From an uncultured Bacilli bacterium (GTDB taxonomy: Bacteria > Bacillota_I > Bacilli_A > RF39 > UBA660), in contig CALVQT010000002.1 of the NCBI GenBank assembly GCA_944358375.1, positions 133,044-197,043 of the forward strand: a stretch of DNA of 64,000 bases. The letters run 5' to 3'. How positions within the stretch are numbered: position 1 is the stretch's first letter; every line of letters begins with the position of its first letter. Below the pieces are notes generated by a model that made no database searches, was not told the origin of the DNA, and worked only from the letters and a program-made list of their open reading frames with translations. Positions 1 to 64,000 of the stretch are shown here, one piece after another. The position numbers were made by a program, and so were the translations under genes.

Positions 1-1490
1 TTGATAGGGAAAGAGAAATACAGGCATTTGTACCTGAGGAATATTATACAATTCAAACTGATTTTAACGATTTTAAAGCAGAATTAAAAAAATATAAAAA
101 TAAAGACATAAAAATAAAGAGTGCTAATGAAGCAAATGAAATTATTTCTAAATTATCTAATGCTTATAATATAGCTAAAGTTGATAAAAAACTTAAAAAT
201 AAAAAAAGTAAGCCACCATTTACAACTAGTACATTAACTCAAATGGCTTCAATTAAATATGGATATCCAGCAAGTAAAACTATGGCAATTGCTCAAAAAT
301 TATATGAGGGTATTAATATTGGAAGCGAAACGGTTGGATTAATTTCATATATGAGAACTGATTCTATTAGACTTTCTGATATATTTGTGGGTGATACTAA
401 AAAATATATAATTAGTAATTATGGTAAAGAATATATAGGTAGTATTAAGAAAAGCAAAAATAATGAAAATGTTCAAGATGCTCATGAGGCCATAAGACCT
501 ACTAGTATATTAAGAGAACCAAATGAATTAAAAAAATATTTAAAGCCTGAAGAATATAAATTATATAATTTAATATATGTTAGAACTTTATCATCACTTA
601 TGGCAGATGCAAAAATAGAAGCAACCAGTGTTGATTTAGAAAATAGGGATTATATGTTTAAGGCAAATGGACAGGTTTATGTTTTTGATGGGTATTTAAA
701 AGTATATAAAGAATTTGAAGATACAGAAGATAATATCTTACCTGATTTTGCTAATTATAAATCTAATGTAATAGTAAGTGATAAAGTTGAAAAGATACAG
801 CATTTTACTGAGCCTAAAGCAAGATTTACAGAAGCTAAATTAATAGCTGAATTAGAAGAATTAGGTATTGGTAGACCAAGTACATATGCTAAGATTATTG
901 ATGTTTTAAAATTAAGAAAATATGTTACTATTAAAGATAAAAAGTTTTATCCAACACCAACTGGTATAAAAGTAACTGATAAACTTCAAGAATTTTTCTC
1001 ATCATTAATTAATGTTAATTATACTGCCAAAATGGAAAAAGATTTAGATTTAATTGCAGAAGGTAAATTAGTGTGGTACGAAGTATTAAAAGATTTTTAT
1101 AAAGATTTTGAGCCAATATTAAAAGATGCTTTTTCCAACATGAAAAAAGATGAACCTGAATCTACTGGTGAATTATGTCCTGAATGTAATAGTCCTCTTG
1201 TTATAAGACATGGAAAATTTGGAAATTTTATTGCTTGTTCTAATTATCCAAATTGTAAATATATTAAAAAAGAAGAAAGAGAAATAAAAGAAATATGTGA
1301 TTGTCCTAAATGTGGTGGAAAAATAATTGAAAAGAAAACTAAAAAAGGAAAAATATTTTATGGATGTAATAATTATCCAAATTGTAAATATGCTCTTTGG
1401 GATAAACCAACAGGAGAGATGTGCTCTAAATGTGGCAATCTTTTAGTAGAAAATAAAGGTAATATTAAGTGTAGTGAATGCAATAAATGA
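1..1490 (+). CDS. topA: DNA topoisomerase I (C-terminal part; 5' end outside window)
   Basis: Type IA topoisomerase that relaxes negative supercoils. The frame is already open at base 3, so the start lies upstream; about 495 residues are visible. The catalytic tyrosine sits in SYMRTDS (Tyr codon at 348-350). Further on are the typical EAIRPT segment and the GIGRPSTYA segment. The C-terminus carries three Cys4 zinc ribbons: CPEC...CSNYPNC, CPKC...CNNYPNC and a shorter CSKC...CSEC that ends the protein at a TGA stop. Ribbon number and spacing fit Bacillota TopA. The window does not show what lies upstream. A promoter for the next gene follows the stop, so topA is probably the end of its transcript. 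Confidence 0.97.
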   Translation, partial: DREREIQAFVPEEYYTIQTDFNDFKAELKKYKNKDIKIKSANEANEIISKLSNAYNIAKVDKKLKNKKSKPPFTTSTLTQMASIKYGYPASKTMAIAQKLYEGINIGSETVGLISYMRTDSIRLSDIFVGDTKKYIISNYGKEYIGSIKKSKNNENVQDAHEAIRPTSILREPNELKKYLKPEEYKLYNLIYVRTLSSLMADAKIEATSVDLENRDYMFKANGQVYVFDGYLKVYKEFEDTEDNILPDFANYKSNVIVSDKVEKIQHFTEPKARFTEAKLIAELEELGIGRPSTYAKIIDVLKLRKYVTIKDKKFYPTPTGIKVTDKLQEFFSSLINVNYTAKMEKDLDLIAEGKLVWYEVLKDFYKDFEPILKDAFSNMKKDEPESTGELCPECNSPLVIRHGKFGNFIACSNYPNCKYIKKEEREIKEICDCPKCGGKIIEKKTKKGKIFYGCNNYPNCKYALWDKPTGEMCSKCGNLLVENKGNIKCSECNK

Positions 1491-1529
1491 TAAAATTCTA
1501 ATAAAATGGTAAAAAACATGTAAATTTTC

Positions 1530-1557
1530 TTGCAATTTATAGTAGTTATGCTACAAT
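1530..1557 (+). promoter_or_regulatory. Sigma-A-type promoter of hup
   Basis: TTGCAA (1530-1535), 16-bp spacer, TACAAT (1552-1557). It lies in the topA-hup gap, about 60 bp before the HU start codon, which gives a short leader. Confidence 0.7.
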
Positions 1558-1618
1558 TAATATGTAAGTATTGTACAGTAACACAACAATACTATTAAAA
1601 ATATGGGAGGTAATTACT

Positions 1619-1891
1619 ATGAGTAAAACTGAATTAGTAGAATTTATTGCTGCTAAAGCAGGACTAAGTAAAGCTGATGCTACAAGAGCATTAGAAGCAA
1701 CAATCGAAGGTATTACTACTGGACTTAAAAAAGAAGGAAAAGTTGCATTAGTTGGATTTGGTACTTTTACAGCTAAAAAAAGAGCTGCTAGAGAAGGAAT
1801 TAATCCATTAACTAAAGAACCACTTAAGATTCCTGCAAAAGTAGTAACTGGATTTAAAGCTGGAAGTAAATTAAAAGATGCTTTAAATTAA
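1619..1891 (+). CDS. hup: DNA-binding protein HU
   Basis: Small histone-like, nucleoid-associated protein that bends DNA as a dimer. The start at 1619 is chosen because a strong GGGAGG ribosome site sits at 1605-1610 and the product then begins MSKTELVEFIA, the normal HU N-terminus. It has 90 residues, the family size. The signature GFGTFTAKKRAAREGINP (about residues 47-64) and the beta-arm region with LKIPAKVV are intact. It is transcribed alone, with its own promoter and a terminator directly behind it. I cannot separate HU from IHF-like paralogues beyond this, but HU is the usual Bacillota member. Confidence 0.97.
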   Translation: MSKTELVEFIAAKAGLSKADATRALEATIEGITTGLKKEGKVALVGFGTFTAKKRAAREGINPLTKEPLKIPAKVVTGFKAGSKLKDALN

Positions 1892-1893
1892 TT

Positions 1894-1916
1894 AAAAAAG
1901 CCATTAGGCTTTTTTT
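1894..1916 (+). terminator. Intrinsic terminator of hup
   Basis: Hairpin aaaaaagcc-att-aggcttttt followed by a T-run, three bases after the hup stop. Confidence 0.85.
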
Positions 1917-2279
1917 AAATTAATTTAAAATAGAATATATAAATAAAATTATTAGCAACTATTTTATAAGTATGTTGATTTTAAAATGCAATTTGATAAT
2001 TTAAAAATACAAATAATAAAAGTAAATAAAGTATATGACAAATATAAATTATATGAGATATATTATCTAGGATTATATATTTTAATTATGGATAAATGAT
2101 TATAGTATTTAATCAAATAGTATATTTTATTTTCTAGTTTAATGTATTAATATTAATTATTATTTTAATGTATTATGAATTTTTTAGATTTTTGAGAAGT
2201 AAAATATTTTAATTTAAAATTTTATATTGAGAAATATAGTTTTTATAATACTTTTATGAGAAAATTTATTTAAAAATTG
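1917..2279 (+). other. AT-rich gap with no convincing gene
   Basis: About 360 bp between the hup terminator and the ileS promoter. The longest reading frame that looks at all protein-like is 1986-2099 (37 codons). It has no ribosome site and I do not call it. No RNA gene, repeat or hairpin stands out; it may be decayed sequence. Confidence 0.5.
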
Positions 2280-2308
2280 TTGACAATCATATATATTAGG
2301 TTTATAAT
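2280..2308 (+). promoter_or_regulatory. Sigma-A promoter of the ileS T-box leader
   Basis: Perfect TTGACA (2280-2285), 17-bp spacer, TATAAT (2303-2308). Transcription should begin near 2315, just before Stem I of the leader. Confidence 0.9.
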
Positions 2309-2314
2309 TGCTAT

Positions 2315-2516
2315 ATTCAAACAGATGACGAAGAGGGTATGTAATGGTTATTTAAGAGAGGTAATGTTAGGTGAAAATTACTAATATAAAATTACATATA
2401 AATCACTTCTGATGTTGCTTATGGATAAGATAAGCACGCTTTAAGGCGTTATTAAATCAAGTAAAATAAAGGATGGTACCGTTGTTTATTTCAACTCCTT
2501 GTACCATCTTTTTTAT
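2315..2516 (+). promoter_or_regulatory. T-box riboswitch (isoleucine) upstream of ileS
   Basis: tRNA-sensing leader. Visible parts are Stem I with an apical GGTG (GNUG) loop, a likely specifier codon ATC at 2402-2404 followed by A, and the conserved T-box aaaggATGGTACCgttg at 2468-2484. The antiterminator pairs gttg with caac and aagg with cctt around the UGGU bulge. UGGU would pair with the ACCA end of a tRNA whose discriminator is A, as in tRNA-Ile. The competing terminator pairs gatggtac (2472-2479) with gtaccatc (2501-2508) before a T-run. Uncharged tRNA-Ile should therefore switch ileS on. Confidence 0.92.
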
Positions 2517-2535
2517 TTTGAAGGAGAGGAAGAAT

Positions 2536-5500
2536 ATGGAAAAATTTAAGAGTTTATCAAAAAGTTCTGTTGAAGAGAATGAGCAAAAAATATTAAATAG
2601 TTGGAAAAAAATGGACATATTAAATAAAACTATTGAAAATAGAGATAAATGTCCATATTTTGTATTTTATGATGGACCTGCTACTGCAAATGGACACCCA
2701 GGACTTCATCATATGGTTGCTAAGTTTTTAAAAGATACTTTTTGCAAGTATAAAACTATGCAGGGATACAAGGTTTTAAGAAAAGTTGGATGGGATACGC
2801 ATGGATTACCTGTTGAGCTTGAAGTTGAAAAATCACTTGGGTTTACAAATAAGGGTGATATAGAAAAATATGGTATTGAAAAATTTAATAAAAAATGTAA
2901 GGAATCAGTTAGAAAGAACGAAAAAACTTTTACTGATCTTACTGATAAGATGGGACAATTTATTGATACTGAAAATCCTTATGTAACATATAATAATGAT
3001 TATATTGAAACTGAATGGTGGATACTTAAAAAATTTTTTGATGAAGGATTATTTTATGAAGGAAGTAAAATATTACCTTTTTGTACTAGATGTGGTACTG
3101 GACTTGCGTCTCATGAAGTAGCTCAAGGATATAAAGAAGTTGATGTTGATAGTGTAATTGTTCCTATGAAATTAAAAGATAAAGATGCATATTTCCTAGT
3201 ATGGACTACAACACCATGGACATTAATTGCTAATGTAGGCCTTTGTGTTCATCCAAATTATGAGTATGTTGAAGTAAAATCTAAAGGATATACATTTATA
3301 CTTGCTAAAGCATTATTAAATCAAGTATTAGGTGAAGATGTTGAAATAATTAAAGAATATAAAGGTAGTGATTTAGAATACATTGAATATGAACAATTAT
3401 TACCATTTTTAACAATCAATAAAAAAGCATTTTTTGTATGTTGTGATGAATATGTTACTGTTGAAGATGGAACTGGTATTGTACATTTGGCACCAGCATT
3501 TGGGGCGGATGATGCATTAGTAGGGAAGAAGTATGATTTACCATATGTAAATCCAGTAGGAGAAGATGGATGTTATACTGAAGGACCTTATGCTGGTATG
3601 AATGTCTTTGACGCTGATAAAGAAGTAATTAAATATTTAAAAGAAAATGATAAATTATTTAAAAAGATAAAATTCAAACATAATTATCCTCATTGTTGGA
3701 GGTGTGGTACTCCTTTATTATACTATTCAAAACCAAGTTATTACTTAGCAGTAACTAAAATTAAAGATAAAATAATTGAAGAAAATAATAAAGTGAACTG
3801 GTTCCCATCTTATGTAGGAGAAAAAAGATTTGGGAATTGGTTATTGAATATGAATGATTGGGCAATATCAAGAAATAGATATTGGGGAACTCCGCTACCT
3901 TTATGGATATGTGAATGCGGACATCAAGAAATGATTGGAAGCAGAGAAGAATTAATTGAAAAATCCATTGAAGATATAGATAATTCTATCGATCTACACA
4001 GACCATATGTAGATGATATTCATATTAAATGTCCTAAATGTGGTAAGTTAATGAATAGAACTGATTGTGTTATAGATTGTTGGTTTGATTCAGGATCAAT
4101 GCCATTTAGTCAATATCATTATCCATTTGAAAATAAAGAATTATGGAATACTCAATTTCCAGCAGATTTTATTTGTGAAGGAATTGATCAAACAAGAGGT
4201 TGGTTTTATACATTATTGGTAATATCTGTTTTTGTAACAGGAAAATCACCATTTAAGAATGTTTTAGTAAATGATTTACTTTTAGATAAAGATGGTAAAA
4301 AAATGAGTAAATCTAAAGGAAATATTGTAGAACCATTTACTACTATGAAAACATTTGGAGCAGATGCAGTTAGATGGTATTTACCATATGTAAGTCCAGT
4401 ATGGACACCATTAAAATTTGATATCGATGGTGTTAAAGAAATTAATTCTAAATTCTTTAATACATTAAAAAATACATATACATTTTTTGAAATGTATGCT
4501 AATACTGATGAAGTTGATCCAAGAACATTTGATTTAAATTATAATGATCTTGAAGATATAGATAAATGGTTACTTTCTAAATATAATAATTTGGTATTGA
4601 ATGTTACTAAAGTTATGGATGTATATGATGTAAATAAAGCTGTTCATTACATTCAATATTTTGTATGTGAAGAGTTGTCAAATTGGTATATTAGAAGAAA
4701 TAGAAGAAGATTTTGGGGTAGTAAATTAGATAATTCTAAGATGGCTGTATATAAAACCACTTATGATGTATTGGTTGGATTATGTAAATTAATTGCACCA
4801 ATTTCACCATTTATTTCAGAAGAAATATATAGAAATTTAACTAATGAAAAAAGTGTTCATTTAGCAGATTTTCCAAAATCTAATAAGAAACTTATCGATA
4901 ATAAATTAGAAGAAAAAATGGATTTAGTTATTGAATTAATAAGCAGTGCTAGAAATATAAGAGAAGAGGCTAAAATTAAGGTTAGACAACCTATTAGTGA
5001 AGTAATATTTGAAAGCAAATATAAAAAAGAGTTAGGTGGATTTGAAGATTTATTTAAAGAAGAATTAAATGTTAAGAATGTTGTTTGGGCAAATGATATG
5101 TCTAAATATGTAAGCATTGAATATAAACCTAATTTTAAAGAAGTTGGAAAATTATTAGGAAGTAATATGAGTAAATTTAGTGAATATTTAAAAAATATTA
5201 CTAAAGAAGATATAAAAGTGTTTGAAAGTGGTAATTTACATCTTACATTTGATGGAATTGATTATTTAATAGATTCCAGTTATGTGATTAAGAATATTAA
5301 AGCAAAAGAAGGCTATAATGCTGTTATGTTAAATTACAAAATAGTAGCTATTAATTCAACTTTAACGCAAGATTTAATTAATGAAGGTATTGCTCGTGAA
5401 ATAGTTTCTAAGGTACAAAATTTAAGAAAATCTAGTAACTTTAATATAACTGATAGAATCGAAATTAAATATAATGGTCCAAAAGAAATTAAAAATTCTA

Positions 5501-5628
5501 TTAAAGCATTTAAAAAATATATTATGTCTGAAACATTAGCATTAAAATTAATAGAAGATGAAGATATTAAAGACATTATAAAAATTAATGATTATGATAT
5601 GAAAGTAGAAATAAAACAGGTTAAATAG
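2536..5628 (+). CDS. ileS: Isoleucyl-tRNA synthetase, type 2 (IleRS2) with GxHH motif
   Basis: Charges tRNA-Ile in the cytoplasm. The start at 2536 is preceded by aaggagagga; an earlier in-frame ATG at 2473 lies inside the T-box terminator and would be a false start. The product has about 1030 residues, the length of the eukaryote-like IleRS2 clade. The class I HIGH position reads PGLHH (GLHH, residues 56-59), in a segment typical of type 2 enzymes (YDGPATANGHPGLHH). KMSKS is at 589-593. The editing domain (TTTPWTL) and Cys pairs (CTRCG, CWRCG, CPKCG) are present. IleRS2 enzymes resist mupirocin, and the GxHH variant has been linked to hyper-resistance; for this protein that is inference. Confidence 0.97.
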   Translation: MEKFKSLSKSSVEENEQKILNSWKKMDILNKTIENRDKCPYFVFYDGPATANGHPGLHHMVAKFLKDTFCKYKTMQGYKVLRKVGWDTHGLPVELEVEKSLGFTNKGDIEKYGIEKFNKKCKESVRKNEKTFTDLTDKMGQFIDTENPYVTYNNDYIETEWWILKKFFDEGLFYEGSKILPFCTRCGTGLASHEVAQGYKEVDVDSVIVPMKLKDKDAYFLVWTTTPWTLIANVGLCVHPNYEYVEVKSKGYTFILAKALLNQVLGEDVEIIKEYKGSDLEYIEYEQLLPFLTINKKAFFVCCDEYVTVEDGTGIVHLAPAFGADDALVGKKYDLPYVNPVGEDGCYTEGPYAGMNVFDADKEVIKYLKENDKLFKKIKFKHNYPHCWRCGTPLLYYSKPSYYLAVTKIKDKIIEENNKVNWFPSYVGEKRFGNWLLNMNDWAISRNRYWGTPLPLWICECGHQEMIGSREELIEKSIEDIDNSIDLHRPYVDDIHIKCPKCGKLMNRTDCVIDCWFDSGSMPFSQYHYPFENKELWNTQFPADFICEGIDQTRGWFYTLLVISVFVTGKSPFKNVLVNDLLLDKDGKKMSKSKGNIVEPFTTMKTFGADAVRWYLPYVSPVWTPLKFDIDGVKEINSKFFNTLKNTYTFFEMYANTDEVDPRTFDLNYNDLEDIDKWLLSKYNNLVLNVTKVMDVYDVNKAVHYIQYFVCEELSNWYIRRNRRRFWGSKLDNSKMAVYKTTYDVLVGLCKLIAPISPFISEEIYRNLTNEKSVHLADFPKSNKKLIDNKLEEKMDLVIELISSARNIREEAKIKVRQPISEVIFESKYKKELGGFEDLFKEELNVKNVVWANDMSKYVSIEYKPNFKEVGKLLGSNMSKFSEYLKNITKEDIKVFESGNLHLTFDGIDYLIDSSYVIKNIKAKEGYNAVMLNYKIVAINSTLTQDLINEGIAREIVSKVQNLRKSSNFNITDRIEIKYNGPKEIKNSIKAFKKYIMSETLALKLIEDEDIKDIIKINDYDMKVEIKQVK

Positions 5629-6330
5629 TTAAATATTATTATTTCTAATAAATTCTCTGAGCATTTTAATTAATGCTCTTTTTTCTATTCTAGAAACATA
5701 ACTCCTGGATATATGCATTTTTTTAGCTATTTCTTTTTGTGTTTTTTCTTCAGTGTTACATATTCCATATCTCATTTTAATTATTTCAAGTTCTCTTTTA
5801 TTTAAAACATTTAGATATTTTTCTAAATATTTTATATTATCTTTAAATTCAATTTTATCATCTGTAGATTCTGTTTGTCCTGCAATTACATCTATTAAAG
5901 ATATTTCATCACCATCTTTATCATGAGCAATTATATCATTTAAACTAATTGTATTATTATATTTTTTATTACTTCTAAAATACATTAATATTTCATTTTC
6001 AGCACATTTAGCAGCATATGTAGTGAGTTTAACACCACGCTCTTTATTATAAGAATCTATTCCTTTTATTAATCCAATAGTACCAATACTAATTAGATCA
6101 TCTGCTGAGGTATTTTTACTTTCATATTTTTTAACTATATGAGCAACTAATCTTAAATTATGCTCTATAAGCTTATTTCTAGCCATTTTGTTGCCCTTTA
6201 ATAGCTCCTCAATATAATAATTTTCTTCTTCTTCACTAAGAGGATTTTCAAATACTCCAAGACTATAACTAGTAGTTAATATTTTTAAATTAAGTATATA
6301 ATTTTTAATTTTATTTAATAAGTTTTTCAT
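5629..6330 (-). CDS. sigK: Sporulation sigma factor, sigma-K family
   Basis: Sigma-70 family factor. In Bacilli and Clostridia sigma-K directs late mother-cell sporulation genes (spore coat, outer layers). The 233-residue product matches SigK over its length: PLSEEEENYYIEELLKGN and NLRLVAHIVKKYE (region 2.1), DLISIGTIGLIKGIDSY (2.2), TYAAKCAENEILMYFRSNKK (2.3-2.4), then ISLIDVIAG and the region 4.2 helix-turn-helix EIAKKMHISRSYVSRIEKRAL. The first 20 or so residues (MKNLLNKIKNYILNLKILTT) are amphipathic and could be a cleaved pro-sequence as in pro-sigma-K. The gene is uninterrupted, with no skin-type element. No clear ribosome site or sigma-A promoter precedes it. Sigma-E is the closest alternative, but residue similarity favours sigma-K. 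Confidence 0.88.
   Translation of the reverse strand: MKNLLNKIKNYILNLKILTTSYSLGVFENPLSEEEENYYIEELLKGNKMARNKLIEHNLRLVAHIVKKYESKNTSADDLISIGTIGLIKGIDSYNKERGVKLTTYAAKCAENEILMYFRSNKKYNNTISLNDIIAHDKDGDEISLIDVIAGQTESTDDKIEFKDNIKYLEKYLNVLNKRELEIIKMRYGICNTEEKTQKEIAKKMHISRSYVSRIEKRALIKMLREFIRNNNI
5659..5684 (+). terminator. Intrinsic terminator of ileS, inside the 3' end of convergent sigK
   Basis: gagcatt (5659-5665), 6-nt loop, aatgctc (5672-5678), then six T. It sits 30 bp past the ileS stop and inside the last codons of the reverse-strand sigma factor gene. Confidence 0.8.
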
Positions 6331-6596
6331 ATTAAATTATATTTCAATATTTGATAATTATTCTTTATATTTTATTAACATATTTTTAATGTAAAGCGAA
6401 CAAATAAAAATAAAAAATTAAAAATTCCCATAAATAAAAGGATAAATGTTTTTAATTGCCGAAATTTCAAAAAAAGTGTTTACATATAAATTCTTTTTTT
6501 AAAAAAAATGAAACAAAAAACATTTACATTTAATCTAAAATATATTAATATGTAATTAAGTTAGAAAAATACTAACATATGAAAGGTGAGGTAAAT

Positions 6597-8870
6597 ATGG
6601 ATAAAGATTTTTTTGACAATATTGTAGTTGTAAAACGAAGCGGTCAAAGAGTAGGTTTTAATGATACTAAAGTAGCACTAACTATTAAAAAAGGTTTTGA
6701 TAGTGTTTATGATGAGTATGATGAGAAACAAGTAAATAAAGTTAAAGAAAAAGTTCTTGAGTATATTACTAAAGAATATAAGGGTAGAAAAACTATTGGA
6801 GTAGAAGATGTTAGTGATGCAATAGAAATTATTTTACAAAAAATGAAGTATAATGATGTATATGAATCTTTTAAAGGATATAGAGAAAGAAGAGCTGCAT
6901 CAAGAGAAGCATTTGTTGTTAAACAACAACATAAATTTGTTAAAGCTATAGAGTCTTTAGGATTAAAAACATCTATTGAGGAAAATAGTAAAAGAGAAAA
7001 TGCTAATGTTGATGGAGATGGGCCAATGGGAACTATGTTACATTTTGGTTCAACTGTTTCAAGAGAATTTGCAAAAGCTTATTTAATGGATAATAAATAT
7101 GGTAAAGCCCATGATGAAGGAGTAATACATATACATGACTTAGATTTTTGGGCTATGGGAACAACAACATGTACTCAAATAGATTTAAACAAATTATTTA
7201 AAGAAGGGTTTTCAACGGGGCATGGTTTTCTTAGAACTCCAAATAGTATTTCAAGTTATACGGCTTTAGCTGCAATTGCAATTCAAGCAAATCAAAATGA
7301 GCAACATGGTGGGCAGAGTATTCCTGCATTTGATTATTACATGGCACCTGGAGTTTTAAAAACATTTAAAAAAGAATTTAAACAAGCATTGCATGATTTA
7401 CTTGATTTCGAAGGATTTTTAAATCTTGTTAATTTTGAAAAAATAGAAGAAATTATAAATAAATTAAATAGTATTGAGTTTGATATGAATTTATTTGTAG
7501 ATTTTACATCTAAGAGTGATAAACTAAAATCAATATTTAATGAAGCATATAAAATAGCTTATAATAAGACAGATAGAAGTACATATCAAGCTATGGAAGC
7601 ATTTATTCATAATTTAAATACAATGCATTCAAGAGCAGGTGCTCAAGTTCCATTTAGTAGTGTTAATTTTGGTACTGATACATCAGTTGAAGGAAGATTG
7701 GTAATAAAAAATTATTTGCTTGCTACTGATGCTGGTCTTGGTCATCAAGAGACACCAATATTTCCAATATCAATATTTAAAGTAAAAGAAGGAATAAATT
7801 ATAATAAAGAAGATCCAAATTATGATTTATTTAGATTAGCATGTAGAGTCTCAGCTAAGAGGTTATTTCCAAATTTCTCATTCTTAGATGCCACGTTTAA
7901 TAAAAAATTTTTAGTAGAAGGGGATTATAATACTGAAGTCGGTTATATGGGATGCAGAACAAGAGTTCTTGCTAATGTATGTGGCCCAGCTATTACACCT
8001 GGACGTGGAAATTTAAGTTTTACTACTATAAATTTACCAAGAATAGGTATTAAACATGGTATCGCATTAGGAGAAAGAAAGAAAGCTGATATGGATGGTT
8101 TCTATAAAGAACTTGATGAAGTATTAGAATTAGTAAAAGGTGAATTGCTACAAAGATTTGAATATCAATGCTCTAAGTCAAGAAATAATTTTAAATTCTT
8201 ATTTGGTTCACATGTTTGGATAAATAGTGAAAAAATGGATAATACTACTAAGCTTAGAACTGTATTAAAACATGGAACATTATCAATAGGGTTTATTGGT
8301 CTTGCAGAAACATTAAAAGCGTTAATTGGAGAGCATCATGGTGAGAGTGATAAAGCTCAAAGATTAGGTATAGAAATTATTAAACATATAAGAGAAAAGT
8401 GTGATAAATATACCGAAGAATATAATTTAAACTTTACTTGCCTTGCAACTCCTGCTGAGGGATTAAGCGGAAGATTTGTAGCTATGGATAGAAGTATATA
8501 TGGAAAGATTAAAGGCATTACAGATAGAGAATATTATACTAATTCATTTCATGTTCCAGTGTATTATAAAACTAGTGTAAAACATAAAATGGAAATTGAA
8601 GGAAAATATCATGAATTTACAAATGCGGGACATATTTCTTATATAGAACTTGATGGAGATACTGTTAATAATGTAGATGCATTTGAAACTGTAATTAGAA
8701 TTATGCATGATTGTAATATAGGGTATGGTGCTATTAATCATCCTGTAGATAGAGATCCGGTTTGTGGATATGTTGGAGTTATTAAAGATGTTTGCCCTAG
8801 GTGCGGAAGACGAGAGGGTGAAGGTGTAGAAATGGAAAAAATCAATTCTTATGATTGTTGTAAATATTAA
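6597..8870 (+). CDS. nrdD: Anaerobic ribonucleoside-triphosphate reductase, large part lacking the glycyl-radical tail
   Basis: Class III ribonucleotide reductase that makes dNTPs without oxygen. The start at 6597 follows the ribosome site aaaggtgag; the ATG at 6579 lies before that site. The 757-residue product has an N-terminal ATP-cone (about 1-95) and the glycyl-radical-enzyme barrel (for example HIHDLDFWAMGTTTCTQ and VNFGTDTS). It ends with a Cys-rich zinc-site-like region (VCGYVGV, CPRCGRREG, then CCKY). The usual C-terminal glycyl-radical segment (RxxTGYLVG...DRVKHG) is missing here. It is encoded by the next small frame, which is in register after a TAA stop and eight codons. Operon with nrdG. 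Confidence 0.95.
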   Translation: MDKDFFDNIVVVKRSGQRVGFNDTKVALTIKKGFDSVYDEYDEKQVNKVKEKVLEYITKEYKGRKTIGVEDVSDAIEIILQKMKYNDVYESFKGYRERRAASREAFVVKQQHKFVKAIESLGLKTSIEENSKRENANVDGDGPMGTMLHFGSTVSREFAKAYLMDNKYGKAHDEGVIHIHDLDFWAMGTTTCTQIDLNKLFKEGFSTGHGFLRTPNSISSYTALAAIAIQANQNEQHGGQSIPAFDYYMAPGVLKTFKKEFKQALHDLLDFEGFLNLVNFEKIEEIINKLNSIEFDMNLFVDFTSKSDKLKSIFNEAYKIAYNKTDRSTYQAMEAFIHNLNTMHSRAGAQVPFSSVNFGTDTSVEGRLVIKNYLLATDAGLGHQETPIFPISIFKVKEGINYNKEDPNYDLFRLACRVSAKRLFPNFSFLDATFNKKFLVEGDYNTEVGYMGCRTRVLANVCGPAITPGRGNLSFTTINLPRIGIKHGIALGERKKADMDGFYKELDEVLELVKGELLQRFEYQCSKSRNNFKFLFGSHVWINSEKMDNTTKLRTVLKHGTLSIGFIGLAETLKALIGEHHGESDKAQRLGIEIIKHIREKCDKYTEEYNLNFTCLATPAEGLSGRFVAMDRSIYGKIKGITDREYYTNSFHVPVYYKTSVKHKMEIEGKYHEFTNAGHISYIELDGDTVNNVDAFETVIRIMHDCNIGYGAINHPVDRDPVCGYVGVIKDVCPRCGRREGEGVEMEKINSYDCCKY

Positions 8871-8894
8871 ATATTTTTAGAAAGAGGTGATATT

Positions 8895-9050
8895 ATGGAA
8901 AAAGAAATTAAAAAAGCAAAATTAGTAGGTGAAGGAGTAGGCTTTGATAGAATAAGAAGAATTACTGGATATTTAGTTGGAACATTAGATAGATTTAACA
9001 ATGCTAAGAGATCTGAAGTAGAAGATAGAGTTACACATGGAACAAAATAA
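8895..9050 (+). CDS. Separate glycyl-radical domain of NrdD (51 aa)
   Basis: Small frame with a strong ribosome site (aaagaggtgat at 8881-8890) and ATG at 8895. The product reads MEKEIKKAKLVGEGVGFDRI, then RRITGYLVGTLDRFNNAKRS, then EVEDRVTHGTK. From VGFDRI onward it matches the C-terminal glycyl-radical end of class III NrdD, including the radical glycine in TGYLVG. It is in the same frame as nrdD, separated by one TAA and eight sense codons. It could therefore be an independent subunit docking on NrdD, a read-through product, or the relic of a nonsense mutation. The good ribosome site favours separate translation. Its last 14 bases overlap nrdG. Confidence 0.9.
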   Translation: MEKEIKKAKLVGEGVGFDRIRRITGYLVGTLDRFNNAKRSEVEDRVTHGTK

Positions 9051-9606
9051 GAAATACATTCGTTTAGCTGCAGACCTTCAATCAGATAGTATTGTAGATG
9101 GTCCAGGATTAAGAGCGGTTATATGGACACAAGGGTGTGCTCATAATTGTAAAGGATGTCAAAATCCGACTACTCATGATTTTAAAGGTGGGGCTTTAGT
9201 TGATATAAATTTAGTAAAAGAATCTATTGATGAATTAGAATATCATACTGGTATCACATTTAGCGGTGGAGATCCAATGTATCAACCAGAAGCTTGTAAT
9301 GAACTAGCGGTTTATGCTAAAAGTAAGGGGTATAATATTTGGGTATATACAGGATTTACTTTTGAAGAATTAATTAAAATGTCATTGAAACAACCAATAT
9401 ATAGAGAATTTTTAGATAATATTGATGTACTAGTAGATGGTAAATTTGTCCTTGAACAAAGAAATTTAAATTTATTATTTAGAGGATCTTCAAATCAAAG
9501 ATTGATTGATGTTGCTAAATCTTTAAATAAAGGACAAGTTGTTTTAGTAAATGAATATGAATATAATGAAGAAAAACAATTTGAAAAGGTACCTATGTAT
9601 ATTTGA
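9037..9606 (+). CDS. nrdG: Anaerobic ribonucleotide reductase activating protein (radical SAM)
   Basis: Generates the glycyl radical on NrdD using S-adenosylmethionine and a [4Fe-4S] cluster. The 189-residue product has the cluster motif CAHNCKGC (Cys34, Cys38, Cys41; CX3CX2C), the GPGLRAVIWTQGC lead-in, and the SGGDP motif near residue 75. Length is slightly above the common 155-175. The start codon lies inside the end of the small glycyl-radical frame (14-nt overlap), implying translational coupling, which fits its job of acting on exactly that peptide. A terminator follows. Confidence 0.96.
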   Translation: MEQNKKYIRLAADLQSDSIVDGPGLRAVIWTQGCAHNCKGCQNPTTHDFKGGALVDINLVKESIDELEYHTGITFSGGDPMYQPEACNELAVYAKSKGYNIWVYTGFTFEELIKMSLKQPIYREFLDNIDVLVDGKFVLEQRNLNLLFRGSSNQRLIDVAKSLNKGQVVLVNEYEYNEEKQFEKVPMYI

Positions 9607-9617
9607 AAGGGACATTA

Positions 9618-9649
9618 AAGACTTAATTTAGTAAAATTAAGTCTTTTTT
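9618..9649 (+). terminator. Intrinsic terminator of the nrd operon
   Basis: 12-bp stem aagacttaattt / aaattaagtctt with a 4-nt loop, followed by a T-run. Confidence 0.9.
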
Positions 9650-9856
9650 ATAACTATAAAATATACATTAAAGTGAAATTAGGGATGTTAAATAATATAA
9701 AATATTAATAAATTTAAAAGATTTTTTTAATTATTTTTTTGCAAAAAGTTAGAGTAAATTTAATTATGATAAAGCTCTACATAGTAAAATATCATAAGAA
9801 AATAGATAATAGATTTTAAGATTTATGAGAAAATTCTTTTTATTTAGTTTTTTGTA

Positions 9857-9865
9857 TGTTATAAT
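9857..9865 (+). promoter_or_regulatory. Extended -10 promoter of obg
   Basis: TGT-TATAAT ending at 9865. I see no good -35 box at the right distance. The start codon is 27 bp downstream behind an AAAGGAGGGG ribosome site. Confidence 0.55.
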
Positions 9866-9891
9866 TAATTCGATAAAAGGAGGGGTCTTTT

Positions 9892-11172
9892 ATGTTTATA
9901 GATGAAGTTAATCTTAAATTGATTGCAGGTAAAGGTGGAGATGGTTGCACATCTTTTTTAAGAGAAAAATATGTTCCTCTTGGAGGACCTGATGGTGGTA
10001 ATGGTGGAAGAGGTGGAAATATTATATTTAAGTCTGATAAAGGACTTAGAACATTAATAGATTTGAGATATAAAAAAATTATAAAAGCTGATAGTGGTAC
10101 TATGGGAAGAGGAAAAAATCAAAATGGTGCTAAAGCAGAAGATTTAATAATTAGAGTTCCTGTTGGTACAACTATTAAAGATATAGATACTAATTTAGTT
10201 ATTTGTGATTTAACTGATGATAACCAAGAATGTGTTGTTGCTAAAGGTGGAAGAGGAGGAAAAGGAAATGCTGCATTTGCAAGCAATAAAAATAAGGCTC
10301 CTTATACTAGTGAACTTGGCGAACCAGGAGAAGAAAGAAATATTTTGTGTGAATTAAAATTACTTGCTGATGTTGGTTTAGTGGGTTTTCCATCTGTTGG
10401 TAAAAGTACGTTGATAAGTGTAATTAGTGCGTCTAAACCTAAAATAGCAGATTATCATTTTACTACATTAGTTCCAAATTTAGGCGTTGTATCTTGTGGT
10501 GAATATAGCTATGTAGTTGCAGATTTACCAGGTTTAATTGAAGGTTCTAGTAAAGGTGTAGGCCTTGGTGATAAATTTTTAAAACATGTTAGTAGATGTA
10601 AAATAATATGTCATGTATTAGATATGGCTCAAATAGAAAATAGAGATGTTATTAAAGATTATGAAATTATTAGAAATGAAATAAAACAATATGATGAAAA
10701 TTTATACAATAAATTTGAGTTAATAGTAGCTAATAAGATGGATGTTGAGGGTTCCTTAGATAATTTAAAAAGATTTAAAGAAAAATATCCTGATAAACAA
10801 ATAATTGAAGTAAGTGCTACTAGTAAAATTGGAATTAAAGAACTAATATATAAACTTAAAGACATATTAATTCAAATACCTGATATAAAAATGTATCAAA
10901 AAGAAGAATTTGAGGATTATGTATTATATGAATTTAAAAATGAAAAACCATACCATATTACTAAAGAAGGTGATACTTGGATATTAAGTGGTAATGAGCT
11001 AGAAAAATTATTTAAAATGACAAGATTTAATTCAGATGAAAGTGCTCTTAGATTTGCAAAAAAATTAAAGCGATTAGGAGTAGATGATGAACTTAAAAAA
11101 TTAGGTGCTAAACAAGGTGATACTGTTAAAATATTAGATCAAGAATTTGAATATGAAGAGAGAATATATTAA
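9892..11172 (+). CDS. obg: GTPase Obg (ribosome assembly and stress GTPase)
   Basis: Essential GTPase acting in 50S ribosome maturation; in Bacillus it also influences entry into sporulation. The 426-residue product has the three expected parts. First is the glycine-rich Obg fold (about 1-158; FLREKYVPLGGPDGGNGGRGG). Next is the G domain with G1 GFPSVGKST, G3 DLPGLIEG and G4 NKMD. Last is the C-terminal OCT domain (about 345-426). The start is fixed by AAAGGAGGGG eight bases upstream. It is a single-gene unit with its own promoter and terminator. Here it is not next to rpmA/rplU, its usual neighbours in Bacilli. Confidence 0.97.
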   Translation: MFIDEVNLKLIAGKGGDGCTSFLREKYVPLGGPDGGNGGRGGNIIFKSDKGLRTLIDLRYKKIIKADSGTMGRGKNQNGAKAEDLIIRVPVGTTIKDIDTNLVICDLTDDNQECVVAKGGRGGKGNAAFASNKNKAPYTSELGEPGEERNILCELKLLADVGLVGFPSVGKSTLISVISASKPKIADYHFTTLVPNLGVVSCGEYSYVVADLPGLIEGSSKGVGLGDKFLKHVSRCKIICHVLDMAQIENRDVIKDYEIIRNEIKQYDENLYNKFELIVANKMDVEGSLDNLKRFKEKYPDKQIIEVSATSKIGIKELIYKLKDILIQIPDIKMYQKEEFEDYVLYEFKNEKPYHITKEGDTWILSGNELEKLFKMTRFNSDESALRFAKKLKRLGVDDELKKLGAKQGDTVKILDQEFEYEERIY

Positions 11173-11192
11173 GGTGTATGACACCTTTTTTT
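11171..11192 (+). terminator. Intrinsic terminator of obg
   Basis: aaggtgt-atg-acacctt plus a seven-T run; the stem begins in the stop codon. Confidence 0.9.
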
Positions 11193-11242
11193 ATATTATT
11201 TTAATCAAAAATATAGTAAAATAATTATATAAGGAGAATTTA

Positions 11243-13810
11243 ATGAAAAAAAGAGTAATTTTAGTGGATGGAAATAATTTATTATTTAGAAGTTATTATG
11301 CAACTGCATATAATGGTAATTTAATGAAGAATTCTAAGGGAGTACCAACAAATGCATTATATGGTTTTATTAATATGATAAATAAAATAATTAATGAAGA
11401 AAATCCAGAATATATAATGATTGCATTTGATAAAGGGCATAATTTCAGACAGGATATGTATGATAATTATAAAGATGGTAGAATTGAAACACCACATGAT
11501 TTAAAAGTACAATTTCCAATAGCAAAAGAATTATGTGAATTGCTTGGCATTAAATATATAGAAATAGATAATTATGAAGCTGATGATATTATCGGCACTT
11601 TTTCTAAAATGGCTAGTGAAGATGAGGAATATAATGCAACTATTATAAGTAGTGATAAAGATTTACTACAATTAATTAGTAAAGAGGTAGATGTTAAATT
11701 ATTAAAACAAAAAGATTATATAATAATGAATGAAAAAACATTTTTAGAAACTTACGGTATTAAGCCTATTAGGATGATAGATCTAAAAGCATTAATGGGA
11801 GATGCTAGTGATAATATACCTGGTGTTAAAGGCATTGGAGAAAAAACAGCACTTAGTTTACTTCAAAAATATGATACTTTAGATGGAGTATATGAACATA
11901 TTGATGAAATAAGCAATAAGACTAAAGAAAAATTATTAAATGATAAAGAAAACGCTTATTTTTCATATAAATTAGCTACGATTTATAAAGAAATAGATTT
12001 TAATTATACATTTGATAGCATTAAATATTTAGGTCCAAATATAGATAAGTTAGTAAAAAAATATAAAGAATTAGAATTTAATTCATTTTTAAAGAATATA
12101 CATACTATGAAAACTAATAAAAGTGAAGTTAGTTATGAAGAAGTAAAGGGAAAATTAGATTTAACTGGAAAATATAGTTTTTATTTAGAATTATCAAATA
12201 TTAATTATAATAATGCTAAGTTTATAGGTGCTGCTATTTATGATGGTGATAAATTATATTATTTTGACAATGCTAGTTTATTATTAAATAAAAATTTATT
12301 AAATAATGTATTAGTAACTTTTGATAATAAAAAGAATAATGTATTTTTAAATAAGTATCATGTTAATGTTAATAGCAGTTTTGACACTTTAATAGCATCA
12401 TATTTATTAGAATATAATGTTAAAGATGATTTGTCATATTTAAGTAATTCTTTTGGAATTCAAATACCATACTACGATAATATTATTAATATGAAAAATC
12501 CTTTAAGTGAAGATGAAATTAAAACTATTATTGTAACTAAAGCGAAATTTTTATATGATACATATAATGAATTTAATAATAAATTAAAACAAGAAGAAAT
12601 GTATGATTTATATTATAATATTGAGCATCCTTTAATTGAAGTTTTAACAGATATGGAAATAAATGGTATTAGTGTTGATAGTAATGTTATAAATGAATTA
12701 AAGTTAGATGTTAAGGGTAAAGTAGATGAATTAACTAAGAAAATATATTCTCTTGCAGGTGAAGAATTTAATATATCTAGTCCAAAACAATTAGCTGATA
12801 TAATATATAATAAATTGAATATTCCAAAAACTAAAAAGAATAATATATCTACTGCTCATGATGTTTTACTTAAGTTATCTAATTATCATCCAATAATTAA
12901 TTATATTTTAGAATATAGAAATTTAAATAAATTACTTACTACATATTTAGAAACATTTAATGATTATATTTTAGATGATGGTAAAATACATACTATATAT
13001 AAACAAACGGGAACTAGAACAGGTAGATTATCTTCAATTGAACCAAATTTACAAAATATACCTGTTAGAAGTGAAGAAGGTAAAAATATTAGAAAAGCAT
13101 TTTTACCTAGTGATAAAGGTTATTTATTATCGAGTGATTATTCTCAAATAGAGCTTAGAATACTTGCCCATATAAGTAATTGTACTTCTTTAATAAATGC
13201 ATTTAAGAATAATGAAGATATACATACTCATATTGCGAGTGATATATTTTCAATAGAAGATACAAAAGTAACCCCTAATATGAGAAGAACGGCTAAAGCC
13301 GTAATATTTGGTATTGTATATGGTATAAGTGGATATGGTCTTGGTGAAAATTTAAGCTTAAGTGCAAGTGAAGCAAAAAAATATATTGATAAATATCTAT
13401 CTTTATATCCAGAGGTTAATTATTATATGACGAACATAGTTAATAAAACAAGAGAACTTGGTTATGTAAGAACATTATTTAATAGAAAAAGAAGTATTGA
13501 AGAAATTAAAAATACTAACTATTTAATAAGATCACAAGGAGATAGAATGGCACTTAATACGCCAATACAAGGGACAAGTGCAGATTTATTAAAGATGGCA
13601 ATGATTAAAATATTTAAAGAATTAAAAAAAGGTAAATATAAAACAAAAATGTTATTACAAGTTCATGATGAATTGATATTTGATGTTAGGAAAGATGAGC
13701 TTGAAAGCGTTACTAAGTTAATTAAAGACACTATGGAAAATATATATAAATTATCTGTACCACTAAAAGTTGGAATATCTTATGGAAAAAATTGGTATGA
13801 AGCAAAATAA
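11243..13810 (+). CDS. polA: DNA polymerase I
   Basis: Gap-filling repair polymerase that also removes RNA primers. The 855-residue product starts after AAGGAGAATTTA. The N-terminal 5'-3' exonuclease has VDGNNLLFRSYYA, the DEEYNATIISSDKDLLQL region and the GDASDNIPGVKGIGEKTA helix-hairpin-helix. The middle domain (about 300-460) has lost the DEDD proofreading residues: it reads YSFYLELSN where active enzymes have an FDTET-like motif. It is therefore predicted to be proofreading-deficient, as in Bacillus-type PolI. The polymerase domain is complete: SSDYSQIELR (motif A), RRTAKAVIFGIVYG (motif B) and LQVHDELIFDV (motif C). Confidence 0.97.
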   Translation: MKKRVILVDGNNLLFRSYYATAYNGNLMKNSKGVPTNALYGFINMINKIINEENPEYIMIAFDKGHNFRQDMYDNYKDGRIETPHDLKVQFPIAKELCELLGIKYIEIDNYEADDIIGTFSKMASEDEEYNATIISSDKDLLQLISKEVDVKLLKQKDYIIMNEKTFLETYGIKPIRMIDLKALMGDASDNIPGVKGIGEKTALSLLQKYDTLDGVYEHIDEISNKTKEKLLNDKENAYFSYKLATIYKEIDFNYTFDSIKYLGPNIDKLVKKYKELEFNSFLKNIHTMKTNKSEVSYEEVKGKLDLTGKYSFYLELSNINYNNAKFIGAAIYDGDKLYYFDNASLLLNKNLLNNVLVTFDNKKNNVFLNKYHVNVNSSFDTLIASYLLEYNVKDDLSYLSNSFGIQIPYYDNIINMKNPLSEDEIKTIIVTKAKFLYDTYNEFNNKLKQEEMYDLYYNIEHPLIEVLTDMEINGISVDSNVINELKLDVKGKVDELTKKIYSLAGEEFNISSPKQLADIIYNKLNIPKTKKNNISTAHDVLLKLSNYHPIINYILEYRNLNKLLTTYLETFNDYILDDGKIHTIYKQTGTRTGRLSSIEPNLQNIPVRSEEGKNIRKAFLPSDKGYLLSSDYSQIELRILAHISNCTSLINAFKNNEDIHTHIASDIFSIEDTKVTPNMRRTAKAVIFGIVYGISGYGLGENLSLSASEAKKYIDKYLSLYPEVNYYMTNIVNKTRELGYVRTLFNRKRSIEEIKNTNYLIRSQGDRMALNTPIQGTSADLLKMAMIKIFKELKKGKYKTKMLLQVHDELIFDVRKDELESVTKLIKDTMENIYKLSVPLKVGISYGKNWYEAK

Positions 13811-13834
13811 AAGTAAGAATTTTCTTACTTTTTA
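13809..13834. terminator. Bidirectional terminator between polA and tmcAL
   Basis: aaagtaag-aatttt-cttacttttt. The T-run on one side and A-run on the other serve both convergent genes; the stem overlaps the tmcAL stop region. Confidence 0.8.
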
Positions 13835-14964
13835 ATTATAGGAAAATTTTGTGTTTCTTTTCTAGAAATATCTTCATATATGATAGAATATATATCACTC
13901 ACTCTTTTTTCTATTTTAAGTGTTTTATATTTAGATGTATTATATTTATTTAATATTTCTAATTTAAAATCTTTTTTAATTTTATTTAAATATTGTTGTC
14001 CTATATTAGAAAATCCTAATATTCTAATATATTCTAATTTTTTAGTTATAAGGTTTTCTTCTTTAGTAAAAGAACATAATATATGACATAACATTCTGCT
14101 TATTTTATTATAAGTGTATCTTTTTGTTTTAATATTAGTAATTAATTCTTCCAATGAGTTTGATATATAAATAGCTTTTTTTATTCTTGCTGATATTCCC
14201 TCATCAACGTCAACATATATTTCTAAATTATCTTCTGATATTATTTTATATTTTAAATATTCAAAGTATTTAGATTCTATTTTTTTATTATTTAATATTT
14301 TATATACATTATTTGGTACTTGATTAATAAAGTCTATATTATTTAATATTCTTTTTCTTACATTAGATGAAGATACTATTTTATCATTCAATTCATTATC
14401 ATGATATGAATTAGTTCTTTTAATATTAAAAAATTTAATATTATATTTGTTTTTTATTATCTCTTTAATATAACTTAGCGCTAGTAAATCATTTGGAGTA
14501 TTTATCTCATAGCCACATAAATCTTTTAATGAATTATTTAATGCAGTAGGATAGTTTATTCCCTTATCTAAGTATTCTTTAACTTTTATATCAAACTCTT
14601 TGTTATAAATCTGAGTATTAGCACATTTTAATAATTTATCGATATTATTTTCTTCACTTCCGAAACATAATTCATCAATTTTAAATTCGTTTAATATTTC
14701 TATCGCTTTACTTGCAAATATATCTGAACTTTGAGTAGAATATATATAAGGAAGTTCAATCACAATATCAACACCATTTTCAATAGCTATTTTGGTTTTA
14801 TCAAATTTATTTATTATTGATAATTCACCTCTTTGAGTAAATGATGAAGACATACATACAATTATAATACTATCGTTGTATTTTTCTTTTATTTTATCTA
14901 TTTGATATTTATGTCCATTGTGAAATGGATTGTATTCTGTAATTATTCCAATTATTTTTTTCAT
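13825..14964 (-). CDS. tmcAL: tRNA(Met) cytidine acetate ligase TmcAL (YlbM family)
   Basis: In Bacillus, TmcAL activates acetate with ATP and acetylates the wobble cytidine of elongator tRNA-Met (ac4C34). The 379-residue product starts MKKIIGIITEYNPFHNGH, the nucleotidyltransferase core with the HxGH-like HNGH motif. It continues with CMSSSFTQRGELSIINKFDKTK and the VIELPYIYSTQSSDIFA block typical of the family. The ribosome site aagagga precedes the start. The C-terminal half is AT-rich and less conserved. It is transcribed against polA and shares a terminator with it. Confidence 0.93.
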   Translation of the reverse strand: MKKIIGIITEYNPFHNGHKYQIDKIKEKYNDSIIIVCMSSSFTQRGELSIINKFDKTKIAIENGVDIVIELPYIYSTQSSDIFASKAIEILNEFKIDELCFGSEENNIDKLLKCANTQIYNKEFDIKVKEYLDKGINYPTALNNSLKDLCGYEINTPNDLLALSYIKEIIKNKYNIKFFNIKRTNSYHDNELNDKIVSSSNVRKRILNNIDFINQVPNNVYKILNNKKIESKYFEYLKYKIISEDNLEIYVDVDEGISARIKKAIYISNSLEELITNIKTKRYTYNKISRMLCHILCSFTKEENLITKKLEYIRILGFSNIGQQYLNKIKKDFKLEILNKYNTSKYKTLKIEKRVSDIYSIIYEDISRKETQNFPIIKK

Positions 14965-15133
14965 GTTAATTCCTCTTTATATAAAGTATATCAAAACATA
15001 TAAAAATATTCTACTTTTTACAAAAAATACAAGAAAATATCTAATTATACTTGATATTTTTTCTATTTTGTGAGAAAATACTTTCGCGATGTGAAATATT
15101 ATGTTTAGCTTGATAAATAAAGGAGGAAAAAAA

Positions 15134-15349
15134 ATGAAATTAAATATTACTTTATTTGGTGCTTTACCTTTTAGAAGAGTAAGTAAAACTGCTAAAAGAC
15201 AAAGAAGAACTCATTTAAAGAAAACTGCTCCTACTATTACAACTTGCAGTAATTGCGGTGCGGTAACATCTCCACATAGAGCTTGTACTAAATGTGGTTA
15301 TTATAAAGGAAAAGAAGCTATTAAAGTTAACAAAGAAGATACAAAGTAG
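15134..15349 (+). CDS. rpmF: Ribosomal protein bL32
   Basis: Large-subunit protein. The start at 15134 is set by AAAGGAGG at 15119-15126; a longer in-frame start at 15101 precedes this site and is rejected. The 71-residue product has RRVSKTAKRQRRTHLKKTAPT and two Cys pairs, CSNCG and CTKCG, forming the zinc ribbon, then YYKGKEAI. The N-terminus reads MKLNITLFGALPFRRVSKT. Usual bL32 begins MAVPKRRxSKT, so there are about nine extra residues before the expected start. The upstream yceD-family gene often found before rpmF is absent. Confidence 0.95.
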   Translation: MKLNITLFGALPFRRVSKTAKRQRRTHLKKTAPTITTCSNCGAVTSPHRACTKCGYYKGKEAIKVNKEDTK

Positions 15350-15371
15350 TCAATCTGTAGGTTGACTTTTT
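15347..15371 (+). terminator. Intrinsic terminator of rpmF
   Basis: agtcaa-tctgtagg-ttgact followed by a T-run; the stem starts in the stop codon. Confidence 0.75.
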
Positions 15372-15392
15372 TGTTGTAAAATTTTATTTGTT

Positions 15393-15422
15393 ATTGCCAA
15401 TTAATATATATAAATGGTAGAA
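15393..15422 (+). promoter_or_regulatory. Sigma-A-type promoter of the pseudopilin-lgt-trxB run
   Basis: TTGCCA (15393-15398), 18-bp spacer, TAGAAT (15417-15422), about 21 bp before the pseudopilin start. Downstream genes up to sigH follow with gaps of at most about 15 bp, so this may drive them all. Confidence 0.65.
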
Positions 15423-15443
15423 TATATATGGAGATGATTAAAG

Positions 15444-15980
15444 ATGAATAAAGATGGATTTACATTGATGGAAATAATAATAGTAGTAGCAATTTTAGCA
15501 ATATTGGCAGTAATAGCGACCCCTGCAGTAATTAAAATATATAATAATACAAAAATAAATATTGTTAAAGAACAAGAAAGAGATATTGAAGATGCTGCTA
15601 GAGTATTTAATGAGGATTTTTGCCATAATCCTATAAGTAATTTATATAGTAATTATTGTAAACCTGATCTTGATAAATCGGTTTTAAGAAAAAACAATGA
15701 TACTTATTATATTTGTACTAATGATTTGGTGGAACTTAATTATATTGATCATTTTAATTTTAGTGGTAATAATTGTAGTGGCTTTGTTATATTTAATGAA
15801 GATGAAAATAATTATGAAATTGATAAAACATATTTAAAGTGTGGAGATGCATATTTAACATATGAAGATGTATGTGAAAATGATGCTAGTTTGTGTCAAA
15901 AATATAATAGTATATTAGATAGTTGCAATATTTCTAAAGCAGAAGATGCACTTAATTGCATTGAAGATAGGGATTGTTAA
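15444..15980 (+). CDS. Type IV prepilin-like protein (pseudopilin)
   Basis: A 178-residue protein beginning MNKDGFTLMEIIIVVAILAI. The short basic leader, G-F cleavage site, Glu at +5 and hydrophobic helix are the class III signal of type IV pilins and ComG/GspG pseudopilins. The product would be cut by a prepilin peptidase and methylated, with the helix in the membrane and the rest outside. The C-terminal domain is acidic and rich in Cys (about ten, such as NYCKPDL, NNCSG and DSCNISK), suggesting disulfides. No assembly ATPase, membrane platform or prepilin peptidase gene lies in this window. Its role (competence, adhesion or an orphan pilin) cannot be told. Confidence 0.85.
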   Translation: MNKDGFTLMEIIIVVAILAILAVIATPAVIKIYNNTKINIVKEQERDIEDAARVFNEDFCHNPISNLYSNYCKPDLDKSVLRKNNDTYYICTNDLVELNYIDHFNFSGNNCSGFVIFNEDENNYEIDKTYLKCGDAYLTYEDVCENDASLCQKYNSILDSCNISKAEDALNCIEDRDC

Positions 15981-16393
15981 TGAGTAGTAAAGTTTATAAA
16001 GTAGTAGTGGAAGATGAAAATAATAATAAAAAAGATTTAATAGAATTTGCTATTGGAATAATAATATATGCAATTGTTCTTTTATTAGCTGAATTTATAT
16101 TTAAAGGAATATATGTTGAAAATTTATTTTATGCTATAATAGCAGCTTTAATACTTAGTATGTTAAATTATTTTATTAAACCTTTTTTAATATTTTTAAC
16201 ATTACCACTTACAATAATGTCATTTGGAATAGCATATCCAATTGTTAATGTTATAATACTTAAAATATGTGATTTTTTAATGGGAAATTCGTTTAATATG
16301 GGCGGTATAATAAATACTTTTATAATTGCAATTTTTATTAGTATAATGAGAATATTTTTAGATAACATAGTAAAATCTTATTTTAGGAGGTAA
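15980..16393 (+). CDS. YvlD / phage-holin-family-4-like membrane protein
   Basis: A 137-residue integral membrane protein with about four helices. The stretch NYFIKPFLIFLTLPLTIMSF followed by GIAYPIVNVIILKICDFLMG is the conserved core of the YvlD / 'phage holin family 4' group. Despite the name these are chromosomal proteins, and in Bacillus yvlD belongs to an envelope-stress operon. Start ATG overlaps the pseudopilin stop (TAATG), so the two genes are translationally coupled; a TTG two codons earlier is less likely. The next gene starts two bases after the stop. Function unknown. Confidence 0.7.
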   Translation: MSSKVYKVVVEDENNNKKDLIEFAIGIIIYAIVLLLAEFIFKGIYVENLFYAIIAALILSMLNYFIKPFLIFLTLPLTIMSFGIAYPIVNVIILKICDFLMGNSFNMGGIINTFIIAIFISIMRIFLDNIVKSYFRR

Positions 16394-16395
16394 AA

Positions 16396-17208
16396 ATGGA
16401 TCCTGTTTTATATACATTTAAAGGAATTGAAATCAGATGGTATAGTATATTAATTTTATTAGGAGTTGTTTTAGCATATTTTTTGATAATTACCGAAACT
16501 AAAAGACAAAAAATAAAAACTGATTTTATTTTTAATTTAGTTTTTTGGGGATTAATATTTGGAATAATTGGTGCAAGATTATATTATGTTGTATTTAATT
16601 TAGATTATTATTTTGAAAATCCTAGTAATATATACAAAATATGGGAAGGTGGTCTTGCTATTCATGGAGGGTTACTATTCGGTCTAATAACTGTTATTAT
16701 ATATTGTAAAAAATATAATGCTAATACTAAAAAAATACTAGATATTTTAGTACCGGGGGTATTATTAGCTCAATGCATTGGAAGATGGGGTAATTTTTTT
16801 AATTCTGAAGCATATGGTAGTATTGTTAGTTATGAGACTTTAGTTAATATAAAAATAATACCACAATTTATAATAGATAATATGTTAATTAATGGAGAAT
16901 ATCATTTGCCCATGTTTTATTTTGAATCTATTGCTTGTCTTATCGGTGTGATATTTATGTTAATATATAGAAGATATAGATATATAAAAAATGGCCAAAT
17001 ATTGAGTTTCTATTTAATATGGTATGGTATTGTTAGATTAATTATTGAATCATTTAGAACAGATAGTTTAATGCTAGCAGATTTTAAAATTGCTCAAGTA
17101 GTAAGCATTATTATGATTTTTATTGGTTTATATATAACAATAAGTCAAAAACAAAAACCAAAGCTAGAAGATCTATATAATAAGTATGATGAAGAAATAA
17201 AATTTTAG
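16396..17208 (+). CDS. lgt: Prolipoprotein diacylglyceryl transferase
   Basis: Membrane enzyme that moves diacylglycerol from phosphatidylglycerol to the lipobox cysteine of prelipoproteins, before signal-peptide cleavage. The 270-residue product has about seven helices and the family residues: GGLAIHGGLLFG (His-Gly-Gly) and the signature GRWGNFFNSEAYG near residues 130-142. A second conserved patch, WYGIVRLIIESFRTD, is near the C-terminus. The ribosome site TAGGAGG lies in the end of the previous gene. It would serve lipoproteins such as the TroA-like protein at 22.9-23.8 kb. Confidence 0.97.
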   Translation: MDPVLYTFKGIEIRWYSILILLGVVLAYFLIITETKRQKIKTDFIFNLVFWGLIFGIIGARLYYVVFNLDYYFENPSNIYKIWEGGLAIHGGLLFGLITVIIYCKKYNANTKKILDILVPGVLLAQCIGRWGNFFNSEAYGSIVSYETLVNIKIIPQFIIDNMLINGEYHLPMFYFESIACLIGVIFMLIYRRYRYIKNGQILSFYLIWYGIVRLIIESFRTDSLMLADFKIAQVVSIIMIFIGLYITISQKQKPKLEDLYNKYDEEIKF

Positions 17209-17218
17209 GGAGAAAAAT

Positions 17219-18106
17219 ATGTATGATTGTATAATAATTGGAATGGGTGCAGCTGGAATGAGTGCGGCTATTTATTCTAATAGAAGTAATTTAAAAACAT
17301 TAATATTAGAAGAAAATATACCAGGTGGCATATTAAATAAAGTCTCTTTAATTGAAAATTATCCTGGATTTAAAAGTATTAGTGGATCAGATTTAGCATA
17401 TTCAATGTTTGAACATATAAATAATGAAAAGATAGAATATAAAATTACTAAAGTATTGAATATTAAAAAAAACAAAGACTATTTTACAATTTATAGTACT
17501 AAAGGAGAATTTAATACTAAAGGAATAATTATAGCAATTGGAAGAAAGCTTAAGAAAAGTGGTTTATTAAATGAAGAAAAATTTTTAGGAAAAGGAATAA
17601 GTTATTGTGCTGTATGTGATGCAGCACTATATAAAAAGAAAAAAATTGTGGTTCTTGGTAGTAATAAGACAGCTATTGAAGAGGCACTATATTTAAGCAA
17701 TTTTGCTAGTGAACTAATATTAATTGCTGATAAAAATATTATTTCTGATGATGAAATAAATAAATTAAAAGATAAAAATATTAAGATAATTGAAAATAAA
17801 AAAGTTACTAATTTTTTAGGAGAAAATTATTTAAATGGAGTAGAACTTGATAATAATGAAATTATATCATGTAATGGAGTGTTTATATATTATGGTTATT
17901 CCTCTGATACATCACTTATTAAAGAACTAAATATTACTGATGATAATGGATATATTATAGTTAATAATAATATGGAAACTAAAGAAACTATGATTTATGC
18001 GTGTGGTGATATAATTAAAAAAGATTTATATCAAGTTTCGACTGCTATAGCAGAAGGTGCAATTGCTGCAACTAATTTGAGTAAAATAATTAAAAATATT
18101 AAATAA
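17219..18106 (+). CDS. trxB: Thioredoxin-reductase-like flavoprotein
   Basis: FAD-dependent oxidoreductase of the low-molecular-weight thioredoxin reductase type, 295 residues. FAD site: IIGMGAAGMSAAIYSNR. Redox disulfide: CAVCD (Cys130, Cys133). Second FAD motif: YACGDI near the end. The NADPH domain is unusual. The normal GGGxSAxEEA loop reads LGSNKTAIEEA, and the HRR motif that grips the 2'-phosphate of NADPH is absent (IADKNIIS in its place). NADH or another electron donor is therefore possible (inference). It sits ten bases after lgt, a gene pairing seen in many Bacillota. Confidence 0.88.
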   Translation: MYDCIIIGMGAAGMSAAIYSNRSNLKTLILEENIPGGILNKVSLIENYPGFKSISGSDLAYSMFEHINNEKIEYKITKVLNIKKNKDYFTIYSTKGEFNTKGIIIAIGRKLKKSGLLNEEKFLGKGISYCAVCDAALYKKKKIVVLGSNKTAIEEALYLSNFASELILIADKNIISDDEINKLKDKNIKIIENKKVTNFLGENYLNGVELDNNEIISCNGVFIYYGYSSDTSLIKELNITDDNGYIIVNNNMETKETMIYACGDIIKKDLYQVSTAIAEGAIAATNLSKIIKNIK

Positions 18107-18119
18107 TGTGGAGTATGAT

Positions 18120-18818
18120 ATGCTAGTATATGGTAAAAATGTAGTAAATGAAATATTAAATAGCAATACAAAAATATATAAAGTATTTTTAGATAATAAT
18201 TTTAAAGATAATAATATTTTAGATAAAATAAATAACAAACAATTAAAAAAGTTCCATCTTGATAAAAATACATTAAATAAAATGTGCAATAATTCAAATA
18301 ATCAAGGTATAGCTTTGGATATTGAAGAATATAAATATTTGTCAATTGAAAATGTTATTAATGATAAAAATTCTAATTTTATAGTTATGTTAGATAGTAT
18401 TGAAGATCCTCATAATTTTGGTGCAATTATAAGAACATGTGAGTGTGCAGGAGTAGATTATATACTTATACCAAAGAAAAGAAGTGTATCTGTTAATTCA
18501 ACTGTATATAAAACTTCTAGTGGTGCTTTAAATAATGTTAAGATAGTGGAAGTATCTAACTTATTTAATACTATAAAAAAATTAAAAGATAATAATTATT
18601 GGGTTTATGGTGCTGATGCAAATGGAAAAGATTATAAGAACATTAAATATGATAGTAAAACTTGTCTTATAATTGGTAGTGAAGGACATGGATTAAAACA
18701 AATTGTAATGAATAATTGTGATGAAATTATATCTCTTCCAATGAAAGGAAAGGTTAATTCATTAAATGCTAGTGTTGCTTGTGGAATTTTGATATATGAA
18801 ATTATGCAATATAAATAG
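18120..18818 (+). CDS. rlmB: 23S rRNA (guanosine-2'-O-)-methyltransferase RlmB
   Basis: SPOUT-class methyltransferase expected to modify G2251 of 23S rRNA. The start ATG at 18120 follows the ribosome site tgtggag; a GTG at 18108 without a site is the alternative. The product has 232 residues. The N-terminal substrate-binding domain (about 1-75) begins MLVYGKNVVNEIL. The knotted catalytic domain has motif 1 LDSIEDPHNFGAIIRTCECA, motif 2 IIGSEGHGLKQ and motif 3 ISLPMKGKVNSLNASVACGI. It lies directly before a sigma-H-like gene, the same order as the yacO-yacP-sigH region of Bacillus (yacP missing). Confidence 0.95.
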   Translation: MLVYGKNVVNEILNSNTKIYKVFLDNNFKDNNILDKINNKQLKKFHLDKNTLNKMCNNSNNQGIALDIEEYKYLSIENVINDKNSNFIVMLDSIEDPHNFGAIIRTCECAGVDYILIPKKRSVSVNSTVYKTSSGALNNVKIVEVSNLFNTIKKLKDNNYWVYGADANGKDYKNIKYDSKTCLIIGSEGHGLKQIVMNNCDEIISLPMKGKVNSLNASVACGILIYEIMQYK

Positions 18819-18825
18819 GAGGGTT

Positions 18826-19437
18826 ATGGAATATAAAGAAGTAAATGATAATGAACTTATATATTTATGTAATGAAAATAATGAAGATGCAGAAAACATG
18901 ATAATTGAAAAATACAAACCATGTATTTTAAATATTTTAAAAGAGTATTTAAAAGAATATAATATTATTGGTATGGAAGTTGCAGATTTATATCAAGAAG
19001 GATTAATTGGATTAATACATGCAATTAAAACATATGATAGTAATATTGATGTGAAATTTTATACTTATGCTTGTGCTTGTATAAAAACAAGCATTATGAG
19101 TAGTATAAGACATACTTTTAGACAAAAAAATAGAATATTGAATAATTCATATTCATTAGATAAATTAATAGAAGATACAGGAAGTAGTTTTTATGATATA
19201 GTAAAGGATGATAGAAATGATCCAACTAAAATATTATTAGATAATGAAGAGAATATAAACTTAATAAATGAAATAAAAAATAAATTAAGTAAAAATGAAA
19301 GAATAGTATTTGAATTAAAATTAAAATGTCTAAATAATCAAGAAATTGCACATTTAATTGATAAAGATAAAAAATATGTAGAAAATGTAATGTTTAGAAT
19401 TAACAAAAAATATAGAAAATTATTTATTGTTGAATAG
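18826..19437 (+). CDS. sigH: RNA polymerase sigma factor, sigma-H-like
   Basis: Sigma-70 family member of 203 residues. The start at 18826 is set by AGGAGGG; an upstream ATG at 18796 lies inside rlmB. Region 2: VADLYQEGLIGLIHAIKTYD and KFYTYACACIKTSIMSSIRHTFRQKNRILN. Region 4: LSKNERIVFELKLKCLNNQEIAHLIDKD with KYVENVMFRINKKYRK. The order, the length and the SYSLD segment after region 2.4 resemble Bacillus sigma-H (Spo0H), which runs the start of sporulation and competence. Position next to rlmB supports this, as in Bacillus. Sequence divergence is large, so a related alternative sigma factor cannot be excluded. A strong terminator follows. Confidence 0.8.
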   Translation: MEYKEVNDNELIYLCNENNEDAENMIIEKYKPCILNILKEYLKEYNIIGMEVADLYQEGLIGLIHAIKTYDSNIDVKFYTYACACIKTSIMSSIRHTFRQKNRILNNSYSLDKLIEDTGSSFYDIVKDDRNDPTKILLDNEENINLINEIKNKLSKNERIVFELKLKCLNNQEIAHLIDKDKKYVENVMFRINKKYRKLFIVE

Positions 19438-19443
19438 CAAGTG

Positions 19444-19473
19444 ACTATGAAATTAATTTATTTCATAGTTTTA
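19444..19473 (+). terminator. Intrinsic terminator after sigH
   Basis: actatgaaa (19444-19452) pairs with tttcatagt (19461-19469), then a T-run. Confidence 0.8.
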
Positions 19474-19505
19474 ATTTAATTATATATAAAAAACTGCATC
19501 ATTAA

Positions 19506-19534
19506 TTTACAATTTATATAACAGATGATATAAT
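19506..19534 (+). promoter_or_regulatory. Sigma-A promoter of the ruvA-ruvB operon
   Basis: TTTACA (19506-19511), 17-bp spacer, TATAAT (19529-19534) with an extended TG. No LexA/SOS box was recognised nearby. Confidence 0.85.
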
Positions 19535-19551
19535 TTACTAAGAGGTATGTT

Positions 19552-20100
19552 ATGTATGATTATATAAAAGGAATAGTTAGCAAAACACTTGCTAATTATG
19601 TTGTTATTGATTGTGGTGGAATTGGTTATAAAATATATACACCAAATCCATATAAATTTAAAGAGGGTAGTGAAAGTACTTTATATTTATATCACTTAGT
19701 AAGAGAAGATGAACAAACTTTATATGGTTTTAAAACTGAAGATGAAAGAGATGTATTTTTAAAGTTAATAAGTGTTAAAGGGCTTGGACCTAAAATGGCT
19801 ATGCCAATACTAGCTACTGGTTCTTTAAATGGAATTATTGATGCTATTGATAGAGAAAATATATTATATTTAAAGAAGTTTCCTAAAATTGGAGAAAAAC
19901 TTGCAAGACAAATTATTCTTGACTTAAAAGGAAAGTTAGCATCAGTTGAAAATCAAGAAGAGTCTAGTGATGAATTAGTATTAGCACTTGATTCTTTAGG
20001 CTATAAAAGTGCAGATATTAAAAGTATTCTTCCTAAAGTTGATAAAACACTAGCAATTGAACAACAAATTAAAGAAGCGTTAAAATTATTATTAAAGTGA
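19552..20100 (+). CDS. ruvA: Holliday junction helicase subunit RuvA
   Basis: Tetrameric Holliday-junction binder that positions the RuvB motor during recombination repair. The 182-residue product has domain I (MYDYIKGIVSKT...YVVIDCGGIGYKI), two helix-hairpin-helix motifs in domain II (LISVKGLGPKMAMPIL, FPKIGEKLARQIILDLKGKL) and the C-terminal RuvB-binding domain III (from about residue 140, DELVLALDSLGYKSADI). Slightly shorter than the usual 195-205. The stop overlaps the ribosome site of the next gene, and ruvB is two genes on, so this is one operon. Confidence 0.97.
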   Translation: MYDYIKGIVSKTLANYVVIDCGGIGYKIYTPNPYKFKEGSESTLYLYHLVREDEQTLYGFKTEDERDVFLKLISVKGLGPKMAMPILATGSLNGIIDAIDRENILYLKKFPKIGEKLARQIILDLKGKLASVENQEESSDELVLALDSLGYKSADIKSILPKVDKTLAIEQQIKEALKLLLK

Positions 20101-20108
20101 GGTTTATT

Positions 20109-20684
20109 ATGGTAATTGGAATTGATATGGATGATACTATTTGTTCTACTAATGAACGAATAATTATAGAAGCCGATAAGTATGATAAAGAGGTGTTAGG
20201 CGGTAGTGGTATAAAAGATATAAATGCTTATGAATTTACTGATATGATGGGTTGGCCTAAAGAAATGAAAGGTAAATTTTTTGCAGATAGATTAGAATAT
20301 ATTATGGATAATTCAGAAATAAAACCTGGAGCTAAAGAAGTTATTAATAAGTTGCATGATGAAGGAAATAAAATAATTATTATTTCTTTTAGAAAAGGAA
20401 AATATATTAAAGATCCTAATAAACTAACTAAAGATTGGTTAGAAAGACATGGTGTTTATTACGATAAAATATATACTGATACAGGAAGTAAAGTTGATGA
20501 GTGTATATCAAATAATGTAACTTTATTTATTGATGATAAAGAGTCACATTGTGAAGATGTTAGTAATGTAGGTATTGATGTAATATTATTTACTAATGCA
20601 TATAATCATGATGAGAATAGATTTGTTAGAAAAGATAACTGGAATGATATATATAAATATATAAAGGAGAAATATAATGGATGA
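20109..20684 (+). CDS. HAD-superfamily 5' nucleotidase (NT5C/YqfW-like)
   Basis: A 191-residue HAD phosphatase. Motif I is [13 protein letters not shown] (nucleophile Asp and acid/base Asp). Motif II is IIIISFRKG. Motif IV is [13 protein letters not shown]. The whole pattern resembles the 5'(3')-deoxyribonucleotidase family, proteins that remove phosphate from nucleoside monophosphates. The exact substrate cannot be read from sequence. It lies between ruvA (ribosome site tgaggt) and ruvB, and its last eight bases overlap ruvB. A nucleotidase inside a recombination operon is uncommon; it is most likely a co-transcribed passenger. Confidence 0.78.
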
Positions 20685-21708
20685 GAGAATTATAACAAAT
20701 CATGAATTAGAAGCAGATACTTTTGAGAAAAATATAAGACCTGATTCTTTTGATGAATATATTGGACAAACAGATGTTAAAGAAAATATTAAAGTATTTG
20801 TTAAAGCAGCTAAATTAAGAAATACAAATTTAGATCATGTTTTGTTATATGGACCTCCTGGACTTGGAAAGACAACATTAGCTCATATTATTGCAAATGA
20901 GCTTGGAAGTAATATTAAAACTGCAAGTGGTCCAACTATAGAAAAAAGCGGTGATCTTGCGGCTATATTATCTACACTTGAACCAAATGATGTGTTATTT
21001 ATTGATGAAATTCATAGGATTCCTAGATATATAGAAGAAATATTATATAGTGCAATGGAAGATTTTAAATTAGATATTATTATTGGAGGAGATGGACAAA
21101 GTAGAAATATTAAAATTGATTTGCCTCCATTTACATTAGTTGGAGCAACTACTCGTGCGGGAGATTTATCTAGTCCTCTTAGGGATAGATTTGGAATTGT
21201 ATCTAAGCTTGAATTTTATAGTAATGATGAACTTGCGGCAATAGTAAAAAGAACAGCTAGAGTGCTGGATATTTTTATAGATGATAATGCTGCTTATGAA
21301 ATTGCTATAAGAAGTAGAAAAACTCCTAGAATTGCAAATAGATTATTAAAAAGAGTTAGTGATTTTGCTTTAGTTGACGGAGATGGAACAATTAATTTAA
21401 ATATAGTAAAAGAATCATTAAAAAGACTTAAAATAGACAATAATGGTCTTGATAATACAGATATTGAATATTTAAAAAGTATAATATATAAATTTAATGG
21501 TGGACCTGTTGGAATAGAATCTATCGCATCATCAATAGGAGAAGAAGCAACTACTATTGAAGATGTAATTGAGCCATTTTTATTGCAAGAAGGATATGTT
21601 AAAAGAACAAATAGAGGTAGAATAGTAACAGAAAAAACTTATAATCATTTTAATATATTTAAAAGTGAAAAAATAAATCAAAAGACATTATTTGATTATG
21701 TAGAATAA
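20677..21708 (+). CDS. ruvB: Holliday junction branch migration ATPase RuvB
   Basis: Hexameric AAA+ motor that drives branch migration with RuvA. The 343-residue product has Walker [10 protein letters not shown] (about residues 62-70), Walker B LFIDEIHR, sensor 1 [12 protein letters not shown] and the arginine finger in PLRDRFGI. The C-terminal winged helix ends with RTNRGRIVT. The ribosome site aaaggag lies in the preceding gene. ruvC is not present, which is normal for Bacillota (RecU is used there). Confidence 0.98.
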
Positions 21709-21739
21709 TATTTCTACATGGAGGTGGAAATGATATTTT

Positions 21740-22892
21740 ATGAAAAAAGAAGAAATAAATAATTATTTAAAATTGGGAATTAATAGAGCAATAAAATCTT
21801 TTAATCACTTTTTAGATTTGTTAGATATTGATGTAAGTTTATTTTCTCATTTATTTAATATTTCAATAAAAGTTGATTTTAATAATGATGTAATAAAAAA
21901 AAATTAATGGTTATAAAGAAGAAGATAGTGTTATGGCAATTTATTGTGCTGCAATGCAAAATAGTGATGATGAAATATATATATCACAAGATTTTATTAA
22001 TAAATTATTAATAGATTTAAATAATAATTATATCACAAGACAGGATGTAATTAATGAAATAGCAGTAACTATTGTCCATGAAATAATACATAGAAATAGA
22101 ACTATAATATTAGATAATTCATTAAAAATAGATGATATGTATTTATATGATAAATATAATAAAATATTTGATAAAGATGAAATTGAAGATTATAAAAGGT
22201 TATTAGATGAGTCTATTAGTAGTGGATTTTATTATTTTTTTGATAGATATGTCCCTTTTAAATTAACATTTAAAAACAACAATTTATTAGATGTAGTTGC
22301 TTATGATAAAAGCAATAATACTTTTTGTATATATAATAATCAATTTTTTGGGAATGATAAAGAGAATAATATTGATTTATTTTTAGTTGGATTAGAACTA
22401 AATTCTGAAAATATAAATCATAAAAAAGATAATATAATTCCATATAAGAATGGGAATTACGAAGAAGATTATTTTTTTGGATCAGTATTTTATTATCATC
22501 AACAATATTTAAATGAAAGTTCTAAAGATAGAAATTATAGATTGAATAATATTGAATATTTAGAAGAAAATTTAGTAGAAGTAATAGCAAAATTAATTAT
22601 ATTTTGTAGAAAAGATAAAAAAATAAATTTAGATAAATTTTTAAAATTTTTAAATAAAAATGTAAATTCTGAAAAAATAACTGCCAAAATGATTAGTATG
22701 ATGGGAATACCTATGATTAGATGGTTTATTTTATCTAGTTATGAAGATGAATATGATGATAAACTATACAAGGCATTTAATAATAAATATAATTTATTGT
22801 TAAAATATTTTAAAAAATTATCAGAAAATGAACATGATGAAAAAACATTGAATCGTATTGATAAAATATTAGAAGGAAAATTAAGAAAATAA
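21740..22892 (+). pseudogene. HEIIH metallopeptidase-like gene, frameshifted at a 9-A run
   Basis: Two frames make one protein. Frame one (21740-21907, start ATG behind ggaggtgg at 21720-21727) encodes 55 residues, reaches nine A at 21895-21903 and stops at TAA. Removing one A would join it to the second frame, which runs to 22892. The second part carries a zincin motif VHEIIH (22077-22091), a typical His-Glu-x-x-His zinc-protease centre. The remainder, about 320 residues, is AT-rich and of no family I recognise. The break may be a true mutation, phase-variable slippage, transcriptional slippage or a read error. If the start at 21933 is used instead, the zinc motif is still made. No signal peptide or membrane helix is seen. 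Confidence 0.6.
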
Positions 22893-22893
22893 A

Positions 22894-22919
22894 AAAATAC
22901 TCTTAAAAGTATTTTTTTA
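22894..22919. terminator. Bidirectional terminator
   Basis: aaaatact-ctta-aaagtatttttt; it serves the metallopeptidase gene and the convergent lipoprotein gene, whose stop lies at 22917-22919. Confidence 0.75.
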
Positions 22920-23771
22920 ATTTTTATACAACTCTTTTTTATAATTAGTAATTATATCATTCATAATAGAAATATAATCTTTATTTTCATTTTTTTCTTC
23001 ATCATTTAATGTAAATAAATTATTTATTTCAATAGTAACAAGAGAATTGTCAGTAATTAACTTTTGTTGTCTTTCGTTAAATTCATCGCCTTCTAAATAG
23101 TATATATATTGAATACTTTTATTTAATATTAGTTTATTGGTATCTGAATAGGCTTTATCTATTTGCGTATTATCACTGTCTAAAGATATAACATTTATAT
23201 TATATTTTGTTAAATAATTTAATACATTATTAGTAGTTAATATTGTATTATAATTACCATTTTTACCAATATTATATAATTGTACATCAAGCTCAGATAC
23301 TTTTTCATTTAATTCTTTATATTTTTCCTCAATATCTTCTTTAATATAAGCATTTTCATTATAGTCAATTAGACTAGATTTAATGTTGCTGCATAACATT
23401 AAATAATTAGAAGGATCTAACCATATTCCTGAAATATCAGCATCATTTACCATTCCTTTAGTTGCATCTATTAGTTGTAAATTGTTATTTTTATTTAACA
23501 AATCTTTTGCTAAATAAGCCTCTCCAGCTAACCCTGAATATATAAATGTAGTTCCTTTAGAGTAATTATCTTTCATTTTTTCACTAACTTCATAGCTACT
23601 ATCAGAACCCATAGGGTAAACACTTTCAACTTTAGCATAATCCGAATAAAGTTCACTCGCTGCATATTCGATAGGATACATGGTTGTATATAAATATTCA
23701 TCATTGAAATTATATTCAAAATCACAACCACAAAGTAGTAAACATAAACTAATTATTATTATTTTTTTCAT
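22917..23771 (-). CDS. TroA/ZnuA-like substrate-binding lipoprotein lacking the usual His ligands
   Basis: A 284-residue secreted lipoprotein. The start at 23771 follows agaggtgaa; a GTG three codons earlier is possible. The signal peptide ends in the lipobox LCGC (acceptor Cys16). The fold signature of zinc/manganese ABC-binding proteins (cluster A-1) is visible: [11 protein letters not shown], then [12 protein letters not shown], then [12 protein letters not shown], then [12 protein letters not shown]. In metal-binding members the second and fourth segments carry histidines (PGADPHxYEPT, DPHxWLDP); here those positions are Ser and Gly. It may bind something else, or bind metal differently. 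No ABC permease or ATPase gene is nearby. Confidence 0.75.
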
Positions 23772-23985
23772 AATATTCACCTCTAATTACTGGATCATAG
23801 CCGAATTTACCAAATGGATGACACTTTAGTATTCTTTTTATTCCTTTAAAAATTCCTTTTAAACCATATATTTCTAAACACTCTTTCATATAATTACTAC
23901 ATGTTGGGTAGAATCTACATGCATTGTGTGAATGAAAAGGAGTAATTTGATATATATTTATTAATTTTATTAATGCTCTTGTCAT
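23749..23985 (-). CDS. yidD: Membrane protein insertion efficiency factor YidD
   Basis: A 78-residue amphipathic protein that assists YidC-dependent membrane insertion. Family features are complete: [38 protein letters not shown] and GYDPV. Its 3' end overlaps the lipoprotein gene by 23 bases. No ribosome site precedes the ATG; instead TATAAT-like boxes lie about 10-20 bases upstream on this strand, so the mRNA may be leaderless or nearly so. yidC, rnpA and rpmH, the usual neighbours, are not in the window. Confidence 0.93.
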
Positions 23986-24071
23986 ATATTTATATTATAT
24001 AATATTATATGTTAAAAATAAATATTTTCTTTAATTTTAATTATAGTATTAGTAAAGTAGGGAGGCTATTT

Positions 24072-24921
24072 TTGAATAATTATAATAAAACATTAAAAAA
24101 TTAAATATGAATAAATATAATCAAGTAACTTATTTATGCTTCGGTCCAACAGACCAACAGGACCAAGCGGAAATATAGGAGAAATGGGACCAACAGGACC
24201 AAGTGGTAGTTCTAGTTTAAATCCTTTTGATTTATATGTTAGTCCCTCGGCACTAGTAGGTGGAGATGGTAGTCAATTATACCCATTTCAAACAATTGAA
24301 GAAGCATTACAAGTTGCTAAGCCAGATAGTGTTATAACACTTTTAAGTGGTATTTATGAAATTACAAATCAAATTGTTTTAAATATATTTGGATTAACAT
24401 TAAAAGCTAAAACAGGAGCATTAATTTTATTAAAATCACCTGTTATACCTATTTTATGTAATAGTGATAATATTACTCTAGACGGACTTACAATAACTAG
24501 TGATATTCCTTATCCTGTCGAGTTTATACAAATTGCTAAAAATAATAATCAAATAATAAATTGTAATATTTATGGTCCAAATCAAATAGGGGATTCTTCT
24601 AATTGGATTGTTAATAGAGGATTTGTACCTCAGGTTAATGTTTCTAATTTATTAGTAAAAAATAATATTTTTCATACATTACGTCAACCATCATATTTAA
24701 ATCCTAATTCTACTGGTACAATTATTAATAATGTAGTATATAACACAAGAGGATTTGTAGTAGATAGAGCAATTTTTTTATTTTCTGGCAATTCGTGGGG
24801 GATTTTAGAAAATGCAGTAGATATAGCTTTGCTTGCTGGAACTAAAACAGGAGAACCATATGATCCACTTTCTGAATTAATTGCAAATAATAGTGATGCA
24901 AGTATTAGTGATCAAAGATAA
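24072..24921 (+). pseudogene. Collagen-like (GPT repeat) beta-helix surface or spore protein, two frameshifts
   Basis: The ribosome site gggagg (24060-24065) leads to a TTG start at 24072, but that frame stops at 24102-24104. Adding one A to the six-A run at 24095-24100 would connect it to a frame reading MNKYNQVTYLCFGPT. Adding one G at 24152/24153, in the collagen repeat, would connect that to the long frame with GPSGNIGEMGPTGPSG. A domain of about 230 residues follows with repeating NNxI/INNVVY-type rungs (DGLTITSD, IINCNIYG, LLVKNNIFH), typical of right-handed beta-helices. Short leader, GPTGP repeats, then a C-terminal domain is the plan of BclA-type exosporium proteins. The product is probably spore-surface (inference). 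Confidence 0.65.
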
Positions 24922-24973
24922 AATTATATAGAAATATTATCATAAATGTGTTAAAATTATTTTGTGATTAAAA

Positions 24974-25621
24974 ATGAAAGATATATATAAAAATTTTGGA
25001 ATTGTCATAGAAAATACAAAATTATTAGAAATAGCATTAACTCACTCAAGTTATGCTAATGAGCACAATGTTGATAGTTACGAAAGACTTGAATATTTGG
25101 GAGATGCTACTCTTGAGATAGTTTGTAGTGAATATTTATATAAAAATACTAATTTTGTAGAAGGAAAAATGAGCAAACTTAGAAGTTTATATGTATGTGA
25201 AAACGCATTATATGAATACTCTAAAGATGTTAAATTAGCTAATTATATTAAAATTGGAAATGGAATTAATAAGCCAAACAAAACGATAATTGCTGATGTT
25301 TTTGAAGCTACAATGGCAGTTATTTACTTAGAAAAAGGTCTTGATGGAGTAAAAACTGTATTTAATAATTTGATAGTTCCATATATTAAAAGACAGGAAG
25401 ACTTTTTAATGGATTATAAAACATTATTACAAGAAAGTGTTCAAACAGTTAGAAAAAGTGTTACATATAATTTAATTTCTGAAAGTGGGCCTGCTCATCA
25501 TAAAACATTTAAAGTGGAAGTCATAATAGACGGTTTAGTTTATGGAATAGGAAAAGGATTAAGCAAAAAAGAAGCTGAACAAAATGCTGCTAAAGAAGCA
25601 TATATGAAAAGAGCAAAATAA
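24974..25621 (+). CDS. rnc: Ribonuclease III
   Basis: Double-strand-specific endoribonuclease for rRNA and mRNA processing. The 215-residue product has the RNase III signature ERLEYLGDATLEIV (residues 37-50, catalytic Glu40/Asp44) and the second acidic pair in IADVFEATMA (Asp108, Glu111). A C-terminal double-strand-RNA-binding domain (from about residue 148) ends in KGLSKKEAEQNAAKEA. The start has no good ribosome site; a TGT-TAAAAT -10-like box about 20 bases upstream suggests a very short leader. In most Bacillota rnc is followed by smc; here smc is 26 kb away. Confidence 0.96.
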   Translation: MKDIYKNFGIVIENTKLLEIALTHSSYANEHNVDSYERLEYLGDATLEIVCSEYLYKNTNFVEGKMSKLRSLYVCENALYEYSKDVKLANYIKIGNGINKPNKTIIADVFEATMAVIYLEKGLDGVKTVFNNLIVPYIKRQEDFLMDYKTLLQESVQTVRKSVTYNLISESGPAHHKTFKVEVIIDGLVYGIGKGLSKKEAEQNAAKEAYMKRAK

Positions 25622-25652
25622 AAAAGTCAAAATAGGTTTATTGACTTTTTTA
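25621..25652. terminator. Bidirectional terminator between rnc and the reverse gene
   Basis: aaaaagtcaa / ttgacttttt with an 11-nt loop. A- and T-runs flank both sides. Confidence 0.85.
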
Positions 25653-26579
25653 TTTTTGATTTAATAGTTCTAAATATAAATTTATATTGAAATTATGTTC
25701 ATTAATATCCTTATTTAGTAAAGTTTCTGTATCTATCATAAAAAAATTATAATTATTATTTTCATTTATTTCATCATCATCCCATGTAACATCTACATGT
25801 CTCCATTTATTGCCAAAATATACTACATTCCATATATGATTATCAGTAGTTACTTTAAAATTAGGTATATTTAATTCATCTAAAAATAAAGCAAATAAAT
25901 CAGTATACCCACTACATACTGCTTTTCCAGTATTTAATGCTCCATATGCATTACTCGATGGGGAATCTGTATCAACTAAAGTATATTCTTCATCATAGGT
26001 AATATTTTTCAATATGTAGTCTTGTATTTTCATTAAATCTTGTAATTTAATATTATTTTTATCTATATTAAAAGTTTTTAAAATTTGTGATATTTTTAAT
26101 TTTAAAACCATTATTTCTTCATCAGAATATAATTTTTCAATGTTTAATCTTATTTCTCCTGCAGTATTGGCGCTAGTATTATATTTTTTATATTGATTAT
26201 ATGTACTTACATAATTGTTAATAAGTGAAATATATTCATTATTATCAGCGAGTGTTAATACATCGTCATAACAATTTTTATATTCTTCTGGGCAATAAAA
26301 TGAAAAATTTTCCCAACCATTATTTAAAACCGTATAATATATATTTTTTAAATCTTCTATATTTTTAGGTTCAAAGTTATTAGTAGTATTTACTGTTTGA
26401 AAATTATAAGATCTACTATTATATTTACTACTTGGTATATTAACTTGTTTTGCTTCAAATATATTTATTAAAGTTACAAATTTTTCTTTAAAATAGTTAT
26501 AATCTTTTAAAAATATTGATAATAAAATACATAAAATCAAAATCAATACTATATCAAATAATATTCTTGTTCTATTCAT
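25650..26579 (-). CDS. Membrane-anchored transglutaminase-like protein
   Basis: A 309-residue protein. The start at 26579 is placed five bases behind ggtga; upstream TTG/GTG/ATG codons are alternatives. Residues about 7-26 form one membrane helix, so the rest is outside. The C-terminal third is a transglutaminase-like cysteine-peptidase core: Cys222 in GKAVCSGYTDLF, His248 in TDNHIWNVV and Asp263 in WRHVDVTWDD, the catalytic triad order of the superfamily. The middle (about 70-190) is helical and unassigned. Such proteins often act on cell-wall peptides or as spore-germination or envelope enzymes; the exact role here is unknown. Confidence 0.8.
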   Translation of the reverse strand: MNRTRILFDIVLILILCILLSIFLKDYNYFKEKFVTLINIFEAKQVNIPSSKYNSRSYNFQTVNTTNNFEPKNIEDLKNIYYTVLNNGWENFSFYCPEEYKNCYDDVLTLADNNEYISLINNYVSTYNQYKKYNTSANTAGEIRLNIEKLYSDEEIMVLKLKISQILKTFNIDKNNIKLQDLMKIQDYILKNITYDEEYTLVDTDSPSSNAYGALNTGKAVCSGYTDLFALFLDELNIPNFKVTTDNHIWNVVYFGNKWRHVDVTWDDDEINENNNYNFFMIDTETLLNKDINEHNFNINLYLELLNQK

Positions 26580-26625
26580 ATTCATCACCAAGTTAATTTT
26601 ATAATAATTTTAAAAAAATTACAAT

Positions 26626-26648
26626 TAAAAAAGTAGTTGTTACTACTT
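26626..26648 (-). terminator. Intrinsic terminator of rpsT
   Basis: Reverse strand: aagtagt-aaca-actactt followed by T residues. The stem overlaps the rpsT stop codon. Confidence 0.75.
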
Positions 26649-26894
26649 ATTATTTACTATTTTATTTAATCTAGCTTTATATCTATCTCTAGTATTTGCT
26701 TTAATTACTCCTTTAGATGTAGCTAAGTCTATTTTTTTATTAGCTAAAAGAGCTAATGAAGCAGCTTCCTCTTTAGTCAATGCTTTTTCTACTTTTTTAA
26801 TTGCAGTTTTCATTGATTGTTTAACTGTATTATTTTCAATAGTTTCTCTTTTTGTAATTAATACTCTTTTTTTAGCGCTTTTAATATTAGGCAT
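26643..26894 (-). CDS. rpsT: Ribosomal protein bS20
   Basis: Small-subunit protein, 83 residues, basic and helical, beginning MPNIKSAKKRVLITKRE with the family core KSMKTAIKK-like segment (QSMKTAIKKVEKAL) and the C-terminal KGVIKANTRDRYKARLNK. Strong ribosome site (ggaggtggaata) before the ATG. It is divergent from spoIIP; in Bacillus rpsT, gpr and spoIIP are also neighbours (gpr is missing here). Confidence 0.97.
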   Translation of the reverse strand: MPNIKSAKKRVLITKRETIENNTVKQSMKTAIKKVEKALTKEEAASLALLANKKIDLATSKGVIKANTRDRYKARLNKIVNNK

Positions 26895-26921
26895 TATTCC
26901 ACCTCCCTTAAGACTTCTTTA

Positions 26922-26950
26922 ATGATAGCAAATAAATTGCAAAAAATCAA
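26922..26950 (-). promoter_or_regulatory. Sigma-A promoter of rpsT
   Basis: Reverse strand: TTGATT (26950-26945), 17-bp spacer, TATCAT (26927-26922). Confidence 0.7.
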
Positions 26951-27018
26951 CAACCTAAACATGTATTTCGACATTTTTTTGATATTTTATTATATATAGT
27001 TATTATAAGGAGATGATT

Positions 27019-27927
27019 ATGATAAGATTTATATTTAGAAATAGAATATTAAAAATAGTATTTATAAGCATAGTTTTTGCACTATTTTTATATTCATATT
27101 TTGCTTTGATTTTAAAAACAGATTTTAATGATTTTTTATCATATAGTTTGAATAATAGATTTAAAAATTATAATAATAATTACAATGTTTTATCTAAGAT
27201 GGTGTATACATCATTAAACAAAATAGTAGATTTAAATGATAGTTTAATTAATTATGAAATAGATAAGCCAATAAATGATATATTAACTAATAATGTGTCG
27301 AATATAATAAATACTGATGATGAGATTATATATATTTATAATACACATGATACTGAGGGGTATAATCTTCCTTTCATAAGTGATTATTCTATTAAGCCAA
27401 CAGTTAAGTTTGCATCATACATATTAAAAGATCATTTAAATAATTTAAATATTTCTTCTTATGTAGAAAATAATAGTATTTCTGAATATTTAAAGAAAAA
27501 CAATTTAGGCTATTCTGATAGTTATGAGGCAAGTAGATATTATTTGAATAAATCAAGTGAAAATAAAAATTTTAAAATTTTTATTGATATACATAGAGAT
27601 TCTGTTAAATATGATAAAACTTTATATGTAAAAGATAATAAAAAATATGCTAAAGTTTTATTTGTTCTTGCTAAAAAAAATAAGAATTATAATAATAATC
27701 TAAAATTTATAAATTATATTAATTCTAAATTGAATGAGAATTTTAATGGAATAAGTAGGGGAATATTAGAAAGAAATAATGTTATTTTTAATCAAGATAT
27801 ATCAAAAAATGCAATACTTTTAGAAGTTGGTGGTGTAGATAATACTATTGAAGAAGTAAATAATACTTTATTCATTATAGCTAATATATTAAAAGAATAT
27901 ATAAATGAAGGGTTGATTGATGAATAA
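27019..27927 (+). CDS. spoIIP: Stage II sporulation protein P (SpoIIP)
   Basis: Peptidoglycan amidase/endopeptidase of the SpoIID-SpoIIM-SpoIIP machine that thins the septal wall so the mother cell can engulf the forespore. The product has 302 residues; the start at 27019 is six bases after aaggag. It has one N-terminal membrane helix (about 10-32). The catalytic amidase domain shows YIYNTHDTEGY, the zinc-ligand region FIDIHRDS, and LLEVGGVDNTIEEV near the end, all signature blocks of SpoIIP. It lies beside rpsT as in Bacillus (rpsT-gpr-spoIIP-yqxA-lepA). TCGACA - 17 bp - TATATA (26968-26996) could be its promoter; a sigma-E box was not recognised. Confidence 0.93.
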   Translation: MIRFIFRNRILKIVFISIVFALFLYSYFALILKTDFNDFLSYSLNNRFKNYNNNYNVLSKMVYTSLNKIVDLNDSLINYEIDKPINDILTNNVSNIINTDDEIIYIYNTHDTEGYNLPFISDYSIKPTVKFASYILKDHLNNLNISSYVENNSISEYLKKNNLGYSDSYEASRYYLNKSSENKNFKIFIDIHRDSVKYDKTLYVKDNKKYAKVLFVLAKKNKNYNNNLKFINYINSKLNENFNGISRGILERNNVIFNQDISKNAILLEVGGVDNTIEEVNNTLFIIANILKEYINEGLIDE

Positions 27928-28252
27928 AAAGAAATCTAAAAATTATTTTATTAAAATGTTTGTATTGTCTTTTGTATTTTTTTTAGTAGTTTATTTATCT
28001 AAAGAAGCAGGATATTATGAATATAAAAAATATACTAAAACTAGGCTTACTCAAGAAGCAATAATAAAATTTGAAAATGATGTTAACGAAGGAAAAGATG
28101 TATCAATTGAAGATTATATAATAGATAATTATGTGGATTATTCAAATACTTTTACTAACATAGGATATAATGTTGGAAGTTTTATTGAAAATATTATGAA
28201 TAAGGGAATAAAAAAAACACTAGAAGTGTTAAAATCATTGTTTTATGAATAA
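27920..28252 (+). CDS. Small membrane protein downstream of spoIIP (YqxA position)
   Basis: A 110-residue protein overlapping the spoIIP end by eight bases; ribosome site gaaggg. One N-terminal membrane helix (about 9-25), then a mostly acidic exterior segment (FENDVNEGKDVSIEDYIIDNYVDYS), then a short amphipathic C-terminus. In Bacillus the gene after spoIIP is yqxA, a small membrane protein of unknown function. The position matches, but I see no convincing residue match. The overlap and context suggest it is expressed with spoIIP during sporulation. Its end overlaps the convergent YigZ-like gene by 18 bases. Confidence 0.65.
   Translation: MNKKKSKNYFIKMFVLSFVFFLVVYLSKEAGYYEYKKYTKTRLTQEAIIKFENDVNEGKDVSIEDYIIDNYVDYSNTFTNIGYNVGSFIENIMNKGIKKTLEVLKSLFYE
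28210..28231 (-). terminator. Terminator of the YigZ-like gene, inside the opposing gene
   Basis: Reverse strand: aacact-tct-agtgtt followed by eight T. It lies four bases past the reverse gene's stop and within the last codons of the forward membrane-protein gene. Confidence 0.85.
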
Positions 28253-28585
28253 ATTGGCAGCAACTTTTGTATATGCTCTTGTAAGTGGGCCACTGCCAAG
28301 TAATATTCCACCGAAATAACGTATAACAATTATTATGTTATTATTTAGATTTTTTCTATGTATTAAATCTATAAGGCCTATAGTAGTACCACTTGGTTCC
28401 TTATCAGAGTAGTTTTTTTCTAAATTATTTAATTTGTAAGCATAAACAATATGCTTTGCTTTTTTATGCTCTTTTTTTAAGGAATTCAATAATTCATTAA
28501 TTTCTTCCAATGAATTAATTTCATATAATAATCCGATAAACTTAGATTTTTTAATTTCAATATAGCTTTTGCTTAACTTTTTCAT
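28235..28585 (-). CDS. YigZ/IMPACT-family protein, N-terminal domain only
   Basis: A 116-residue protein of UPF0029 (YigZ/IMPACT). Conserved blocks are present: KKSKFIGLLYEI, HIVYAYKL, SDKEPSGTTIGLIDLI and RYFGGILLGSGPLTRAYTKVA. Usual bacterial members have about 200-215 residues with a second ferredoxin-like domain. Here the protein ends just after the first domain with no sign of a frameshift. The role of the family is not settled; the eukaryotic relative IMPACT tunes translation through GCN1. A terminator directly follows. Confidence 0.88.
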   Translation of the reverse strand: MKKLSKSYIEIKKSKFIGLLYEINSLEEINELLNSLKKEHKKAKHIVYAYKLNNLEKNYSDKEPSGTTIGLIDLIHRKNLNNNIIIVIRYFGGILLGSGPLTRAYTKVAANLFIKQ

Positions 28586-28636
28586 AATTAGATTATATAG
28601 TATAATAGGTTATTTCTCAATATTATTTTAAAAAAA

Positions 28637-28665
28637 TTGACTATTTGATATGTATATAGTATAAT
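28637..28665 (+). promoter_or_regulatory. Sigma-A promoter of the small membrane-protein cluster
   Basis: TTGACT (28637-28642), 17-bp spacer, TATAAT (28660-28665); the first ATG is 36 bp downstream behind gggagg. Confidence 0.88.
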
Positions 28666-28700
28666 ATATTCGTTTTTATGAATGAATAGGGAGGTTTATT

Positions 28701-28985
28701 ATGGCTGATGAAAAGATGCATGATATTTTAGAAATACAAAAATATAAAATGATTAAATCAATTCATAGTGCTAATGGAAGATGTGAATTAGCATTATGTT
28801 TGCTATTTTTAGCAACCTCAACTATTTGTTATAATATAGATAGTGAAATGATAAAATATATGACAAGTATTACTAGTGCTAGTATTGGCTGTAACTTTGC
28901 ATTTAAAAGTGGAAAATCTTTTCAAAAAGTAAGTGAATGTGAAGAAAGAATAAAAAAAATAATAGGAAATAAATATGAAAAATGA
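28701..28985 (+). CDS. Two-helix membrane protein, cluster member 1
   Basis: A 94-residue protein. Layout: about 25 polar residues (MADEKMHDILEIQKYKMIKS), two hydrophobic helices (about 30-45 and 52-66) joined by a short loop (NIDSEMIKY), then a charged C-terminal helix (VSECEERIKKIIGNKYEK) likely to coil. No catalytic motif. It shares this plan and similar length with the next two genes, which suggests duplication and divergence, though residue identity is low. Own promoter and strong ribosome site; the stop overlaps the next gene by 11 bases. Function unknown. Confidence 0.7.
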   Translation: MADEKMHDILEIQKYKMIKSIHSANGRCELALCLLFLATSTICYNIDSEMIKYMTSITSASIGCNFAFKSGKSFQKVSECEERIKKIIGNKYEK

Positions 28986-29253
28986 TGAACATAAAATTGA
29001 AGATATAGAATATTGTAAAAATATGATAAGTGTACAAAAAACCACATTAGTATCAAATGCAACAGTATCTTTAATATTTTCTTGTGTTAGTGCAGGATCA
29101 ATTAATTTAATTATGCATGGAAATAGTTCATTATTATTTTCATTGTTATCTATAATTGGATTTTATGGTGGTTTTAAACATTTTTCATATGTACAAGATG
29201 GAAGAAAAATAATAAAAGAATATAAAGAAAAATTACGTGAACTAAAAAAATAA
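28975..29253 (+). CDS. Two-helix membrane protein, cluster member 2
   Basis: A 92-residue protein. Polar N-terminus (KNDEHKIEDIEYCKNMISVQ), hydrophobic stretches at about 26-44 and 50-66 separated by a short MHGNSS-type loop, then a Lys/Glu-rich C-terminal helix (KIIKEYKEKLRELKK). The plan is the same as members 1 and 3. It starts inside the end of member 1. Not a family I recognise; holin-like size and topology are noted, but no lysin gene is present. Confidence 0.7.
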   Translation: MKNDEHKIEDIEYCKNMISVQKTTLVSNATVSLIFSCVSAGSINLIMHGNSSLLFSLLSIIGFYGGFKHFSYVQDGRKIIKEYKEKLRELKK

Positions 29254-29276
29254 TTATATATATGAGGTATGACATT

Positions 29277-29540
29277 ATGAATAGAATTGAAGAAATATAT
29301 AAATATGAAGAAATGCTATATAAAAATAAATTGAAATATCATAAATTAGTAATTAGTACTATTATATGGAGTATTCTAGGATTAGAAATAGGTGTTGTTT
29401 CTTTACAAGATAAGAATATTATTGAAGGATTAATTACATCTTTAATACTCTTAGCAGGAGGTCAAACATATTCTACGATGATGGGTACTAAAGATGTAAT
29501 AGAAAAAATAAATATTGAATTAAAAAAATTAAAAAAATAA
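29277..29540 (+). CDS. Two-helix membrane protein, cluster member 3
   Basis: An 87-residue protein. The start at 29277 is eight bases after gaggt; the ATG at 29262 lies before that site. Charged N-terminus (MNRIEEIYKYEEMLYKNKLK), hydrophobic stretches at about 23-43 and 50-64 around the loop QDKNIIEG, then a C-terminal helix ending ELKKLKK, very like the REL-KK end of member 2. Function unknown. Confidence 0.7.
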   Translation: MNRIEEIYKYEEMLYKNKLKYHKLVISTIIWSILGLEIGVVSLQDKNIIEGLITSLILLAGGQTYSTMMGTKDVIEKINIELKKLKK

Positions 29541-29563
29541 TTATCATTTAATAGGGGGTTAAA

Positions 29564-29779
29564 ATGATTATTTATAAGAGTATGAATTTATTACAATTAA
29601 TTATTAAAATAATCAAAACATTATTATGCATAATATTATCTTTATTTGCTATAGAATATTTATATTCATTTATAGAAATTAAATCTATTTTATTACTTAT
29701 AATATCATTATTAGATATTATATTTGGTTGTAGTTTATATATTAGTATTATGGAAAATAGTAAAATAAAAAGGAGTTAG
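29564..29779 (+). CDS. Small hydrophobic membrane protein
   Basis: A 71-residue protein with two long hydrophobic stretches (about 8-29 and 36-60) and a short basic tail (KIKRS). The strong aggggg ribosome site supports the start. It follows the three two-helix proteins by 23 bases and probably shares their transcript. No family recognised. Confidence 0.6.
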   Translation: MIIYKSMNLLQLIIKIIKTLLCIILSLFAIEYLYSFIEIKSILLLIISLLDIIFGCSLYISIMENSKIKRS

Positions 29780-29783
29780 AATA

Positions 29784-30026
29784 ATGAATGATATAGATAT
29801 TTTAGATGTTGTTAAATTAGAAAATAATAAGAAATATGTTATAGCTTCTAAAGTAGAGAGAATGAATAAATGTTATTATCAATTATCTAATATTAATAAT
29901 CCTAGAGATTCTATGGTTTGTTATAAAAAAGATAATCATTTAGTAGAAGTAAAAGATAAAGAATTAATATCAATATTAATCCCATTATTTATTAAAAATT
30001 TAAGTGATAAGATAAATGAAATATAG
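29784..30026 (+). CDS. Small acidic cytoplasmic protein (DUF1292-like layout)
   Basis: An 80-residue soluble protein: DIDILDVVKLENNKKYVIAS, then a strand-rich centre and an acidic/helical end (EVKDKELISILIPLFIK). The plan (short strand, KYVIASK, then YYQL...MVCYKK) recalls the small DUF1292 (YrzB) family and also the protein at 57718-57954; I see no decisive motif. The ribosome site aaaaaggag lies four bases after the previous stop. The terminator at its 3' end closes the cluster. Confidence 0.6.
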   Translation: MNDIDILDVVKLENNKKYVIASKVERMNKCYYQLSNINNPRDSMVCYKKDNHLVEVKDKELISILIPLFIKNLSDKINEI

Positions 30027-30048
30027 TTATTTGATAACTATATTTTTA
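30019..30048 (+). terminator. Terminator of the small-protein cluster
   Basis: atatagttat-ttg-ataactatat plus five T; the stem overlaps the stop codon at 30024-30026. Confidence 0.85.
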
Positions 30049-30053
30049 ATATA

Positions 30054-30062
30054 TGATATAAT
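30054..30062 (+). promoter_or_regulatory. Extended -10 promoter of uvrC
   Basis: TGA-TATAAT (box at 30057-30062), just after the preceding terminator; no good -35 is visible. Confidence 0.55.
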
Positions 30063-30083
30063 GTAATAAACTAAGGAGCAGAT

Positions 30084-31844
30084 ATGATAGAGAAAGAGTT
30101 AAGTGAAGTACCTAAAAAACCTGGTTGTTATCAAATGTATAATAGTGATAATGTTATTATATATGTAGGAAAAGCTAAAAATCTATTTAATCGTTTACAT
30201 AGTTATTTTAAAACGACAGTAACTGGGAAAACTAAAAAAATGGTTAGTGAAATAAGTTATTTTAAGTATATAGTTACAGATAGTGAAACAGAAGCATTTG
30301 TGTTAGAATTGAATTTAATTAAGAAATATGATCCTAAATATAATATATTATTAAGAGATGATAAATCTTATCCATATATAGAACTTACAAATGAAAAATA
30401 TCCAAGATTAATAGTTAAAAGAGAAATAAATGCTAATAAAAGAAAATCTAATTATTTTGGACCTTATCCAAATCAATTAGCAGCAAGAAAAATAGTTAAT
30501 TTGTTAAATAGATTATATCCATTAAAAAAATGTGATATTATGCCTAAAAAAATATGCCTTTATTATCATATTGGACAGTGTCTTGGATATTGTAAAAATA
30601 AAGATGTTGAAATTAAAGACATGAAAGAAGAAATATTATCTATATTAAATGGTAATGATAAGTTATTAATTGATAAAATAAATGAAAAAATTAAAATAAA
30701 TTCAGATAGTTTAAATTTTGAGGTATGTAATGATCTAAAACTAGATTTGGAATATATTAAGCAAATATTTAGTAAACAGGATGTGGAATTAAAAGATAAT
30801 TCTAATAGAGATATATTTAATTATTATTATAATAATTCTTATGTAAGTATAGTCATAATGTTTATTAGAAATGGTAAATTAGTTGGTATTAATAATAAAA
30901 TAATACCAGTAATAAATGAAGTTAATGACACATTAGAGTATTATATTGTTTCTTTTTATAGAAAAAGTAATTTATTGCCAAAAGAAATAATTGTACCAAA
31001 TGGGATAAATATTAATTTATTAAATGATGTGTTAGAAACAAAAATAATAAATGTTAAAAAAGGAAATAAAAAAAGATTGTTTGATATGGCGTATAATAAT
31101 GCAAAAATATATTATGAAAAAGAAATTAAATTAATATATTCAAATGAACAATTAACTACAATTGCAAATAATGAATTAAAAAACTTATTACATTTAGATA
31201 AATTAAGCATTATTGAAGCATTTGATAATTCAAATTTGTTTGGTACTTTTAGTGTTTCTGGTATGGTTTGCTTTATAGATGGTGTTCCATCAAGAAAAAA
31301 TTATAGAAAATTCAAATTAAGTTTTGATAAGAATGATGATGTTGCTTCTATGAAAGAAGTAATATATAGAAGATATTTTAGAGTTTTATCTGATGGATTA
31401 ACTAAACCTGATTTAATAATAGTAGATGGTGGTATTAATCAAATAAATGCGTGTAAAAGTGTATTAAATGATCTAAATTTAGATATAAAAATTATAGGTG
31501 TTAGAAAAGATAATCATCATAGCCCAGAAGCTATTATTGATGCTGATACATATCTTCCAATTAATATTGATAAAAAATCCAATGTATTTAGATTATTAAG
31601 TAGAATAGATGAAGAGGTTCATAGATTTACCATCAATTATCATAAGGAAATAAGAAGTAAAGGCAGTATTTCAAGTATTCTTGATAATATAAGTGGTTTA
31701 GGAGGGGTAAGAAAGAAAAAATTGATTAAAAAATATGGCTCTGTTAGTAAAATAAAATCAGCTAGTATAGAAGATTTATCACAGATAGTTCCATATTCAG
31801 TGGCAAAAAACATAACTGAATATTTAAGGAGTATGGATAAATAA
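30084..31844 (+). CDS. uvrC: Excinuclease ABC subunit C
   Basis: Makes both incisions around bulky DNA lesions in nucleotide excision repair with UvrA and UvrB. The 586-residue product has an N-terminal GIY-YIG nuclease (GCYQMY...IIYVGKAKNLFNRLHSYF), a Cys-rich loop (CDIMPKKICLYYHIGQC), the RNase H-like 5' nuclease domain (IEAFDNSNLFGTFSVSGMVCF; DLIIVDGGINQI; a conserved His in RKDNHHSPEAI) and C-terminal helix-hairpin-helix motifs (ISGLGGVRKKKLIKKYGS). Length is typical. The UvrB-interacting region is only weakly recognisable. uvrA and uvrB are not in the window. Confidence 0.97.
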   Translation: MIEKELSEVPKKPGCYQMYNSDNVIIYVGKAKNLFNRLHSYFKTTVTGKTKKMVSEISYFKYIVTDSETEAFVLELNLIKKYDPKYNILLRDDKSYPYIELTNEKYPRLIVKREINANKRKSNYFGPYPNQLAARKIVNLLNRLYPLKKCDIMPKKICLYYHIGQCLGYCKNKDVEIKDMKEEILSILNGNDKLLIDKINEKIKINSDSLNFEVCNDLKLDLEYIKQIFSKQDVELKDNSNRDIFNYYYNNSYVSIVIMFIRNGKLVGINNKIIPVINEVNDTLEYYIVSFYRKSNLLPKEIIVPNGININLLNDVLETKIINVKKGNKKRLFDMAYNNAKIYYEKEIKLIYSNEQLTTIANNELKNLLHLDKLSIIEAFDNSNLFGTFSVSGMVCFIDGVPSRKNYRKFKLSFDKNDDVASMKEVIYRRYFRVLSDGLTKPDLIIVDGGINQINACKSVLNDLNLDIKIIGVRKDNHHSPEAIIDADTYLPINIDKKSNVFRLLSRIDEEVHRFTINYHKEIRSKGSISSILDNISGLGGVRKKKLIKKYGSVSKIKSASIEDLSQIVPYSVAKNITEYLRSMDK

Positions 31845-32209
31845 AAAATATAAATATTATTTCAGTATTAAGACATATTTGATATGTATGATAATATTGA
31901 GAAATACTCTTGTAATTGAAGTGTGAAAAATTATCAAGTGAATTTTCAATAAATTTACTTGATGATTATGGTAAAACAATAAAAATTGCTAAACCATATT
32001 AAATAAAAGTTAAATTAATAAAATAGGAAGTTTTATATTTTTAATTTCTTTTATAAGCAAAAACTTTAGTATATTTTAATTGTGAATTTATAAATGTATT
32101 TATGTAATATAGTGATATTATGATAATTTTTTTAATAGTCAAACCAATATAAGGAAATGTTAAAAAAATATTCATATATGAATATTATTATAATTATATT
32201 TGTTATCTA
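31845..32209 (+). other. AT-rich gap with a possible short gene remnant
   Basis: About 365 bp between uvrC and the aspS promoter. From TTG 31916 to TAA 32000-32002 there is a 28-codon frame with protein-like wording (EFSINLLDDYGKTIKIAKPY) but no ribosome site and no matching upstream frame. It could be a gene relic. An imperfect hairpin (atcaagt...acttgat, 31933-31963) has no T-run. Nothing else is recognisable. Confidence 0.4.
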
Positions 32210-32238
32210 TTGACAAAATTAAAATTAAATAATATAAT
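32210..32238 (+). promoter_or_regulatory. Sigma-A promoter of the aspS T-box leader
   Basis: Perfect TTGACA (32210-32215), 17-bp spacer, TATAAT (32233-32238). Confidence 0.9.
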
Positions 32239-32244
32239 TTCATC

Positions 32245-32408
32245 GTAGGTATTGATGGGATTAGTAGGTTATTATATAATAACTGAAATAATTGTGACAA
32301 CCCTGAGCTTAATCGTATTTCTGCGTTAATGATTAAAAGATAGAACATTGAATCTATGAAGTAAGATGGCACAGCGTACAAATACGCTCTTACATTAGAT
32401 TCTTTTTT
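32245..32408 (+). promoter_or_regulatory. T-box riboswitch (aspartate), compact Stem I
   Basis: The lower Stem I pairs GGG (32257-32259) with CCC (after 32300). The specifier loop shows AGTA on its 5' side and GAC-A (GAC at 32296-32298) on its 3' side, an Asp codon. Above this there is only a short hairpin (gttattat / ataataac), not the long arm with GNUG loop. A Stem III-like hairpin (ttaatc...gattaa) follows. The T-box reads aagATGGCACagcgta with partner tacgct-ctt. UGGC would pair with GCCA, matching discriminator G of tRNA-Asp. A gaatcta...tagattc stem before seven T looks like the terminator and surrounds the antiterminator. Confidence 0.82.
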
Positions 32409-32428
32409 TGTTAGAAAGGAAGTATAAA

Positions 32429-34168
32429 GTGGCAAATAAATATAGAAGTGTATATTGTGGAAATGTTAATGAAAATTATGTTGGAAAAGAAATTAAATTA
32501 GCAGGATGGATAGAAAATATTCGTAATTTAGGTGGACTTGTTTTTATTACTTTAAGAGATGAAAAAGGAGTAGTACAACTTATATCTAATGATGTAGAAA
32601 ATTTTTCTTCTCTTAATCGTGAGAGTACTGTTACTGTTAGTGGTATAGTAAAATTAAGAACGTCTGATATGATTAATAATAATATGAAAACTGGTAAGAT
32701 TGAAGTTGAAATTAAAACTTTAGAAGTATTAGGTGATGTATATAAAACATTACCATTTGAGATAAAATCAAGTAAAACTTCAAGTGAAGAAACTAGACTT
32801 AAATATAGATATTTAGATTTAAGGAATAAAGAAGTTCATGATGGAATAAGATTTAGAACAGAAGTTATAGATTTTATTAGAAATACTATGAAAAGTATGG
32901 ATTTTACAGAAATACAAACGCCAATTATAACAGCATCTAGTCCAGAAGGAGCAAGAGATTTTATTATTCCAAGTAGAAAATATAAAGGAAAGTTTTATGC
33001 TCTTCCTCAAGCACCACAGATATTTAAACAATTATTAATGTGTAGTGGGTTTGATAAGTATTTTCAAATAGCTCCTTGTTTTAGAGATGAGGATCCAAGA
33101 AGTGATAGATTATATGGAGAATTTTATCAACTTGATTTTGAAATGTCATTTGCAGATCAAGAGGATGTATTTGAGGTAGGCCAAAAAGTATTTTATAATG
33201 TATTTAAAAAGTTTGGTAATAAGCCAGTATCAAGTATACCATTTAGAAGAATTCCATATAAGGAGGCAATGGAAAAATTTGGTAGTGATAAACCCGATTT
33301 AAGAATTAATTTTGAAATAGTAAATATTACTGAAACTTTAAAAAATAATGAAAGTCCGGTATTTAAAGGAAAAGAAATTAAAGCAATGAAATTAGCATCA
33401 TGTGATAAATCTAATTCATGGTTTAAAAAACTTGAAGAAGAATATAAAGATGATATTGTAAATTGTGTTGGATTTATTAAATTAGATGAAAATATTAGTG
33501 GATCTTTAGCTAAATTATTGAGTAAAGAGGAACTTGGTGATATAATTTATAATCTTAATGCAAGAGTTGGAAATGTTATTATTATAATATGTGGTAAAAA
33601 AGGAAATAAATTTGATAAAATATGTGGTAATCTTAGAATTAAATTAGGTAATGAATTAAATTTAATTGACAAAGATAAATATGAATTTTGTATTATAGTA
33701 GATTTTCCATTTTATGAATGGAATGAGGAAGAAAATAAATATGATTTTACTCATAATCCATTTAGTATGCCAAATGGTGGACTTGATGCATTATTAAATA
33801 AAAAGCCGGATGAAATAGTGGCATGCCAATATGATTTTGTATGTAATGGTTTAGAAATGGCAAGTGGAGGAGAAAGAAATTATAGTCCAGTTATATTGAA
33901 AAAAGCATTTGAGATAGCTGGCTATGATGAAAGTGTAGTTGAGAGTAAATTTCCATCATTATATCAAGCATTTCAATATGGTGCTCCACCACATGCAGGA
34001 ATGGCTCCTGGAATTGATAGAATTTTGATGTTACTTAAAGATGAAGATAATATAAGAGAAATGGTAGCATTTCCAATGGCTGCTAATGGATCTGATGCAT
34101 TAATGGGTTGTCCAAATGAAGTTTTCGAATATCAATTAAGAGAAACACATATCAAAATAAGAGAATAA
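32429..34168 (+). CDS. aspS: Aspartyl-tRNA synthetase
   Basis: Class II synthetase of the bacterial type, 579 residues. Start GTG at 32429 follows the ribosome site aaaggaag; an in-frame TTG at 32408 lies in the terminator T-run and is rejected. N-terminal OB-fold anticodon domain (about 1-110; LAGWIENIRNLGGLVFITLRD). Class II motif 2 is FRDEDPRSDRLYGEFYQLD; the catalytic loop has HNPFSMPNGG; motif 3 is GMAPGIDRILMLL. The GAD insertion typical of bacterial AspRS lies at about 290-410. Whether it charges only Asp or also Asn (with GatCAB) cannot be decided here. First gene of a T-box operon that continues to lysS. Confidence 0.97.
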   Translation: MANKYRSVYCGNVNENYVGKEIKLAGWIENIRNLGGLVFITLRDEKGVVQLISNDVENFSSLNRESTVTVSGIVKLRTSDMINNNMKTGKIEVEIKTLEVLGDVYKTLPFEIKSSKTSSEETRLKYRYLDLRNKEVHDGIRFRTEVIDFIRNTMKSMDFTEIQTPIITASSPEGARDFIIPSRKYKGKFYALPQAPQIFKQLLMCSGFDKYFQIAPCFRDEDPRSDRLYGEFYQLDFEMSFADQEDVFEVGQKVFYNVFKKFGNKPVSSIPFRRIPYKEAMEKFGSDKPDLRINFEIVNITETLKNNESPVFKGKEIKAMKLASCDKSNSWFKKLEEEYKDDIVNCVGFIKLDENISGSLAKLLSKEELGDIIYNLNARVGNVIIIICGKKGNKFDKICGNLRIKLGNELNLIDKDKYEFCIIVDFPFYEWNEEENKYDFTHNPFSMPNGGLDALLNKKPDEIVACQYDFVCNGLEMASGGERNYSPVILKKAFEIAGYDESVVESKFPSLYQAFQYGAPPHAGMAPGIDRILMLLKDEDNIREMVAFPMAANGSDALMGCPNEVFEYQLRETHIKIRE

Positions 34169-34179
34169 TTGGTGAGTAG

Positions 34180-34641
34180 ATGACATATTCATTAATATAT
34201 AAATTTAGAAAAAAAAATAACAAATTTGATAATTTAGATAACTTTGAAGTAATTAATGTAACGAAGGACAGACTATTAGACATTATAAATTCTTATTTAA
34301 GAAAAATAATATATTATTGTTCTATGGATGAATTTATTCAAAATAAAACAAATTTTAATATGAAAAAGTATCAAGAATATATACAAAATTTTAAAAATTT
34401 ATTTGATGAAGGCAAATATAATATAAAAAATTCTATGAATATAGCATTTGAATATATTAAAAATCAATTAAACGATTGTAATATTTATGATGAAAATTTA
34501 GAAGAAGTGGGTGAAGACATTTTATCTTCAATTGCAAAATTACGAGATAGTGAAAGTAATAATTATGATTATGTAGATAAATTTATAAATTATTTAAATA
34601 ATCAAGTAAGTTATAATTTTAAATTAAGAAAGGAAAAATAA
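34180..34641 (+). CDS. Unknown helical protein between aspS and lysS
   Basis: A 153-residue protein, soluble and probably mostly helical, rich in Asn, Asp, Lys and Tyr. No membrane segment or known motif. Ribosome site (ggtgag) 11 bases after aspS; its stop is one base before lysS, so it is tightly co-transcribed with both synthetases. Base use is like its neighbours. Candidate partner or regulator of the synthetases, but this is only guilt by position. Confidence 0.65.
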   Translation: MTYSLIYKFRKKNNKFDNLDNFEVINVTKDRLLDIINSYLRKIIYYCSMDEFIQNKTNFNMKKYQEYIQNFKNLFDEGKYNIKNSMNIAFEYIKNQLNDCNIYDENLEEVGEDILSSIAKLRDSESNNYDYVDKFINYLNNQVSYNFKLRKEK

Positions 34642-34642
34642 T

Positions 34643-36130
34643 ATGGAAAGAGTTTATAGTGAACAAGAATTAGTAAGAAGAAGCAAAGCAGAAAAATTAA
34701 AAGAACTTGGATTAGATCCATTTGGCAGCGCATTTGATAAAAAAGATTATGCTATTGATTTAAAAGAAAAATATAAAAATGTAGATCATGAGGCATTTGA
34801 AAATATGCAAGATACTGCTACAGTAGCAGGAAGAATAATGTTTATTAGAAAGATGGGTAAAGCATCATTCTTTTCAATAAAAGATAAAACAGGTTTGATA
34901 CAAATATACATATCTATTAATGATATTGGCGAGGATGATTATAATTTATTTAAAAGTGCTGATATTGGAGATATTGTAGGTATACATGGTAAGATTATGA
35001 AAACTAAAACAGGAGAATTGACAATTAAATGTTTAAAATATACTCATTTAGTTAAAGCATTAAAACCACTACCCGAGAAATTTCATGGACTTACAGATAT
35101 TGAAGAAAGATATAGAAGACGTTATGTTGATTTGATAATGAATGATGAGGTTAGAAATGTTGCATTTACTAGACCCAAAATTATTCGTGAAATACAAAGA
35201 TTTATGGATAATCGTGGGTTTGTTGAAGTTGAAACACCAGTTTTACAACCGTTATTGACAGGTGCTAGTGCAAGACCATTTATTACACATCATAATGCTC
35301 TTGATATGCCATTTTATTTAAGAATAGCACTGGAATTACCGCTTAAAAGATTATTAGTTGGTGGTCTTGAGGCTGTTTACGAGATAGGCCGTGCTTTTAG
35401 AAATGAAGGAGTTGATACTAAACATAATCCAGAGTTTACTTTAATGGAAGCATATCTTGCATATTCAAATTTAGATGGTATGATGGAAATGACTGAAAGT
35501 ATGTTTAAATCTATAGCTAAGAATGTATTTAATAAATATGTATTTAATTGGTGTGGATATGAAATTAATCTTGAAAATAAATGGGAAAAGATTAGTATGA
35601 TAGATGCTATAAAAAAATATTGTGATATTGATTTTAGTAAGCTTATGTCATTAGATGAAGCAAAAAAACTTGCTGAAGAGCACAATATTGAATTAGAAGA
35701 TCATTTTGAAGTTGGACATATAATAAATGCTTTTTTTGAAAAATATGTAGAAGAGCATTTAATTCAACCAACATTCTTATATAATCATCCAGTAGAGATT
35801 AGTCCACTTACTAAAAAAGACCCAAACGATCCAAGATTTGTACAAAGATTCGAATTATTTATTGGTGGAAAAGAATTTGCTAATGCATATACCGAATTAA
35901 ATGATCCAATTGATCAACTTGAAAGATTCGAAATGCAATTAAAAGAAAAAAATTTAGGTAATTATGAGGCAAATGATATAGATATGGATTTTATTGAAGC
36001 TTTAGAATATGGTATGCCACCCGCTGGAGGGGTTGGATATGGTATTGATAGAATGTGTATGTTATTTACTGAACAAGATTCAATAAGAGATGTATTATTA
36101 TTTCCTCATATGAAAGATAAAAAACAATAA
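34643..36130 (+). CDS. lysS: Lysyl-tRNA synthetase, class II
   Basis: Charges tRNA-Lys. The 495-residue product has an OB-fold anticodon domain (about 55-150; VAGRIMFIRKMGKASFFSIKD). Class II motif 1 is REIQRFMDNRGFVEVETPVLQ, motif 2 is AFRNEGVDTKHNPEFTLMEAY and motif 3 is PAGGVGYGIDRMCMLF. Length and motifs are standard for bacterial LysRS. Its ribosome site (gaaaggaa) lies in the end of the previous gene. Being in an operon led by an Asp-type T-box, its expression may follow aspartate-tRNA charging unless an internal promoter exists; none was recognised. Confidence 0.98.
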   Translation: MERVYSEQELVRRSKAEKLKELGLDPFGSAFDKKDYAIDLKEKYKNVDHEAFENMQDTATVAGRIMFIRKMGKASFFSIKDKTGLIQIYISINDIGEDDYNLFKSADIGDIVGIHGKIMKTKTGELTIKCLKYTHLVKALKPLPEKFHGLTDIEERYRRRYVDLIMNDEVRNVAFTRPKIIREIQRFMDNRGFVEVETPVLQPLLTGASARPFITHHNALDMPFYLRIALELPLKRLLVGGLEAVYEIGRAFRNEGVDTKHNPEFTLMEAYLAYSNLDGMMEMTESMFKSIAKNVFNKYVFNWCGYEINLENKWEKISMIDAIKKYCDIDFSKLMSLDEAKKLAEEHNIELEDHFEVGHIINAFFEKYVEEHLIQPTFLYNHPVEISPLTKKDPNDPRFVQRFELFIGGKEFANAYTELNDPIDQLERFEMQLKEKNLGNYEANDIDMDFIEALEYGMPPAGGVGYGIDRMCMLFTEQDSIRDVLLFPHMKDKKQ

Positions 36131-36142
36131 TTAGGAGAAATC

Positions 36143-36448
36143 ATGAAAAAATATATAAAAGAATATATAAACGAAATAGAATCAAAGGATAAATTAAACC
36201 AAAATGAATTAAATGAATTATTAATTAAAATTAAATTTTTTTCTCATGAAAGATTGATTCATTTAATAATAATGTTATTTGTAGCATTATTTACTGTATT
36301 ATTTCTAATATTATCTTATTTTAATAGTCTAATGTTTATAATTGCTATTATATTGATTATATTGTTAGTCTTTTATATTTTTCACTATTTCTTTTTAGAA
36401 AATAATGTTCAATATTTATATAAAATATATGATAGATTTAAAAAATAA
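36143..36448 (+). CDS. Small two-helix membrane protein after lysS
   Basis: A 101-residue protein: a charged N-terminal helix (KKYIKEYINEIESKDKLNQN...), two adjacent hydrophobic helices (about 37-58 and 62-84), then a short charged tail (YLYKIYDRFKK). The plan resembles the cluster at 28.7-29.5 kb, though the N-terminal part is longer. Ribosome site taggagaa. Last gene of the aspS operon, with a 13-bp-stem terminator behind it. Function unknown. Confidence 0.65.
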   Translation: MKKYIKEYINEIESKDKLNQNELNELLIKIKFFSHERLIHLIIMLFVALFTVLFLILSYFNSLMFIIAIILIILLVFYIFHYFFLENNVQYLYKIYDRFKK

Positions 36449-36465
36449 TATGATTTTATATATGT

Positions 36466-36500
36466 GAAATTATATCAAATTAGTTGATATAATTTCTTTT
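36466..36500 (+). terminator. Terminator of the aspS-lysS operon, overlapping the polC promoter
   Basis: 13-bp stem gaaattatatcaa (36466-36478) / ttgatataatttc (36484-36496), then four T. The 3' arm also carries the -35 box of the next gene. Confidence 0.85.
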
Positions 36501-36512
36501 AATTTGTATAAT
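36484..36512 (+). promoter_or_regulatory. Sigma-A promoter of polC
   Basis: TTGATA (36484-36489), 17-bp spacer, TATAAT (36507-36512). Transcription should start near 36519, right at the ribosome site, giving a leader of only about 15 bases. Confidence 0.8.
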
Positions 36513-36533
36513 TATTTTAAGGTGAGTAGTAAA

Positions 36534-39500
36534 GTGAAAGATAATAAACTTGTTAGATTTTTAAATGCAATAAATTTTAATATAGATGATAATAAATATT
36601 TTGAAAATGCCTGTATTAAAGAAGTCCTTTTGGTAAAAAAGTTAAATAAAATGACTATTTGCTTTGATATAGATAAAACTTTACCATTAAATGTTTTCGT
36701 TGAGTTGTGTAAAAAAGGAATAACATTAAATGGAGCAGAATCAGTTAGATACAAATTTAATATATTAGATAAATGTGATTATTTTAATGATTATTTTAAT
36801 TACTATTTTGATATATTAATAAATAAATGTCCTATGTTGAAATGCATAGATAAAGATAAGATTACAATAGAAAATAATAAAATAACATTTGAAGTATTAA
36901 ATAGTGTTGAGGTTAATAAAATAAATTCTTTAAGTGATAAAATTAAAAATTTTTTAATGGATATGGGATTTAAAGATATAGAAGTTAGTGCTTATATAAA
37001 TGAAGAAGATAGAAAAAAGTTTATGCAAAGCATTAAAATAGAAGATGAAATTAAAGCCGACAAAAACGAAACTAAGTTAATAAGGGGAAAAAATATTATT
37101 GGTGAAGTAAGCCAAATAAAAAATTTAATTACTAATGAAAATAATATAATAATTGCTTGTGAAGTATTTGGTATAGATTCTAGAAAAACACAAAGTGGTT
37201 GGTTTATCATTACTATTAAGTTAACTGATTATACTGATAGTATAATGGCTAATATATTTACTAAAGATGAAGCGGAATTTAATAATTTATTAAAGAATAT
37301 AAAAATAGGTAGATGGTATAAATTTAGAGGAAATGTTAAATTTAATACAAGAAGTAATGATTATGAATATGGTATTAATGATATAGAAAACTACGATAAA
37401 AAGAAAGAAAATACTATTATAGATGATGCTGAGGTTAAAAGAGTTGAACTTCATACACACACTATGATGAGTCAAATGGATGGGGTAGTTAAATTAGATT
37501 TATCGGCACATACATGTGAATTAATATCAAGAACAATTGATATGGGATACAAAGCGGTGGCAATAACTGACCATAATGCATGTCAAGCGTTTCCGATTTG
37601 TTATAATTTAATAAAAAACTACAATGCTAAGCAAACAGATTCAAGTAAAAGATTTAAAGGCATATTTGGATGCGAATTAACTTTAGTAGATGATACGGTT
37701 AACATAGTATATAATTCAAAGGATATTCCATTACAACATACCTTATATGTTGTATTTGATACAGAAACTACTGGATTTAATGCAGCCAGTGGAGATACAA
37801 TGATTGAAATTGGAGCAGTTAAGATAAAAGATGGTGTCATTGTAGATACTTTTGATGAATTTATTAATCCTATGAGACATCTTAGTTCTAAAATTACTGA
37901 ATTAACTGGTATAAATGATGATATGCTAAAAGATGCTGATGAGGAAAAAGAAGTAGTTAAAAGATTTATGAATTGGGTAGGAAACGCTCCTTTAGTTGCT
38001 CATAATGCTAAATTTGATATATCATTTTTGGATATGGCTATTAGAAGAAATAATTTAGGTATATTTAATAGTTGTGTTATAGATACATTAGAGTTGTCGA
38101 GAAGTTTAGATCAAGGATTTGCAAGACATAGTCTGTCTGCATTAGTTAAAAGATATGATGTTGAGTTTGATGAAGACTCACACCATAGAGCAGATTATGA
38201 TGCCATGGGAACAGCATTAGTATTTGATAAGATGCTTAAAAAATTATTGGATAGAAATTTCGAAAGAATAACTGATTTAAGCAAATTGGTATCTAAAGAA
38301 GAAATACATAAATTTGGTAGAACATTTCATTTTAATGCAATTGCTTTAAATAGAAATGGACTTAAAAATTTATTTAAAATAGTTTCTCTTGCAAATACAA
38401 CTTATTTATATAAAACTCCAAGAATTTTAAGAAGTAAATTAAATGAATTGAGAGATGGTCTTTTAATAGGTAGTGGTTGTTATGAATCAGAGGTATTTAT
38501 TGAAGCAAGAAGCAAAGATAATGAAGAACTAACAAATATTATTAATTTTTATGATTATGTAGAAGTTCAGCCGCCTGAGGTATATGATCATTTGATTCAA
38601 ACTGGTGATTTTGCTAATGGATTAGAACTTAAAAGTCATATTGAAAAAATTATTTCTGCTACTAAAGAAGCTGGTAAAATAATTGTTGCTACTGGAGATG
38701 TACATCATTTTACAAGAGAAGATAAAATTTATAGAGAAATTATAGTTAATCAAAAAGTACCAGGTGGTGGAAGACATCCACTTGCTAAAACATCTATTAA
38801 ATCTATACCATCACAACATTTTAGAACGACTAAAGAAATGTTGAATGATTTTAGTTTTTTAGATAAAAATTTAGCGTACGAAATCGTTGTTACAAATACA
38901 AATAAAATAGCTGATATGGTTGAAGAATTTGAAGTAATTATGGATACTAAAGGAGTTCCATTTTCACCAAGGGTAAGAAGTGATGATGGAAAAAGTTATT
39001 TGGATTGTTCAAGAGTAGTTACAGATTTAGTATATCAAAGAGCAGCTTCATGGTATTCAGAAAACTTGCCACATAATATAGAAGAAAGAATATCTAAAGA
39101 ATTATATGGAGATGCAATATATAAATATTGGGAAGATAAATTAACTAAAGAAAATCCTAATATGGATAAAAATAGTTTAATTGATGAAATATTTAAAAAT
39201 CTTCATAATAGTATTTTAGAAGGATTCGATAAAGTAAAAGAATTATTAAGAGAATATGTATCTAGTAATTGGGATAATGATGTAGATAAAGAAATGAATG
39301 ATGATAACATCAATAAAAAAATAAAAAAAACTCTAGGTGGAATTATTGGTGGTGGATTTGATCCAATATATTTAATTGCACAAAGACTAGTTAAACATTC
39401 TAATGATGATGGTTACATAGTTGGTAGTAGAGGTAGTGTTGGTAGTAGTTTTGTTGCTACTATGATGGGAATTACAGAAGTAAATCCATTGCCAGCTCAT

Positions 39501-41153
39501 TATAGATGTTTAAAATGCAAGCATAGTGAATTTAATGATGAAGAGGGTATTGCTCTTGGCATTAATTATTCTAGTGGTTTTGATTTACCTGATAAAAAAT
39601 GTCCTGTTTGTGGAGAATTAATGAAAAAAGATGGACAAGATATGCCATTTGCAACTTTTCTAGGGTTTAATGCTGATAAAGTACCAGATATAGATCTTAA
39701 TTTTTCAGATTTAAATCAAGCAAGTGCTCATGAGTATACAAAAGTATTATTTGGAGTAGATAATGTTTATAGAGCAGGTACTATTGGTACAGTTGCTGAA
39801 AAAACAGCATTTGGATTTGTTAAAGGCTATTTTGAAGATAGAGGAATATTTGATAAAAGGAGTTGTGAAATTGAAAGACTTGCAATTGGATGCACTGGTG
39901 TAAAGAGAACTACTGGTCAACATCCTGGTGGAATTGTAGTTGTTCCTGATTATAAAGAAGTATTTGACTTTACTCCATTTCAATATCCAGCAGATGATCC
40001 AAATTCTGCATGGAGAACAACACATTTTGATTATCACTCTTTAGAAGAAAATTTATTAAAATTAGATATTTTAGGGCATTCTGATCCAACCCAATTAAGA
40101 TTAATACAAGATTTAAGTAAAACAAATGTATTAGATGTTCCATTAGATGATAAACAAACTATGAGTATATTCTCATCATTAGAAGCATTAAATGTAACTG
40201 AAGAACAAATAATGTGTCCTACTGGTACTCTTGGAATTCCCGAATTTGGTACACCATTTACCATAAGCATGGTTAATGAAACAAAACCAACAACATTCGC
40301 AGAACTAGTTAAAATATCTGGTTTATCTCATGGTACAGATGTATGGTTAGGCAATGCAAGAGATTTATGTACTCCTGATATTGATGGCAATATTAAAGTG
40401 CCTTTTAAAGAAGTTATTGGTTGTCGTGATGATATTATGGTATATTTAATGTACAAAGGATTAAAACCGATAAAAGCATTTAAAATAATGGAATTTGTTA
40501 GAAAAGGAAAAGCATCAAAAGATCTAACTACTTGGGCAGAACATAAAAAAACTATGCAAGATGCTGGTATTGAAGATTGGTTTATTGATTCTTGCCAAAA
40601 AATCAAATACATGTTTCCAAAAGCACATGCAGCAGCTTATGTAACTAGTGCATTTAGAATAGCTTGGTATAAAGTGCATATGCCAATATATTTTTATGCT
40701 TCTTGGTTTTCTACAAAGGCAACAGCATTTGATATTGAATCAATGATTAAAGGGTATGACGCAATTAAAGAAAGACTTATTGAAATTAAAAATAAAGGTT
40801 ATGATGCTACTAATAAAGAAAGTGGTATCTCTGAATGTTTAAATGTTGCACTTGAAATGGCGGCTAGAGGAATTAAAGTAAGTAATTTTGATTTGTACAA
40901 GAGTAAAAGTAATACATTTGATGTTCTAGATGATAATACATTAATTCCACCATTTATTACAATAGATGGCTTGGGTGAGACAGTAGCACAAAATATAGAA
41001 ATAGAAGCTAAAAAAGGAAAATTTATAAGTGTTGAAGATTTCCAAAATAGATGTAAAGTATCGCAAACTTTAGTAGATAAATTAAGAACTTTAGGTTTAT
41101 TTGATAATATGCCAGAAAGTTCACAATTATCATTATTTGATTTTGAGGTGTAG
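36534..41153 (+). CDS. polC: DNA polymerase III alpha subunit, PolC type
   Basis: Main replicative polymerase of low-GC Gram-positives, with built-in proofreading. Start GTG at 36534 follows aaggtgag; an upstream ATG at 36504 would lie before the predicted transcription start. About 1539 residues, longer than the usual 1430-1450. Order: N-terminal domains, an OB-fold (about 185-290), a PHP domain (ELHTHTMMSQMDGV) split by the DEDDh exonuclease (VVFDTETTGFNA, HNAKFDISFLDMA, HHRADYDA), a palm with acidic residues in PDIDLNF, a zinc loop (CLKCKH...KKCPVCG) and a C-terminal helix-hairpin-helix region. Followed two bases later by a metallo-hydrolase gene. Confidence 0.98.
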   Translation: MKDNKLVRFLNAINFNIDDNKYFENACIKEVLLVKKLNKMTICFDIDKTLPLNVFVELCKKGITLNGAESVRYKFNILDKCDYFNDYFNYYFDILINKCPMLKCIDKDKITIENNKITFEVLNSVEVNKINSLSDKIKNFLMDMGFKDIEVSAYINEEDRKKFMQSIKIEDEIKADKNETKLIRGKNIIGEVSQIKNLITNENNIIIACEVFGIDSRKTQSGWFIITIKLTDYTDSIMANIFTKDEAEFNNLLKNIKIGRWYKFRGNVKFNTRSNDYEYGINDIENYDKKKENTIIDDAEVKRVELHTHTMMSQMDGVVKLDLSAHTCELISRTIDMGYKAVAITDHNACQAFPICYNLIKNYNAKQTDSSKRFKGIFGCELTLVDDTVNIVYNSKDIPLQHTLYVVFDTETTGFNAASGDTMIEIGAVKIKDGVIVDTFDEFINPMRHLSSKITELTGINDDMLKDADEEKEVVKRFMNWVGNAPLVAHNAKFDISFLDMAIRRNNLGIFNSCVIDTLELSRSLDQGFARHSLSALVKRYDVEFDEDSHHRADYDAMGTALVFDKMLKKLLDRNFERITDLSKLVSKEEIHKFGRTFHFNAIALNRNGLKNLFKIVSLANTTYLYKTPRILRSKLNELRDGLLIGSGCYESEVFIEARSKDNEELTNIINFYDYVEVQPPEVYDHLIQTGDFANGLELKSHIEKIISATKEAGKIIVATGDVHHFTREDKIYREIIVNQKVPGGGRHPLAKTSIKSIPSQHFRTTKEMLNDFSFLDKNLAYEIVVTNTNKIADMVEEFEVIMDTKGVPFSPRVRSDDGKSYLDCSRVVTDLVYQRAASWYSENLPHNIEERISKELYGDAIYKYWEDKLTKENPNMDKNSLIDEIFKNLHNSILEGFDKVKELLREYVSSNWDNDVDKEMNDDNINKKIKKTLGGIIGGGFDPIYLIAQRLVKHSNDDGYIVGSRGSVGSSFVATMMGITEVNPLPAHYRCLKCKHSEFNDEEGIALGINYSSGFDLPDKKCPVCGELMKKDGQDMPFATFLGFNADKVPDIDLNFSDLNQASAHEYTKVLFGVDNVYRAGTIGTVAEKTAFGFVKGYFEDRGIFDKRSCEIERLAIGCTGVKRTTGQHPGGIVVVPDYKEVFDFTPFQYPADDPNSAWRTTHFDYHSLEENLLKLDILGHSDPTQLRLIQDLSKTNVLDVPLDDKQTMSIFSSLEALNVTEEQIMCPTGTLGIPEFGTPFTISMVNETKPTTFAELVKISGLSHGTDVWLGNARDLCTPDIDGNIKVPFKEVIGCRDDIMVYLMYKGLKPIKAFKIMEFVRKGKASKDLTTWAEHKKTMQDAGIEDWFIDSCQKIKYMFPKAHAAAYVTSAFRIAWYKVHMPIYFYASWFSTKATAFDIESMIKGYDAIKERLIEIKNKGYDATNKESGISECLNVALEMAARGIKVSNFDLYKSKSNTFDVLDDNTLIPPFITIDGLGETVAQNIEIEAKKGKFISVEDFQNRCKVSQTLVDKLRTLGLFDNMPESSQLSLFDFEV

Positions 41154-41154
41154 T

Positions 41155-41904
41155 ATGAGAGTAGTGGTTTTATCTAGCAGTAGTGCTGGAAATTCTACAT
41201 TTATTGAATTTAATAATATAAGATTTTTAATAGATGCGGGATTAGGTTTTAATGATATTAAAAATAAATTATCAGAAATAAATGTAAAACCAGAAACAAT
41301 AAATTTTATTGTCGTAACACATGCTCATAGTGATCATGTAAGAAGCATTCATTCTTTTAATAGAATATATGGTACTAAAATATATATATCGAAGGGGACA
41401 TTTGAAGAATATTCTAAAAAAAGTATGCTTAAAAATTATGAATTTATTGATAATATTGTAAATATAGATGGTATAGAAGTAACTAAAATACCAATATCAC
41501 ATGATAAAAGAGGCTATGGTTATGTATTTGAAAAAAATAATGAATCAGTTTGTTATATGGCAGATACTGGAATGATAAATTATAAATATCATGAATTATT
41601 TAAGAATAAGAATGTATATTTATTTGAAAGTAATCATGATGTAGAAATGGAAATGAATGGTACAAAAGATGAAATGACTAAAATTAGAAATATTGGAGAT
41701 ATGGGTCATTTATCTAATGAAGATTGTGCTAAATATTTAAATTTATTTATTGGAAATAATACAAAAGCAATAATATTAATTCATATTAGTGAACATGATA
41801 ATACCATTGAACTTGCATATAATGTAAATAGAAATAATATTAGAAAAGATATACCAATATATTTGTCTTATAAAAATAAAATAAGTGAAGAAATAATTAT
41901 ATAG
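41155..41904 (+). CDS. Metallo-beta-lactamase-fold hydrolase, WalJ/YycJ family
   Basis: A 249-residue metal hydrolase. The start at 41155 is set by gaggtg at the end of polC; a longer frame starting inside polC is rejected. Metal-binding motif HAHSDH (in IVVTHAHSDHVRSIHS), further ligands MADTGM, SNHDVEM and a late His (LIHISEHD). The opening VVLSSSSAGNSTFIE is typical of YycJ/WalJ proteins, linked in Bacillota to coordination of division with replication and to exonuclease-like activity. Cotranscription with polC fits a DNA-related role (inference). Its terminator overlaps its own stop. Confidence 0.85.
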   Translation: MRVVVLSSSSAGNSTFIEFNNIRFLIDAGLGFNDIKNKLSEINVKPETINFIVVTHAHSDHVRSIHSFNRIYGTKIYISKGTFEEYSKKSMLKNYEFIDNIVNIDGIEVTKIPISHDKRGYGYVFEKNNESVCYMADTGMINYKYHELFKNKNVYLFESNHDVEMEMNGTKDEMTKIRNIGDMGHLSNEDCAKYLNLFIGNNTKAIILIHISEHDNTIELAYNVNRNNIRKDIPIYLSYKNKISEEIII

Positions 41905-41917
41905 TTATTTCTTTTTT
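41888..41917 (+). terminator. Terminator of the polC-walJ unit
   Basis: aagaaataa (41888-41896) / ttatttctt (41905-41913) followed by T residues; it begins inside the coding end. Confidence 0.8.
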
Positions 41918-41923
41918 ATTTTG

Positions 41924-41953
41924 TTTACTAATTAATGCTATCCGTGGTACAAT
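41924..41953 (+). promoter_or_regulatory. Sigma-A-type promoter of the alr operon
   Basis: TTTACT (41924-41929), 18-bp spacer, TACAAT (41948-41953); the start codon is 19 bp downstream. Confidence 0.65.
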
Positions 41954-41971
41954 AATTATGGTGGATTTAAC

Positions 41972-43177
41972 ATGTATAGAAAAACGTATATTGAAGTTGA
42001 TTTAGATAATTTATCTAATAATGTTAAAAATATAATTAATAAATTTAATAATTATAAGTATTATATTGCTATGGTAAAGGCAAATGCATATAATCATGGT
42101 ATGTATATTATTAATGATCTTATTAATAGTGGAATTAATTATTTAGCAGTTTCATCCTTAGATGAAGCTATATTAATTAGAAAATATAATAAGAATATTC
42201 CTATTTTATGTAGTGAAATAATTGATTTAGAATATCTAGATACTATTATTGATAATAATGTGACTATTAGTGTGTGTGATATAAATTACACTAAAAAATT
42301 AGTCGATAAAGTTAAAAGTGATAAAATAAAAGTTCATATTAAAATAGATAGTGGTATGAATAGATTAGGAGTTAGTAAAAAACATGAATTTAATGAAATA
42401 TATAAATTACTATTAGAAAATAATAACTTATATTTAGAAGGATTATATACTCATTTTGCTACTCCTGGTGTTAGTGATAATTTTTATGACATTCAAGTAG
42501 AACGCTTTAAAGATATAGTTTCTGATATTGATTTAAATACTATAGATATTATACATATGAGTAGTAGTTTTATATTATTTGCCCATCCTAAATTATCCTT
42601 TGCTAATGGATGTAGAATAGGTACTGCTATATATGGATATGATATTTCTTTAAAATCATTAAATAATAGTCCATTAAATATATTAAAAAAAATTAGAACT
42701 AACTATTTAATAAAAAAATATAATATAAGTAAAACTATTAAAGACATTGATGTTGACTTGAAAAAATGCTTTAAAATAAAAACTAATATTATGCAAATTA
42801 AAAACATTAAAAAAGGTGATAAAGTAGGATATGGATTATTATATGAAGCCAAATATGATCAAAGAATAGCCATTCTTCCAATTGGATATGATGATGGTAT
42901 TGGAATTAATCATAAAGATAGATATGTTTTAATCAATAATAAAAGATATAACGTAATTGGTGAAATATCTATGTGTATGATGTGTATAGAAATAGATAAT
43001 AGTGTTAAAATTAATGATATAGTAACAATAGTGGGAGATGATATAACTCTTGGATATATAGCAAGATTAAATAATACATCTTTTCATAATACACTTATAA
43101 ATATAGGCAAACTATTACCAAGAGTATATATAAAAAATAATAAGATTATTTATAAGGAGGATTATTATGGCTCTTAG
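41972..43177 (+). CDS. alr: Alanine racemase
   Basis: PLP enzyme that makes D-alanine for peptidoglycan. The 401-residue product has an alanine-racemase barrel with the PLP lysine in VKANAYNHG (Lys36; the family norm is VKADAYGHG). It also has DSGMNRLGV, HMSSSF, NGCRIGTAIYGYD and the catalytic-tyrosine loop KVGYGLLYEA; the beta-domain ends near LPRVYIK. Ribosome site is weak (gtggattta). It overlaps the ATP-grasp gene by 11 bases, so the two are translationally coupled. A different amino acid (for example serine) as substrate cannot be excluded. Confidence 0.93.
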   Translation: MYRKTYIEVDLDNLSNNVKNIINKFNNYKYYIAMVKANAYNHGMYIINDLINSGINYLAVSSLDEAILIRKYNKNIPILCSEIIDLEYLDTIIDNNVTISVCDINYTKKLVDKVKSDKIKVHIKIDSGMNRLGVSKKHEFNEIYKLLLENNNLYLEGLYTHFATPGVSDNFYDIQVERFKDIVSDIDLNTIDIIHMSSSFILFAHPKLSFANGCRIGTAIYGYDISLKSLNNSPLNILKKIRTNYLIKKYNISKTIKDIDVDLKKCFKIKTNIMQIKNIKKGDKVGYGLLYEAKYDQRIAILPIGYDDGIGINHKDRYVLINNKRYNVIGEISMCMMCIEIDNSVKINDIVTIVGDDITLGYIARLNNTSFHNTLINIGKLLPRVYIKNNKIIYKEDYYGS

Positions 43178-44186
43178 AAATGTTATGATAGCAAAAATTA
43201 AAGCTATTAATTATGAAAAATTAGATAAATTAGCAAGTGATATTGCAATACGTAATAATAAAAGTAAATTATATGTTAAACTTGATATGATTAAAAATTT
43301 TTTACAGTATGGTATTGGATATACTGATTATTTAAAGGGTGATTATATTAATTTAACTAAAGAGCAAAAGAAAACTTTTGTAACAACTAAATCATATTAT
43401 AAATTATTAAAATATTTAAATAAATCTACATATTTATCAACTATGTCAGATAAATTAGTATTTAATAAAATATTTAAAGATTTTTTAGGAAGAGAGTTTA
43501 TTGACTTAAGAAGTACAACTTTAGAAGAATTTACTAAATTTATTAAGAATAAAAAAGTTATATTTGCAAAACCACCTACTGATTTTGGGGGGCATGGAAT
43601 TGAGAAAATAGTACTTAAAGATGTTAAAAATATTGAAAATTTATATAAAGAATTAAAGAAGAAAAAATTAAATTTAATTGAAGAAGAAATTGTACAGCAT
43701 GAAGAATTAGACAAATTAAATCCATATGCAGTCAACTCCTTTAGAGTAGTTACTTTAGTTAAAAATAATAAAGCATATATTATTGGAAATGCTCTTAGAA
43801 TAAATATTGATGATTCAATTGCAATTGGATGTTCTGATGCATATATGAGGCTTAGTGAAGATGGTAAAATATCAAGTAGAGTAGTTGATGATGTAGCTAA
43901 TATATATGAGGAACACCCTATTAAAAAAATCAAGTTTAATACTGTAGAAGTTCCATATGTAAAAGAAGCTTATGAGATGGCTTTAAAGGCAGCTATGGTT
44001 GTACCTGAAGTAAGATATGTTGGGTGGGATATCGCTATTACTAAAGATGGTCCTGTTATTATGGAGGGAAATGAATATCCTAGTTATGGATTAGTTCAAT
44101 TTTATTTATTTAATGATGAGCATGAAGGACATTTAAAAATTATATCTAAAATATTAGGTGATGAGATGGAAAAGATAGATCTATGA
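43167..44186 (+). CDS. ATP-grasp ligase, 'sugar-transfer associated' type
   Basis: A 339-residue ATP-grasp enzyme. Visible blocks are the lysine/glycine-loop region VIFAKPPTDFGGHGIEKIV, LIEEEIVQHEELDKLNPYAVNSFRVVTL, and YVGWDIAITKDGPVIMEGN (metal/ATP acid residues). This pattern matches the alpha-L-glutamate-ligase-related family (ATPgrasp_ST), which is often found with glycan genes and is thought to join an amino acid or carboxylate to an amine. Substrate unknown. Strong aaggagg ribosome site inside the end of alr; the stop overlaps the flippase start (ATGA). It may attach D-Ala made by alr to an envelope precursor (inference). Confidence 0.85.
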   Translation: MALRNVMIAKIKAINYEKLDKLASDIAIRNNKSKLYVKLDMIKNFLQYGIGYTDYLKGDYINLTKEQKKTFVTTKSYYKLLKYLNKSTYLSTMSDKLVFNKIFKDFLGREFIDLRSTTLEEFTKFIKNKKVIFAKPPTDFGGHGIEKIVLKDVKNIENLYKELKKKKLNLIEEEIVQHEELDKLNPYAVNSFRVVTLVKNNKAYIIGNALRINIDDSIAIGCSDAYMRLSEDGKISSRVVDDVANIYEEHPIKKIKFNTVEVPYVKEAYEMALKAAMVVPEVRYVGWDIAITKDGPVIMEGNEYPSYGLVQFYLFNDEHEGHLKIISKILGDEMEKIDL

Positions 44187-45838
44187 AAAAGGTAAATAAA
44201 AGAAAGTTAATTACAAATAGTTTTATAGAAGGAACTATTATTACCTCTATATTACTAATAATTATAAAAATATTAGGTGCGGTTTATGTAATTCCATTTT
44301 ATAAAATTATAGGTGAGTCTGGTGGTACTTTATATAGTTATGCTTATAGTGTATATAATTTGTTTTTAAATATTTCAACTGCAGGAATACCTATAGCAAT
44401 GAGTATGATTATAAGTGAATATATAGCTTTAAATATGTTTGATGCTAAAGAACGAGCATATAAACAAGGTAAAAAAATAATTGGTATACTTGCAATAATA
44501 AGTTTTATATTGGTGTTTTTTGGTTCTAGTATAATAGCTAAGTTTTTATTATCTGATGTTGCTGGTGGACACACTATAAAAGAAGTATCTAATGTTATTA
44601 AAGCAATTTCTCCATGTTTACTTATTATTCCATTTTTAAGTATATTAAGAGGTTACATGCAAGGACATAAGTTTGTTGTTCCTACTTCTATAGCTCAAGT
44701 AATTGAACAAATAGTAAGAATTTTTTTTGTCTTAGTAGGGTCATTTATATCAATTAAATTATTAAAGATGGACATCCCAAGTGGAGTTTCAATAGCACTT
44801 TTAGGTACTTTTTTTGGAGGTATAACTGCATATATTTATTTAAGATTAAAAGTTAAAAATAATGCTGAAGCTTTTGAAAAACAAGATAAAAGAGATCCCA
44901 CAAGTAATAAATCAATAATAAATAAAATAATTAAATATGCAACCCCAATTGTATTAATAGCTATAACGGATAATATTTATACTCTTGTAGATATTAAATT
45001 AATAATTAAAGGACTTAATATGATAGGTTTTACTGCAATGGAAAGTGAAATAGTATCTGGAATAGTTGCGACTTGGGCGCCAAAAATTTGTACTATTATT
45101 ATTACTATTTCTATGGCACTTACTACTAATATAATTCCACATATAACATCTAATTTTATTAAAAAAGATATGAAAGCAGTGAATTATAGAATAAATCAAG
45201 CATTATCTACTATGCTAATAATTACTATTCCTATGTCTGTATTATTAATTCTATTATCTAAAGAAACATATTTTATATTTTATGGAGCTAGCGAATATGG
45301 ATATATGATATTAAAATTTTCTAGTATTAGTCATATTTTTTTAGGAATATGGAGTGTTCTTAGTGTAACATTACAAAGTATGAAAAAGTTTAAACAAATA
45401 TATATATATTCAATAATAGGACTTATCTTAAATGCATTACTTGATATACCATTAATATTATTATTTAATAAGATAGGACTTCCATCATATGTAGCGACAG
45501 TAATAGCTACTTGTATTGGATATTTATCTTCTATAGTTCTAGCTATTAGATATTTAAAATTAGAAATGAAAATAAATTATTCAAATACAATTATTTTATT
45601 AAGAAAATTAATATTACCATGTATATTAATAATAATACCAATCATAATAATCAAATATTATATAAATGTAGAACTTAATGTTATCACATCATTAATATCA
45701 TTATTTATATATGGTATGTATGGTATTATTATATATTTGTTAATGATGTATAAAAATGGATGTTTATCCTCTGTTTTTTCTGAGGAATTTATAAATAAAG
45801 TATTAGTTAAATTACATTTGAAAAATAACAATTATTAA
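44183..45838 (+). CDS. MurJ/SpoVB-family flippase (MOP superfamily)
   Basis: A 551-residue polytopic membrane protein with about 14 hydrophobic helices. The N-terminal pattern GAVYVIPFYKIIGESGGTLY and YNLFLNISTAGIPIAMSMII is that of the SpoVB/YtgP/MurJ branch, which flips lipid-linked cell-wall precursors. SPCLLIIPFLSILRGYMQGH and the loop GIVATWAPKICTIIITISMA also fit. It might be the lipid II flippase, a spore-cortex SpoVB, or an exporter for an amino-acid-modified glycan; the alr and ATP-grasp partners allow the last. The start overlaps the ATP-grasp gene by four bases. Confidence 0.9.
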   Translation: MKKVNKRKLITNSFIEGTIITSILLIIIKILGAVYVIPFYKIIGESGGTLYSYAYSVYNLFLNISTAGIPIAMSMIISEYIALNMFDAKERAYKQGKKIIGILAIISFILVFFGSSIIAKFLLSDVAGGHTIKEVSNVIKAISPCLLIIPFLSILRGYMQGHKFVVPTSIAQVIEQIVRIFFVLVGSFISIKLLKMDIPSGVSIALLGTFFGGITAYIYLRLKVKNNAEAFEKQDKRDPTSNKSIINKIIKYATPIVLIAITDNIYTLVDIKLIIKGLNMIGFTAMESEIVSGIVATWAPKICTIIITISMALTTNIIPHITSNFIKKDMKAVNYRINQALSTMLIITIPMSVLLILLSKETYFIFYGASEYGYMILKFSSISHIFLGIWSVLSVTLQSMKKFKQIYIYSIIGLILNALLDIPLILLFNKIGLPSYVATVIATCIGYLSSIVLAIRYLKLEMKINYSNTIILLRKLILPCILIIIPIIIIKYYINVELNVITSLISLFIYGMYGIIIYLLMMYKNGCLSSVFSEEFINKVLVKLHLKNNNY

Positions 45839-45844
45839 TAAAAT

Positions 45845-45870
45845 AGAGAAAATAATATTCTCTGTTTTTT
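45845..45870 (+). terminator. Terminator of the alr-flippase operon
   Basis: agagaa-aataata-ttctct, then g and six T. Confidence 0.75.
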
Positions 45871-45941
45871 AGTACACTTATATTACTAAATTAAGCAAAA
45901 AAGATAGTTATAATTAAATATTAAGAAATAAATTTTAATAG

Positions 45942-45976
45942 AAGATATATGATGATATAATTTATATCTTTTTTTT
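45942..45976 (+). terminator. Second terminator-like hairpin before yqeG
   Basis: aagatata (45942-45949) / tatatctt (45963-45970) with an eight-T tail. Only about 70 bp of AT-rich sequence lies between this and the previous terminator. Confidence 0.65.
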
Positions 45977-45988
45977 ATCTATAAAAAT

Positions 45989-45997
45989 TGATATAAT
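45989..45997 (+). promoter_or_regulatory. Extended -10 promoter of yqeG-yqeH-mutL-miaA
   Basis: TGA-TATAAT (box 45992-45997), 20 bp before the yqeG start; no clear -35. Confidence 0.5.
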
Positions 45998-46017
45998 TTT
46001 AGTTAAGGAAGTGTAGT

Positions 46018-46542
46018 ATGATAGAAAATTTTGTACCTGATATTTATGAAAAAAGTATTTACTATATAAATTATGAAAAATTATATAAAAAGGGTATTAG
46101 GTGTATACTATTTGATGTAGATAATACAATAACACCTAGTCATGTAAACAAACCAACTAAAAAATTAAAAAGATTGTTTGATACATTAAAAGATATGGGA
46201 TTTAAATTAATAATTGTATCAAATGCTCCTAAATATAGAGTAGAACCATTTAAAAACGAATTGTGTGTAGATGCTTGTGCTTTTTCGTTAAAACCAAATA
46301 AAAATAAATATATTAGGATTATGAATAAGTTTAAATATAAATCATCTGAAATAGCAGCGGTAGGAGATCAATTATTAACAGATATATATGGTGCTAATAA
46401 ATTAGATATAACTAGTATATTAGTAAATCCGCTATCTTCAAGAGACTATAGTATTACAATTATTAATAGAATAATTGAGAAGTTTATATATGATAGATTA
46501 AATAAAAAAGATTTATTAATAAGGGGAAAATATTATGAATAA
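46018..46542 (+). CDS. yqeG: YqeG-family HAD phosphatase
   Basis: A 174-residue HAD (class IIIA) protein: nucleophile motif LFDVDNTITPSH, motif II LIIVSNAPK, motif III/IV LKPNKN...AAVGDQLLTDIYGAN. This is the full YqeG pattern, conserved across Bacillota directly before yqeH, as here (eight-base overlap). The family's substrate is not well established; relatives include phosphatidylglycerophosphate phosphatases. Ribosome site aaggaag. Confidence 0.92.
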   Translation: MIENFVPDIYEKSIYYINYEKLYKKGIRCILFDVDNTITPSHVNKPTKKLKRLFDTLKDMGFKLIIVSNAPKYRVEPFKNELCVDACAFSLKPNKNKYIRIMNKFKYKSSEIAAVGDQLLTDIYGANKLDITSILVNPLSSRDYSITIINRIIEKFIYDRLNKKDLLIRGKYYE

Positions 46543-47539
46543 AAAGAAATGCATAGGTTGTGGGTGTACTTTGCAATATGATAATGTAAATAAAGAGGGA
46601 TTTATTAAACTAAGTATATATGATAAGGCATCATATTGTGAAAGGTGTTTTAAAATTATTCACTATGGTGAATATAGTGTTTTAGACAAAAAGATAGACA
46701 CTGATGGAATTATTAGGAATATAAACAGCGATAATCTTTCTAGTGTTGCTTTTTTAGTTGATGCATTAAATATAAATGAAAATGTTAAAAAATATATAAA
46801 TAGATTTAAAAATAATAAATATATATTAATTACTAAAAAAGATATATTACCTAAGAGTATTAAAGAAAAAAAATTGATTGAATATGTTAAAAATAATATA
46901 TATAATACTGATAAGATAATGTGCATTAGTTCAGTTAAAAATTATCATATGGATGAATTCTTAGAATTAATGAGAAAAGATAATGTAAGAAGATTATATA
47001 TAGTTGGATTTACAAATAGTGGTAAAAGTACTTTTATAAATCATTTACTTACTAGTAATTTAAAAGTACCAACTATTACAACTAGTTTTGTGCCAAATAC
47101 AACTGCATCTTATATAACAATTAAATTAACTAATAAATTTACAGTTGTTGATACACCCGGTTTTATAGATAATAATGCTATATATAATTTTATAGAATAT
47201 AAAAAAACTATTAAATTTTATCCTAAAAAAGAAATTAAAGTTAAAACATTTCAAGTTAGAAGTTTTTATTCAATAGTAATAAATGATATATTAAGAATTG
47301 AAAATATATCTAATAAGTTTAATAGTTTTAGTTTTTATATGAGTGATAAATTAAGATATGAAAAAATTAAAAGTAAAAATGATAAATTAAGAATATTACA
47401 AAATATAAATATAGATATAAATGAACCAACTGATATATTGATTAATGGGCTTGGATTTATTAGAATTAGTAGAGTTGGTAGTGTTAAATTATATGTTTTA
47501 GATAGTAAATTAGTTAGTATAAGAAAGAGTATGATTTAA
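46535..47539 (+). CDS. yqeH: Circularly permuted ribosome-assembly GTPase YqeH
   Basis: GTPase needed for 30S subunit assembly in Bacillus. The 334-residue product has an N-terminal zinc finger (CIGCGCTLQ...YCERCFK), then G motifs in permuted order: G4 TKKDI, G5-like CISSVK, G1 GFTNSGKSTF, G3 DTPGF. A C-terminal RNA-binding-like domain follows. Shorter than the usual about 365 residues, with a compact C-terminus. It follows yqeG as in Bacillus, but aroE, yhbY and nadD, which usually come next, are replaced by mutL. Confidence 0.94.
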   Translation: MNKKKCIGCGCTLQYDNVNKEGFIKLSIYDKASYCERCFKIIHYGEYSVLDKKIDTDGIIRNINSDNLSSVAFLVDALNINENVKKYINRFKNNKYILITKKDILPKSIKEKKLIEYVKNNIYNTDKIMCISSVKNYHMDEFLELMRKDNVRRLYIVGFTNSGKSTFINHLLTSNLKVPTITTSFVPNTTASYITIKLTNKFTVVDTPGFIDNNAIYNFIEYKKTIKFYPKKEIKVKTFQVRSFYSIVINDILRIENISNKFNSFSFYMSDKLRYEKIKSKNDKLRILQNINIDINEPTDILINGLGFIRISRVGSVKLYVLDSKLVSIRKSMI

Positions 47540-49318
47540 ATGAATAAAATTAGTGTTATGTCTGAAAATTTAGCAAATAAAATTGCAGCAGGAGAAGTTG
47601 TTGAGAGAATTGCTAATGTAGTTAAAGAATTAGTTGAAAATAGTATTGATGCTCAAAGTAAAAATATTAAAATAGAACTGCTAGAATCTGGAACTAAATT
47701 AATTAAAGTTGTTGATGATGGATGTGGTATGTCTTATGAGGATGCTAAATTATGTTTTAGTAGGCATGCTACTAGTAAAATACATAATGAAAATGATTTA
47801 TTTTTTATTTCTACTCTTGGATTTAGAGGTGAAGCATTAGCAGCTATTAGTAGTGTTTCTAATATAATTTTAGATACATATGATTCAAATGAATCAACTA
47901 AAATAAATATTAAATTTGGTAATATTATTAATGAAGAAGTAGGTAGTTTAAAAATAGGAACTACTATTGAAGTAAGAGAATTGTTTTACAATACACCAGC
48001 AAGACTTAAATTTATGAAAAGTTTAAATACTGAATTATTTCATTGCATTGACTTTATCGAAAAAATTGCTTTATCTCATCCCAATATATCATTTACTTTA
48101 ATAAATGATAATAAAGAGTTAATTAAAACTAGTGGTAGTAATGATTTATATAAAACAATACATGAAATATTTGGTTATAATATTACTAAAAACATGATTA
48201 AAATAGAAGCTGAAAATTACGATTATAGTATATATGGTTATATAAGTAACTTAAATATTCAAAAATCTAATAAAAATAGTATGGTAACATTTGTTAATGA
48301 AAGAGTTGTGACTAATGTTAATGTAAATAGAACTATTAAAGATGCATATCATACAATACTTGCAGAAAATAAATATCCAATAGTCGTTATTTTTATACAA
48401 ACGGATCCTACTTTAATAGATGTAAATATTCATCCTACTAAACAAGATATTAAATTTTCTAAGTTAGAGAGTTTAAGTGAATTATTATTTAATACAATTA
48501 AAGATGTTTTATATAAAGCAAATAATATATTTAAAGGTTATAGTGAAACTAATATAGTTGAGGATATAAAACAAGACAATGTATATAGTAATAGTTCAAT
48601 TAGAGTATATAATGCCCCAGTAATTGAAGAAAATATTGAAGAAGAATCAAAACCACAAAAAATAGAAAATCTTCGTGTGTCTTTTAATGTATCTGAGGAT
48701 AATATTATCTATAATGAAGAAGATTATGATAAGAATAAAATATTAGTTAAACCAGTTGGATTAGCTCTTGGAACTTATTTAATTGCACAAGATGAAGATA
48801 TTATGTATATGATAGATATCCATGCTGCCAATGAAAGAATTAATTATGAAAAATATTTAAAAGCATTAAAAGACGATAAATCATATAAAATAGGGATGCT
48901 CATTCCATTACAACTAGAATATTCGCATAATGAATTTATGAATATATTATCAAATTTAGAAAACATAAAAGCTCTTGGTTTTGATGTAAGTGAATTTGGT
49001 AGTAATACTTTTAGAGTGACTGCACATCCAACATGGTTAAAAGAAGGTTATGAAATCGAAAGCACTAAGAGAATATTTGAGTTAATGGGAGAATTTAAAG
49101 ATAAATTTGATAGAATTAAATTTAATGAAAAAGCTGCTATTAGATTGGCTTGCAAAATGAGTGTCAAAGCAAATACATTTATTGGGTATAATGAGCAAGA
49201 AAGACTTTTAAATGATTTATTTAAATGCGAATTTCCATATACATGTCCTCATGGTAGGCCGACTATTATAAAATATCCTAAATATGAACTTGAAAAGTTA
49301 TTTAAGAGAGTTAATTAA
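47540..49318 (+). CDS. mutL: DNA mismatch repair protein MutL
   Basis: Mismatch-repair ATPase and nicking endonuclease. The 592-residue product has the GHKL ATPase (IAAGEVVERIANVVKELVENSIDA, VDDGCGM, RHATSKI, TLGFRGEALAAI) over about 1-330, and a C-terminal endonuclease domain. The metal motif reads IDIHAANERINYE (DxHAxxExxxE type). Further metal-site parts are ACKMSVKA and CPHGRP, so it should cut DNA like other MutL proteins without MutH. It starts directly after the yqeH stop with no clear ribosome site. mutS, its usual neighbour, is not in the window. Confidence 0.97.
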   Translation: MNKISVMSENLANKIAAGEVVERIANVVKELVENSIDAQSKNIKIELLESGTKLIKVVDDGCGMSYEDAKLCFSRHATSKIHNENDLFFISTLGFRGEALAAISSVSNIILDTYDSNESTKINIKFGNIINEEVGSLKIGTTIEVRELFYNTPARLKFMKSLNTELFHCIDFIEKIALSHPNISFTLINDNKELIKTSGSNDLYKTIHEIFGYNITKNMIKIEAENYDYSIYGYISNLNIQKSNKNSMVTFVNERVVTNVNVNRTIKDAYHTILAENKYPIVVIFIQTDPTLIDVNIHPTKQDIKFSKLESLSELLFNTIKDVLYKANNIFKGYSETNIVEDIKQDNVYSNSSIRVYNAPVIEENIEEESKPQKIENLRVSFNVSEDNIIYNEEDYDKNKILVKPVGLALGTYLIAQDEDIMYMIDIHAANERINYEKYLKALKDDKSYKIGMLIPLQLEYSHNEFMNILSNLENIKALGFDVSEFGSNTFRVTAHPTWLKEGYEIESTKRIFELMGEFKDKFDRIKFNEKAAIRLACKMSVKANTFIGYNEQERLLNDLFKCEFPYTCPHGRPTIIKYPKYELEKLFKRVN

Positions 49319-49330
49319 TAAGGAGTAATT

Positions 49331-50209
49331 ATGAATAAAATAATATTAATTGTTGGTCCTACTGGGGTAGGTAAAACAAATATTTCAATTAAAATTGCTA
49401 AATATTTAAACGCTGAAATAATAAATGCTGATTCAAGATATATATATAAAGAACCTCAAATTGCAACTGCAAAAGTAACTAAAGAAGAAATGGATAATAT
49501 TAAACATCATATGGTAGATGTATGTTCGTTAAACGATGAATATAATATATATAAATTTCAAAAAGATGGAAGAAAAATATTAAATAGATTAATTAGTGAA
49601 AATAAAAATATAGTAATAGTGGGTGGATCTGGATTATATGTAAAAGCATTACTTTATAATTATGAATTAGAAAAAGATAAAAATATTATTAAGGATTATT
49701 CTAAATATACTAATGAAGAATTAAAAAAAATAATAGATAATATATATGGAAAAAATGATATCCATGTAAATAATAGGCAAAGATTAGAAAGATATTTGTT
49801 GCATTATGAGAGTAGTGGTAAAATTATTACTAAAACTAATAATATAAATGAAAAACTATATAATTTTATATCTATTGGTCTTAAAACAGATAAACAATTG
49901 TTATATGATAGAATTAATCAAAGAGTTGATGAGATGTTTAAAGATGGTTTATTAAATGAAGCAAAACTATTATATGATTTAAATTATAAAAATTATGATA
50001 CAATTATTGGATACAAAGAATTAATAGATTATTTTAAGGGAAATATTTCTTTAGATGAAGCAAAAGATAAAATTAAAAAAGATTCAAGACATTATGCAAA
50101 AAGACAAATAACATGGTTTAAAAATCAAATGAATGATATAAAATGGTTTGATGTCAATTATGATGATATTAATATTACATTGAGTGAAATAAAAAACTAT
50201 ATTAAATAA
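49331..50209 (+). CDS. miaA: tRNA dimethylallyltransferase
   Basis: Adds dimethylallyl to A37 of tRNAs reading UNN codons. The 292-residue product has P-loop IVGPTGVGKTNISIKIA, NADSRYIYKEPQIATAKV, HHMVDVCSLNDEYNIYKF and GGSGLYVKAL. The C-terminal part has IGYKELIDYFKG and RHYAKRQITWFKN, all family signatures. Slightly short. Ribosome site aaggag. The order mutL-miaA is conserved in many bacteria; the hfq gene that often follows is absent. Confidence 0.97.
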   Translation: MNKIILIVGPTGVGKTNISIKIAKYLNAEIINADSRYIYKEPQIATAKVTKEEMDNIKHHMVDVCSLNDEYNIYKFQKDGRKILNRLISENKNIVIVGGSGLYVKALLYNYELEKDKNIIKDYSKYTNEELKKIIDNIYGKNDIHVNNRQRLERYLLHYESSGKIITKTNNINEKLYNFISIGLKTDKQLLYDRINQRVDEMFKDGLLNEAKLLYDLNYKNYDTIIGYKELIDYFKGNISLDEAKDKIKKDSRHYAKRQITWFKNQMNDIKWFDVNYDDINITLSEIKNYIK

Positions 50210-50249
50210 TTGTTTTATGATAAAATATATATGATATAGAGGTAAAAAT

Positions 50250-51257
50250 ATGAAAAATAAAAAATTTGAATTCACTTTCATCCATTTTCTTTTAATTATA
50301 ATAGTAGTAATGTTTATGATAATAATATTTTTCTTTAGTATCTCAGATAAATATAATAAAATAAAATCATTATTATTTATTTCTCAAATTAAAGATATTT
50401 ATAATTATGTATCTAATAATGATAATACAAATATAGATTTATATTCTAAATATACAAATAAAATTGAAATAATTGAAGATGATGAATTAAAATATTGTAT
50501 AATATTAGATGAAAATAAGAATATTGATAAGTTTGCTGTTGGTAATGATAAATATTATATTATGAAAGATGAAAAATTTGATGTTAATTTGATTAATGAA
50601 GAAGATATAATTAATGATAAATATCCATATTATTCTTGTAATAGTGTTATGTTTAGTAATGGAAATAATTGTATAGACGCACAACATACTACATTAAATG
50701 ATGGAGATGTTTATATAGATGGTATGTTTGAATATAAATATAATTATCATTTAGAAATGGTTAATCCTAATGATATTACTCCAGATGTTGAATGGGTATT
50801 AAATGATGGAGAAACAAAAGGATGGGGAGTATCAATTATAAATAGAAATGAAGAATATATTGGAAAAGTTAATCCATGCACTACAATTAATGATGAACCA
50901 GTAATATCTATGAAAAATTTATTTACAAGTTATATGTATGAAAGTGATTTTTCAAATTTTGATACAAGAAATGTTATTGATATGAGTTATATGTTTTATT
51001 ATTATCATGGTAGTAAAGACATTGATTTAAAATCATTTGATACAAGTAAAGTTGAAAATATGAGTTATATGTTTAATAGTGCTAATGTAAGAAGTATTGA
51101 TATGCAAAGTTTTAATATTAATGAAGATGCTAATATAAATAGTTTATTTGGTAATAATAGACTATTAACTAAAGTATATATAAAAGATGAAGAAACAAGA
51201 AATTTAATTTCTGATAAAAATACGATAAGTGAAAAATTGAATTTTATATTAGAATAA
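50250..51257 (+). CDS. Membrane-anchored DUF285 (BspA-like) repeat protein
   Basis: A 335-residue protein: short Lys-rich start, one strong hydrophobic helix (about 10-31), a Ser/Asn/Lys-rich linker, then a C-terminal domain with DUF285 repeats: SNFDTRNVIDMSYMFYYY and SFDTSKVENMSYMFNSA (about 25-residue units). DUF285 repeats are beta-rich LRR-like surface modules known from mycoplasmas and gut Bacillota, and are often copied between strains. The helix-then-globular plan is pilin-like, but no GFTLxE processing site is present. It interrupts housekeeping genes (miaA, smc), suggesting insertion of a variable surface gene. Ribosome site: gaggtaa. Confidence 0.75.
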   Translation: MKNKKFEFTFIHFLLIIIVVMFMIIIFFFSISDKYNKIKSLLFISQIKDIYNYVSNNDNTNIDLYSKYTNKIEIIEDDELKYCIILDENKNIDKFAVGNDKYYIMKDEKFDVNLINEEDIINDKYPYYSCNSVMFSNGNNCIDAQHTTLNDGDVYIDGMFEYKYNYHLEMVNPNDITPDVEWVLNDGETKGWGVSIINRNEEYIGKVNPCTTINDEPVISMKNLFTSYMYESDFSNFDTRNVIDMSYMFYYYHGSKDIDLKSFDTSKVENMSYMFNSANVRSIDMQSFNINEDANINSLFGNNRLLTKVYIKDEETRNLISDKNTISEKLNFILE

Positions 51258-51306
51258 AGTAAATTTTTTACTTGTCTTTTAATAATTTGATAGAAAGCGT
51301 GATTAT

Positions 51307-54237
51307 ATGTATATTAAAGAAATTATTATAAATGGATTTAAAAGTTTTGCTGATAAAGTAACTTTGGAACTTGATAAAACATTTACTGGTATTGTTGGTC
51401 CAAATGGTAGTGGAAAATCAAATATAGTAGATGCTATAAAATGGGTATTAGGTGAGCAAAGTATAAAATCTTTAAGAGCAAGTAATAATATGAGTGATGT
51501 AATATTTAGTGGTTCATCATCAAGAATGCCATCATCATACGCATCTGTTTGTATAGTATTTGATAATTCACTTAGAAAATTAAATATTGATTATAATGAA
51601 GTTTCTATTAAAAGAATAGTCTATAAAACCGGTGAAAATGAATATTTTATAAATAATGATAAGTGTAGACTTAAAGATATTACTAATTTATTTTTAGATT
51701 CTAAATCTAGTAAAGAATCATTTAATATAATTCCTCAAAATAAAATAGATCAAATACTAAGCGAAAAACCTGAAGAAAGAAGAATTATTTTTGAAGATGC
51801 GGCCGGAGTTTTAAAGTATAAAAAAAGGAAGGAGGAGAGTTTATCTAAATTATCAAAAACTCATGAAAATGTAGAAAAAATAAATTTGATTATAAGAGAA
51901 AATTCTGAAAATTTAAATTTATTAGAAGAAGAAGCTAAGAAGGCAAGAGAATATAAAAAAGCATTAGAAGAATTAGAAAATGTAGAAATTGCTCTTATTG
52001 CTAAAGATATAACAACTTGTAGTGAAAAATTAGAAAATGATAATAATATCAAAATTAAACTAGAAGATAAACTGTCTAAATTAAACTCTAATTCTACTAA
52101 TGAAAATACTGAAGTTGAAAAGATTAAACTTAATTTATTAAATTTAGATGAAAAAATTAAAAATACAAGTAATTCTATATTTAAAATCAATGAAAATTTA
52201 ATAGAGTTGAGTAATAAAAAGACTTTATTAACTGAAAGAAATAAATATGATAAAGAATCAAATGAAATTAAAAATAATTTAATTTCATTGAAGGATAGAT
52301 TGGGCGTATTAAATAATAATATTACTTGTATAAATATAGATATAAAAGAGTGTAATGATTTATCTGAAAGTCAACATAATAAATTAGTTTCATTAAATAA
52401 TAAATATAATGAAGTAAATAATGAGAGAGAAAAAGAAAATTTTAATTTAGAAAATAAACATAAAGAATTAAATGAGGTACAAAATAAAATTGATATATTA
52501 CAAAATAATTTATTAAATATGAATAAGATTCCATATAGTGTTAAAGCAATAATTAATAATCCAACATTAAGAGGTATACATAATATATTAGGAAATATTA
52601 TAGAAACTAAGAATGAATATATTCCTATGTTAGAAGTCGCAATATCTTCATCTATGAATAATATTATTGTTGATGATGAAAGTTGTGCTAAAGAAGCAAT
52701 AGATTACTTAAAACGCCATGCTAAAGGAAGAGCAACATTCTTTCCATTAAATGTAATAAAACCAAGAAGTATAGATCCTCAAACTCTTACATTGATTAAA
52801 AATATGCCAGGGTTTGTATCTACTTTAAACGATTTAGTGACATATGACTCTAAATATTATAATATTATAATGAATCAGCTTGGTAATATAGTAGTTGCTG
52901 ATAATATAGCAAATGCAATTGCAATAAGTAAAAAAATTAATCATAAATATAAAGTGGTTTCTATAGATGGAGAAATTATTCATATAGGTGGTATTATTAC
53001 TGGTGGAAGTACAAGACAAAATAATTCATATATTATAGACAAATATGAATTAGACAAACTATTAGATACTATAGAGCCAATAAATAATGAAATAAATGAG
53101 TATGAGGAAAATATTAAAATATTAGATAATGAATTAAAAAATATTAAAGATAATATTTATAATCTAAATATAGAAATAATAAAAAATAAGGAAATACTTA
53201 ATAATAAAACCGATTTATATGAGAAATTAAATAATGAATATAATAGTGTTAATGATGAAATTAACAATTTAACAAATAATACATTAGATAAAGAATTAGA
53301 AATTGTTATTAATGATTATTATGAACATGAAAAAAATAAAGTAGAATTAGAAAAAACATTAGATATTTATAATAAACATAGATTCGAATTGAATAATCAT
53401 TTGACTGAATTAGAAACATCAATTAAGAAAAATAATAATGAATATAATAATATCGTTAATGAAATTAATTCTCTTGAGATTTCTATTACTAAATTAAATA
53501 TTAATTTAGATAATTTATTAAATAGATTGAATGAAGATTATAATTTAGGATATGAAAGAGCTAAAAGAGAGTATTTACTTGAAATAGAAGAAGATATTGC
53601 TAGGGAAAAGGTAAACATTTTAAGAAGAAAGATTAAGTCATTAGGGGATGTTAATTTAAGGTCTATTGATGAATATGATAGAGTATATAAAAGAGTTACT
53701 TTTTTAACTAAACAAAAAGAAGATTTAGAAAATAGTGAAAAGGATTTATTAAATATAATCGATGAAATGGATAAAGAAATGAAGACTAAATTTATTACTT
53801 CCTTTAATAATATTAATAGAGAATTTTCTAATGTTTTTAAAACATTATTTAAGGGTGGAAATGCTCATCTTGAATTAACAGATCCAAATGACATATTACA
53901 AACAGGAGTAGATATTATTGCAATACCACCAGGAAAAACATTAAAACCTCTTAGTCTTTTATCTGGTGGTGAGAGAACCATGACTGCAATTAGCTTATTA
54001 TTTTCAATTATGAATCTTGAAGATGTTCCATTTGTAATATTAGATGAGGTAGAAAGTGCATTAGATGAAAATAATGCTACTATATTTGGAGAATATTTGC
54101 ATAATTATAAAAACAAAACTCAATTATTGGTAATTACACATAAAAAGAAAACAATGGAATTTTTAGATAGATTATATGGAATTACAATGCAAGAATCTGG
54201 AGTAAGTAAACTAGTTAGTGTTAAATTAGAAGATTAA
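51307..54237 (+). CDS. smc: Chromosome segregation ATPase SMC
   Basis: Condensin ATPase that organises and helps segregate the chromosome. The 976-residue product has an N-terminal head with Walker A GPNGSGKSNIVDAIKWVLGEQ, a coiled coil (about 165-410), a hinge (about 415-545; GIHNILGNIIETKNEYIPMLEVAISSSMNNIIVDD), a second coil (about 580-760), then the C-terminal head with signature LSGGERTMTA and Walker B PFVILDEVESALDE. Usual SMC has about 1180 residues; the arms here are roughly 200 residues shorter in total. Weak ribosome site (gaaagcgtgat). ScpA/ScpB are not in the window, and rnc is not upstream as in most Bacillota. Confidence 0.95.
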   Translation: MYIKEIIINGFKSFADKVTLELDKTFTGIVGPNGSGKSNIVDAIKWVLGEQSIKSLRASNNMSDVIFSGSSSRMPSSYASVCIVFDNSLRKLNIDYNEVSIKRIVYKTGENEYFINNDKCRLKDITNLFLDSKSSKESFNIIPQNKIDQILSEKPEERRIIFEDAAGVLKYKKRKEESLSKLSKTHENVEKINLIIRENSENLNLLEEEAKKAREYKKALEELENVEIALIAKDITTCSEKLENDNNIKIKLEDKLSKLNSNSTNENTEVEKIKLNLLNLDEKIKNTSNSIFKINENLIELSNKKTLLTERNKYDKESNEIKNNLISLKDRLGVLNNNITCINIDIKECNDLSESQHNKLVSLNNKYNEVNNEREKENFNLENKHKELNEVQNKIDILQNNLLNMNKIPYSVKAIINNPTLRGIHNILGNIIETKNEYIPMLEVAISSSMNNIIVDDESCAKEAIDYLKRHAKGRATFFPLNVIKPRSIDPQTLTLIKNMPGFVSTLNDLVTYDSKYYNIIMNQLGNIVVADNIANAIAISKKINHKYKVVSIDGEIIHIGGIITGGSTRQNNSYIIDKYELDKLLDTIEPINNEINEYEENIKILDNELKNIKDNIYNLNIEIIKNKEILNNKTDLYEKLNNEYNSVNDEINNLTNNTLDKELEIVINDYYEHEKNKVELEKTLDIYNKHRFELNNHLTELETSIKKNNNEYNNIVNEINSLEISITKLNINLDNLLNRLNEDYNLGYERAKREYLLEIEEDIAREKVNILRRKIKSLGDVNLRSIDEYDRVYKRVTFLTKQKEDLENSEKDLLNIIDEMDKEMKTKFITSFNNINREFSNVFKTLFKGGNAHLELTDPNDILQTGVDIIAIPPGKTLKPLSLLSGGERTMTAISLLFSIMNLEDVPFVILDEVESALDENNATIFGEYLHNYKNKTQLLVITHKKKTMEFLDRLYGITMQESGVSKLVSVKLED

Positions 54238-54263
54238 AAAGGATTGATATATATCAATCCTTT
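54238..54263. terminator. Bidirectional terminator after smc
   Basis: aaaggattgat-atat-atcaatccttt, an 11-bp stem between convergent genes. Confidence 0.85.
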
Positions 54264-55158
54264 ATTTATTTAAAGTTAATTTCATAAGATATTTACCATT
54301 AGCTATTAAATTAGATTTGTCAATATTTGGATTTACTTCTAATTTATATGTATTAGTTTCAAATCCTAAATTAATATTATAATTATTTTTAATAATATCA
54401 TCATAAACAATAGGGGATAATATGCTGATAGACGATAGAATACTTTCAAATATATCATCATAATTTTCTTCATTATTTGAGCAATATATTACGTATTTAT
54501 CATTAGTATTAATTATTTCTAAAATAATATCCTTTTTAATATAGTTAAAATTTTTATGATCATTTAATACATTATTTAAATTATCAATATCATTGCTAGT
54601 AATAAATTTAATTTCTACATCAGTTAAATTTAAATCTTTAATATTTTGTAATAAATTAGTATCTATATTAATAATTAAGTTTACTGTATTTCCTCTGATT
54701 GATAGTGATGCACCTTGAAGTGAATTTACTTTATACAAATCATCAAAAACAATGGTATTAAATAATTCACCTTCTTTATTATTATTTAAGATACTAATTG
54801 AATCCAAAAGTAAACTACCTATAAATTCACCAACAGAAGAATTATTAACATCATATTCTAATTCTAATAATCTTAAATCAGCAGTTTTATTATAATTAGC
54901 ATAAAATACATATTTTTTTTCATAATTAATATAAGTTATTTTTAATCGATCTTTGTTTAATTTTGCTTTAATAGTATCAGTATTATTTTTAACTAAATTT
55001 AGATTATTGAATGTATTTATAATAGGAGTTAATTCTTCTTTAATTTGTCCATATTTTCCATAACCACTATTATATAATAAATAGCCAATAATTGTAAAAA
55101 TTAAAAATAATAAAAAAGTTATTATATAAAAAAATAATCTTTTGTTACCCTTATTCAT
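54262..55158 (-). CDS. Unknown single-pass membrane-anchored protein
   Basis: A 298-residue protein with basic start (MNKGNKRLF), one N-terminal helix (about 8-28, IITFLLFLIFTIIGYLL), and an external domain of about 270 residues, rich in Asn, Asp and Ile and probably a beta/alpha mix. No lipobox, no recognisable enzyme motif. Ribosome site aggtga. It is the last gene before the shared terminator with smc; def lies upstream on the same strand but is separated by its own terminator. I do not recognise a family. Confidence 0.7.
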   Translation of the reverse strand: MNKGNKRLFFYIITFLLFLIFTIIGYLLYNSGYGKYGQIKEELTPIINTFNNLNLVKNNTDTIKAKLNKDRLKITYINYEKKYVFYANYNKTADLRLLELEYDVNNSSVGEFIGSLLLDSISILNNNKEGELFNTIVFDDLYKVNSLQGASLSIRGNTVNLIINIDTNLLQNIKDLNLTDVEIKFITSNDIDNLNNVLNDHKNFNYIKKDIILEIINTNDKYVIYCSNNEENYDDIFESILSSISILSPIVYDDIIKNNYNINLGFETNTYKLEVNPNIDKSNLIANGKYLMKLTLNK

Positions 55159-55191
55159 ATTTTCACCTAGTATAATTTTACTAAAAAATAT

Positions 55192-55234
55192 AAAAAAAGT
55201 AAACTACCATAATTTTAATAATATATAGTTTACT
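55192..55234 (-). terminator. Terminator of def
   Basis: Reverse strand: agtaaact (55234-55227), AT-rich loop, agtttact (55206-55199), then seven T. It overlaps the def stop codon. Confidence 0.75.
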
Positions 55235-55784
55235 ATATAGCTCTCATATTTTCTATATTTTTATATGGATTTTTCTTATCTATTTTATCTATGAATAATA
55301 TTCCGTTTAAATGATCTATTTCATGTTGAAATGCTATTGATATTTCTTCTCTTAATCTTTTAATTATTTTATTTCCAAATTCATCATAGTATTCAACTGT
55401 AATTCTAGCATATCTTGGTACAATACCTTCAACATATCTATTAACACTAAGACATCCTTCTCCTTCTTCAACATAAATTAATTCTTCAGAATTACTAATT
55501 ATTTTAGGATTAATTACTTTGTATTCTTCAAATGTACCGTCATCATTTTTATATGAAATTACAAAATATCTTTTTTTTATTCCAAGTTGTATAGCCGCAA
55601 GACCCATTCCAGCTCTTAAATTTTTTCTTTGGGCATATTCTTCATCTTGAGTAACTCTTAAATACATAATCATGCTATTTAAGTTAAGAATATCATCTTC
55701 ATTCATAGGAAATGTAACTTCATCGCTTTTTTCTCTTAATATTTTAGCTTTTTTTTCATCTAATATATCATTTTGATAAATCAT
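55233..55784 (-). CDS. def: Peptide deformylase
   Basis: Removes the formyl group from new protein N-termini. The 183-residue product has the three family motifs: GMGLAAIQLG (motif 1), EGCLSV (motif 2, metal Cys) and QHEIDHLNG (motif 3, metal His pair). The long insertion between helix 1 and motif 1 matches the type 2 deformylases of Gram-positives (DefB). Start ATG at 55784 follows ggggcg; an in-frame TTG at 55799 is the alternative. Confidence 0.96.
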   Translation of the reverse strand: MIYQNDILDEKKAKILREKSDEVTFPMNEDDILNLNSMIMYLRVTQDEEYAQRKNLRAGMGLAAIQLGIKKRYFVISYKNDDGTFEEYKVINPKIISNSEELIYVEEGEGCLSVNRYVEGIVPRYARITVEYYDEFGNKIIKRLREEISIAFQHEIDHLNGILFIDKIDKKNPYKNIENMRAI

Positions 55785-55851
55785 ACTCTTTCGCCCCAAG
55801 TAATTTTAACAAATTTTCACTATTTTTTCAAGCCAATATTGAATTATTAGT

Positions 55852-55880
55852 TTGACTTATTAATCATTTTTTTGTAAAAT
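55852..55880 (+). promoter_or_regulatory. Sigma-A-type promoter before the 55.9-kb membrane protein
   Basis: TTGACT (55852-55857), 17-bp spacer, TAAAAT (55875-55880). Confidence 0.65.
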
Positions 55881-55914
55881 ATAATGCATATTTAGGAGAG
55901 GAGTAGAAAGTTTT

Positions 55915-56577
55915 ATGTTTGAAAATTTTATTTTATTTTCATTAATTACATCTGGAATTCAAATATATAAAAATTACCAAGCAAAAAAAATTATTGAAAA
56001 AGAAGGATACTTAATTTTAGAAGATCATAGAGATGTTACAACTAAATATCTTAGTTTTATTAAAGATTATTTTTATATATTAATACCATTTTATAATTTA
56101 TATCGCGGCTTAAAATTAGTCTTAATTTCTAATAAAGAATATGCAAAAATTAGAAGAGAAAAATTATTTAAACTTAAATTGATTGAAAATTCAAATAATA
56201 ATGTAGAAATTAAAAAAATAGATTATAAAGATAAAGCTAAAAGTTTTATAACAAAAACAAACGATAAAATAAAATCATATATTTATAATAAAAATAATAC
56301 TAATAATGAAACAATATTAGATATAATAAATAATACAACTGATATAGAATATTTAAATAGATTAAAAACTATATATATTAGAAAATCCCAGTTTTTAAGA
56401 GAAAAATATTATGTAGTAAGAAAAGAATATGATAGTAATAAATCCAAAGAAATTTTTTATAAATTAAATAGTATAGTTAATCGAGTAATTATATATGATA
56501 ATATTTATAAAGAAATATTAAATAGAATAAATTATTTGGATTCTAATTCCAAAGAAAAAAAATTAAGAAATCTCTAG
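55915..56577 (+). CDS. Unknown membrane protein with an IPFY segment
   Basis: A 220-residue protein. Short N-terminal hydrophobic helix (about 3-19), a Lys-rich stretch, then a second hydrophobic segment with YFYILIPFYNLYRGLKLVLI (about 51-70), then a long charged helical tail likely in the cytoplasm. The same plan, including the IPFY-type motif, occurs in the protein at 60275-60958, suggesting paralogues. Ribosome site aggagagg. No family recognised. Followed by its own terminator. Confidence 0.65.
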   Translation: MFENFILFSLITSGIQIYKNYQAKKIIEKEGYLILEDHRDVTTKYLSFIKDYFYILIPFYNLYRGLKLVLISNKEYAKIRREKLFKLKLIENSNNNVEIKKIDYKDKAKSFITKTNDKIKSYIYNKNNTNNETILDIINNTTDIEYLNRLKTIYIRKSQFLREKYYVVRKEYDSNKSKEIFYKLNSIVNRVIIYDNIYKEILNRINYLDSNSKEKKLRNL

Positions 56578-56590
56578 TGAGATTTTTTTA
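56568..56590 (+). terminator. Terminator of the 55.9-kb membrane-protein gene
   Basis: aaatctc-tagt-gagattt plus a T-run; the stem overlaps the stop region. Confidence 0.85.
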
Positions 56591-56672
56591 AATTTTTTAA
56601 ATATTGTTTTGAGTTCAATAATATGATAATATTACTATAGAATTATAAATTTTAAGTAAAGGTGAATTTAAT

Positions 56673-57734
56673 ATGAGTTATGAGGATTTTATAAGAAGAC
56701 ATTCTTTTGTTATTAAATATAAACTTAGTTATGAAGAATATAATAGATTATTAAATTATATTAATAGTGTAGTTTTTAATGTTATTAACTTTAATGCTTA
56801 TAATATAAATATAAATAAATGTAATGAATTTGTTATGTTTTATTTATTACAAACATATTCTGCCGAAGAAATATTAAATGGTGATTATGATTTAATAATT
56901 GAAAATGCAGTTTCATCTTTTGCTCAAAAATATTACAATGCGAAAAATAATAGTAGAAAAAATTGTATTAACTATATTAGTAGTCTTTTATATGAATTAA
57001 AAAGTATATTTAATAATATTGATGAATTAAATTCGCTTAGCTATGATATTTATAATTTATTAAAATTTGATAATTGTAGTGACATTGATATTTTAAATAA
57101 AAAATATGATAATAGAATTGTTGATTATATTAGAGTTAATGAAAAACTTGGTAAAGTTAGCTTTAATAATGAATTTAATGAACTAAGAATTAAAATATAT
57201 AAAATTACTAAAAAAATATTTGAAAATAATAGAGAACAAAAAAATATATTTAGGGATGATTATAATATATTTAATGATTCTAATTGTTTAAATGAAATTG
57301 CTTTTAGGGCAGCTATTGCTTTATATAGTATTGGAAATAGAGTTAATAGTATTAATTATGATAGTCTAAATAATTTTATTAAGAGGGATATTGATAGATT
57401 AATGTGTGAAAAAAGTTCTATTATTCCTAAAGATAGAAAAAAAGTTGCACTTAAAGAAGTTAATTATCATCCTACATATCAAAGGGAAAAAAATGCTGAA
57501 TTAAAAAGAATGGCTAATAAAAAGAAAATAATTATAGGCATATTAGTAGCAATATTCATATTAGATAATTTAACTTATAAACTTTTTAAGAATTATAAAG
57601 AAGAAAGACCTAAAAATAACAATAAAGCTGGATATGAACAAACTATATCAAATGAAGAAAAAAATGTTATTGATAAAATATTAGAATCCTATGGTAATAA
57701 AGATAGGGAGGATTTAGATGGATTTAGTAGGTAG
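56673..57734 (+). CDS. Unknown tail-anchored-like helical protein
   Basis: A 353-residue protein. The first about 280 residues are helical and soluble, rich in Asn, Ile and Tyr, with no known motif. One hydrophobic helix (about 287-303, KKIIIGILVAIFILDNL) comes late, followed by a basic then acidic tail of about 45 residues. A large cytoplasmic head with a single helix near the end is an unusual plan. Ribosome site aaaggtga. It overlaps the next small gene by 17 bases. Confidence 0.65.
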   Translation: MSYEDFIRRHSFVIKYKLSYEEYNRLLNYINSVVFNVINFNAYNININKCNEFVMFYLLQTYSAEEILNGDYDLIIENAVSSFAQKYYNAKNNSRKNCINYISSLLYELKSIFNNIDELNSLSYDIYNLLKFDNCSDIDILNKKYDNRIVDYIRVNEKLGKVSFNNEFNELRIKIYKITKKIFENNREQKNIFRDDYNIFNDSNCLNEIAFRAAIALYSIGNRVNSINYDSLNNFIKRDIDRLMCEKSSIIPKDRKKVALKEVNYHPTYQREKNAELKRMANKKKIIIGILVAIFILDNLTYKLFKNYKEERPKNNNKAGYEQTISNEEKNVIDKILESYGNKDREDLDGFSR

Positions 57735-57954
57735 TATTAGTGTATTAGAAGATAATTTAGAATATGATGTTGTTGATACTCTCGATTATAAAGGGAATAA
57801 GTATATTTTATTTAGTGGGGTATTAAATTCTCAAAATATTAAAATTAGAAAAATTATTACTAAAAATAATAAACAATATTTCGATTTATTAAGTGAAAGT
57901 GAATTTAATAATGTAATTTTAAAATTTATTGAAAAAAATAAAGAACTTATTTGA
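57718..57954 (+). CDS. Small acidic protein (DUF1292-like layout)
   Basis: A 78-residue soluble protein with alternating strands (YDVVDTLDYKGNKYILFSGV, then KIRKIITKNNKQYFDLL) and a helical end (NVILKFIEKNKELI). Its shape recalls the small DUF1292/YrzB group and the product at 29784-30026. Ribosome site gggagga inside the preceding gene, so probably co-translated with it. Function unknown. Confidence 0.6.
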   Translation: MDLVGSISVLEDNLEYDVVDTLDYKGNKYILFSGVLNSQNIKIRKIITKNNKQYFDLLSESEFNNVILKFIEKNKELI

Positions 57955-57967
57955 TTAAGTTCTTTAT
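57940..57967 (+). terminator. Terminator before dnaB
   Basis: aaagaactta-tttgat-taagttcttt; overlaps the stop codon. The T-run is short. Confidence 0.7.
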
Positions 57968-58008
57968 TATTGATAGAATATTTTATATAATTAATTAGTG
58001 AGGTTTTT

Positions 58009-59310
58009 ATGAAGAGTGTAAGTTTATATCCTGCAGATATATATCAAGTTATTGATAAGAGTTTACTATCAGATATGGATAGACTAGTTTTAAATATGCT
58101 TTATACTCCAATTATTGGAGCAACTGCGATTGCTTTATATTTGAAATTACAAACGGAAACTAGAAATACATTTATATCTTTAGAACTTACTCATCATCAT
58201 TTAATGACATCTCTTCAATTAACACTTGATAATTTAAAAGAAGCAAGGCTCAAATTAGAAGGCATTGGTTTAGTTAAAACATATGTTATAAAAGGACAAA
58301 TAAATTCATATATTTATGAATTATATAGTCCATTATCTGCTCATGAATTTTTTTCTCATCCAATATTTAATATAGTTTTATATAATAATGTAGGTAAGGA
58401 AGAGTACAATAGACTATTAAAATACTTTGAGTTACCTAATATTCAACTAAAAGATTATGAAGATATTACAGTTAGTTTTGATAGTGTATTTAAAGTAAGA
58501 AATTATACTATATTAGAGGCTAATAATGAAAATATAGTATCTAAGAATAAATTAAATTTAAATTATGAATTGGATTACGATTTTGATTTATTATTATCAT
58601 TTTTACCAAAAGGAATATTTAATGAAAAGTGTTTAAATAAATCTACAAAAGAATTAATAATTAATTTATCATTTTTATATGATTTGGATCCTACAGTAAT
58701 GGCTGATTTGATAAGAGCATCCCTTAATGAAAAAGGAAATATAGTAAAAGAAGATTTAAGAAAGAATACCCGTAAATTTTACCAATTTAACAATGATAAT
58801 AGGCTTCCTAGTTTGTTATTTAAGAGTCAACCAGAATACTTAAAAAGTGCTTCTGGTGATAATACTAAAAGGGGAAGAATAATAAGAGTATTTGAAAATA
58901 ATTCTCCATATGAATTTTTAAAAGCAAAATATAAAGGAGCTAAACCGACACAAAGAGATATGCAAATATTAGAGGAATTGCTTATTGATTTGAAATTAAA
59001 TTCGGCTGTTGTTAATGTTCTTATAGACTATACATTAAAAACTAATAATAATAAGTTAATAAAATCATATATAGAAACAATAGCAGGACAATGGAAGAGA
59101 AATGGTGTTGAAACTGCCCAAGAAGCAATGGAACTTGCAGAAAAAGAGCACAAAAAGAAATATAAAAAGGGAGAAATTTCAACTAAAAAAGCAGCTATCA
59201 TTCCGTCTTGGTTTAATGAATCTGTTAAATTAAGTAGTGACGAGGAAGAGATTGAAGACCTAGAATTTAAAAACATGATAGAGGAGTTTAGAAAATATGA
59301 TAAAAAGTAG
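58009..59310 (+). CDS. dnaB: Replication initiation and membrane attachment protein DnaB (Bacillus type)
   Basis: Helicase co-loader of Gram-positive bacteria (not the helicase itself). The 433-residue product has an N-terminal winged-helix domain (YTPIIGATAIALYLKLQTE) and a C-terminal DnaB/DnaD domain (LEELLIDLKLNSAVVNVLIDYTL, IETIAGQWKRNGVETAQEAMELA), the arrangement of Bacillus DnaB. It overlaps dnaI by 14 bases. The order dnaB-dnaI-...-thrS is conserved with Bacillus. Ribosome site gtgaggt. Confidence 0.92.
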   Translation: MKSVSLYPADIYQVIDKSLLSDMDRLVLNMLYTPIIGATAIALYLKLQTETRNTFISLELTHHHLMTSLQLTLDNLKEARLKLEGIGLVKTYVIKGQINSYIYELYSPLSAHEFFSHPIFNIVLYNNVGKEEYNRLLKYFELPNIQLKDYEDITVSFDSVFKVRNYTILEANNENIVSKNKLNLNYELDYDFDLLLSFLPKGIFNEKCLNKSTKELIINLSFLYDLDPTVMADLIRASLNEKGNIVKEDLRKNTRKFYQFNNDNRLPSLLFKSQPEYLKSASGDNTKRGRIIRVFENNSPYEFLKAKYKGAKPTQRDMQILEELLIDLKLNSAVVNVLIDYTLKTNNNKLIKSYIETIAGQWKRNGVETAQEAMELAEKEHKKKYKKGEISTKKAAIIPSWFNESVKLSSDEEEIEDLEFKNMIEEFRKYDKK

Positions 59311-60208
59311 CAATTTTATTAAAAAAAGTAAGAAAAATTTAGATCAAGAATTAAGAAGAGAATTTATATTATCATCACAAGATGAAACATTTAAAAAATT
59401 ATGTAATAGATTAAAATGTCCCGATGAAATACTTATGAGATATACTACAAAATTAGAAGAATGTGCAAATGAACTAAAAAAATGTGCTAAATGTAAAAAA
59501 TTAGAATCATGCACAAATGATATAATTGGTTATGTATATTATCCAAGTGTAAGGAATTATAATTTAGAGTTTGGATATAAACCATGTAAATATTTCAAAG
59601 AAAAAAATAAGCAAGAAAAATATAATAATACAGTTTTTTTTGAAACTCCAAAATCATTAAGAAACGCTTCGTTAAGTGATTTAATTAACGAAAAAGAAAG
59701 AACTAATATTTTAAAATATATTAAAGATTTTTTAAAGAAAAAAATGAATAATGAAAATGCTAAAGGACTATATTTAAGTGGTTCTTTTGGAAGTGGAAAA
59801 TCTTATATAATTAGTGCTTTATTAAATGAACTATCAAATAAAAATTTTAAAACAATTAATGTATATTATCCTGCATTATTAAAAAAATTAAAAGCTTCTT
59901 TCAATGAATATATATATGATGATGTTCTTGATGAAATAATGCGTTGTGATGTGTTATTGATAGATGATATTGGTGCAGATAATAACACGCCTTGGGCAAG
60001 AGATGAGGTTCTTGGAACTATTTTACAATACAGGATGGATAATGAATTAACAACTTTTTTTACATCTAATTACACTATTGATGAACTTGAAAACTTTTTA
60101 AGCGAAACTAGTAAGGGTAGTGATGAAATTAAAGCAAGAAGAATAATAGAAAGAATTAAATATTTAACTGTAGAAGATAAATTGATTAGTAAAAATAAAA
60201 GAAAGTAG
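59297..60208 (+). CDS. dnaI: Primosomal helicase loader DnaI
   Basis: AAA+ protein that loads the replicative helicase with DnaB and DnaD. The 303-residue product has an N-terminal zinc-binding part (CAKCKKLESC...YKPCKYF) that contacts helicase, then the AAA+ core with Walker A SGSFGSGKSYI, Walker B VLLIDDIGAD, sensor 1 FFTSNYT and an arginine-rich end (KARRIIERIKYL). Start inside dnaB behind gaggag. No terminator is obvious after it. Confidence 0.96.
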   Translation: MIKSSNFIKKSKKNLDQELRREFILSSQDETFKKLCNRLKCPDEILMRYTTKLEECANELKKCAKCKKLESCTNDIIGYVYYPSVRNYNLEFGYKPCKYFKEKNKQEKYNNTVFFETPKSLRNASLSDLINEKERTNILKYIKDFLKKKMNNENAKGLYLSGSFGSGKSYIISALLNELSNKNFKTINVYYPALLKKLKASFNEYIYDDVLDEIMRCDVLLIDDIGADNNTPWARDEVLGTILQYRMDNELTTFFTSNYTIDELENFLSETSKGSDEIKARRIIERIKYLTVEDKLISKNKRK

Positions 60209-60216
60209 AATGTAAT

Positions 60217-60245
60217 TTGACTTTTTATTTGTTTTTTGGTATAAT
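60217..60245 (+). promoter_or_regulatory. Sigma-A promoter before the 60.3-kb membrane protein
   Basis: TTGACT (60217-60222), 17-bp spacer, TATAAT (60240-60245). Confidence 0.88.
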
Positions 60246-60274
60246 ATACGCACAAGTAAAGGGGGAAAGTAAAT

Positions 60275-60958
60275 ATGAAAACAATATTATTGTTATATGT
60301 AATTACACAACTTATTACTACAGCTTATGGTCTTTGTATAATTGAAGCATTAAATCCAATTATAAAAGCACAGCTACATGATAAAGGATATATTGAAAAA
60401 AATAGAAATAGTTTATATAAATATAATGATGGAATTAAAAATTTTTTTAAAGGATTTATACCATTTTATTATATGATGGTCGCTATTAATTTAATCAAAA
60501 GCGATAATCCGATTGAAACAGAAGTTAGAAACAAAATTTCAAGTGGTGAATATATCACTAAAGAAGAAGATCAGCTTATAAATGATGCAAAAGTTAATAC
60601 ATTAATAAAATCTCAAAGTCAAAATTTAGCAGTAGTACCTAAAATTGAATTTGAAAAACCTGAAAAATATACAGCAAGAAAAGTAGATAATACACTTTAT
60701 GATACATATGTAACACCTATTGAATACATTATTAACGAATCAAAAACAAATGAAAATTTATCGCTAAGTCCATTTAGCGATCCAGATAGAGTAGTGGAGC
60801 AAGTTTTTGTTAAAGAAGAAGTTACCAAAGAGGATATTGTTAAAGCAATAACTGAACTAAATGATGATGAATTAGAAGCATTAAATGGTTCAATTGAAAC
60901 TCTAATTAAATTAAAAAAACAAAAAAATAATTCTTTATCTTTAAAAGATGTTGCATAA
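60275..60958 (+). CDS. Unknown membrane protein with an IPFY segment, second copy type
   Basis: A 227-residue protein. N-terminal helix (about 3-20, ILLLYVITQLITTAYGLCI), polar link, second hydrophobic segment FFKGFIPFYYMMVAINLI (about 53-70), then a long acidic cytoplasmic tail (about 155 residues) ending in a charged helix. The plan resembles the 55915-56577 protein. In Bacillus the dnaI-thrS interval also carries genes of membrane or unknown function, but I see no specific match. Strong gggggaaag ribosome site and near-consensus promoter suggest good expression. Confidence 0.68.
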   Translation: MKTILLLYVITQLITTAYGLCIIEALNPIIKAQLHDKGYIEKNRNSLYKYNDGIKNFFKGFIPFYYMMVAINLIKSDNPIETEVRNKISSGEYITKEEDQLINDAKVNTLIKSQSQNLAVVPKIEFEKPEKYTARKVDNTLYDTYVTPIEYIINESKTNENLSLSPFSDPDRVVEQVFVKEEVTKEDIVKAITELNDDELEALNGSIETLIKLKKQKNNSLSLKDVA

Positions 60959-60989
60959 TTATATTAGTTGTGATAATATTTAAAGGTAA

Positions 60990-61190
60990 ATAAATTAATT
61001 GGATATGATTATTAATGTATTTATTAAAGAGATTTAGTATTAGGTGTGAGCTAAAATAAATTATTAATAATTACTCCCAGTTTTATGAAGTTAATAGCTT
61101 ACGTGCAGTTTACGTTACAAAACTAAAATTAAGTTAAATAAAGGATGGTACCGTTGTATATCAACTCCTTGGGTATCATTCTTTTTATTT
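60990..61190 (+). promoter_or_regulatory. T-box riboswitch (threonine) before the unknown gene and thrS
   Basis: Stem I has an apical GGTG (GNUG) loop; a likely specifier ACT at 61073-61075 fits Thr (moderate certainty). The conserved T-box is aaggATGGTACCgttg (61141-61156). Antiterminator: aagg with cctt and gttg with caac around the bulge. UGGU suits a tRNA ending ACCA. Terminator: atggtacc (61145-61152) with ggtatcat (61172-61179, one G-T pair), then a T-run. A weak TTGTGA - TAAATT promoter pair lies near 60968. Confidence 0.88.
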
Positions 61191-61214
61191 TAAAATAGGG
61201 GGGAAAAATAAATA

Positions 61215-61631
61215 ATGAGAAGTTGTGAAATTAGTTTATCAAAATTTTTATCAAGATATGCTCGCGTGAAAGGATATAATCTAAATTATATAAGACATAG
61301 TGATGTTAAAATACTTTTTCCACACTTAAAAAGAGCATCATATGATAATGTAAGAAAAAATAGAGAGTTGTTATATTCTGGACAAGTTATATTTGTAAAT
61401 GATGGATACAATACACTGCCTTATTATATACCTGAAAAAATAGAAATTAATAATTTTGAATGTGATGAGGTTTGTAGTAAGTGTGAAGATGATTTTGTAG
61501 TTGACAATAATGAATATGATTATACAAGTTTAAGTGAATATGAATTAAGACAACTATTAAGAAGAAAATATAATTCATCTAGAAATCAAAAAAACGCAAG
61601 AAAAGAGCTAAAATCAAGAGGATTATATTAA
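61215..61631 (+). CDS. Unknown basic protein in the threonine T-box operon
   Basis: A 138-residue soluble protein. The first part (MRSCEISLSKFLSRYARVKG and RHSDVKILFPHLKRASYDNV) is basic and helical. Next is a segment with two Cys pairs or part pairs (CDEVCSKCED). The C-terminus (LSEYELRQLLRRKYNSSRNQ) resembles a helix-turn of RNA- or DNA-binding type. No family assigned. It is the first gene after the T-box, so it is expected to be induced by threonine-tRNA shortage together with thrS; ribosome site ggggg. Confidence 0.65.
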   Translation: MRSCEISLSKFLSRYARVKGYNLNYIRHSDVKILFPHLKRASYDNVRKNRELLYSGQVIFVNDGYNTLPYYIPEKIEINNFECDEVCSKCEDDFVVDNNEYDYTSLSEYELRQLLRRKYNSSRNQKNARKELKSRGLY

Positions 61632-61651
61632 AAAAAAAGAGAGGAATAAAA

Positions 61652-63400
61652 ATGAAAAATATTAAAGATGATGAAAAATTAAGTATTTTAAATCATAGTT
61701 GTGCTCATTTATTGGCGCAAGCAGTAAAACATTTATATCCTAATGCTAAATTTTGGGTAGGGCCAGTGATTGAAGATGGGTTTTATTATGATATTGATCT
61801 TGGCGATGATGTAATTAAAGAAGAAGATTTGCCTAAAATAGAAAAAGAAATGAAAAAAATTAGTAAAGATGGTAAAAAAATTATAAGATATGAAATTAGT
61901 AAAAATGAAGCAATAGAGAAATTTAAAGACGATCCATATAAAATGGATTTAATTAGTAGAATGGATGAAAATGATACTATTATTTCTTGCTATACTCAAG
62001 GAGATTTTACTGATCTTTGTAGAGGGCCTCATGTAGATAATGTTAAGATACTTAAGAATTTTAAATTATTAAAAGTTTCTGGAGCTTATTGGAAGGGTGA
62101 TGCTAAAAATAAGATGCTTCAAAGAATATATGGAGTATGCTTTGAAACATCAGAAGATTTAGAAGAACATTTAAATTTATTGGAAGAAGCTAAAAAAAGA
62201 GATCATAAAAAACTTGGAAAAGAATTAGATTTATTTATGATGAGTGAATATGGTCCAGGATTTCCATTTTTTTTAAATAACGGCATGATTTTAAGAAACC
62301 AACTTGAAAATTTTTGGTATGAAGAACATACAAAAGAAGGATATGAATTTGTAAAAACACCAATTATGTTAAATAAAGAATTATGGGAATTATCGGGACA
62401 TTGGTATAATTATAGAGAAAATATGTATACTAGTGAAATAGATGAGAAGACTTTTGCTATTAAACCTATGAATTGTCCTGGTGGTATGTTAGTTTATAAA
62501 AATTCGCTTCATTCTTATAAAGATTTACCTTTAAGAATTGGAGAATTAGGACAAGTGCACAGACATGAGGCAAGTGGTGCTTTAAATGGTTTATTTAGAG
62601 TTAGAACATTTACTCAAGACGATGCTCATATATTTATGAGAGAAGACCAAATTGAAGAAGAAGTTGTAAAATTAATCAATTTTATTGATAGAATATATAA
62701 AATATTTGGACTATCTTACAGCATTGAATTATCTACAAGACCAGAGGAAAAATATATTGGGGATATTGAAATTTGGAATAAATCCGAACAAGCATTAGAA
62801 TCTGCTTGTCACTCAGCAGGACATGATTGTAAAATTAATCCAGGAGATGGTGCTTTTTACGGGCCTAAATTAGATTTTCACATTAAAGATTCTTTGGGTA
62901 GAGTTTGGCAATGTGGCACTATTCAATTAGATATGAATTTACCTGAAAGATTTGATTTAACTTATGTCGATGCTGATGGCTCTAAAAAAAGACCTGTTAT
63001 GTTACATAGAGTTATTTTTGGCTCTATTGAAAGATTTATTGGCATATTGATTGAGCATTATGCGGGTGCTTTTCCACTTTGGTTAAGTCCAGTACAAATT
63101 AATATAATTCCAGTAAATAATGGATATCATTTAGATTATGCAAAATATATAAAAAAAGAACTTGAAAATAATAACATTAGAGTCAAGTTAGATGACAGGG
63201 ATGAAAAATTAAGTTATAAAATGAGAGAAAGTCAAACTAAAAAAATTCCATATACATTAATACTTGGAGATAAGGAAAAAGAAAGTCGAACAATAAGTTA
63301 TCGTGCTCATGGAAGTGATAAAACAGTTAATCTTGAAATTAAAAAATTTATTAATTATATATTAAAAGAAATTGAGAAGAAAAATAAGGAGGAAAAATAA
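61652..63400 (+). CDS. thrS: Threonyl-tRNA synthetase without TGS domain
   Basis: Charges tRNA-Thr and edits mischarged serine. The 582-residue product starts MKNIKDDEKLSILNHSCAHLLAQAVKHLYP, which is already the editing domain (HSCAH, FYYDID). The N-terminal TGS domain of about 60 residues found in most bacterial ThrRS is missing, and the gene's clear ribosome site (agagagga) rules out a missed start. Catalytic core: zinc ligands in MNCPGGML, RHEASG and LHRVIFGSIERF, with motif 2 QVHRHEASGALNGLFRVRTF. The C-terminal anticodon domain has VKLDDRDEKLSYKMRE. Confidence 0.97.
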   Translation: MKNIKDDEKLSILNHSCAHLLAQAVKHLYPNAKFWVGPVIEDGFYYDIDLGDDVIKEEDLPKIEKEMKKISKDGKKIIRYEISKNEAIEKFKDDPYKMDLISRMDENDTIISCYTQGDFTDLCRGPHVDNVKILKNFKLLKVSGAYWKGDAKNKMLQRIYGVCFETSEDLEEHLNLLEEAKKRDHKKLGKELDLFMMSEYGPGFPFFLNNGMILRNQLENFWYEEHTKEGYEFVKTPIMLNKELWELSGHWYNYRENMYTSEIDEKTFAIKPMNCPGGMLVYKNSLHSYKDLPLRIGELGQVHRHEASGALNGLFRVRTFTQDDAHIFMREDQIEEEVVKLINFIDRIYKIFGLSYSIELSTRPEEKYIGDIEIWNKSEQALESACHSAGHDCKINPGDGAFYGPKLDFHIKDSLGRVWQCGTIQLDMNLPERFDLTYVDADGSKKRPVMLHRVIFGSIERFIGILIEHYAGAFPLWLSPVQINIIPVNNGYHLDYAKYIKKELENNNIRVKLDDRDEKLSYKMRESQTKKIPYTLILGDKEKESRTISYRAHGSDKTVNLEIKKFINYILKEIEKKNKEEK

Positions 63401-63402
63401 AT

Positions 63403-63894
63403 ATGAGTTTTAATATTTTTGATTATAATGATAATATTAGATATTGTGAATATGTTTACAAAAAAAATGAAGAGTATAAATTGGATTTAGATACTAGTTC
63501 ATTAATTCAATATGTTGCAAATAGATATGTAGATAAAATAATTGAAAAAAAAGGATTTATTGATGAGGATATGGTATATGAGGATGATGAAACTTTACTA
63601 GAAGTAGTTGCACAAGCTCGAAAAAAAATAGAGAGTGTTGTTAATAGAAAATCAACTATACAGCCTGAATTACCAGATTATTTTGAAACATTAAATAGTT
63701 ATAATAAAGAAAAATATATGGAAAGAATATATGATGAAGGAGAGTTTTTTATTAATCAGAAATTAAGAGAAGAAAAGCTTGCTAACAAAAATGGTAATTA
63801 TAGTTATAATGAATCATATAATGATTATGGTTTAGATGAAAATTTATATGATGAAGAAAATTCAAATGATTTTTTTGGTACAAGAAAAAGATAA
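63403..63894 (+). CDS. Unknown acidic protein downstream of thrS
   Basis: A 163-residue soluble protein, acidic, with a helical middle (QYVANRYVDKIIEKKGFIDE, EVVAQARKKIES) and a low-complexity Asn/Tyr/Asp-rich tail ending DFFGTRKR. No membrane helix or known motif. The strong aaggagg site two bases after thrS shows cotranscription, and hence control by the threonine T-box. A terminator follows. Function unknown. Confidence 0.65.
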   Translation: MSFNIFDYNDNIRYCEYVYKKNEEYKLDLDTSSLIQYVANRYVDKIIEKKGFIDEDMVYEDDETLLEVVAQARKKIESVVNRKSTIQPELPDYFETLNSYNKEKYMERIYDEGEFFINQKLREEKLANKNGNYSYNESYNDYGLDENLYDEENSNDFFGTRKR

Positions 63895-63965
63895 ATCATA
63901 AAATATAGAAAAAGTCAAGTAAAGTGTCAATATTTTGCGAAAATGTCCTAAAAATTTTTAAACAT

Positions 63966-63992
63966 AAACGGGATTTATTGTCTCGTTTTTTT
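63966..63992 (+). terminator. Terminator of the thrS operon
   Basis: aaacggga / tctcgttt (one G-T pair) with a 7-nt loop, followed by a T-run. Confidence 0.8.
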
Positions 63993-64000
63993 ATGCATAT

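Follow-up and report, generated by a model that had tools for sequence, protein, structure and literature searches.

In a group of uncultured gut bacteria the anaerobic ribonucleotide reductase (RNR) is encoded as two pieces. The locus that we analysed lies in a 64,000-nucleotide stretch of DNA (the window). It encodes an NrdD large subunit without the loop that carries the radical glycine, a separate 51-aa protein that consists of this loop, and the activase NrdG. We consider it very probable that this is a class III RNR in which the glycyl-radical loop has become a separate subunit that would dock into the large one. The features of the locus are as follows.

6597..8870, + strand: nrdD large subunit, 757 aa (ATP-cone, barrel and zinc-type cysteines; without radical-glycine loop), matching PF13597 1-531 and NF005497 4-714
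7953..7955, + strand: Cys453 (MGCR), probable radical cysteine, invariant in a 48-row alignment
8811..8867, + strand: C-terminal tail of the large subunit, a hinge copy (GEGVEMEKI) and then cysteines, recognized from the tail pattern across split NrdDs
8868..8870, + strand: in-frame TAA stop of nrdD
8884..8891, + strand: ribosome binding site GAGGTGAT of the small gene, read from the sequence
8895..9050, + strand: 51-aa radical-segment protein (detached C-terminal loop, glycyl-radical domain), matching PF13597 533-562 and NF005497 711-745
8967..8969, + strand: Gly25 of the small protein (TGYL), probable radical glycine
9037..9606, + strand: nrdG activase, matching TIGR02491 (148.7 bits; cut-off 126.1)

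The first-pass annotation had described an nrdD that ends in TAA past its zinc-type cysteines, followed eight codons beyond this stop, still in the nrdD frame, by a 51-residue ORF with its own ribosome site that encodes the radical segment and is overlapped by nrdG. Re-reading of the bases bears this out base for base. The small gene starts at the ATG at 8895, after a 24-nt gap, and nrdG overlaps its end by 14 bases. There is no clear ribosome site 5' of nrdG, so nrdG is likely translationally coupled to the small gene. The first in-frame ATG of nrdD is at 6579, although the ATG at 6597 is the likelier start because a ribosome site lies just 5' of it. The ATP-cone of NrdD scores slightly below the PF03477 cut-off (24.8 against 25.8 bits), and the closest solved structure is that of P. 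copri NrdD (8p23). Cys453 is taken to be the radical cysteine by homology with T4 NrdD, and the catalytic role of the NrdD cysteines is likewise assumed. Gly25 is presumably the radical glycine by homology with E. coli and T4 NrdD.

The two ORFs match complementary parts of one family (PF13597 1-531 and 533-562; NF005497 4-714 and 711-745). By itself the small ORF matches NF005497 with an E value of 2.2e-11, and thus is not a chance frame. The large subunit has the family profile and catalytic cysteines of a class III RNR, with NrdG adjoining, but the radical-glycine loop is absent from the C-terminus of the NrdD chain. As this loop is on a separate ORF, we conclude that the enzyme is a split variant of class III RNR.

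Genome contigs scanned with the large subunit yielded 169 relatives, and the analysis covered the best 80. The split is present in 77 of the 80, so that with the window 78 of 81 records have a separate downstream ORF encoding the radical segment. Of the remaining three, two (L008 and L061) include the nrdD end and have no radical ORF in the available DNA; in the third (L042) the nrdD end was not found. All 78 small ORFs have an ATG start and an SD-like sequence. They begin 1-54 nt from the nrdD stop and encode proteins of 49-67 aa. The 51-aa protein is on record for 11 contigs, and the catalytic cysteines and the HPVDRDPVC-CPxC region are retained in split NrdDs. Where database names are given for such proteins, they are hypothetical protein or anaerobic ribonucleoside-triphosphate reductase. 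Near relatives are therefore not fused enzymes beside a lone stop in this genome, a possibility that the first-pass annotation had raised, although more distant Bacilli mostly are fused. In a sample of 149 genomes from the wider class, fused NrdD is commoner, with about 6 split among at least 107 genomes with a match, among the matches listed. For the window and its nearest relative (L001, 89% identity), dN and dS are 0.061 and 0.78 for the large gene and 0.052 and 0.63 for the small gene, a ratio of about 0.08 in each case. Both halves are under strong purifying selection.

The two genes do not correspond to a fused NrdD severed at a single site. The tail of the large subunit comprises 16-24 residues, with a hinge (EGV, two residues, E, K or R, I) and then cysteines at the end. 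The hinge pattern was found in 80 of 80 readable tails, and 79 of them have at least one cysteine among their 14 C-terminal residues (the exception is L071). In fused enzymes the radical loop follows on from this hinge. A second copy is present in the small protein, as GEGVxF[D/E]RIRR in 75 of 78 cases by a strict pattern and with GQGV in the other three. The presence of the hinge in both halves suggests, as the simplest history, that the split probably originated by a 3' duplication that produced a free loop, with later loss of the built-in loop. In fused relatives, cysteine occurs in 0 of 24 linkers between the zinc site and the radical loop. The cysteine-rich tail (8811-8867 in the window) is a candidate zinc ligand, redox pair or docking element. 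We rejected a loss of the first zinc cysteine linked to the split, as 23 of 24 fused relatives also lack this residue.

Two trees were constructed, one with FastTree from 111 rows (six duplicate loci were left out beforehand) and a smaller one from 35 hand-picked rows, 23 of them split. Split NrdDs form one well-supported group that has four fused NrdDs inside it (L093, L095, L106 and L110). Forcing the 23 split rows together in the 35-row tree cost 46.8 log units (p-AU 0.054), which neither rejects nor establishes a single clean origin. Given the fused NrdDs inside the split group, refusion or repeated splitting probably also occurred.

Oxygen cleaves glycyl-radical enzymes at the glycine that bears the radical. 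If the loop is a separate subunit, NrdG would load the radical onto the small protein, either free or loosely bound. The glycine loop of the small protein would then enter the barrel beside Cys453, and catalysis would run as in NrdD. A detached loop would require no tether, whereas in a fused NrdD the radical domain has to swing out to NrdG and return. Once cut by oxygen, the small protein might be swapped for a fresh 51-aa copy while the large subunit is not remade, a step that we propose tentatively. The flipping of the radical domain from the core to NrdG, and its return, are described for known NrdDs in the accessible part of PMC12662201. High mobility of this domain in P. copri NrdD is described in part of PMC11226230, and cleavage of the peptide chain of glycyl-radical enzymes by oxygen in part of PMC4390871. 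When the read-through product was modelled with AlphaFold2, pLDDT values were below 50 over residues 743-798, which include much of the small protein. The model superposes on P. copri NrdD up to residue 815, the radical segment being of low confidence. In one of its two readings the first-pass annotation had placed the radical glycine on a dockable subunit; the separate subunit gene is supported by our data, and the docking itself we infer.

The alternative that survives best is that the split is neutral. The two chains would pair tightly and permanently and act as an ordinary NrdD, and their separation would be functionless, a product of constructive neutral evolution. The low dN/dS of both genes is equally expected in this case, and the four fused NrdDs within the split group imply that both forms appear viable. 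A use for a free loop is hinted at, however, by the long persistence of the arrangement and by the detached NrdD loops, described below, that occur elsewhere in Bacilli (three of them beside desulfoferrodoxin genes) and on phage contigs. We regard a neutral split as a serious contender that falls somewhat short of probable.

Far less probable is read-through, in which the TAA is decoded as an amino acid to give a fused NrdD. The ORFs in the window do share a frame with a single stop between them, and in 34 of the 78 records the small ORF continues the nrdD frame. It is shifted by one in 25 and by two in 19, however, so that 44 of 78 are out of frame and the frame is not conserved across the stop. 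The gap in L001 contains a second in-frame stop, and the ATG and SD-like sequence present at every small ORF also argue against read-through. Because the frames are mixed, neither read-through nor a fixed frameshift can be the general mechanism, and the real split that the first-pass annotation had preferred is upheld. Local mutation or frameshifting is rejected by the same mixture of frames. A decaying gene or assembly error at the window locus might be suspected given that fused NrdD is the usual form in the wider class, but it can practically be dismissed, as the stop falls at the same point in 78 records, often out of frame, dN/dS is low for both parts, and the 51-aa protein occurs on 11 contigs.

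Other identities for the locus were also considered. An nrdD interrupted by an intron or intein is rejected, as the gap is only 24 nt (and 1-54 nt across the 78 records) and Rfam returned no match at the gathering score within the window. A split class II RNR (NrdJab) is rejected because the large subunit matches PF13597 and not PF02867 (Pfam, E 0.001). The small protein is not GrcA/YfiD, as Pfam and NCBIfam match it to NrdD families only (E 0.001).

We searched 50 of the 77 split genomes for other RNRs. The large subunit of class I and II enzymes (PF02867) was matched in none of these 50 draft genomes, compared with 11 of 14 control genomes, and PF13597 was matched in all 50. In 29 of the 50 no RNR other than the split enzyme was found (the table was counted by eye), and the other 21 have a second, fused NrdD. 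Each separately listed radical segment in this table (profile end 562) adjoins split nrdD, and no additional detached copy of the loop was seen in it. As completeness values are lacking, the absence of another RNR is weak for any single draft genome, and it is stronger across the 50. An extra part of the GrcA type is rejected, as the adjacent NrdD lacks a loop and no other NrdD was found in those 29 draft genomes.

Detached NrdD-type loops also occur in other Bacilli. In a sample of 392 genomes from the phylum there are 77 matches to the 51-aa protein; six genomes have the short split form and 14 have a separate frame of 92-124 aa. This longer form (about 90-100 aa) combines an N-terminal half of its own with an NrdD-type radical loop, and is encoded away from nrdD. 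Over both samples it was found in 16 genomes (loci L113-L119 and L163-L171, with L171 known solely from its match). In related Bacilli the protein of about 90 aa coexists with a complete NrdD. We consider the proteins of 90-100 aa to be candidate spare parts for NrdD. Among 41 genomes of one family, 22 encode an NrdD of the RITGYL type (21 by direct reading, and the loop-less one described below). The small protein was found in 19 of these 22 and in none of the other 19, counted by eye and leaving out a 72-aa frame in G327 (Fisher p 8e-9, with relatives that are not independent).

A desulfoferrodoxin gene lies directly 5' of the longer form at three of the 16 loci (L116, L117 and L119); these calls fall below the cut-off of the full-length model and above that of the iron-domain model. 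S-ribosylhomocysteine lyase adjoins the longer form at three others (L113, L164 and L170). At two loci a regulator-like ORF (L117:186-896 and L119:2644-3312) is divergent from the pair of desulfoferrodoxin and radical-loop genes, and that of L119 has weak matches to Fnr/Crp-type models, below the cut-offs. In a fold model of the protein of about 90 aa, the N-terminal half is confident (block pLDDT 82-90, residues 1-60) and the radical half is poor. Foldseek with this model gave no match at E 0.001 or better, and its top rows include a weak likeness to ribosome-hibernation factors.

One of these genomes (G037, locus L120) has a loop-less NrdD that is 100% identical to proteins named Thomasclavelia spiroformis. 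It ends in EHHGLERIPRINLESE, where relatives have EHHGFERIRRITGYLVG and then continue. An nrdG-like ORF is immediately 3', and there is no radical loop in the neighbourhood. The same loop-less end, at the hinge, occurs in 120 of 120 proteins among the matches listed (P0241-P0360; mostly 96-100% identity, lowest 95%). Thus, the loss of the loop is fixed in T. spiroformis and does not stem from faulty sequencing. A single detached NrdD-type loop was found in G037, in a 92-aa protein encoded more than 1 Mb from the loop-less nrdD. The genome also carries a second, complete NrdD of another kind. If the loop-less NrdD is functional, it would work in trans. We count this loop-less NrdD with its remote loop as a parallel case in favour of a two-subunit enzyme at the window locus.

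Free-standing radical loops are also present on viral contigs. Two scans of IMG/VR, with detached forms as queries, gave 350 and 151 relatives, and the best 80 of each comprise 156 distinct loci (L200-L355). Among the matches listed, 101 loci have the longer form, 49 the short form, five a fused or long form and one a zinc-site fragment. A free-standing NrdD-type loop is thus encoded at 150 of the 156 listed loci, a count to be read with the facts that detached queries favour detached forms and that some loci share a contig. For 50 loci picked by hand, mostly on longer contigs, an NrdD body was seen in six records and not seen in 44, some of which may be fragments; four of the records in which it was not seen are 200-252 kb long. 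Genes at L223, L280, L281 and L287 match phage endolysin or tail families. In L280, L318 and the record of L325, which are phage-like contigs, NrdD is loop-less and other genes separate it from a short radical ORF about 2 kb beyond it. Of 50,697 records of annotated phage genomes, 14 match the 51-aa protein; the longer phage form is matched by 7, and some of these matches are fused nrdD. As such matches are rare, the phage side rests on the metagenomic IMG/VR contigs. One of the 14 is Eggerthella phage EL753P1 (L356), whose NrdD lacks a radical loop and carries an intein-like insert at the radical-cysteine motif; the small radical ORF downstream of it is interrupted in the deposited record.

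It is possible, although we would not yet favour it, that the NrdD radical segment is exchangeable in general. One group of Bacilli would have it as a subunit that is permanent yet replaceable, others as a spare of about 90 aa for NrdD cut by oxygen (for the loop-less NrdD of one species this would be the sole detached source), and phages would supply it to the NrdD of their hosts. Validated spare parts are described only for pyruvate formate-lyase in the accessible part of PMC8683613, where replaceable radical parts in other enzymes are put as a possibility. Searches of the open-access literature turned up no account of the NrdD radical segment as a detached part. The loci make the question of replaceable radical parts directly testable for an enzyme that supplies DNA precursors, with natural two-chain enzymes, a named species with a loop-less NrdD and a remote loop, and phage-borne versions as test material.

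Relative to known class III RNR, a split NrdD with a detached radical loop is new, and we hypothesize that the loop is exchanged. The window enzyme shares with known NrdD/NrdG systems (P. copri 8p23, phage T4 1h78 and the S. thermophilus 9d3x series) the family profile, the catalytic cysteines, the zinc-type site, the loop motif and an adjoining nrdG. It differs in that the loop is on a separate 51-aa chain and not at the C-terminus of NrdD. Splits of other kinds are known. In the split class II RNR NrdJa/NrdJb the barrel and the C-terminal part are likewise on two chains, but, as described in part of PMC9669993, it is a cobalamin enzyme without a glycyl radical and its detached part carries other domains. 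Phage nrdD genes split by introns, inteins or endonucleases likewise occupy more than one ORF, mostly owing to intervening elements according to the available text of PMC3653736, whereas the window has a 24-nt gap, no insert and an arrangement conserved in bacterial chromosomes. GrcA/YfiD and T4 Y06I, the spare parts of pyruvate formate-lyase, are likewise small, free proteins with a glycyl-radical loop, thought to dock into a large enzyme (PMC8683613, in the part accessible). The likeness to GrcA/YfiD drawn in the first-pass annotation is apt as an idea, but GrcA supplements a complete enzyme. The window loop is of the NrdD type, and because the large subunit lacks one, the small protein is a regular subunit and not a spare. 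The proteins of about 90 aa in related Bacilli are closer to GrcA in role. Phages of anaerobes that supply a loop to host NrdD during infection would parallel T4, with its Y06I for pyruvate formate-lyase.
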